A stretch of DNA of 36,909 bases from Clostridia bacterium (GTDB lineage: Bacteria; Bacillota; Clostridia; Christensenellales; UBA3700). Below, in pieces: positions 1 through 36,909 of this stretch. A model generated the notes under the pieces. That model searched no databases. It was not told the origin of the DNA and saw only the letters and a list, made by a program, of their open reading frames with translations. The DNA lies in contig JAIDUT010000095.1 of NCBI GenBank assembly GCA_029060065.1, positions 1-36,909 of the forward strand, given 5' to 3'. Position 1 is the first letter of the stretch; every line of letters begins with the position of its first letter. The position numbers and the translations under genes are program-made.

Positions 1-148
1 CAATTTTACTGATATATTATAACACAACTGATACGCTTTCGCAATAAAATTTCAATATTATATTTTTAATAAGTATATACATTTAGACTTCTCTTTGATT
101 AGTTCAAAGCGACTTAAAGAAAAATAAGAAAACAAAAAAATAAAAGCT

Positions 149-1963
149 CTAACTGTCAAACTCGAAACAAAAGCGCATAAAGTCAAAGACGTCGTCGTCA
201 AGTTCGTTTTCATCTTCGCTGAAATAACCGCCTTCATTAAAATAGGTGTTGATAAAATCTCTGACTTCACGCCTTTTAACGGCGTCTTTGACGTATTGTA
301 CTTTCTCGTCATTGACGTAAGCAAACAGTACCCCGAATACGGCAAGCGGAGCAATGCCGGTATAATCGGCTTTTGCCTTTGAATAGATTTTCTTGAGTAA
401 GCCGTACTCTTTCTTAAATTCGGAGTTGGAAATCCCTTGAAATATCGTTCCTGCAAGATAAATGGCGATACCGTAGGCAAAAGGTTCTTTATCTCCGCCG
501 ACTTGAGGATTTATAACGCTTACGAAAGGATTGTCATAAACTTCCTTGCCGAAAACAAATCTCTTCTTGGGACTGAACATCATATAATTAGCAAGGCATA
601 TTACTCTGATAAAGGCATTGTAATCGCTGTCAACAATAATCTTATTGATAAGTTCACGCGCGGGTAAATAATTCATTTTATATACTCTATTTACAATATC
701 CGCAACGTCGCAAATCTTGGCAAATACGCCTGACAGCATATTGTCAAGCTCAAGCATATTGTCGTCAACGTTCTTTAAGAAATCGTCACGGCTTTGGCAC
801 TTTTTGAGCTTAGAGAGGAACTTCTTGTCGATAAAATTGTACATATCGTCAAGACGTCCGGTAAACAATTCTTCCGGCATATTACGAGTAATAAGGCTCT
901 TCTTATATTTTTCTTGATAGTACTCAACGTAGTATCTTAGTAGCCACGACTTACCAAAACGCCCATATATAGACGTCGCTTGCTTAAAAAGTCTGTCAGC
1001 CGAAGCGTAGTCGCGAGAATTAAAAGCAAGTATTCCTTTGAGAATATAAGAATCTTCGCTTACGTCGCGAGGTCCGATAGGATTATTGGCGTAGATACTA
1101 TTCCAAAAGTCTTCGTCATCTATTTCCCTTGCAAGAGAGTGCATTTCGGCAAGTTGAGCGCTATCAAAGCTGTCGTAGCTTAAAAAGAAATTTTTCATCT
1201 CCTCAAAATGCGAAGAATCGACTTTGTAAAGATGAAAACATATATCCGTCATTTCAGGCATAAATACGTCGTTTTGCATTAGCAATTCGCAATACTCGTA
1301 AGCCTTGTCGTATTCTTCCAAAATACAGTGCGCTATTACCAAAGTTTGGTGACAGCATAATCTGATATCGTTTTTAAGTTTAGATAACTTTACCGTAGAG
1401 AGCAGTTCTATTGCGCTCTCGGGCTGGTTGTCCGATAAAAGATACCTAGCTACCGAGTCCTTGAAAAAGGCTTCGCACCCCTTGTCTTCGACAGAAAATA
1501 TCAACTTACCGCCCCTGTAATACTCTGCCATAACGCCGTTGTAAACGACCTTTCCCTTTGCCGTAGCCTTATCGTCGCTGAACATAGATATAACGTCAAG
1601 GCCTTCAATTTCTTCAAAAAAATTTATCGGCGGATTACCACGATAAATCTTGTCCATAAGTTTAACCAGTTTAGTAAAACTCTCAACATCTCTGTCTTTA
1701 ACGCAGATTTTCTTTATTAGCAAAATCGCGTCGTCAACGTATTTATTTTCAAGTAAAAATTCTTTTGCAAGCGTCATAGCAAGTCGGTAATCGCCAATAT
1801 GACAGTAATAATGCGCCAAGTACATCTTGCGCAAGTCGCGTTCTTTTTGCCCTTCGACTTTATACAAATCCACGAGTATCCGTCTTGCGATACTCTCGTC
1901 TATCCCGTTTCGCCATAACTTGCCGTCTGTATACTCGCTAATCGTAGTTGGGAACTTGATCAT
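149..1963 (-). CDS. TPR-like repeat protein of unknown function (604 aa)
   Basis: Long ORF with helical repeat character (e.g. KMYLAHYYCHIGDYRLAMTLAKEFLLENKYVDDAILL; FNSRDYASADRLFKQATSIYGRFGKSWLLRYYVEY). Start overlaps the hslO stop by 4 nt. Confidence 0.7.
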   Translation of the reverse strand: MIKFPTTISEYTDGKLWRNGIDESIARRILVDLYKVEGQKERDLRKMYLAHYYCHIGDYRLAMTLAKEFLLENKYVDDAILLIKKICVKDRDVESFTKLVKLMDKIYRGNPPINFFEEIEGLDVISMFSDDKATAKGKVVYNGVMAEYYRGGKLIFSVEDKGCEAFFKDSVARYLLSDNQPESAIELLSTVKLSKLKNDIRLCCHQTLVIAHCILEEYDKAYEYCELLMQNDVFMPEMTDICFHLYKVDSSHFEEMKNFFLSYDSFDSAQLAEMHSLAREIDDEDFWNSIYANNPIGPRDVSEDSYILKGILAFNSRDYASADRLFKQATSIYGRFGKSWLLRYYVEYYQEKYKKSLITRNMPEELFTGRLDDMYNFIDKKFLSKLKKCQSRDDFLKNVDDNMLELDNMLSGVFAKICDVADIVNRVYKMNYLPARELINKIIVDSDYNAFIRVICLANYMMFSPKKRFVFGKEVYDNPFVSVINPQVGGDKEPFAYGIAIYLAGTIFQGISNSEFKKEYGLLKKIYSKAKADYTGIAPLAVFGVLFAYVNDEKVQYVKDAVKRREVRDFINTYFNEGGYFSEDENELDDDVFDFMRFCFEFDS

Positions 1964-2805
1964 TCAAACATCCTTTGTATATCTTCTTTTGTAAACGCGT
2001 ATTTAGTATTGCAAAATTCGCAACCCACTTGTATTTGACCTTGCGTTTCTATAATATCAAGCGCTTCTTTTTTGCCGAGAGTAAGCAACATCTCTTCGAT
2101 TCTATGCCTTGAGCAACTGCACTGATACTCTTCGTAAATATCAGGCAAATGCGATATCTCAAAGTGCCCGAAGTAAAAATCCATTATCTCTTGCGCGCTC
2201 TTTTCACACAAAAGCGTAGCTACGTCAGTAAAATTGGATACTATATCCTGCAAAATAAAAATCTCTTCTTCCGAGCAGTTGGGCATAGGTTGAACTACTA
2301 TTCCGCCTGCCTTAACGCACTCATTGTCTTTCATTTTTACGCCGAGAGCTACCGCAGAAGGAAGCTGTTCGGAAGTTGTAAAATAATAGGCAAAATCCTC
2401 GTCGATATTGCCGTTGACGATTTGAGAAAGTCCGTTGTAGGGCTCTTTTAGACCAAAGTCTTTTATGACGTTGAGAGAACCGTTTTTGCCGACGACGTCG
2501 GATACGCTTGCCTGCCGTCCCTCGAAAGCCTTGGGATTCTGAATATATCCTCTGACCTTTGCTCCGAAGTCACCGCAAAGCACCATTTTACCGCCCTCGC
2601 CGTCGCCGTCGAGAATAAGCGTCAATTTATTGTTGATACCCTTAAAACCTGCGCTCATAAAGGCAGTAACCGTCAAAGCCTTGCCCATTGCTACCGCAAC
2701 CGGCTGAGAAAACCCGTGTATTTTAATAGCTTCCTTTACCGTGGAAGTGGTATCCATAACGCTTACTATGGCTTTTCCGCCAAACAATATAGCTCTTTTA
2801 ATCAT
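1960..2805 (-). CDS. hslO: Hsp33 family redox-regulated chaperone
   Basis: 281 aa. Hsp33-like N-terminus and C-terminal zinc site CSCSRHRIEEML...GCEFCNTKYAF (CxC + CxxC). Confidence 0.93.
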   Translation of the reverse strand: MIKRAILFGGKAIVSVMDTTSTVKEAIKIHGFSQPVAVAMGKALTVTAFMSAGFKGINNKLTLILDGDGEGGKMVLCGDFGAKVRGYIQNPKAFEGRQASVSDVVGKNGSLNVIKDFGLKEPYNGLSQIVNGNIDEDFAYYFTTSEQLPSAVALGVKMKDNECVKAGGIVVQPMPNCSEEEIFILQDIVSNFTDVATLLCEKSAQEIMDFYFGHFEISHLPDIYEEYQCSCSRHRIEEMLLTLGKKEALDIIETQGQIQVGCEFCNTKYAFTKEDIQRMFE

Positions 2806-2853
2806 AACGTATTCCTTATAAATATCAGTAAAATATCTTCGCTACAGTCGATA

Positions 2854-3564
2854 TCAGGACTTAGTTGCAATAAAAATCAATCTTTTTGACTTATCCTTAG
2901 GCTTACCGTAGGTTTCGCCGTCATAGATTTCGACTTGCCATTTGGCTAAACAAGATTTTATGAAATCAACGCTGTGAGTATACTGTCTATGGCTCTCTTC
3001 TATTCGCCTGTAAGTATCTCCCTCTATTTTTTCAAAAAAGTCTATGTCCATATCGACGTAGCCGTCGCCCAAAGCATTGGACCATATATACGTCACGTCG
3101 TCTAAGTCCTCGCAAAAAAGATTGTCGCCTAATATCTTCTCAAGTTTGTAGGGGGTAGAAATATCAAAAATCAACTTTCCGTCTGTCTTAAGCAAGCCGT
3201 ATACTCTGTCTAAAAACTTAGACAAGTCATTGCCTGAAATGTAATTCACGCCGTCGCATACGCAAGTGATAAAGTCTACGGGATGGCTCAATTCAATCTG
3301 CGTCATATCGAGATTTACCCACTTGACGTCAAGCGCCATCTTCTTTGCCTTTAGAGTAGCTACATTGAGCATTTCTCCGCTCAAGTCCGCTCCTATCATT
3401 TTTCTGCCGTCCTTAGCAAGTCTGATAGTCATCTCGCCCGACCCGCACGCTAGGTCTACTCCCTCACCGCTAAGTCTGCCCTTTATGAACTCAAAATAAC
3501 CGTCATAGTCAAAGTCGCCCATAAGCGCGTCGTAATACTTTGCCAATATACTGTAAGCGCTCAT
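2854..3564 (-). CDS. class I SAM-dependent methyltransferase
   Basis: 236 aa. Motif I GVDLACGSGEMTIRLA, then GADLSGEMLNVA and FDISTPYKL. Confidence 0.85.
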   Translation of the reverse strand: MSAYSILAKYYDALMGDFDYDGYFEFIKGRLSGEGVDLACGSGEMTIRLAKDGRKMIGADLSGEMLNVATLKAKKMALDVKWVNLDMTQIELSHPVDFITCVCDGVNYISGNDLSKFLDRVYGLLKTDGKLIFDISTPYKLEKILGDNLFCEDLDDVTYIWSNALGDGYVDMDIDFFEKIEGDTYRRIEESHRQYTHSVDFIKSCLAKWQVEIYDGETYGKPKDKSKRLIFIATKS

Positions 3565-3567
3565 ACT

Positions 3568-4569
3568 TTATCTCTTTTTCTTCTTGCCTTGAAAACTATT
3601 CTTTTGCGCCAACTTTTTCTTCTCTTTGTTGCGTTGTTTAGCTTGCTTTTCCTGCTCTTTGATTTTAGCCTTTTCCTCTTCTTCGTATAGATAAGATATA
3701 AAAGTATCGGTGCAGTATTGCGAGAATGCTAAGTTGAACATCGCATAGGCGGAAAACCCTATCAATACCATTACGACCAATAAAAACGTACCTAAGATAC
3801 TAACAAAACTTAACGCCATAACGCCCGCAAAGAAAATCGTAACGATTAGCGCGGGAAGTATCATTATGAGCGTAAGACAGCAAGTATTGATAATATACTC
3901 TTTCATCTTGTACTTGTAAGTCACGTACATACCCTGTCCCACTACCATATAAAGAGCGCTCAAAAAAGCAATTATGCCTATGAATATCATAAGTACCCAC
4001 CAGCCCGCGTTCGCGCTACCGTTGAGCGCAGTTTCTTTGAGTACCGTAATCAACGAACATGCAAAGCCCGTAGCCAAAGCGCCAAGCCAAGCAAAAGAAA
4101 GCATGAACTTGTACCAGTTGTTCTTAATACCTCTAAAGAAGTGCTTGAAAACCTTTGTTTTAGTTCCCCAAATCATATTACGGCAACAATAATAAAGTCC
4201 TGAAGCAAACAAGCCTACGAGCAAACACGTCGGAAAAATCGCTAGTCCGTATCCCATCAGCCTTATGTCGTAAATTCTCTCTATTGCCAACATCGTATCG
4301 TCGGTTATGCCAAAGCCTACGCCTATGCCGGTGCTGAAATTCAAACCTGCTACCGCCAAAGCCTCTTGAGCTCTCATCCAAAAATACGTAGCTATCATGG
4401 GAGCGCACGCAACTACCATAAACAAGTTGAGCAAAACAAGTTTTGTCAAGTTTTGCGATATAGCCTGTATTGCTTGACGTATACGTCCCTTGTAATTAGT
4501 TACTCTTCCCTCAGGGGATAAATCTCTCTTTAATACGAGTTTTTTAGCTAAATTGTTTGCTACGTCCAT
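3568..4569 (-). CDS. polytopic membrane protein, YesL/DUF624-like, with highly basic C-terminal tail
   Basis: 333 aa with several hydrophobic segments. YesL-like pattern LLVGLFASGLYYCCRNMIWGTKTKVFKHFFRGIKNNWYKFML. C-terminus rich in K/E/Q. Confidence 0.55.
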   Translation of the reverse strand: MDVANNLAKKLVLKRDLSPEGRVTNYKGRIRQAIQAISQNLTKLVLLNLFMVVACAPMIATYFWMRAQEALAVAGLNFSTGIGVGFGITDDTMLAIERIYDIRLMGYGLAIFPTCLLVGLFASGLYYCCRNMIWGTKTKVFKHFFRGIKNNWYKFMLSFAWLGALATGFACSLITVLKETALNGSANAGWWVLMIFIGIIAFLSALYMVVGQGMYVTYKYKMKEYIINTCCLTLIMILPALIVTIFFAGVMALSFVSILGTFLLVVMVLIGFSAYAMFNLAFSQYCTDTFISYLYEEEEKAKIKEQEKQAKQRNKEKKKLAQKNSFQGKKKKR

Positions 4570-4750
4570 ACTATCTCCGTAATATTAAATATATTTTTAC
4601 GGGTATATTATACTCTATTTTTTTTGTTTACGCAAATATTATTGCCTATTAAATTATATATAACAATGTAAAAGTAAAAAAATGTTTGTCGAAAAGATTA
4701 TCAATAAATAGTCAATGACATAAAAATTTTTGAAATGATTGATAATTCGC

Positions 4751-4779
4751 TTTACATATTAAAATTAATATGATAATAT
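4751..4779 (+). promoter_or_regulatory. promoter of the asd-dapA-dapB operon
   Basis: TTTACA (4751-4756), 17-nt spacer, TAATAT (4774-4779) with an upstream TGA (extended -10). Predicted start falls at the 5' edge of the riboswitch. Confidence 0.6.
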
Positions 4780-4785
4780 TTTTGT

Positions 4786-4952
4786 AGTTTACAGAGGCGC
4801 AAAATATAAAAGTATTGGGATAAATGCGACAAGACGTACCCAAGAAAGGATGTTTTGCCGAAATCGTATATCTATCTTGTGCGGTATGCGGTTGGTCGCT
4901 ACGGTGAATAACCCTGCGACTGTCACCTTGGATTAGGTGAAGCGCTTAAACT
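4786..4952 (+). ncRNA. lysine riboswitch (L-box) aptamer
   Basis: Conserved L-box blocks AGAGGCGC, AAAGTA, GCCGAA and GACTGTCACC..GGTGAAGCGC. P1-type closure AGTTTA (4786-4791) with TAAACT (4947-4952). Directly upstream of lysine-pathway genes. Confidence 0.88.
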
Positions 4953-4972
4953 GACTATCAATACGTCATTTT

Positions 4973-5010
4973 AATGCTTTGCCTACGAATAAGTGGCAAA
5001 GCATTTTTTA
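4973..5010 (+). terminator. riboswitch expression-platform terminator
   Basis: AATGCTTTGCC (4973-4983), 11-nt loop, GGCAAAGCATT (4995-5005), then a T-run. Confidence 0.85.
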
Positions 5011-5122
5011 TACGACTGCTTATAGCTATGCGAAAAAAGCGCACTGCTCTTCAAAGTCGTCACAGCAAAGTAAAAAAAGATGTGAAAATTCTGAACATCT
5101 AGAAATATTAGGAGATATATTT

Positions 5123-6142
5123 ATGAAAAAATACAACGTAGCCGTAGTCGGCGCAACAGGAATGGTAGGCAACAAGTTCTTAGAAGTACTTACCGAAAAG
5201 CAATTACCGGTCGAGAATTATTATCTCTTTGCTTCTGCTAAGAGCGCAGGCAAAGTAATCGACTTTATGGGAAAGCCCCACACCGTCATTGAATTGACGG
5301 AAGAAAACGTAAAGGCTCACAAAGTTGACATTGCTCTCTTCTCCGCAGGCGGTTCGACGAGCGCTAAGTTTGCTCCTGTATTCGCTAAGTGCGGCGCAGT
5401 AGTAATCGATAACTCCAGCCAATGGAGAATGGACCCAACCGTTCCGCTCGTAGTACCTGAAGTAAATCCTCAGGATATTGATTGGAACAACGGAATTATC
5501 GCAAATCCAAACTGCTCTACTATTCAAGCAATGGTAGCTCTTAAACCGCTCCACGATAAGTACGGTATCAAGAGAGTTGTGTACAGCACCTATCAAGCAG
5601 TCAGTGGCGCAGGCGTAGCGGGATACAACGACCTACTCGAAGGACTTAAGGCTTTTGTAAACGGCGAAAAATTCGCTACTAAGAAGTTCCCGTACCAAAT
5701 CGCTAACAACTGCTTACCGCATATCGACGTTTTCCTCGACAACGGCTATACCAAGGAAGAGGAAAAGATGATAAAGGAAACCAAAAAGATTTTGGGCGAC
5801 CAATCTATCAAAGTTACCGCTACGACGGTTAGAGTACCTGTACTCAATTCCCACTCGGAATCTATCAACCTTGAGTTTAACAAGCCTTGCACCAAGGAAG
5901 GTATCATCGAGGCTCTTAGAGGTCAAAAAGGTATCGTTATTGTCGATGACGTAGCCAACAACAAGTACCCTATGCCTATCGACACCACGGGTCACGACGA
6001 AGTTTACGTAGGTCGTATCCGTATGGACGATACCGTAGAAAGCGGTTGCAATCTCTGGGTTGTTGCTGACAATATCCGCAAGGGCGCAGCTAGCAATGCA
6101 GTGCAAATTGCTGAGTATATGATACAAAACAATAAAATATAA
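5123..6142 (+). CDS. asd: aspartate-semialdehyde dehydrogenase
   Basis: MKKYNVAVVGATGMVGNKFLEVL, NPNCSTIQAMVALKPLHD. The ATG at 5123 has an upstream AGGAGA; the tracked start at 4979 lies inside the terminator, so I trimmed it. Confidence 0.94.
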   Translation: MKKYNVAVVGATGMVGNKFLEVLTEKQLPVENYYLFASAKSAGKVIDFMGKPHTVIELTEENVKAHKVDIALFSAGGSTSAKFAPVFAKCGAVVIDNSSQWRMDPTVPLVVPEVNPQDIDWNNGIIANPNCSTIQAMVALKPLHDKYGIKRVVYSTYQAVSGAGVAGYNDLLEGLKAFVNGEKFATKKFPYQIANNCLPHIDVFLDNGYTKEEEKMIKETKKILGDQSIKVTATTVRVPVLNSHSESINLEFNKPCTKEGIIEALRGQKGIVIVDDVANNKYPMPIDTTGHDEVYVGRIRMDDTVESGCNLWVVADNIRKGAASNAVQIAEYMIQNNKI

Positions 6143-6183
6143 TATAGCGATAGTAAAGAAATAAAAGCAATATAAAATTAATC

Positions 6184-6342
6184 GTTCAACGGAATTTGAG
6201 TAGCGCAAGATTTTCACGTGCAAGAATTTTTTCTAGACGATGAAAACGAACGCAGTAATACTTGCCGTATTACAAGAGAGTTTGAAGAAGTATCGGAAGA
6301 ATTATTGCGTGTAAAATTGTGATACCTCAAATTCCGTTGAAC
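6184..6342. repeat. 159-bp inverted-repeat-bounded intergenic element
   Basis: Perfect 17-bp arms GTTCAACGGAATTTGAG (6184-6200) and CTCAAATTCCGTTGAAC (6326-6342). Inner imperfect arms TTTTCACGTGCAAGAATT / AATTATTGCGTGTAAAA. Apical hairpin GTAATAC-ttgcc-GTATTAC (6255-6273). Confidence 0.85.
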
Positions 6343-6358
6343 AAGGAAAAAGGAAAAT

Positions 6359-7237
6359 ATGTTTGAAGGTACTTTTACTGCGATAATTACCCCATTTACC
6401 AAGACGGGCGTAGATTACGACAGTTTTGCAAAACTTATTGAATATCAAATCAACGGCGGTATCGACGGTATCGTATTTATCGGTACGACGGGCGAACCTG
6501 CTACTATGACTTGCGCTGAAAAAAAGACGCTACGCGACTTTGCTCTAAAGCAAGTCAGCGGTCGCGTACCTGTAATCTTCGGTACTGGATGTAACTGTAC
6601 CCAAACGGCCGTGGAAAACTCTATCGTCGCAAAAGACGAGGGCGCAGACGGAATTTTGGTGGTATCCCCTTACTACAATAAGTGTACGCAAGAAGGTCTA
6701 TACTTGCATTACGAGGCTATTGCCAACAAGTGCGACTTGCCTATGATAATTTACAACGTCCCCGGAAGGACGGGAGTCAATATCCTCCCCGAAACAGTCG
6801 GCAGATTGGCTCGCTCAATCCCATCTATTGTGGGCATAAAAGAAGCGTGCGGTAACTTGGAACAAATCGCCAAGACTGCTCAGGCAATCAAAGGCACAAA
6901 TCTTCAACTTATGAGCGGTGACGACAAACTCGCAGTGGATATAGCAAGACTTGGCGGAACTACCCTTATTTCCGTCGCAAGCAACGCTCTGCCGAAAGAG
7001 TTTACTCAAATTATGAAGTATGCAGGCGCAAAGGAATTTGACAAAGCCGACTTGCTCTTGAAAAAATACGATAAATTCGTTGACCTACTCTTTAGCGAAG
7101 TCAATCCAATTCCTATTAAGTACGCTTGCTCTCTCCTAGGGCTTTGTCAGAATGAGTTAAGACTTCCGCTCACTCCTATGAGCGAAAGCAAAGCGCAAGC
7201 GCTTAAAGCAGAAATGCAAAGTTTGAATATAATATAA
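6359..7237 (+). CDS. dapA: 4-hydroxy-tetrahydrodipicolinate synthase
   Basis: 292 aa. GTTGEPATMT, VVSPYYNKCTQEGLYLHYEAIA, IIYNVPGRTGVN, GIKEACGN. Confidence 0.95.
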   Translation: MFEGTFTAIITPFTKTGVDYDSFAKLIEYQINGGIDGIVFIGTTGEPATMTCAEKKTLRDFALKQVSGRVPVIFGTGCNCTQTAVENSIVAKDEGADGILVVSPYYNKCTQEGLYLHYEAIANKCDLPMIIYNVPGRTGVNILPETVGRLARSIPSIVGIKEACGNLEQIAKTAQAIKGTNLQLMSGDDKLAVDIARLGGTTLISVASNALPKEFTQIMKYAGAKEFDKADLLLKKYDKFVDLLFSEVNPIPIKYACSLLGLCQNELRLPLTPMSESKAQALKAEMQSLNII

Positions 7238-7246
7238 AGGTGTGAT

Positions 7247-8014
7247 ATGACAAAAATTTTGATTTGGGGTATCGGCGGTAAAATGGGAAGAAATATTCTC
7301 GAATGTCTACCCTCTTTTGAAAATGCTCAGTGCGTAGGCGGTGTAGATAAATTTGCCGACCCTACACAGTTTTCCGTACCCGTATTTAAGAGCGGTAAGG
7401 ATATCAACGTCGAAGCCGACGTCATAATCGACTTCTCTCGCCCTGACGCATTGGACGAAATACTTGAATACGCGCTTGCCCATAAAATCGGCATAATGCT
7501 AGCGACTACGGGATATTCTGCAGAGCAACAAGCTCAAATCGATAAGGCAAGCAATAGTATTGCCGTATTCCAATCAAGCAATATGTCACTTGGCGTAAAT
7601 CTTATGATAGAGTTGTGCCGCAAAGCGTCCAACTTCCTCGGCGATAACTTTGAAGTGGAGATAATAGAACAACACCATAATCAAAAGGTTGACGCTCCGT
7701 CTGGTACTGCCCTTTCTATCGCAAAAGCTATCAACGAAGAATTCGACAATTCCAAAGAATTCGTATACGGAAGAAGCGGAAAGAATAGCAAACGTCAAAA
7801 TAAAGAAATCGGTATTCACGCAGTCAGAGGCGGAACTATCGTCGGCAAGCATGACGTACTCTTTATAGGTAAAGACGAAGTCATCACAATTAAGCATGAA
7901 GCGCAATCGAGAATGGTATTCGCTCAAGGCGCTATCCGCGCAGGTCTTTTCCTTGCGAATAAGAAGTCGGGCAAATACTCAATGAAAGAACTTGTCGCTG
8001 AATTTATGGACTAG
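7247..8014 (+). CDS. dapB: 4-hydroxy-tetrahydrodipicolinate reductase
   Basis: 255 aa. N-terminal GIGGKMGRNI, EIIEQHHNQKVDAPSGTAL, HAVRGGTIVGKHDVLF. Confidence 0.95.
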   Translation: MTKILIWGIGGKMGRNILECLPSFENAQCVGGVDKFADPTQFSVPVFKSGKDINVEADVIIDFSRPDALDEILEYALAHKIGIMLATTGYSAEQQAQIDKASNSIAVFQSSNMSLGVNLMIELCRKASNFLGDNFEVEIIEQHHNQKVDAPSGTALSIAKAINEEFDNSKEFVYGRSGKNSKRQNKEIGIHAVRGGTIVGKHDVLFIGKDEVITIKHEAQSRMVFAQGAIRAGLFLANKKSGKYSMKELVAEFMD

Positions 8015-8051
8015 TTATTAATAAAAAATGACATTTTAATTCCCAACTACA

Positions 8052-8621
8052 TCATTCCCAAAACTGCTTTCCGCCGTACATCATAAAGTACTGCGACAGT
8101 TTTGCCATTTCTTCGGGAGTTTCGACAAATCCGTCGAATATCCACTTCTCTAGTAGCGCTTTGATACCTGCGACTAGATATACGCTGTAATAATCGCAAT
8201 TACGAGAGTCGTCGTCCTTAGCTCTCACTATCCAACTGTCAAAGCAAAACTTCTCTAACGAGCGTTCCAAATGTCTACCGAATCCGCTGTCGCAATTAGG
8301 CGAAAAAAGAATGTAGGCAATGTCATAGTTTTCCTTTACAAATTTATAGAGGTTGACAAAACTCTTGGCAGGATTAAAGCTCTCGTTGTCCTTGATAAGT
8401 ATGGTCTTCATATTGTCGATAAACTCATTGCCAAGTTGCTCAAGCATATCGTAGGGATCTCTGTAATGAAGATAAAAGGTCGCTCTGTTTACATCGGCAA
8501 GTTCCGCAAGCTCCCTTACCGATATGTTAATAATGCTCTTTGTGTTTATCAATTCCTTTAACGCCAACAATAATTGCTGTTGGGTACGCTTAAATCGCCT
8601 GTCTTTCTTCGTCTTGTCCAT
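8052..8621 (-). CDS. TetR/AcrR family transcriptional regulator
   Basis: HTH INISVRELAELADVNRATFYLHYRDPYDMLEQL. ATG at 8621 is preceded by GGAGGGGG; the tracked start at 8651 is probably too long. Confidence 0.88.
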   Translation of the reverse strand: MDKTKKDRRFKRTQQQLLLALKELINTKSIINISVRELAELADVNRATFYLHYRDPYDMLEQLGNEFIDNMKTILIKDNESFNPAKSFVNLYKFVKENYDIAYILFSPNCDSGFGRHLERSLEKFCFDSWIVRAKDDDSRNCDYYSVYLVAGIKALLEKWIFDGFVETPEEMAKLSQYFMMYGGKQFWE

Positions 8622-8693
8622 ATTATCCCCCTCCATAAATTTGTTTGACAAATATACGGTTTTTTTATATTATTTTGGTTCTGTTAGTACTTT

Positions 8694-8710
8694 GTTAACT
8701 ATATGTTAAC
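8694..8710. promoter_or_regulatory. candidate operator in the TetR/acyltransferase divergent region
   Basis: GTTAAC-tatat-GTTAAC symmetric 17-bp site. Confidence 0.35.
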
Positions 8711-8925
8711 GCAATATTAACTATTTATTAAGTTGCTACAATTTGCCAAAAATGTGGTATAATAATAGACATTTTAACCACTAAATGTCAAATATTATAC
8801 ATCTCAAGGCTAAATGGCATACTATTCTAAGTTGAAATTTTGCACGATTTATCCTATAATTAGAATAGTAAAATAATAGATAAAAGTCAATTACTTTTAA
8901 GCATTTTTTTACCAGAGGATAAGAG

Positions 8926-9888
8926 ATGACAAAGATAACACAAAAAGAATTTGACCAAATGCATGCTCAATACGCAAGAATCGAGGCGTACGACCAATGG
9001 GCATGGACTCTTCCTAACGTCACCGAAAATGCTCTGGTCGTAGATAAGGACTATCAATTCCGTCCAAAGACGACAAGTTTCAAAATAGGAAGATTTTTTG
9101 TGAAAAGTCTTGTGCGTATCATACTCCCTATCTTAAACAAAATATTATTTGACTTGAAAATCCAAGGCAAAGACAATATCAAACAAGTTGACAGCGCAAT
9201 AAGGGTGTCTAATCACGTGATGCCACTGGATACGTTGGTCAACTTCCAAGTGGCTTTCGGTCACAGACACTATATGACAGGAGCAGAGTTTAACCTCAAA
9301 AAAGGTATTGGAGGAAAATTTTTCAGAGCAGGTGGATTCTTGCCACTCGCAAGTTCTATCAAAGCAATGAGTAATCTCGACAACGAAATCTCCACTATCC
9401 TTAAGGAAGGCAACTCTATCGTAACTTTTTACGCCGAACAAGCTATATGGAAGGAGTATAAAAACTCACGTCCGCTTAAAAAAGGTGCGTTCCACTATGC
9501 TTCAAAGAATGATGTGCCGGTTGTGATGACGGTAATACTCTTCCGTAAACCAAATTGGATAAGACGCAAGTTTGGCTTCAAGAAAGATTGCACCGTCAAA
9601 GTATGCCCAGCTATCTATCCGAAGAAAGAATTGTCGGTTAAAGAAAATATACAGTATTTGCAAAGAGCTACGCAAGAAGCATATGACCGTACTATTTGCG
9701 AATTCTACGGCTATGATTACGAGAAATACGATATGAAATTGACTCCTCTTGAAAATAAATTGGTTGCGCAAGGACTAATTGATAAAGAACAAACATTATT
9801 GACTAAACCAAACGATAACGCTTTGCTTCAAAAATTAATGCCTGAATTAACTCAAAAGCAAATCGACAAAAAAGTTAGTTTCTATTAA
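8926..9888 (+). CDS. PlsC-like 1-acyl-glycerol-3-phosphate acyltransferase family protein
   Basis: 320 aa. HX4D-type motif SNHVMPLDTLV; downstream FYAEQAIWKEYKNSRPLKKGAFHYASKNDVPVVMTV. Confidence 0.8.
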   Translation: MTKITQKEFDQMHAQYARIEAYDQWAWTLPNVTENALVVDKDYQFRPKTTSFKIGRFFVKSLVRIILPILNKILFDLKIQGKDNIKQVDSAIRVSNHVMPLDTLVNFQVAFGHRHYMTGAEFNLKKGIGGKFFRAGGFLPLASSIKAMSNLDNEISTILKEGNSIVTFYAEQAIWKEYKNSRPLKKGAFHYASKNDVPVVMTVILFRKPNWIRRKFGFKKDCTVKVCPAIYPKKELSVKENIQYLQRATQEAYDRTICEFYGYDYEKYDMKLTPLENKLVAQGLIDKEQTLLTKPNDNALLQKLMPELTQKQIDKKVSFY

Positions 9889-9943
9889 TAGTAAACAACG
9901 AAAAAATAATTACATAGCATAATAAATCTACGGAGAGAAAAAA

Positions 9944-11191
9944 ATGATTATTACCTTAGTAACAGATCAATTTTATACGAGCAGTCATGGGACAAGCGTT
10001 TCTGCGCAAAGATTATATCAAGGACTGGTAGACCAAGGACATACTGTAAGGGTGGTGGCTATTGACAATGGCGAAAATACGCCATACGCTATCAAGGAAA
10101 GAAGCTTTGGAAAGTTTGCCGATAAAGTAATTCACTCACAAGGATTCCAATTAGCAAAACCTGATAATGAAGTTATCAGAAAAGCTATTACAGGCGCTGA
10201 CGTCGTTCACGTCTACATGCCTTTTGCTCTCGGACGTAGAACTGTGGAATTGTGCAGAAAAATGAATATCCCCTGCACTACCGCATCTCATATAGTCCCT
10301 GAAAATATCACATCTACTCTTCACTTAGAAAAATCTAAGCTCATAAATAATTTAATATGGAATCATTGGTATAGAGCTACTTACAAACACGTAGACCACA
10401 TACACTGTCCGTCAAAAATGGTCGCACAACAATTAGAGAAGCATAACTTTTATGCCAATAAGCATATAATTTCAAACGGATATAACGATATCTATAAAAT
10501 GAGCCGAGAAGAAAAGCCTGCTATCTACAAAGATAAATTCATTATCGTAGTAAACGGCAGAATGTCGCGTGAAAAACGATTCGACCTTATTATCAAAGCA
10601 GTTAATAAAAGTAAGTACCGCGATCGCATTTTGCTTATATTCGGCGGTAAAGGTCCTTTGAAAAACCGTCTTGTGAATATGGCGAAAAAATTACCGAATA
10701 CGCCTGTATTTCTTGGCGCCTATAATCGCGAGCAACAACTTTCATTTCTGAATTTTGCAGATTTATACGTACACTCTGCCGACGTTGAGGTCGAAGGAAT
10801 GACCTGTCTTGAGGCCATCGCATGCGGTTGCGTTCCGATAGTTTCTAATAGTCCAAAATCAGCAACGTCACAGTTTGTAGCGCATCCCAACAGTATTTTC
10901 CAACACGGCAATTACTATGACCTAGCAAATAAAATCGATTGGTGGATTGAGCATCCTGACGATTTGCAAGCTCATCATGAAATAATAGCCGATTATGCTA
11001 AAAAATTTTCTGTAGAGCTTAGCATGCGCGCTTACGAAAAAATGTTTGAAAAAGCAGTAGCAGAACATAAAGAAGCCTGCCACTCAACAAACGAAGAAAT
11101 AGTATACAATGAACTACTCGACGAAGAATTGCTTGATTACTGTAGTTGCGACGAAACGGAAAAAGACGACTTGATAGAACATCGTATATAG
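9944..11191 (+). CDS. family 4-type glycosyltransferase (possibly diacylglycerol glycosyltransferase-like)
   Basis: 415 aa. N-terminal Rossmann, VVNGRMSREKRFDLIIKAV, FADLYVHSADVEVEGMTCLEAIACGCVPIVSN. Confidence 0.88.
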   Translation: MIITLVTDQFYTSSHGTSVSAQRLYQGLVDQGHTVRVVAIDNGENTPYAIKERSFGKFADKVIHSQGFQLAKPDNEVIRKAITGADVVHVYMPFALGRRTVELCRKMNIPCTTASHIVPENITSTLHLEKSKLINNLIWNHWYRATYKHVDHIHCPSKMVAQQLEKHNFYANKHIISNGYNDIYKMSREEKPAIYKDKFIIVVNGRMSREKRFDLIIKAVNKSKYRDRILLIFGGKGPLKNRLVNMAKKLPNTPVFLGAYNREQQLSFLNFADLYVHSADVEVEGMTCLEAIACGCVPIVSNSPKSATSQFVAHPNSIFQHGNYYDLANKIDWWIEHPDDLQAHHEIIADYAKKFSVELSMRAYEKMFEKAVAEHKEACHSTNEEIVYNELLDEELLDYCSCDETEKDDLIEHRI

Positions 11192-11221
11192 TCGGCAAAT
11201 TGTTAGAACGATTAGAATGAC

Positions 11222-11250
11222 AAAAGAGTGTACTTAAAGTACACTCTTTT
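11222..11250. terminator. bidirectional terminator between convergent genes
   Basis: AAAAGAGTGTACTTaAAGTACACTCTTTT near-perfect hairpin with A/T flanks. Confidence 0.85.
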
Positions 11251-11281
11251 ATTTGCTAATTTTTCTCGTAATATATTACTT

Positions 11282-12523
11282 TTACTTTCCGTCGTCGAAA
11301 TCTTCCAAAGTTTTTACTGTGACCTTATAACAATCGGAAAGGCATTGTTTATCCATATTGTCGTACGTATCGTATCTAGTGTGGTAATAATTACGCAACT
11401 TATGGTCAAGCGCAGTAATACCTACCGCTTGATAACCGCCCTTATTGAAAGCGGCAGAATCTGTTGCGCCGAGAGGCACTGAACCGTAAGAGCAAGTTAC
11501 GTCTATACTCTTTGCCGCATTGTAGAATAGCTCGCACGCATGTTTGTCTGCCTTGACCGTATTGTTAAGGTCTTTTTGATTGACAGACAAGAACTTGCCT
11601 TCTCTCAACGTATCATATGCGTATATTATCGTTTCTACATCCTTATAGTCCCCGCTTGCGCCGTGTCTTTTTGCCCAAGCTCTTGCTCCTCTTATACCGG
11701 CTTCTTCGCTACCTGTCAAAAGTACTCCGACTTCGGTATTCTCAAGTTCGATACCTTCGTCATGCAATGCTTTCATTACGGCTATACCCATATAACAGCC
11801 GGTAAGATTGTCGTTGGCTCCGTCTACTACTACGCTTGTATTCCACATTCTGTACATAGCTATCCAGAACGGCACGAATACCAAACATACCAATCCCATA
11901 ATCATCGGTACGCCGTTTGCCAAAGAAGTATCTGCTACCGCAAACGATACTCCGCCTTGCAATACCATTGACGCAATGGATATACCCGTCAATGCTACGA
12001 TACCAATCATTGATATAACGAAGTGAGCTACGAATGCGTCACCACTTATTAGATAACTCATTGTCCACTCGTGCGCTACGTCGGGATGTCCGTTGAAAAG
12101 TATTCTTCTCTTGATTTCACCCTTTGGATGCTTGACGGCAATTAGATTGTGCGAAGTGCGTTTTGGATACATCCAATCGACTATTTCAAGATACAGCACG
12201 AATTGTAAAAGCATTAACAGCATGCCGACAGCAACCAATATGACAGCCAAAAGCGGGATAAAGAAATAGCTGACCATTGCCAAAAGTATGATCGTAACCA
12301 TTATGCGTATCCAATTAAAAAATGCTTTTGGGTGCATTTCAAAAGGTTCAATCTTGACATCGTCGCTATACTCTCTCAACGTGTTTGCCATATACTCGAC
12401 AGCGGATTTTTCGCCCTCGCTACCGGGCAGACGCTTGCCACAAGTCTTTATAATATTGGTTATTTCCTCCATCATAAAATCTGCTTGAGCATCGCTGTTA
12501 TCTCTCAATTTCTTAAGGTCCAT
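11282..12523 (-). CDS. M28 family metallopeptidase with embedded transmembrane segments
   Basis: 413 aa. ILFNGHPDVAHEW, GANDNLTGCYMGIAVMKAL, GSEEAGIRGARAWAKRHG, HTRYDTYDNMD. Several hydrophobic stretches lie between the motifs. Confidence 0.85.
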   Translation of the reverse strand: MDLKKLRDNSDAQADFMMEEITNIIKTCGKRLPGSEGEKSAVEYMANTLREYSDDVKIEPFEMHPKAFFNWIRIMVTIILLAMVSYFFIPLLAVILVAVGMLLMLLQFVLYLEIVDWMYPKRTSHNLIAVKHPKGEIKRRILFNGHPDVAHEWTMSYLISGDAFVAHFVISMIGIVALTGISIASMVLQGGVSFAVADTSLANGVPMIMGLVCLVFVPFWIAMYRMWNTSVVVDGANDNLTGCYMGIAVMKALHDEGIELENTEVGVLLTGSEEAGIRGARAWAKRHGASGDYKDVETIIYAYDTLREGKFLSVNQKDLNNTVKADKHACELFYNAAKSIDVTCSYGSVPLGATDSAAFNKGGYQAVGITALDHKLRNYYHTRYDTYDNMDKQCLSDCYKVTVKTLEDFDDGK

Positions 12524-12684
12524 AATCTTGCTCCAAATTAGATAAACTATTTATTGTCTATATTGTAGCATATTATAGACGCATAATAAAGCGTTTACCT
12601 AAATAATTTTACAATAATTTTACTGCCGACAAAACATGACTCTATATCAACGTTCATAGGCGCAATTATCAGTATTAAAATCGA

Positions 12685-12713
12685 TTGACTTTTTGTTGAT
12701 ATTAGTATAAAAT
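12685..12713 (+). promoter_or_regulatory. promoter for citrate synthase gene
   Basis: TTGACT (12685-12690), 17-nt spacer, TAAAAT (12708-12713). Confidence 0.6.
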
Positions 12714-12751
12714 ATAACATTATATATAAAAAAGTCGAGAGGATTTCTGCA

Positions 12752-14125
12752 ATGTCATCGAAAAAGGAATTTGATTTGGGGAGAAAAATAGCAACTTTGG
12801 CGGACAAATGCATGGATAACGGAGTCATTGACCCCGAACTTTTCGTGCAACATAAAGTCAACAAAGGTCTACGCGACCCCAAAGGTAAAGGCGTCCTAAC
12901 CGGTCTTACCAACATAAGCGACGTCATTGCAAAAAAAGTAATAAACGGAGAGGAAATTCCCTGCGAAGGTCAATTATATTATAGAGGTTATAATATTAAT
13001 TCTTTGTGCGCAGATTTTCTTGAAAACAACAGACACGGTTTTGAAGAAATAACTTACCTGCTATTATTCGGCGAATTACCAAAACAGTCTGAGCTGGACG
13101 AATTCAAAGCGATACTTGCAAAATACCGCAAGTCTTTGCCCAATACTTTCGTTAGAGATATTATAATGAAAGCGCCTAGCAACGATATGATGAACTCTCT
13201 TGCCAGAAGCGTATTGACGCTCTACTCTTACGACGCTAAAGCAAACGATACTTCGCTGAACAACGTGCTTAGCCAATGTCTGCAATTGATTGCTCTTTTC
13301 CCGCTTTTGTCGGTGTATAGCTATCAAGCGTATGAATATTACATAAAAGGAAAGAATTCTTTCTTTATTCACGCACCGAAAGACGAGCTTTCTACAGCGG
13401 AAAATATCTTACATATGTTGAGAATTGACAGCAAGTACAGCAAGTTGGAAGCAAAGGTACTCGACCTTGCTCTCGTACTGCACGCAGAACACGGTGGTGG
13501 TAATAACTCCACTTTTACTGCAAGAGCCGTTACTTCTTCGGGATCAGATACATATTCCGCTATTTCCGCCGCGATAGGTTCCCTAAAAGGACCTAAACAC
13601 GGTGGCGCAAATATAAAAGTTTCGCAAATGTTTAGCGATATAAAAAAGAACGTCGCAGATTGGAATGACGACGAAGAAATCGAGAACTATCTTAACAAAA
13701 TTCTCAACAAAGAAGTATTTGATAAAAGCGGACTTATTTACGGTATCGGTCACGCAGTATACTCTCTATCCGACCCAAGAGCGTTGCTTTTGAAAAAATC
13801 TACAAAGTCGCTCAGCGAAGAGAAAGGTCTTATGAACGATTTTACGCTCTACTCCAAGGTCGAAGAAATTGCTATCAAACTTATCTCTAAACAAAGACGT
13901 ATCTTTAAGGGAGTAAGCGCTAATATTGACTTCTATAGCGGATTTATTTACGATATGTTGGGACTACCGCAAGAGTTGTATACCCCAATATTCGCAATCG
14001 CGAGAATATCAGGTTGGTCTGCGCACAGAATGGAAGAACTTATCAACTCTTCAAGAATTATGCGTCCTGCTTATAATTGTACCCAACCGGCTCTTGAATA
14101 CGTACCGATGAAAGATAGAAAATAA
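12752..14125 (+). CDS. gltA: citrate synthase (citrate/2-methylcitrate synthase family)
   Basis: 457 aa. YYRGYNINSLC, LHAEHGGGNNSTFTARAVTSSGSDTYSAISAAIGSLKGPKHGGAN, GIGHAVYSLSDPRA, SGFIYDMLGLP. Confidence 0.92.
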   Translation: MSSKKEFDLGRKIATLADKCMDNGVIDPELFVQHKVNKGLRDPKGKGVLTGLTNISDVIAKKVINGEEIPCEGQLYYRGYNINSLCADFLENNRHGFEEITYLLLFGELPKQSELDEFKAILAKYRKSLPNTFVRDIIMKAPSNDMMNSLARSVLTLYSYDAKANDTSLNNVLSQCLQLIALFPLLSVYSYQAYEYYIKGKNSFFIHAPKDELSTAENILHMLRIDSKYSKLEAKVLDLALVLHAEHGGGNNSTFTARAVTSSGSDTYSAISAAIGSLKGPKHGGANIKVSQMFSDIKKNVADWNDDEEIENYLNKILNKEVFDKSGLIYGIGHAVYSLSDPRALLLKKSTKSLSEEKGLMNDFTLYSKVEEIAIKLISKQRRIFKGVSANIDFYSGFIYDMLGLPQELYTPIFAIARISGWSAHRMEELINSSRIMRPAYNCTQPALEYVPMKDRK

Positions 14126-14152
14126 ATATTAAAACAACACTAAGAACAATAT

Positions 14153-14183
14153 AAAAGCGTATCTCTTTCCGAGATACGCTTTT
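14153..14183. terminator. bidirectional terminator
   Basis: AAAAGCGTATCTC-tttcc-GAGATACGCTTTT between convergent genes. Confidence 0.88.
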
Positions 14184-14197
14184 TAGGTTGTATTGAG

Positions 14198-14833
14198 TTA
14201 TCTCAACCGATTCCCGCGATACCCTCTTTTGAAAGCAGGCTCGTTGAGAATTTCTCCGTATACTATTGCCTTTTGAAGCGGTGTAAGCTCAAGCTGTTTC
14301 TCTTCTTCCTCGTCGATTTTGACGTATCTGAGATTGTAACTGTCTTCGCACCCTTCGGTAGACTTACCGCCAATACTTTGCATTGTAGGTACGTACTCAA
14401 CTCTATATTTATCATTGCTCTCGTGATGGGAAATGTCGCAATGTTTGTCATGATGAGATGAGGAAACCACCGCTTCTTTTGTCTTTGCCCCATTACGCAA
14501 CGCTTGAAGACGTTTTAACTCAGCAAGTCGTTGTTGAAGTTCCGCCGTCATCTGCTGTTTTGCAGAATTATTATTCGACGAACTTACGCTATGCGAATTT
14601 TGCGTCGCGCGTTGAGGTTGAGCAGGGCGCGTGGGCTGTTGAGAATGACTTGTCGGCTTAGACGAGTTGTCATAGTCCAAGAACTTTTTGAACTCGTCCT
14701 TGTCGTCAAGCAATTTTATTGCCCTTTCCGCGTCTTGCTTTTTCTTATTCTGTTTGGATATCTTGACGGCTTCGTTGATTGCCACGATAATTGCAATCGC
14801 CACGAGTACGCCGATTATTACAAACATAAACAT
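14198..14833 (-). CDS. single-pass membrane protein of unknown function in the flotillin operon
   Basis: 211 aa. N-terminal TM, low-complexity S/Q/P linker, C-terminal block SIGGKSTEGCEDSYNLRYV...LTPLQKAIVYGEILNEPAFKRGYR. Abuts floA. Confidence 0.75.
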   Translation of the reverse strand: MFMFVIIGVLVAIAIIVAINEAVKISKQNKKKQDAERAIKLLDDKDEFKKFLDYDNSSKPTSHSQQPTRPAQPQRATQNSHSVSSSNNNSAKQQMTAELQQRLAELKRLQALRNGAKTKEAVVSSSHHDKHCDISHHESNDKYRVEYVPTMQSIGGKSTEGCEDSYNLRYVKIDEEEEKQLELTPLQKAIVYGEILNEPAFKRGYRGNRLR

Positions 14834-15852
14834 TATTTCTTATCCTTCTTATTTGCCTCGTTAGATTCTTCTACTCCGCCGATAGCGTTACGCATATTGG
14901 TATCTGCCATAACGTTTTGCATATTGTAGTAGTCCATTACGCCGAGCTTGCCCTTTTGCAACGCTTCTGCCATAGCCTTTGGAACTTGAGATTCCGCTTC
15001 TATAACAAGCGCTTTCATTTCTTGGGTCTTTGCCTTCATTTCCTGCTCTAAAGCGACAGCCATAGCGCGTCTTTCTTCTGCTTTTGCCTCTGCGATTCTC
15101 TTATCTGCTTCAGCTTGATCCATTTGAAGTTGAGCGCCGATATTTCTGCCAACGTCGATATCTGCTATATCAATTGACAGTATTTCATATGCCGTACCGC
15201 TGTCAAGACCTTTGTTAAGAACCGTCTTGGAGATAGCATCCGGATTCTCCAACACGTCCTTGTGCGATTCTGCAGAACCTACCGTCGTAACGATACCCTC
15301 GCCTATACGGGCAATGATCGTATCCTCGCCTGCACCACCGATAAGTCTGGTGATATTTGCTCTTACAGTTACTCTTGCCTTAACTCTCAATTCAATACCG
15401 TTCTTTGCTATTGCCGATATTGCAGGAGTTTCGATTACCTTTGGATTAACCGACACTTTTACTGCGTTGAGCACGTCTCTACCTGCAAGGTCGATTGCTC
15501 TTGCGGTCTCTGCCGACAATTCCATATTTGCCGAGTGCGCAGAAATCAAAGCGTTGACGACTTTGATTACGTCGCCTCTTGCAAGCACGTGACTTTCCAA
15601 TTCGTCAATGGATATGTCAAGTCCCGCTTTCTTTGCAGAGATGTATGCGTCGACAAGAGGAATAACTTTAATACCTCTCCATCTCATACCGATGAGCCTA
15701 GTCATTGAGATTTTCACACCCGATACGAGCGCTCTAAACCAAATTCTGATAGGCAAAAGACTGAAAATAATTGCAAGCAATACAAGCAGTACGACTGCTA
15801 CGACTATTGCCGTAATGCCTGCCGCGCTAAGCGCTAATGTCATTATAGCCAT
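14833..15852 (-). CDS. floA: flotillin-like protein FloA (YqfA family)
   Basis: 339 aa. [86 protein letters not shown]. Confidence 0.95.
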
Positions 15853-15940
15853 TTTTTACTCCTTTTTATTTATATATTTTTATTTTCATTTTATATAGAT
15901 TCTTCGGCTTGGTTATTATCCGATTAATCTCGACTAATTA

Positions 15941-16513
15941 TTACACTGCATTTTTTGCCAAAGAATATTCTTTGACGGTTATTTTTACTCCCTCTACGGC
16001 AATGACTTCTATATCTTTGCCTTTCTCTATAAGCGCTGATTGCGATACAACGCTGTAAAGCTTGCCATCTATTACTGCATTGCCACATGGACGCAAAACG
16101 GAAGTTGATACACCGATTTTGCCAATTAACTGAGAAAAGTCCTCTGTACCACTTGTTTTACCCTCGGATACGGCAAGCGCTTTTTGCACCAGTCCCGTAC
16201 GCGACAGTTTGCCTTTTTTGAGCGAATGCAACATTATCACAAGCGCTACGCACACGACGACAGAAACGCATATAAGCATTACAAAAAACTGTACTATCAG
16301 CGAGCCTCGCTTGCTCATAAATAGCCTGACTGCCATACCTGCAAGGACGAGAATTATACCGGTTATTCCAAAGAATCCAAATCCGGGTTGAAATATCTCG
16401 ATGATAATAAAAATCGTTCCCAAAATGAGAAGTATCGCAGGTATTATGCCTATGTCGCTAAAGGCAATCGATATTTCTTGCCAAAACGTCAATCCATTGC
16501 TAGCCAACAACAT
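15941..16513 (-). CDS. NfeD-family membrane protein
   Basis: MLLASNGLTFWQEISIAFSDIGIIPAILLILGTIFIIIEIFQPGFGFFGITG. Start at 16513 with strong AAAGGAGGTG upstream; the tracked start at 16609 is too long. Upstream of floA. Confidence 0.88.
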   Translation of the reverse strand: MLLASNGLTFWQEISIAFSDIGIIPAILLILGTIFIIIEIFQPGFGFFGITGIILVLAGMAVRLFMSKRGSLIVQFFVMLICVSVVVCVALVIMLHSLKKGKLSRTGLVQKALAVSEGKTSGTEDFSQLIGKIGVSTSVLRPCGNAVIDGKLYSVVSQSALIEKGKDIEVIAVEGVKITVKEYSLAKNAV

Positions 16514-16533
16514 TTGCTCACCTCCTTTTCTAT

Positions 16534-16562
16534 AGTATATACGACTTGAGGCTATAAAGCAA
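16534..16562 (-). promoter_or_regulatory. promoter of the nfeD-floA operon
   Basis: On the minus strand: TTGCTT, 17-nt spacer, TATACT, just upstream of the ribosome binding site. Confidence 0.5.
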
Positions 16563-16665
16563 TAGCAAAATTTATTTTCATTTGCATAAAACATGTAGAT
16601 TTTACACAATTTACATTCATTTAGACACAGAAATTAACTATTACCAATAAAGTCTTGCAAATCCA

Positions 16666-16689
16666 AAAGACTGCCTCAAGGCAGTCTTT
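16666..16689. terminator. terminator-like hairpin
   Basis: AAAGACTGCC-tcaa-GGCAGTCTTT downstream of the ABC transporter operon; poor T-run. Confidence 0.6.
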
Positions 16690-16790
16690 CGGTAAAGTTT
16701 ATAAAAGGTCGTACATTAGATATAGTCCATTTGTATAGCAATTACAGTTTAGCATTAAAAAACCTAAATTGCAATACCCTTTTGAAAATT

Positions 16791-19001
16791 TTACAAATTC
16801 TTTCTATTAACCGTATCATCGATACTTATACCCAAAAATTGAGCGTTGTATAATTCCGCATAGAAACCGTTTTTCGCAAGCAATTCTTCGTGTTTGCCTT
16901 GCTCGACTATATCCCCGTCCTTGAGCACCAAAATATTATCGGCGTCTTTTATCGTAGATAGCCTGTGAGCAATGACGAAACTTGTTCTACCCTGCATCAA
17001 AGTATTCATAGCCTGTTGGATTAGCATTTCCGTACGAGTGTCAACTAGGCTAGTCGCCTCGTCAAGTATCATAATTTCACAATCGGCTAGTATTGCTCTG
17101 GCAATAGTCAAAAGCTGTTTTTGTCCCTGAGATATATTGCTGGCGTCTGCATCAATTACAAAATTATATCCATTCGGCAAAATCTGTATAAAATGGTCGG
17201 CGCACGCGAGTTTTGAGGCGCGTATCACTTCCTCGTCGGTGGCGTCAAGTCTGCCGTAACGAATATTTTCCATAATCGTATCGTTATAAAGCCAAGTATC
17301 TTGCAATACCATACCTATATGTTTACGTAATCCTGCGCGTGAATAATCCTTGATATTTCTGCCGTCGATGTATATATCTCCCGAGTTTACGTCGTAAAAT
17401 CTCATAAGCAACTTGACAATAGTCGTCTTGCCCGCGCCTGTCGGTCCGACTATAGCCACCCTCTGTCCGCTCTTTACGTGACTTGAGAAATCGTTGATAA
17501 TTATTTTTTCACTCGAATATCCGAATTTAACGTGTTCAAAGTCAACGTCGCCCTTTACTCGCTCCACAGTTAGATCTCCGCTTTCCTGCTCTTCCTCTTC
17601 TTCAAGGAACGCAAAAACTCTTTCTGCCGCCGCCATAGTCGATTGGAAAGTGTTGGCTACGCTGGCAAGCTGTGTGATTGGCTGATTAAACTGTTTGACA
17701 TACTGCACAAAAGCCTGAATATTTCCCACGCCCAAAGGTCCGTTAACGACTAAGTATCCACCTAATATGCAAACGCCGACAAAACTCAAATTACCTATAG
17801 CTTTTGCGGTAGGTTGCATAAGTCCCGAGAAAAACTGCGACGTCCATGCCGAAGAATATAATTGGTCATTATATTTTTTGAACTCATCTATACTTTTCTC
17901 TTCGCCGTTGAAAAGTTTGACTACGTTCTGACCCGAGAACATCTCTTCGATTTGACCGTTGACGTGTCCGAGGTACTCTTGTTGTCTTTTGAAATACTTT
18001 TGAGAATTCTTGATAATTATCATAGCTATGACAATCATTATAGGTACGCTGACGACTGCTATCAAAGTCATAAGCGGGCTGATTTTGAGCATCATTATCA
18101 ATACGCCTATTACTGTAGTAACCGACGTAAGAAGTTGTGACATGCTTTGATTCAAAGACGTAGCTATAGTGTCTATATCGTTGGTGATAAGACTCATTAC
18201 TTCTCCGTTCGTAGTCTTGTCATAGAACTTGAGTGGCAACTTGTCAATCTTCTCGTTGAGATCGCGCCTAAATCTATACGATATCTTTTGAGACACTCCT
18301 GACAGCAAGAAGCCTTGCAGATATGCCATAATTCCGCTTGAAACGACTAGTAAAATCAATTTGAGAGCAATCTTGGCGATAGCGTCAAAGTCGATTTCGG
18401 GCTTTTCCTCAAATGATACGCTCTTAACTTGCTCTCGATATGCCTCGGGAATTTGAGATAGCAAATCCGATGCGTCGATTCCCAGATTGTCAATAAATTC
18501 GCCTATAGTCTTGGAATTTTTACTTGCATAAGCAATCGCGCCTAGTTTGATACTGTTGATAGCGTCGTTAGACGGCATAGCCAGCAAAGCGTCCTTTACA
18601 CCCTGAGGTATTTGCGCCGTTATATCACTAGAGCCGTCGCTGTCGTCGTTCAACATTTCTCTTATCTCGCCAATCGGAATATAACAATTTGGCGAAGATT
18701 CCATAATTGCCAAGGTTTTGTCGTCAAACGTAAGCATCGGCACAACCGTTTTGTAGACAGTCTTTTTCATTGCGCCTTCTACCAATACGTCGGTCGCTCC
18801 GCTCAAGACGTCGGGTACGGTTATCGTTGCTACCACTCCGCCAATGGCTAAAATAAAGGCGATGATTATCACAAGTATATCGCTACGCATATACTTCAAC
18901 AATTTTGCCGAAGTTCCCTTAAAATCTTTTGCCTTTTCTCCGCCTCCCATTCTCATGCCGACGCCCATAGGTCCTTTTGGAGGTCTTGCCTGATTACTCA
19001 T
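16791..19001 (-). CDS. ABC exporter half-transporter (TMD-NBD), canonical ATPase subunit
   Basis: 736 aa. GPTGAGKTTIVKLL (Walker A), ISQGQKQLLTIARAILADCEIMILDEATSLVD, IAHRLSTIKDADNI. Long extracytoplasmic segment between TM1 and TM2. Confidence 0.93.
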   Translation of the reverse strand: MSNQARPPKGPMGVGMRMGGGEKAKDFKGTSAKLLKYMRSDILVIIIAFILAIGGVVATITVPDVLSGATDVLVEGAMKKTVYKTVVPMLTFDDKTLAIMESSPNCYIPIGEIREMLNDDSDGSSDITAQIPQGVKDALLAMPSNDAINSIKLGAIAYASKNSKTIGEFIDNLGIDASDLLSQIPEAYREQVKSVSFEEKPEIDFDAIAKIALKLILLVVSSGIMAYLQGFLLSGVSQKISYRFRRDLNEKIDKLPLKFYDKTTNGEVMSLITNDIDTIATSLNQSMSQLLTSVTTVIGVLIMMLKISPLMTLIAVVSVPIMIVIAMIIIKNSQKYFKRQQEYLGHVNGQIEEMFSGQNVVKLFNGEEKSIDEFKKYNDQLYSSAWTSQFFSGLMQPTAKAIGNLSFVGVCILGGYLVVNGPLGVGNIQAFVQYVKQFNQPITQLASVANTFQSTMAAAERVFAFLEEEEEQESGDLTVERVKGDVDFEHVKFGYSSEKIIINDFSSHVKSGQRVAIVGPTGAGKTTIVKLLMRFYDVNSGDIYIDGRNIKDYSRAGLRKHIGMVLQDTWLYNDTIMENIRYGRLDATDEEVIRASKLACADHFIQILPNGYNFVIDADASNISQGQKQLLTIARAILADCEIMILDEATSLVDTRTEMLIQQAMNTLMQGRTSFVIAHRLSTIKDADNILVLKDGDIVEQGKHEELLAKNGFYAELYNAQFLGISIDDTVNRKNL

Positions 19002-20737
19002 AAACTCAATTCCTCCTCGGATAGTTGCGACTTTGCTATGTCAAGATACGTCTTACACGTCTTAAGCAAATCTTGATGCTTGCCCTCTCCCACTATTTTT
19101 CCGTCGTCGAGTACAATTATTTTGTCCGCATTCTTAATCGTACCCACACGCTGAGCAACTATTATTACGCATGCCTCGCCCATTTCTTCAGCCAATGCCT
19201 GTCTAAGTTTAGCGTCAGTCTTGAAGTCAAGCGCGGAAAAGGAATCATCGAAAACGTAGATAGGAGCATTTTTGCTTATAGCTCTTGCAATGGCAAGACG
19301 TTGTTTCTGTCCGCCCGACACATTAGCTCCGCCTTGAGAAATTTCCCTTTCAAAGCCTTTTTCGTCGTAATTAATAAACTCGCTTGCCTGAGCAATATCA
19401 ACCGCCTTTTGCAAATCCTCCTGCGTGAAGTTTTCCAATCCGTATCCCACGTTGGAAGCTATATCACCGGAAAAAAGAATATTCTTTTGAGGCACAAAAC
19501 CTATATTGTTGCGTAAATCTTTTATATTAATATCTCTAATATCGACACCGTCAATCGTAATCTTTCCTTCCGTCACGTCCATAAGCCTTGGCAAAAGAGA
19601 TACCACCGTAGACTTACCGCTACCGGTAGAGCCAATCAGCGCGGTCACCTGACCGCTCTTTGCTTCAAACGTAATATTTTCCACGGCTAGCGCGCCTCCG
19701 CCGTAACCGTAGCTTACGTTCTCAAACTTGACGTCGCCCTTAAATCTCTCGCCGGTAGGTTCATCTTTTCCTTCGGCATTCTTAATTGATACCTCGGTGG
19801 TAAGGACTTCGCTTACTCTTACGATAGATACCTTTGCTCTGGGCAGTATAATAAAAATCATAGAGATTATCATAAACGACATTATTACTTGCAGAGCGTA
19901 TTGCATAAAGGCTACCATATTGGCAATTTGCGAAAAGTCCTCGATATGCTGAGAAAATATCCATACTATCATGAGCATTATGCCATTCATTACAATCGTC
20001 ATAATGGGAATCAGCATTGCCATAAGTCTAGACGTAAAGAGCGACGTGCGCGTCAAATCGGCGTTGGCATTCTCAAAGCGTTCCTCTTCGTGCTTTTGCG
20101 TATTAAAAGCTCTAATCACCATCATTCCGCTCAATTCGTCGACGGCTATCTGATTGACCTTGTCAATCTGCTTTTGCATCTTGGAAAATTTTGGTTGAAC
20201 TATCGTCAATGCCAACGCTATCAAAATTACTATCACCAAAATCGCAACGACGATTACCCAAGCGAGCGAGCCTATACCGCCTGAATATTTAACTGCCATA
20301 ACGCTACCGCCTATACCCATAATAGGCGCGAACATAATCAACCGAAGAGTGAAAATCGTAAGCGTTTGGATTTGCGTAATATCATTCGTACTTCTCGTAA
20401 TAAGCGACGCAACTGAAAACTTATTATACTCCTCGCCTGCAAAGTTCATTACTTTTGAAAACACTTCAAACCGCAAATCTCTGGCAACCTTAGCTCCTAT
20501 CAATGACGATAAAAACCCTACCGTAACGGCGCATACGCAAGCCGTTAGGCTTAATAATATCATCTTCCAGCCGTAACTCCATATTACCGCCATATCCGAC
20601 GCTCCCACGCCGTCGTTTAGCAATCCTGACATATAACTGGGAAGTTGCAATTCGCAAATCGCCTCTCCCGTTAAAAACGCAAGAGAGATTAGAATCAAAT
20701 ACCAATATTTGCGATAATACTTCAAAATTGTTTTCAT
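18998..20737 (-). CDS. ABC exporter half-transporter (TMD-NBD), degenerate-site subunit
   Basis: 579 aa. GSTGSGKSTVVSLLPRL, VSGGQKQRLAIARAISKNAPIYVFDDSFSALD, VAQRVGTIKNADKI. Overlaps the downstream partner by 4 nt. Confidence 0.93.
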   Translation of the reverse strand: MKTILKYYRKYWYLILISLAFLTGEAICELQLPSYMSGLLNDGVGASDMAVIWSYGWKMILLSLTACVCAVTVGFLSSLIGAKVARDLRFEVFSKVMNFAGEEYNKFSVASLITRSTNDITQIQTLTIFTLRLIMFAPIMGIGGSVMAVKYSGGIGSLAWVIVVAILVIVILIALALTIVQPKFSKMQKQIDKVNQIAVDELSGMMVIRAFNTQKHEEERFENANADLTRTSLFTSRLMAMLIPIMTIVMNGIMLMIVWIFSQHIEDFSQIANMVAFMQYALQVIMSFMIISMIFIILPRAKVSIVRVSEVLTTEVSIKNAEGKDEPTGERFKGDVKFENVSYGYGGGALAVENITFEAKSGQVTALIGSTGSGKSTVVSLLPRLMDVTEGKITIDGVDIRDINIKDLRNNIGFVPQKNILFSGDIASNVGYGLENFTQEDLQKAVDIAQASEFINYDEKGFEREISQGGANVSGGQKQRLAIARAISKNAPIYVFDDSFSALDFKTDAKLRQALAEEMGEACVIIVAQRVGTIKNADKIIVLDDGKIVGEGKHQDLLKTCKTYLDIAKSQLSEEELSL

Positions 20738-20844
20738 AATATATGTATATATTTTATAATTTAATCAACCATTTAGTCAACTACTGCGGTACCAAATTAA
20801 GGAATTTTGAAAACTCTTTACATTGCATACAAAATTTGTCTAGA

Positions 20845-20883
20845 ATGTAAACTAAAGTTGACATGATGTAAACTAAAGTTGAC
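20845..20883. promoter_or_regulatory. tandem operator: two exact 18-bp copies with 21-bp period
   Basis: ATGTAAACTAAAGTTGAC at 20845-20862 and 20866-20883. Each has internal dyad TGTAAAC-taaa-GTTGAC(A/G). Confidence 0.65.
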
Positions 20884-20888
20884 GCCTC

Positions 20889-21584
20889 TTATCGTGAAAT
20901 TTTTTGAATCAACCTCTCTAGTTGGATATAATTCTTAACTTCATAGTCCGGGCGAATATCTTTAATAGCCTTGTTTTCCTTATTAAAAAGTATCGTCTTG
21001 ATACCGCTATTGATACCGCCCTGAATATCGGAGGTAAGAGAGTCGCCGATAATATAGACGTCTTGCAAATCGTAAACTCCGATATCGTTGAGAACATACT
21101 TAAAAAACTCCTTAGACGGCTTAGCAAGGTTTATCTCTTGAGAGATATACAGCTTTTTGAAATACTTACCCAGTCCACTGGACTTCATACGCATTTTCTG
21201 AGTGCGCGTAATACCGTTGGTCACGCAATATAAGTCGTGATTTTGCGAAATCCTAGCCAAAAATGCCCTAGCTCCCTTGAGTATTCTACGGCTATGCGCC
21301 ATATTCTCTCTGTATTGGTCCCCTACTTTAATTACGTCCATGTCCGTAATTCCGTAAAAATCAAATAATTCTTCAAATCTGGAATAAAATATCTGTTCGC
21401 GCGTGACTTGTCCTAACTCAAACAAATCCCACATGCGCCTATTAATTTGCTGAAACTTATCCGCTACGCTCTCATTATCGGGTATACCGTATTGCTCGCA
21501 TATGTTAAGTATAGCGTCCCTCTCGGAATTCTTGAAATCGAGTATCGTATCATCGGCGTCTATTAGTAAAGTAAGTCTTTTCAT
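20889..21584 (-). CDS. HAD superfamily hydrolase (YjjG-like)
   Basis: MKRLTLLIDADDTILDFKNSERDAI, CVTNGITRTQKMRMKSSGLGKYF, KPSKEFFKYVLN, YIIGDSLTSDIQGGINSGIKTI. Trimmed to the ATG at 21584. Confidence 0.87.
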   Translation of the reverse strand: MKRLTLLIDADDTILDFKNSERDAILNICEQYGIPDNESVADKFQQINRRMWDLFELGQVTREQIFYSRFEELFDFYGITDMDVIKVGDQYRENMAHSRRILKGARAFLARISQNHDLYCVTNGITRTQKMRMKSSGLGKYFKKLYISQEINLAKPSKEFFKYVLNDIGVYDLQDVYIIGDSLTSDIQGGINSGIKTILFNKENKAIKDIRPDYEVKNYIQLERLIQKISR

Positions 21585-21709
21585 AACAATATAATAGCAT
21601 ATACCCCATAATGTTTCAACAGAATACATTTATATTGATAATATTCATTTGATAAAGTTCGAGTTATTTGTTATTATAATTATACAAAACATATTTGGAG
21701 GATAATCTT

Positions 21710-22615
21710 ATGAATTTTATTATCGGCGCAAATTTAGACTTCACAAGTCTTCTTACCAGCGTGGGCAACTGGCTTGTCACCGAAGGACTGAAAATAGTCA
21801 TTGCTATCATAGTTTTTGCCATATACTGCGCTATCATTAAGGCTATTTGCAAAAGAATTGACAAAAAGATGCAAAAGAAAAACGTAGATTTGACTTTGAG
21901 AAAAATCTCCGTACCATGGCTAAAACGAATACTAATACTTCTCGGATTTGTATGCGTACTGACGTATCTTGGCATCGAAACTTCCGCTATCGCCGCGGCA
22001 ATCACTTCGATAGGTCTTACAATAGGTCTTGCCCTACAAGGCTCGCTTTCCAACTTCGCCGGCGGTGTGATTATAGTCGTAATGCGCCCATATAAGATTG
22101 GCGATTTTATAGAGTGCAACGGACAAAGCGGTACCGTTGAGGACATCAAACTCTTCTACACTTATCTGCGTACGGGCGACAACAAAGTCGTAGTAATTCC
22201 CAACGGCGTAGCAGGTAATTCTGTCGTCACCAACTTCAATATCAACGGCACTAGAAGAAACGATCTCTTTTTCTCGATATCCTATGATTGCGACTTCGAA
22301 AAAGCTAAAAATTTGATAAAAGAATGTATGGACAAAAACGAACAAATTTTGCAAGACCCTGCTCCGCTTATCAATATCAGCGAACACGGCGATAACGCAA
22401 TAGTTTTGCTTGCAAGATACTTCACCAAGTGCGAAAACTTCTGGTCCGCGCATTGGTATATGCTAGAAGCCGTTAAAAAGGCTTTTGATGAGAACGGCAT
22501 CTCTATTCCGTACCCTCAACTCGACGTGCATATAAAAAATAATGACGAGTCCGAGGAAGAAATTGTAAAGGACGCAATTGAACAATCTATTAATCAAAAA
22601 AAGAAGAATAAATAA
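21710..22615 (+). CDS. MscS family mechanosensitive ion channel
   Basis: IGLTIGLALQGSLSNFAGGVIIVVMRPYKIGDFIECNGQSGTVEDIKLFYTYLRTGDNKVVVIPNG. ATG at 21710 after TTGGAGGA. Confidence 0.92.
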   Translation: MNFIIGANLDFTSLLTSVGNWLVTEGLKIVIAIIVFAIYCAIIKAICKRIDKKMQKKNVDLTLRKISVPWLKRILILLGFVCVLTYLGIETSAIAAAITSIGLTIGLALQGSLSNFAGGVIIVVMRPYKIGDFIECNGQSGTVEDIKLFYTYLRTGDNKVVVIPNGVAGNSVVTNFNINGTRRNDLFFSISYDCDFEKAKNLIKECMDKNEQILQDPAPLINISEHGDNAIVLLARYFTKCENFWSAHWYMLEAVKKAFDENGISIPYPQLDVHIKNNDESEEEIVKDAIEQSINQKKKNK

Positions 22616-22657
22616 GCAAAACTTCTAAAAAATTATAATTTAAGCGATTTTATTAGA

Positions 22658-22692
22658 TAAACGGCGGTAATTTGGAATAATACTGCCGTTTA
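22658..22692. terminator. terminator between convergent mscS and coaE
   Basis: TAAACGGCGGTA...TACTGCCGTTTA hairpin with one bulge, followed by TTTT. Confidence 0.7.
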
Positions 22693-22715
22693 TTTTGATA
22701 AATTAGAATTATTTA

Positions 22716-23279
22716 TTAAAAGGCGTGAAAGGCTATCAAGTGCTCGACTTGCTCGCTAAGCTCTTCAAGCGTTCCGTCATTGACTATTATAAAGTCTGCA
22801 ACGCTCTCCATTTCGCTGTCTGAAAGCTGACTTGATATAATGGAAAATATATAATCTTCTTCAAGGTTATTGCGTATCTTTACTCGCTCTACTCTTTTGT
22901 CTAGCTTGCATTTGACATAGACGATTTCGTCAAAGTATTTTTTCATACTCAAGTCAAACGCCGACACTTCTATGTAGAGATTGCTTTTTTGTTCTTCGTA
23001 TATTTTATGGACTTTATCGAATATAAGCGGATGCGCCAGTTCCCCCAGCTCCTTTAGCTTTGCTTTATCCGAAAACACTATTTGCGCCAACAGTTTTTTA
23101 TCTATTACGCCGTCTTTTACTACTCCAAAGGCTTTGCTCACCCGCTCGATATAATCTTCTTGCGACACTATCTCTCTATATATAGCGTCGCAGTCGCAAG
23201 CGCGCTCGCCAAGCTCTTTTATACAATCTATAACACGGCTTTTTCCGCTACCGATTCCGCCTATTACGGCAATCTTCAT
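22716..23279 (-). CDS. coaE: dephospho-CoA kinase
   Basis: MKIAVIGGIGSGKSRVIDCIKELG, CDAIYREIV, LKELGELAHPLIF. Start overlaps the polA stop (TAATG). Confidence 0.9.
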   Translation of the reverse strand: MKIAVIGGIGSGKSRVIDCIKELGERACDCDAIYREIVSQEDYIERVSKAFGVVKDGVIDKKLLAQIVFSDKAKLKELGELAHPLIFDKVHKIYEEQKSNLYIEVSAFDLSMKKYFDEIVYVKCKLDKRVERVKIRNNLEEDYIFSIISSQLSDSEMESVADFIIVNDGTLEELSEQVEHLIAFHAF

Positions 23280-25846
23280 TATTTTGCCTCCAACCAGTTT
23301 TTCCCGCAAGAACACTCGGCAATCAGCTTAACGGTAAAGTCGGGAGTGTTGTTTTGCATATTTTCCACCAAGAGCTTTTTTACTTGCTCTACTTCGTCGA
23401 GCGGACAGTCGATTATCAATTCGTCATGGACTTGCATAATTAGTTTCGCCTTGTATCCGCCCTCTTTTAACGCATTATAGACCTTGAGCATTGCAACCTT
23501 GATAATATCGCTTGCGCTACCCTGCAAAGGCATATTCATAGCCACTCTTTCTCCAAAACTGCGCAGATTGTAATTCGATGATTTAAGTTCGGGAATATCT
23601 CTACGTCTATTCATATACGTTGTGACATACCCTTGCTCCTTTGCAATTTCCACACATCTGTCCATATATTCTTTTACTTTAGAATAAGTTGAGAAATAAC
23701 TATTTATAAACTCTCTGGCCTTATATACAGTTACGCCCAAGTCCTCTGAAAGCCCGTAGTCGCTAATACCGTATATAATACCGAAGTTGACAGCCTTTGC
23801 CTGTCTTCTCATCTCGTCAGTTACCATTTCAAAGGGTACGCCGAACACCTTACCAGCCGTCGTGCGGTGTATATCCACTCCGTTGTTGAATGCTTCAATC
23901 ATAGATTCGTCACCGCTAAACTCTGCCATAAGTCTAAGTTCGATTTGAGAATAGTCGGCGCACACCAAAGTATTGCCCTCGCTTGCAACGAACATCTTGC
24001 GTATCAACTTGCCGTCGCTCTTACGAATAGGTATATTTTGCAAGTTAGGCTCAGTAGACGAAAGTCTGCCCGTAGCCGTAACCGTCTGTTTGAATACCGT
24101 GTGTATCTTTTGTTTGCTGTCGATAAGCGGTAACATTCCGTCAAGATACGTCGATTTGAGTTTGGATAATTCGCGTTGACGCAAAATAAGCGGTACTATA
24201 GGGTGCTGATTCTTGATTGAATTGAGTACGTCTACGTTGGTAGAATATCCCGTCTTATTCTTTTTGCCTGTTTTTAAGCCCAGTTCGTCAAATAGTACGC
24301 TTGCCAACTGCTTTGTGGAATTGACGTTGAACGGCTTGCCAGCAAGTTCCATAATCTCTTTCAAAATACTGTCAAGTTCTTGCGAAAACTTCTTGTTAAG
24401 CTCGCCAAGCATGTTGACGTCAACCTTAAAGCCCTGCTCTTCCATATCGAAAAGAACCTGTACCAAAGGCAACTCTACTTCCTTATACAGTTTAACAAGA
24501 TTTCTATCCTCTAACTCTTTATCCAATATACTGTCAATATAATATATAAGCGCCGATTCTTCGCCGTCGGGAAGATTGTAAGCGTTGAAAAGTTCTTGCT
24601 CCGACTTATAGTTGCGATTGGCGTCTACAAGGTACGCCTTGAGCAATACATCGCTCTCAACACCATTTAGCGTTACGCCGTCACTTGCAAGCACGCGCAT
24701 ATTATTCTTAAGGTCGTAACATATCTTGGTTATCTTATCGCTCTCGAAAACGCCCTTCATCGCGTCAATAAATTCGCTGTAATTAATGCCGTCGCCCAAA
24801 AGATTGTCGGATATAATGATATTGTAGCACTCTTCGTCCGTTGACAAGGTTACTCGTCTTGACAGCGAGAATGCAAATTTTCCTTGCAAAATCAAATGAG
24901 ATATGACGTCGCCAAGTCCCTGCAGGTCGTCTATATTCACAGCCTTAGGTATAAAAATGTCTTGATTTATATTTTGCGTATCACCGCCGTCTTCGCCGTC
25001 AAAATTCATTCTCTCCGCTATTTTGGTAAGTTCTAAGGACTTAAGCAGTCTTTTAACTTCTTTCGAGAATACGGGAACGAACTTTGCATTGTCAATATTG
25101 TCAAACTCTACGGGCGAATTAACGTTGATAGTGGCAAGGTCATACGAAAGATACGCCATATCCTTATTAGCAATGAGTTTTTCTTTCAACTTACCCTTTA
25201 TCTCGTCTACGTGAGCGTAAACTCCGTCCAAAGTGCTATACTTTGCAAGCAAATCTCTTGCGGTCTTTTCGCCTACGCCCGCTACGCCCGGAATGTTGTC
25301 GGAAGAATCTCCCATTAGCGATTTGAGGTCTATTATCTGCGACGGAACAAGTCCCTCGCTCGCTAGCATAGCTTCGTCGTAATAGGCTATCTCTGTAATT
25401 CCTTTTTTAGTAAGCAGTACGGTAGTCGTATCGTCAATGAGTTGCAAAGAGTCTTTATCTCCCGTAACAACAAAGGTTTCGACAGCAAATCTCTTCGCTA
25501 AAGTGCCTATTATATCGTCTGCTTCGTATCCGTCCATTTCAATAATGGGAATATTCATAGCCGTAAGTATCTCTTTGAGCGGAGCAAGCTGACTTGCAAG
25601 TTCAGTCGGCATTGGCTTACGCGTAGCTTTATATCCCTCATACATTGCCTTACGGAAAGTAGGCGCCTTTCTATCAAACGTGGCGATTATATGCGTGGGA
25701 TTATAGGTAGATACAATCTTCATAAGCATATTCATATACCCAAAAATTGCCCCGGTAAACTGTCCTGAATGCGTAGACAAATTGGGCAAAGCATAATAAG
25801 CCCTGTTTATCAAAGAATTGGAATCCAAAAGTATTAGTCTATCCAT
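23279..25846 (-). CDS. polA: DNA polymerase I
   Basis: 855 aa. 5'-nuclease domain (LLDSNSLINRAYYALP, GYEADDIIGTLA, GDSSDNIPGVAGVGEKTA) and polymerase motifs (VCADYSQIELRLMAEFSGD, QAKAVNFGIIYGIS, QVHDELIID). Confidence 0.97.
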   Translation of the reverse strand: MDRLILLDSNSLINRAYYALPNLSTHSGQFTGAIFGYMNMLMKIVSTYNPTHIIATFDRKAPTFRKAMYEGYKATRKPMPTELASQLAPLKEILTAMNIPIIEMDGYEADDIIGTLAKRFAVETFVVTGDKDSLQLIDDTTTVLLTKKGITEIAYYDEAMLASEGLVPSQIIDLKSLMGDSSDNIPGVAGVGEKTARDLLAKYSTLDGVYAHVDEIKGKLKEKLIANKDMAYLSYDLATINVNSPVEFDNIDNAKFVPVFSKEVKRLLKSLELTKIAERMNFDGEDGGDTQNINQDIFIPKAVNIDDLQGLGDVISHLILQGKFAFSLSRRVTLSTDEECYNIIISDNLLGDGINYSEFIDAMKGVFESDKITKICYDLKNNMRVLASDGVTLNGVESDVLLKAYLVDANRNYKSEQELFNAYNLPDGEESALIYYIDSILDKELEDRNLVKLYKEVELPLVQVLFDMEEQGFKVDVNMLGELNKKFSQELDSILKEIMELAGKPFNVNSTKQLASVLFDELGLKTGKKNKTGYSTNVDVLNSIKNQHPIVPLILRQRELSKLKSTYLDGMLPLIDSKQKIHTVFKQTVTATGRLSSTEPNLQNIPIRKSDGKLIRKMFVASEGNTLVCADYSQIELRLMAEFSGDESMIEAFNNGVDIHRTTAGKVFGVPFEMVTDEMRRQAKAVNFGIIYGISDYGLSEDLGVTVYKAREFINSYFSTYSKVKEYMDRCVEIAKEQGYVTTYMNRRRDIPELKSSNYNLRSFGERVAMNMPLQGSASDIIKVAMLKVYNALKEGGYKAKLIMQVHDELIIDCPLDEVEQVKKLLVENMQNNTPDFTVKLIAECSCGKNWLEAK

Positions 25847-26164
25847 ATATACCTCATATATTAATTATACCTTATCTAACGGATAAATTCAATTTCTTTT
25901 CATTTAATTTTTAGCCGAAATTTGTCATTGAAAGAAATCTTCTAAAAATTTTTATATTTTTGCACAATATGACAAAAGATTTTGCAAATTTTCGAAATTA
26001 TATAGCTTAAAACGCGAATTTTTATAATAATTTGGGAATTTTTTATGGACAAAATAGCATATAATATTGTAAAAATAGATAATAAAACTTCTAAAAATTT
26101 CGCATCGGATAATACCCCGATAATTTGGGTCAGTAATATAAGTGCAAAATCTTTGCGAGTATGA

Positions 26165-26170
26165 TATAAT
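26165..26170 (+). promoter_or_regulatory. extended -10 promoter immediately upstream of the Na/Pi cotransporter gene
   Basis: TGA-TATAAT ends 10 nt before the ATG at 26180; no recognisable SD between. Confidence 0.5.
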
Positions 26171-26179
26171 ATTTACAAT

Positions 26180-27991
26180 ATGGATATGGTTCAATCGATA
26201 CTGTTTTTATTCGGCGGTTTAGGTACCTTCCTAATCGGTCTTAAGATGATGGGCGACAATCTGCAAAACATCGCAGGCGACCGTCTTAAAATGCTTTTTA
26301 ATAAAGTCAGTAACAATAAATTCATGGGTATAGCAACCGGCGCAGGAATTACTGCGGTAATACAGTCGTCGTCGGCTACTACCGTCATGGTCGTCGGTTT
26401 TGTTAACGCCGGTTTGATGACTCTTAAACAAGCGACAAGCATAATTATGGGCGCCAATATAGGTACGACTATTACAGCGCAAATTACCGCCTTGCAAAGT
26501 TTGCCTATTACCCCGTTTTTAACTGCGATGGCATGCGTTGGCGCATTTATGGCGATGTTTGGCAAAAACAAATTAGCAAAAGTCGGCATGCTTATCAGCG
26601 GTATCGGCGTGATATTCGTAGGTATGAGATTTATGAGCACCTCCATGGACAGTATCAGTAGCAGTCAGACCGTAATAAACTTGCTCGCGTCCGCAACCAA
26701 TCCGTTTTTGCTTATGCTCATAGGTATGGTGTTCACCGCAATCTTCCAATCTTCGGCGGCGACTACCTCGATTTTGATTACACTCTGCTCGGTATCGGTA
26801 GACGGCGGAGGTCAACTTATGACCTTGCAAAGCGCAATATTCGTAACGCTTGGTATCAATATCGGTACTTGCGTAACGGCTATGCTTGCCTCGATAGGCG
26901 CTAATACCAACGCAAAGAGAGCCTCGGTAATACATTTACTTTTCAACGTTTTCGGTACGGCTATTTTCTTGATTCTCATATTCGTTGCGCCTCTAATCAG
27001 CAAAAAGCTTGCTATGGACTACTGGCTTGCCAAAGCCTTCCCCAACGTCGTAAGCACGCAAATTGCAATGTTCCATACGATATTTAATATCATTTCCACT
27101 TTGGTATTACTGCCCTTTACCGGAGGGCTTACTAAATTGGCTACGCTTATCGTACGCGAAAAGAAAAAATCCGAGGACGAAAGCATTGAGGACAACTATA
27201 AGTTTGCTTTTATCGACGAAAGAATACTCAAGACTCCGTCGATTGCGCTTATGATGCTTCGCAAAGAAGTGGTGGCTATGGCGCGCCTATCAAAAGAAAA
27301 TTTTGATATCGCTTTTGATTGTATAACTCATCTTAATTTTGATAAGCAAAAAGAATTTGAAGACAGAGAAAAAAAGATAGACTTCCTCAACAAAAAACTA
27401 ACGAAATACGCCGTAAAAATCTCTACTAAAGATATATCATATAAGGAAGAAAAAGAAATCGCGTCTTTCTATCACGCAATATCCGATATAGAGAGAGTCG
27501 GCGACTATGCGGAGAACATTTGCGAATCTGCGCAAGAACTCGTAGATTACAAACTTAACTTCTCTAGCAAAGCTATTGAAGAATTGAAGATGATGAAGAG
27601 CGCCGTAGACAAATTGTATGAGAACGTAATTTCCGCATTTGAAGCAAAGAGCCTTGCGCTTAAAGAAGAAGTAGACGGCTATGAAGACTTAGTTGATACA
27701 TACAATGAGGACCTTTCTAAAAACCATATTGCAAGACTGCATAATAATGAATGCTCTTCCGAAAGTGGCGGTATATTCCTCTCGATAGTCAGCAATATGG
27801 AGAGAATTGCAGACCACTTCCGCAACGTATTTAAGAGCATGGACACGTACGTTTCTCCCATAAAAATCAAAGCTAACGTCAAGGACAATACTAGCGCAAA
27901 CAATCAACCGCTGGCAGAAATCGACGAAAACGCAACTTCAGACAGTAGCCAAAACGACAGCGCAGTAAGTAAAGTAAGCGAAAATAAATAA
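26180..27991 (+). CDS. Na/Pi cotransporter family protein with C-terminal PhoU-like domain
   Basis: 603 aa. ILFLFGGLGTFLIGLKMMGDNL, AVIQSSSATTVMVVGFVNAGLM, IFQSSAATTSILITL, C-terminal helical region FYHAISDIERVGDYAENICE. Confidence 0.92.
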   Translation: MDMVQSILFLFGGLGTFLIGLKMMGDNLQNIAGDRLKMLFNKVSNNKFMGIATGAGITAVIQSSSATTVMVVGFVNAGLMTLKQATSIIMGANIGTTITAQITALQSLPITPFLTAMACVGAFMAMFGKNKLAKVGMLISGIGVIFVGMRFMSTSMDSISSSQTVINLLASATNPFLLMLIGMVFTAIFQSSAATTSILITLCSVSVDGGGQLMTLQSAIFVTLGINIGTCVTAMLASIGANTNAKRASVIHLLFNVFGTAIFLILIFVAPLISKKLAMDYWLAKAFPNVVSTQIAMFHTIFNIISTLVLLPFTGGLTKLATLIVREKKKSEDESIEDNYKFAFIDERILKTPSIALMMLRKEVVAMARLSKENFDIAFDCITHLNFDKQKEFEDREKKIDFLNKKLTKYAVKISTKDISYKEEKEIASFYHAISDIERVGDYAENICESAQELVDYKLNFSSKAIEELKMMKSAVDKLYENVISAFEAKSLALKEEVDGYEDLVDTYNEDLSKNHIARLHNNECSSESGGIFLSIVSNMERIADHFRNVFKSMDTYVSPIKIKANVKDNTSANNQPLAEIDENATSDSSQNDSAVSKVSENK

Positions 27992-28001
27992 GTTTGACTC
28001 A

Positions 28002-28030
28002 AAAAAGGCTGTTTATATAACAGCCTTTTT
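28002..28030 (+). terminator. rho-independent terminator
   Basis: AAAAAGGCTGTT-tatat-AACAGCCTTTTT. Confidence 0.88.
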
Positions 28031-28076
28031 ATTTATCCTTATTATTTATTAGCAAATTCTGCTTTAATCCTCTCCC

Positions 28077-28277
28077 CTATGACAGGATACCGTCAAAAGT
28101 TTCATCAAATATATCGCACAACTTTGCCAACAATTCAAAACTCGGCTCGCAAACGTTTTTTTCCCAAGCGCTTATTGTTCTCTGGTCAACTTTCAGCAAA
28201 TACGCAAGTTGTTTTTGCGTCATACCGGCAGAACTTCTCAAATTCTTCAAATTTTCTGCAAAGTGTACTTCTTTCAT
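28077..28277 (-). CDS. small XRE-family helix-turn-helix regulator
   Basis: 66 aa. ENLKNLRSSAGMTQKQLAYLLKVDQRTISAWEKNVCEPSFELLAKLCDIF. Confidence 0.92.
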   Translation of the reverse strand: MKEVHFAENLKNLRSSAGMTQKQLAYLLKVDQRTISAWEKNVCEPSFELLAKLCDIFDETFDGILS

Positions 28278-28288
28278 ACTTAAAAGTT

Positions 28289-28340
28289 TACCAAAAACAA
28301 TGGTATTTATGTTGACATACCAAAATTTTTGGTGTACAAT
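28289..28340 (+). promoter_or_regulatory. promoter with two operator-like dyads
   Basis: TTGACA (28312-28317), 17-nt spacer, TACAAT (28335-28340). Dyads TACCAAAAACAATGGTA (28289-28305) and ACCAAAATTTTTGGT (28319-28333); the second fills the spacer. Confidence 0.75.
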
Positions 28341-28363
28341 GTAAAAAACTAAGGAGAACCATT

Positions 28364-28768
28364 ATGACACAAGAACCTGAATACATTGCCAGAAAAAGCG
28401 CTTGGAAAGCAGTTACGCTTTTCCGCGTGCTATTCTTTTGGTTGATAATACCGCTTATTATTATGATAGTTGATATAGTTAAACTTAAAAATCAAAAAAT
28501 AGAGTTTTACGAGAATTATATTGTTGAGAAAAGCGGAGTTATAGCAAAACACGAAAGAAAATCGACTTTTAGAGGAATTATATCAGTATCCATAAATCAA
28601 TCAATTCACGGTCGAATGTTTGACTACGGCGACATATCAGTTGACGTAATAGGAAAATGGGATATTAATACCACAGGCATAGCAGACCCCAAACACTTAA
28701 AAAAATATCTTGACAGTAGAATGATTAACCCGGCGCACAGTCAGACGACAGCAGTATTCTATGCTTAG
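28364..28768 (+). CDS. membrane protein with bacterial PH-like domain
   Basis: 134 aa. One hydrophobic N-terminal segment (VLFFWLIIPLIIMIVDIVKL), then IEFYENYIVEKSGVIAKHERKSTFRGIISVSI...GDISVDVIG. SD AAGGAGAA. Confidence 0.7.
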   Translation: MTQEPEYIARKSAWKAVTLFRVLFFWLIIPLIIMIVDIVKLKNQKIEFYENYIVEKSGVIAKHERKSTFRGIISVSINQSIHGRMFDYGDISVDVIGKWDINTTGIADPKHLKKYLDSRMINPAHSQTTAVFYA

Positions 28769-28790
28769 AATTGATAAGTAATAAAAACTA

Positions 28791-28820
28791 AAAAGGTATG
28801 TATCTCGATACATACCTTTT
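28791..28820. terminator. terminator hairpin
   Basis: AAAAGGTATGTAT-ctcg-ATACATACCTTTT plus T-run. Confidence 0.88.
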
Positions 28821-28878
28821 TTATTTAATACGTAAAACTTCTATACGACAAAATGACGTCTTACAAATTATGTTTTTC

Positions 28879-29850
28879 TTACTTTTCCTCGAAGCCTATA
28901 TCAAGCACTGCTTCTTTATACTTCTTGGTTGGGTCTACGACGTGCTGTTGGTCTCTGTAGTACTTCTTGCCTTTGTAGTGGTAATAGTCAACCATATCGT
29001 GCGCCTGTGAAAGCACTGCGCTGAAACTCCATACTATGAAAATGCCAAAGCCCAGCGTGCAAATCCCCACCAGTATACCCAATATGAATGTCGAAAGATT
29101 AAGCACGAAATATACTCCAAGTTGGTCCTTAAATCGCTCGCCTGCCTTTTTGAAATTAACTGCCAAGCTCTCTTTTACCGTCAAATCCGATACGATATAC
29201 GCCGGCATCCAGCCAGCAAATAACGCTCTTTGCATAGAAATCAACAATAACGCAGTAATATATGCCACTAATATACCAAGGTAATTATTTAGCGCGCCAA
29301 CCAAAAAGCCCAGCCCCAAACTCAATCCTACAACGACAATCATACTGATTATAAACATACCTACGTACGCCAATGAAAATTTCATCGATTTCTTTATGTT
29401 GGCAATCATATTTGACAAAAAGCCGTACTCGCTGTCTGACGACATAAATGCGTGCAACGTGTCAGTAACGGTATAAAGACAAATATGATAAAATACGCTA
29501 AAAAGTAATGCGATTATAATTATAGCAATTATGCCACCCCAAATCGAGCCGACATGGTTCTTGGTAATAACGCCGATATCTTTGACAGTATCTACCAATG
29601 CTTGATAATGCGTATTCTCACCTGCTTGCTGGATACCGTCTCCACTGATAAAAATCGACTTGACGTAATCCTTGATTACCTTGCCTACACCAAGTCCTTT
29701 TAAGTCATTTACGTACCCGCTAAGAGTAGGAGCTAAAATAGCGTAACCTATTATTCCAAAGAGGAGCATAGCTATCAAAAGTACTAGTATGACTTGATAC
29801 ACCAAAGAGAACTTGGACGTAGTTATACTAAAAGCGTCTTTTATTATCAT
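28879..29850 (-). CDS. polytopic membrane protein of unknown function
   Basis: 323 aa with multiple TM stretches. ATG overlaps the upstream stop by 4 nt (29847-29850). Confidence 0.7.
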   Translation of the reverse strand: MIIKDAFSITTSKFSLVYQVILVLLIAMLLFGIIGYAILAPTLSGYVNDLKGLGVGKVIKDYVKSIFISGDGIQQAGENTHYQALVDTVKDIGVITKNHVGSIWGGIIAIIIIALLFSVFYHICLYTVTDTLHAFMSSDSEYGFLSNMIANIKKSMKFSLAYVGMFIISMIVVVGLSLGLGFLVGALNNYLGILVAYITALLLISMQRALFAGWMPAYIVSDLTVKESLAVNFKKAGERFKDQLGVYFVLNLSTFILGILVGICTLGFGIFIVWSFSAVLSQAHDMVDYYHYKGKKYYRDQQHVVDPTKKYKEAVLDIGFEEK

Positions 29851-30665
29851 AGTTTAAGGTCCTCCCTTTCTAATTCTTCTACGTCAAAGTATACGACGTA
29901 AACCAAAACGCCTATATAAGACGCAATAATCCAATAGAACAAAAATGAGAACAGCGCCATTAGATAATTTGCGCCCTTGAATGGGAAAAGTATCAATGCA
30001 ATCATAGGCACGCTCATCAAAATTATTATCCATAATATAGAGCCGAAAACTTTGAATGTCCTTGCGCTGAGAGAATATACGGAATGTCCAAAGGCCTTGA
30101 AAAGTCCATAACCCTTCATAGTCATATTAGGTACGGTCAAAAGAGATGCCGATAAAATTAACAGCTCGACCAGTATGAATATAAACGCAAGTATCAAGCA
30201 CATAGGCAAAGCGTTTTTGAACAACTTTATCGTCGTATATAAAAATGTTGAGAGCAATATCGCAAGTACTTCTAATGATACAAATAGCAAAAGTAGATAC
30301 TTAAGTACAGGAAGAAAATTATCGTTGAGGTGTGAGCCTAACATACTCCACTTCCCCCTATTGTCAAGCCCGTAACGCATTTTTTGACGAATTGAACCAG
30401 ACAACAGCGACAAAAAGATTATAGCTATCACTAATGTAATTATAATTGCGACAAATCTCCCAACGCCGGTATATCCGTTGATTTTACCATAGATATCAAG
30501 AAAAGAATTATACGCACCTTGCTTCTTGCCTATACTGACGATAATCTCCGCTATACTCAACGGATTTAACAATATGCCAATCAAAAGCGCAGGCAAGAAC
30601 ATGATGCCCATACTCTTCAAAAAGTTATGTCTAATATAGCTTAATGTCATATTTGAATATCTCAT
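29847..30665 (-). CDS. polytopic membrane protein of unknown function
   Basis: 272 aa. MTLSYIRHNFLKSMGIMFLPALLIGILLNPLS. SD GAAAGGAG. Confidence 0.7.
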   Translation of the reverse strand: MRYSNMTLSYIRHNFLKSMGIMFLPALLIGILLNPLSIAEIIVSIGKKQGAYNSFLDIYGKINGYTGVGRFVAIIITLVIAIIFLSLLSGSIRQKMRYGLDNRGKWSMLGSHLNDNFLPVLKYLLLLFVSLEVLAILLSTFLYTTIKLFKNALPMCLILAFIFILVELLILSASLLTVPNMTMKGYGLFKAFGHSVYSLSARTFKVFGSILWIIILMSVPMIALILFPFKGANYLMALFSFLFYWIIASYIGVLVYVVYFDVEELEREDLKL

Positions 30666-30701
30666 AGGCTCTCCTTTCTCTATATTTTCCAGACTGTTTA
30701 C

Positions 30702-31355
30702 TTATACCTTATCCGCAAAGTTTTGACGTACGTAATCAATTACGTCGTAAGGAGTCTTCGCTCGGAAAATCACATTTTTATTATGGATATTTTCATAGTC
30801 GCCAAAACCCCAAAGACATAAAATGCAGTCCATTCCAACCTCTTCTGCGCCCTCAACGTCGTATATTGTATCGCCGACCATAACGCAATCTTTTGCCGAT
30901 ACACCCAAATTATCCAACGCGTATTGTAGCACTTGAGCTTTAGTTTCCCTCTCATTGTAGACAAGCCCCGATACAAAATCTATATCGTCTTTTACGCCGA
31001 AATACTCAAGCAAATGCACGGCTTCTTCGTGTTTTTTGCACGTCGCAACGCCTGTATTGACGCCTTTCATATCGTGACACTTCGATAGCATTTCCGCCAC
31101 GCCATCGTATAGTTTGCTCATATAAATAGCTTTTTCGCCGACATATAGTTTGCGAAAATATTGCACGGCTTCGTAAGCTACATCCTTGCCGATATACTTG
31201 ATAAAAGTTTCCGACAAAGGCGGTCCTATGAACTTGGAGTAATTACTCTCATCCATATCTACGCCGTATTTATCAAATGTCTTTTTGAGTATACGCGCGC
31301 AACCTTCGTACGTGTTGCTTATCGTTCCGTCAAAATCAAAAAATACGTATTTCAT
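30702..31355 (-). CDS. HAD hydrolase, phosphoglycolate phosphatase-like
   Basis: 217 aa. FFDFDGTISNTYEGCARILKKTF, GVATCKKHEEAVHLLEYFGV, VMVGDTIYDVEGAEEVGMDCI. Confidence 0.87.
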   Translation of the reverse strand: MKYVFFDFDGTISNTYEGCARILKKTFDKYGVDMDESNYSKFIGPPLSETFIKYIGKDVAYEAVQYFRKLYVGEKAIYMSKLYDGVAEMLSKCHDMKGVNTGVATCKKHEEAVHLLEYFGVKDDIDFVSGLVYNERETKAQVLQYALDNLGVSAKDCVMVGDTIYDVEGAEEVGMDCILCLWGFGDYENIHNKNVIFRAKTPYDVIDYVRQNFADKV

Positions 31356-31395
31356 ATATTTTGTTTTCTCTTTTATTTATTCTTATTATATGTAT

Positions 31396-34023
31396 TCAGC
31401 TATTCTTGAGGTTATCGATTTCTTGTTGGAGCTTTCGAGCTTTTTCCTGATTGTTAGCTAGCTTCTCTTTTTCTTTGTCGATAAGAGCTTTGGGAGCTTT
31501 AGCGACGAAGCCTTGGTTGGAGAGCATCTTTTGACTTCTCTCAACTTCTTTTTGTGTATACTCAAGTTCTCCGCTCAATCTTGCGATTTCCTTTTGAGCG
31601 TCTACCAAGTCGCCAAGCGGTACGGCAATCTCGCCAAAGTCGCCAAATAGCGAAACTATTTTTTCGCTGATAGAATTTTTATTCTCCAAAAATTCTGCGT
31701 TTTCCACACCCGCCAATTTGTAGATATAACTTATGTCCTTGGGATTGACAGCGCTCGCAATAAAGTAAGCCTTAATTTTCTTTGACGGCGCTACGCCCTT
31801 TTCTGCTTTCATATTACGTATAGACTTGACAGCCTCCATAGCCCTTGCGAACTCTGCGCTCTCTTTTGCGTAATTGTACTTCTTATTGATTGTAGGCCAT
31901 TCGGATATCACTATACTATCCTTTGCCGTCGGCAAGTTCTTGTATATCTCTTCGGTAATAAACGGTACAAATGGATGCATAAGTTTGAGAATATTCTCGA
32001 GTACGTATACAAGTACGGACAAAGTATTTACTTTTTTGTCTTTACTGTCGCCGTATAAAGCTACCTTGGCAAGCTCTATATACCAATCGCAGAATTCCGT
32101 CCATACAAAGTCGTAGAGCTTAGCGCTTGCGTTGCCCAGTTCGTATTTTTCAAGATTAGCGGTTACCTCTTTGATAGCCTTGTTTAGGCGCGAAAGTATC
32201 CATTTGTCGGCATTGGTAAGCCTAAACGTTCCCATTTCCTTGACGCGTACGTCTTTGAGATTGAGAAGCGTAAAGCGCGACGCATTCCACAACTTGTTCA
32301 TAAAGTTGCGAGAAAACTCGGTCTTTTGGTCTGTATATCTCGTATCGTTACCAGGCGCTAAGCCCTGAACTAGCGAGAATCTCAAACTGTCAGCTCCGTA
32401 ATTGTCGATAATCTCAAGCGGGTCAATACCGTTGCCAAGCGACTTGCTCATCTTTCTACCTTGGCTGTCGCGGACAATACCGTGAATAAGAACTTCGGGG
32501 AAAGGTATTTCGCCCATATGCTCCAATCCGGAGAATATCATTCTAGCCACCCAGAAGAAGATTATATCGTACGCCGTGACTAGCAAACTATTAGGATAGA
32601 AATACTTGAGATCAGCTGTCTTTTCGGGATAGCCTAAAGTCGAGAATGGCCATAATGCGCTTGAGAACCACGTATCCAATACGTCTTCGTCTTGACGGAT
32701 ATGCTTACCACCGCACTTAGGACATACCGCAATCGGCGCCTTGGACACCGTCATTTCTGAGCAGTCGTCGCAATAGTACGCAGGTATTCTATGTCCCCAC
32801 CAAAGTTGTCTGGAAATGCACCAGTCCTTAATATTTTCCATCCAATTAAAATAAATCTTGCTGAATCTAGATGGAATAAATTCAACTTTCTTTTTTCTAA
32901 CGACGTCGATTGCAGGCTTTGCAAGCGGAGTCATTTTGACAAACCATTGCTTGCTTACAATGGGTTCTACCGTAGCGTGACAACGATAGCACTCGCCTAC
33001 GTTGTGCTTGTAGTCCTCTATCTTAACCATGTAACCTTGCGATTGCAAATCCTCACAGATACGCTTGCGCGCTTCTACTCTGTCAAGTCCTTTGTATGCT
33101 CCGGCGAACTCGTTCATAGAGCCGTCGTCGTTCATGATTCTAATTACTTCGAGATTATGTCTTAAGCCTACTTCAAAGTCATTTGGGTCATGAGCAGGCG
33201 TAATCTTGACTGCTCCGCTACCAAAGTCCTTTTCTACGTACTCATCGGCAACTATAGGTATTTGCTTGTTGACAAGCGGAAGAATCAGCATTTTGCCTAT
33301 CATATCGGCATATCTCTCGTCCTTAGGATTGACGGCAACTGCCGTATCGCCAAGCATTGTTTCGGGACGTGTAGTAGCGACTATAATCTCTCCGCTTCCG
33401 TCGGCAAGCGGATATCTTATATGCCAAAGATGAGAATCTTGCTCGGAGTATTCGACTTCTGCGTCGCTGAGCGCCGTCTTACAGCACGGACACCAGTTGA
33501 TAATTCTATCGCCCTTGTAGATAAGTCCTTTGTTGTAAAGATTGACGAATACCTCATTGACCGCCTTAGAACATTTCTCGTCCATAGTAAAAGTTTCTCT
33601 CGACCAGTCGCAAGAAGCTCCGAGTTTCTTGAGCTGTTCTACTATTCTACCGCCGTACTGCTCTTTCCATGCCCAAGCTCTTTTCAGAAAGCCTTCTCTG
33701 CCTACGTCTTGCTTGGTCAAGCCTTCTTCCTTTTTCATCTTCTCGACAATCTTGACTTCCGTCGCTATAGATGCGTGATCTGTACCGGGGAGCCAAAGCG
33801 TGCTGAAGCCCTGCATTCTCTTAAATCTTATTATTACGTCTTGAATAGTATCGTTGAGCGCGTGTCCAATATGAAGTTGACCAGTGATATTCGGTGGCGG
33901 TATAACGATAGTGAACGGTTCTTTCTTGCTGTCCACTTTGGCTTCGAAGTAGCCCTTGTCTACCCACTCCTTATACAACTTGTTCTCAAACGATTTCGGA
34001 TCGTAAGTCTTTGACATTTCCAT
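31396..34023 (-). CDS. valS: valyl-tRNA synthetase
   Basis: [16 protein letters not shown] (HIGH), [27 protein letters not shown] (KMSKS), C-terminal coiled coil. ATG at 34023 after AAGGAAAAGAG; the tracked start at 34083 overlaps the next gene. Confidence 0.95.
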
Positions 34024-34073
34024 AACTCTTTTCCTTATATATTTAACTGTTATTATTTCCCAACTGAATGCAA

Positions 34074-34340
34074 TTATTTCCAACTCATTGTGACGATTGC
34101 CACCAACATACCTATAAACACCACACCCATGGACAAAAACTTAATACCCGTATAAAGCATGTCCGTGTTAGGTTCTATACCTTTCTCCTTGCGCTTGTTG
34201 CCGATAGCGTTGGCAATGGTCCTTGAACAAAAACTAAACACAAGTCCCACCACCATAACGCATATGCCTACTATGACGGAAGGTTGTGTAAATCTTTCCC
34301 AGTGAAAAGTAAATGCCGATAGTAAATTAATTAATTGCAT
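34074..34340 (-). CDS. small two-TM membrane protein
   Basis: 88 aa with two hydrophobic segments; SD GGAGAAAA; tightly spaced between valS and pgsA-like gene. Confidence 0.65.
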
Positions 34341-34348
34341 TTTTCTCC

Positions 34349-35044
34349 TTATTTTTCGTCAGCGCTGTTTGTATTTTCTTGAATATTCTCTTTTTCGCCT
34401 CTATCTTCGACTGTCGGCAATGGATTGCCGTATCTGTCTAGAGTTTCAAGAATACCGCTTGCTCTCACTTCTTTAAGTTTGCGCTCATATATTATCGTGT
34501 ATATAGTCGCCGCGATTATCGCAAGTACGCTTCCGATGACCAAAAGCGCAAAATCTACCCAATAGATAATCTGATGTTTTTTTGTGAAGAAAGACAGAAG
34601 TATGCCTGCGAAATATATAAACGCGCCTGCCTTGCCCACTTTGTTTGACTTCTGCTCCACCTGTCTTTTGCTTGCGCGCATCCAGTACTTGGACGTCACG
34701 CCCATATAGACTTCTTTTACTATGATAATAATTGCAAATGCCCAATGTATATTAGCGCAAATGCAAAGCATAAGCATTGCTACGCATTGCAAAACCTTGT
34801 CGGCAATCGGGTCAAGCACCTTACCTATGTCGGAGATTTGATTAAAGTGTCTTGCAATATAACCGTCGCAAATATCGGTAATCTCGGCAAATAAGAATAC
34901 GCCGAAACTAGCCCACATATATAAGTCGGTAAAGTCGTGCAAGTAGTACTCAATCATGAGCCACATAAAAATAGGTATACAAATAAGTCTTATATACGTC
35001 AAAATATTTGGAATGGTAAATAAATCTTCCTTTTTGAACTCCAT
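34349..35044 (-). CDS. pgsA: CDP-alcohol phosphatidyltransferase (PgsA-like)
   Basis: Signature DICDGYIARHFNQISDIGKVLDPIADK fits D-x2-DG-x2-AR-x8-G-x3-D-x3-D. Trimmed to MEFKKEDLFTIPNILTYIRL. Confidence 0.9.
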   Translation of the reverse strand: MEFKKEDLFTIPNILTYIRLICIPIFMWLMIEYYLHDFTDLYMWASFGVFLFAEITDICDGYIARHFNQISDIGKVLDPIADKVLQCVAMLMLCICANIHWAFAIIIIVKEVYMGVTSKYWMRASKRQVEQKSNKVGKAGAFIYFAGILLSFFTKKHQIIYWVDFALLVIGSVLAIIAATIYTIIYERKLKEVRASGILETLDRYGNPLPTVEDRGEKENIQENTNSADEK

Positions 35045-35136
35045 AATAACCTCACAAAAAGTATTTTGCAATTTATTATAGCACAAGAAAAATGCAATTT
35101 GCAATACTATGCAACTAATTTGAAAAATTTAAGACT

Positions 35137-35186
35137 TTTACACCCCTTTCGATGCTTCGCGTCACTTTCCGCTCAAGGGGTGTAAA
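35137..35186. repeat. 12-bp perfect inverted repeat / stem-loop
   Basis: TTTACACCCCTT (35137-35148) and AAGGGGTGTAAA (35175-35186), with loop containing GATGCTTCGCGTCACTTTCC. Confidence 0.8.
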
Positions 35187-35189
35187 TAC

Positions 35190-35213
35190 AAGAGCGAGGT
35201 CGCCCTCGCTCTT
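35190..35213 (-). terminator. GC-rich terminator-like hairpin
   Basis: AAGAGCGAGG-tcgc-CCTCGCTCTT downstream of the minus-strand gene ending at 35275; weak T-run. Confidence 0.65.
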
Positions 35214-35239
35214 AGTGGTATTGTGATAACTTTGTGAAA

Positions 35240-35268
35240 TGTCATTTCGACTGCAGTGGAGAAATCTC
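35240..35268. repeat. candidate dispersed intergenic repeat unit
   Basis: TGTCATTTCGACTGCAGTGGAGAAATCTC abuts the stop codon of the next gene; resembles a recurrent intergenic string I recall from many genomes (unverified). Confidence 0.4.
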
Positions 35269-35274
35269 TTCCGC

Positions 35275-36909
35275 TTATTTCTTCATACTTCTCTGTTCTC
35301 TAAGCAAATCTCGGTACCTCTCGATTTGGTCATATCTCAAGTCTACCATTTTCTTCGCTGTTTCAAAGGCTTGCGCGTCTGATACCAAAACTTCCGTTTC
35401 TTTGACTTTGACCTTGGTTCCGTCGCCCGTCGCATCACGGCGCAAGTCTTTCATGTACTCGTCTTCCATTTTAAGCAATGCTACCGTAGTGTCTTTCTTT
35501 ATCGTCAACTTAAGTAGCGGATTGGTAGTCGTCTGTCCGTAGACTACGAAGTACGTTGATTTCCTTTCCTTGCACTTATACTTGTCGAGAACGTACTGCT
35601 TGAGTCCGTCAAAGTACTTCTTTTGCTCTTTTGTAAGGAGCGCATACGCTTCGTCAAGAGTAAGTCTTGGAGCAATTTCCTTTTTAGGTTTCGGCTCGGC
35701 TTTTACAGGCACTTCTACTTTGACTTCTTTTACAACTTCTTTCTCAACTATCTTCTCTACCTCTACAGGTACTTCTTTGACTATTTCAACAGGTACCTCT
35801 ACGATTTTCTCTACCGGCACTTCCTTAACCACTTCTTTCTCAACTACTTTCTCTACTTCTATCGGTACCTCAACAACCTTTTCCACTACCTTTTCGACAG
35901 GGACTTCTTTCTCGATTACTTGAGGCGCAACAGGTTGAGATATTTCGAGAATTTTCTCCATAAGACGTTCTTGATTTCTCATCATCTGCATTATTGCTTC
36001 ATCATTAACGCTACTAGACGCAATTTCTCGCTCTACTACTCTCTCTGAGTTCTGCTTGGTGAGTTCCTTGAGTAGCTGTCTCATCTCTTCCTCGTTCTTT
36101 TGCGACTTCTCCATCAACTTCTCGTTCTGGTCGATAAGCTTCTGCACGAGTTCATCGTTAGCCGAGGCTTGAGCGGGTAGCATTTGCTGTACTCCCGGAA
36201 GCATTGCCGTAACCGTCTCGGAGACTATTCCGCGGATATCTGCCGGACCTATGCCCGTCTGCATATTGGCATAGCCCCCCACAGGCATTCCCTGTCCGTC
36301 AGCGCCCGCCATTGCTTGATTCATTCCTCCCGCTCCGCCGAACAATTTCATAAACATCATCTTCATATCTTCGTCGCGCTTTCTTGCTTCTTCCTCTTTA
36401 CGATTATATTCTTCCTGTCGTTTTTGCTCGGCAAAGTCGTTCTTATTGCGATTGTACTCTTCGAGACGTTCCTCGTAATCCTCTTCTGCGACGTTGCGTT
36501 TCTTCTTGCACACTAGCATTATTATCAAGCTTACTACCGCCAATGCCATAAACGTACAAGCTATTCCCGTCCACGCCGTAAACGACATTCCTAAGAATAC
36601 GCCTGCGTATATTGTATCAAATTTCTCGGCTTTCTTGTTGAACTTCTTGCGTTCTCCGTTGTACTTGGAGGCTTTAGATAGGAATACTATTATCAATATA
36701 ATAGATATTATACTTGCTATGATTTGCCATATCGGGTACTTCCTAAAGTACTCGAGTATATCGCCTAACGAGCCCGCTCCGTCCTTGTCATCGCCATTGT
36801 TATTCTTGTTGGTTTCGTCCTCGTCGGGAGCGTAGCCGTTCTCGTCCGTTATCTTGAACTTACACGTACCACCCGAGCGTATGAAATACTCGTCCGCTAC
36901 GCTGTCCTT
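35275..36909 (-). CDS. C-terminal part of a larger membrane-anchored protein: TM anchor, coiled-coil, VEK/VPVEK repeats and C-terminal domain (5' end outside window)
   Basis: The frame is open through 36909: ...DSVADEYFIRSGGTCKFKITDENGYAPDEDETNKNNNGDDKDGAGSLGDILEYFRKYPIWQIIASIISIILIIVFL..., so the tracked TTG start at 36696 lies mid-TM helix. Confidence 0.88.
   Translation of the reverse strand, partial: KDSVADEYFIRSGGTCKFKITDENGYAPDEDETNKNNNGDDKDGAGSLGDILEYFRKYPIWQIIASIISIILIIVFLSKASKYNGERKKFNKKAEKFDTIYAGVFLGMSFTAWTGIACTFMALAVVSLIIMLVCKKKRNVAEEDYEERLEEYNRNKNDFAEQKRQEEYNRKEEEARKRDEDMKMMFMKLFGGAGGMNQAMAGADGQGMPVGGYANMQTGIGPADIRGIVSETVTAMLPGVQQMLPAQASANDELVQKLIDQNEKLMEKSQKNEEEMRQLLKELTKQNSERVVEREIASSSVNDEAIMQMMRNQERLMEKILEISQPVAPQVIEKEVPVEKVVEKVVEVPIEVEKVVEKEVVKEVPVEKIVEVPVEIVKEVPVEVEKIVEKEVVKEVKVEVPVKAEPKPKKEIAPRLTLDEAYALLTKEQKKYFDGLKQYVLDKYKCKERKSTYFVVYGQTTTNPLLKLTIKKDTTVALLKMEDEYMKDLRRDATGDGTKVKVKETEVLVSDAQAFETAKKMVDLRYDQIERYRDLLREQRSMKK

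Follow-up and report, generated by a model that had tools for sequence, protein, structure and literature searches.

Bacterial MITEs and small palindromic repeats such as ERIC, YPAL/RU-2, Correia/NEMIS, RUP and RPE have a length of 100-170 bp, are non-coding, dispersed and mostly intergenic, and can form one stem-loop; YPAL is described as being expressed with upstream genes (PMC2229807). The GTAG/CGTC REPs and the RAYT-linked REPINs are located at gene 3' ends, their ends can supply a stop codon, and their hairpins are likely transcribed (PMC3733652). The window, which is the whole stretch of DNA analysed here, is a contig of 36,909 nt from Clostridia bacterium (Christensenellales; UBA3700; GCA_029060065.1, JAIDUT010000095.1), whose genome is G000 in the comparisons. 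It carries a copy of a family that resembles the bacterial MITEs in being small, non-coding, dispersed and folded into one stem-loop, with YPAL close in size (PMC2229807). In contrast to these MITEs, the family shows no target duplication in the window genus, keeps a strict orientation to stop codons, and shares its apex with elements having unrelated termini. Like the REPs, it adjoins gene 3' ends (47 of 80 copies, and 21 of 30 for its type 2). Unlike the REPs, which are 20-40 bp and have a terminal tag, it is one 160-nt hairpin without a GTAG/CGTC end, and unlike the REP/REPIN systems with a cognate Y1 transposase (RAYT), its window host has no Y1_Tnp. The Bacillus cereus group contains bcr1, a mobile repeat of about 155 bp with RNA-like structure. 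By description only, bcr1 and the window family are similar in size, mobility and RNA-like structure, and differ in host group; the comparison with ERIC, YPAL, Correia, RUP and bcr1 concerns general features. IS1031-type elements of the IS5 family have a TNA target. TNA duplications are also found in two Oscillospiraceae subfamilies having the window-family apex, but no such transposase was found beside the elements, and DDE_Tnp_1 is absent from the window genus.

The window element lies in a lysine operon on the + strand, which comprises a lysine riboswitch aptamer (4783-4955; Rfam RF00168, 82.2 bits) upstream of asd for aspartate-semialdehyde dehydrogenase (5123-6142; Pfam PF01118, PF02774), dapA for dihydrodipicolinate synthase (6359-7237; PF00701), and dapB for dihydrodipicolinate reductase (7247-8014; PF01113, PF05173). 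The element is a type 1 copy of 159 nt (6184-6342, with + as the better-folding strand), and starts 41 nt past the asd stop, inside the asd-dapA spacer. Its left terminal arm GTTCAACGGAATTTGAG (6184-6200, +) is the exact reverse complement of its right terminal arm CTCAAATTCCGTTGAAC (6326-6342, +). The right arm precedes the dapA SD here and abuts a stop codon in most other copies; the SD AAGGAAAAAGG (at about 6343-6353) starts immediately 3' of it. An earlier note on this DNA had described perfect 17-bp terminal inverted repeats, a right arm ending directly before the dapA SD, and the asd and dapA identities, and all of these hold. It had seen no obvious target-site duplication, and none was found at the asd-dapA locus here either. 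No terminator-like site was found in the asd-dapA region.

The minimum free energy of the element is -54.6 kcal/mol against -29.3 +/- 3.5 for shuffled sequences (z -7.1), with 0 of 200 shuffles as low, which agrees with the earlier claim that nearly the whole element folds as one arm. By its consensus, the family forms one long hairpin; the window copy makes 49 of the 51 consensus pairs in a constrained fold, whereas the minimum-energy fold of the window copy alone branches otherwise. From the consensus and the constrained fold, the inner stem has its 5' side at 6201-6247 and its 3' side at 6280-6325 (both +). The conserved apex GCAG-TAATAC-TTGCC-GTATTA-CAAG (6252-6276, +), whose GCAG...CAAG frame also occurs in other Clostridia, contains an apical hairpin with the stem TAATAC/GTATTA (6256-6272, +). 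Compared to the family consensus, this hairpin has two altered pairs, each changed on both sides. The 7-bp apical hairpin of the earlier note corresponds to the conserved apex of the family. An Rfam 15 search of the element at gathering and permissive thresholds gave no match.

Seven copies are present in the host genome by BLAST, and 12 of 40 relatives contain copies, every one belonging to the same genus as the window; the family is multi-copy, which the earlier note had named as a sign of mobility. A covariance model built from 26 copies has 22 matches in the host genome and up to 50 in one congener. The genus collection comprises 80 distinct copies, all gathered for their similarity to the window, and the stop-codon and other copy counts are not all independent events because some copies are orthologues. 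Element ends differ from copy to copy. The weaker covariance-model matches include type 2, which is about 164 nt long and has the ends of type 1, a similar apex and a different stem, as well as a 71-nt internally deleted type 1. Remote type 3 forms were found in G008, G011 and G015. Type 1 copies are absent from G002, G006, G007 and G016. The assemblies are MAGs, so the internal deletions, which concern hairpins, could be assembly losses; the ORF calls are heuristic. A coding element is rejected, since no frame stays open across copies (none in more than 26 of 79).

Several further repeats accompany or replace the element. In L300 (G013), L298 (G010) and L306 (G005), the gene end orthologous to L006, where G000 carries type 1, is occupied by a fourth type of hairpin whose ends resemble neither type 1 nor type 2. 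A second repeat, GAGATTTCTCCACTTCGCT..GGTCGAAATGACA, is often directly left of the element (e.g. L005, L010 and L006) and by resemblance only looks like the CGTC/TGTC-type REPs (PMC3733652). A left extension of about 45 nt, AGTTGGCRGTATCGATAGAATAA..CCCCTCT, stands before some copies (L149, L148, L147, L118, L030 and L009) and is tandemly doubled in L149. Many type 1 left ends (e.g. L031, L118 and L132) contain a local hairpin CCCCTCTCG-TTTGG-CGAGAAGGG with an A-run to its left, which resembles a terminator when read on the minus strand. This local hairpin has an energy of -7.28 against -6.06 with swapped flanks, a modest gain.

Among 16 congeners with asd, the window genome included, only G000 has the full element in the asd-dapA spacer. 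The copy in its nearest relative, G014, lacks about 100 nt from the middle and retains both arms, and the other 14 have no element in a spacer of 11-111 nt, compared to 213 nt by the same measure in G000. Four pairs of the terminal arms have changed between G000 and G014, comprising one G-C to A-T double change, two G.T wobbles and one A.C. Most likely, the element entered this spacer in the common ancestor of G000 and its closest sampled relative. At the ilvC gene end, G000 and G009 carry type 1, G014, G001, G004 and G013 carry type 2, and seven others have no element; G000 additionally retains a type 2 remnant there. Gene ends in different species thus show element turnover. At L005 (G000), the stop codon (TCA on this strand) and the right arm CCAAATCA share bases, and the right arm has its complement in the left arm GATTTGG; the matching empty site L303 (G001) reads GCAAATCAC. 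This pair of sites gives a hint that the arms adapt to the target.

Double (compensatory) changes, with at least one sequence altered on both sides, occur in 26 of the 51 consensus pairs, and the fold persists as the sequence of the hairpins drifts. The + strand has the lower folding energy in 76 of 80 copies, with a mean of -65.2 against -49.4, and it also folds better in 40 of 41 copies of the other subfamilies. G.U cells outnumber A.C cells on the + strand by 345:81 over the 80 copies, with most of the excess coming from four old wobble pairs. The outer arms have G.U to A.C ratios of 51:29 and 21:22, and the inner stem and apex have 156:6 and 63:1, mostly from old wobble pairs. The inner stem and apex are read here as a strand-specific structure, and the outer arms are possibly kept paired through template switching. 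Template switching is reported both to give rise to hairpins and to maintain them, with compensatory changes (PMC8794818). The earlier note had named a single copy, absence of covariation and unconserved arms as signs against an element; none of the three is found.

An element end was counted as abutting at positions -4 to +5 relative to the stop codon of a facing (minus-strand) ORF of at least 300 nt. The right end lies at a stop codon in 47 of 80 type 1 copies and the left end in 0 of 80, while 0-3 copies qualify when the anchor is displaced by 10-200 nt as a control. In type 2 the right end abuts a stop codon in 21 of 30 copies, and the left end in none. Orientation relative to the abutting gene is uniform in all 68 abutting copies (47:0 for type 1 and 21:0 for type 2). 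It is puzzling that a nearly symmetric palindrome occurs at stop codons in one orientation only. The same element is found at dozens of unrelated genes, and the window copy belongs to a minority class upstream of a + strand gene start.

At least 118 contig stretches, mostly from Clostridia MAGs and some of them from window congeners, contain the exact core GCAGNCGTACTNNNNGTACGNCAAG. In 399 genomes drawn from the phylum, the exact pattern was found in the window genome only, so the superfamily is sporadic or the pattern is too strict. Outside the genus, the core lies at the apex of hairpins of 118-222 nt whose ends are different, for example GAACCTGTC, TACTAATAACC and GTCGTCATAAGT. The helix around the core varies yet pairs: across 67 distinct sequences, 64% of cells are paired, against a mean of 41% (maximum 48%) when the 3' sides are dealt anew, by a statistic that ignores relatedness. 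The GAACCTG and TACTAAT subfamilies, both of Oscillospiraceae and with the apex common to the window family, have identical flanking 3-mers, nearly all TNA, in 16 of 21 copies (shuffled mean 7.8) and 13 of 15 copies (shuffled mean 6.4; the 15 include one without a right flank), respectively. These two subfamilies abut stop codons in 4 of 36 cases against 1-3 in the control and thus show no preference. In G062, the genome of L166, there are 58 forward and 58 reverse matches to the TACTAATAACC end with at most 3 mismatches, lying about 51 to 400 nt apart among the pairs listed, and many are near contig ends. A literature search, which lay outside most subscription journals, found no description of the core or the family. 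An apex with covarying helices that is common to elements having unrelated ends is a second puzzle. It is a speculative and rather doubtful suggestion that these elements form a Clostridia-wide superfamily of mobile hairpins, in which a conserved + strand apex (AAGG-helix-GCAG-hairpin-CAAG-helix-GACGMAG) sits on exchangeable ends, and which in the window genus would be delivered to stop codons in one orientation, implying an undescribed strand-specific or transcript-aware insertion.

None of the 17 genomes searched in the window genus has DDE_Tnp_1, and Y1_Tnp (PF01797) is absent from G000, G003, G004, G009, G013 and G014, all of which carry the element. Target duplications of 2-8 bp in the 80 genus copies are not clearly above chance outside the arms, and the best signals lie inside the arms. 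Three of four genomes with sister elements contain DDE_Tnp_1 genes, and no element ends were found at the expected places near these genes. On these results, Y1 and DDE_Tnp_1 were rejected as movers. An integron attC is also rejected, as the end boxes of the element run in the opposite direction on inspection. At L316, two TACTAATAACC ends enclose a span of 6.1 kb, with TGA at either side; no transposase was recognised in it by eye, and its ORFs resemble solute-binding proteins and a regulator. Most other single TACTAATAACC ends are contig breaks.

The segment probably represents one insertion of a palindromic family that is dispersed, non-coding and non-autonomous, MITE-like and about 160 bp long, and that belongs to the window genus of uncultured gut Clostridia. 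This option of the earlier note gains support because the family is multi-copy, present or absent between relatives, small and non-coding, with inverted ends. Of the features that define a MITE, the 159-bp length, the 17-bp perfect ends, the lack of coding sequence, the dispersal, and the presence or absence at orthologous sites are all found here, while target-site duplication is lacking in the window genus and occurs in sister subfamilies with other ends. It is settled that this is a dispersed palindromic family that has strand polarity and conserved pairing, and that it was inserted here in a single lineage of the genus. The element works like a MITE, but is not filed as a proven one because no target duplication was found in the genus and it has no known partner. 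These two points, with no autonomous partner found among the DDE_Tnp_1 and Y1_Tnp families searched, count against the MITE-like reading, as does the strict stop-codon orientation, which is unlike the expectation for a symmetric MITE and is missing in the TNA subfamilies. An ordinary DDE-type MITE that is inert once inserted, with its arm pairing kept solely by template-switch correction and no RNA role, is a real possibility given the TNA duplications in two sister subfamilies, the near-even ratios of the outer arms, and the compensatory hairpins that template switching reportedly makes and maintains (PMC8794818). It does not readily account for the strand bias of the inner stem and apex, although this stems mostly from old wobble pairs, nor for the apex helix that covaries across subfamilies with unrelated ends, the 47:0 and 21:0 orientation, and the missing target duplication in the window genus.

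Abutment of stop codons in a single orientation, together with the terminator-like local hairpin and A-run of many left ends, would suit a 3'-UTR or terminator module retained for ending or protecting transcripts of the abutted gene. This is somewhat unlikely, as the strand transcribed from the abutting gene folds worse, another terminator-like hairpin persists beyond the element at ilvC, and swapping the flanks weakens the local hairpin only modestly, nor is this hairpin more frequent among copies that abut a stop codon. The module reading is inapplicable to the window copy, as a + strand gene follows it. If a Y1 (HUH) transposase moved the element in single-stranded form, as for REP/IS200-like elements, this would explain the + strand polarity of the fold, the missing target duplication in the window genus, and the gene-end location, REPs being known to adjoin gene 3' ends and to supply stop codons (PMC3733652). 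Such movement is distinctly improbable, since Y1_Tnp is absent from G000 and five congeners despite many copies, the element is a 160-nt single hairpin instead of 20-40-nt tagged units, and the sister subfamilies carry TNA duplications. A regulatory RNA (attenuator or processing site) that arose specifically to serve the asd-dapA junction would fit the location inside a lysine-riboswitch operon and the G000 and G014 arms, which are mostly still paired, their four changed pairs including one double change and two wobbles. It is very unlikely: the spacer has no element in 14 congeners, the same element occurs at dozens of unrelated genes, the region has no terminator-like site, and one A.C mismatch is present in G014. 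The perfect 17-bp inverted ends had also suggested an invertible DNA segment, and this option is hardly credible given the one orientation in 68 of 68 abutting copies and ends that vary between copies.

In the MITE-like reading, the family would spread through an enzyme acting in trans. The apex and inner stem would be a + strand structure, either RNA or single-stranded DNA, recognised by a protein or nuclease, and the complementarity of the outer arms may be partly kept by replication template switching. In the riboswitch-controlled asd-dapA-dapB message, the element would presumably form a long hairpin between cistrons. As this hairpin leaves the dapA SD free, its likeliest effect would be on the processing, stability or decay of the lysine mRNA. 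Regarding the intercistronic RNA structure proposed earlier, the strand-specific fold and the covariation make an RNA-level role plausible, but this role is not specific to asd-dapA.

These results show that the hairpins at gene ends of gut Clostridia make up a large repeat family that undergoes turnover, and are not operon-specific signals. Should the apex prove to be recognised as an RNA or single-stranded DNA structure, this would tie small mobile repeats to a particular factor of the host or of transposition.
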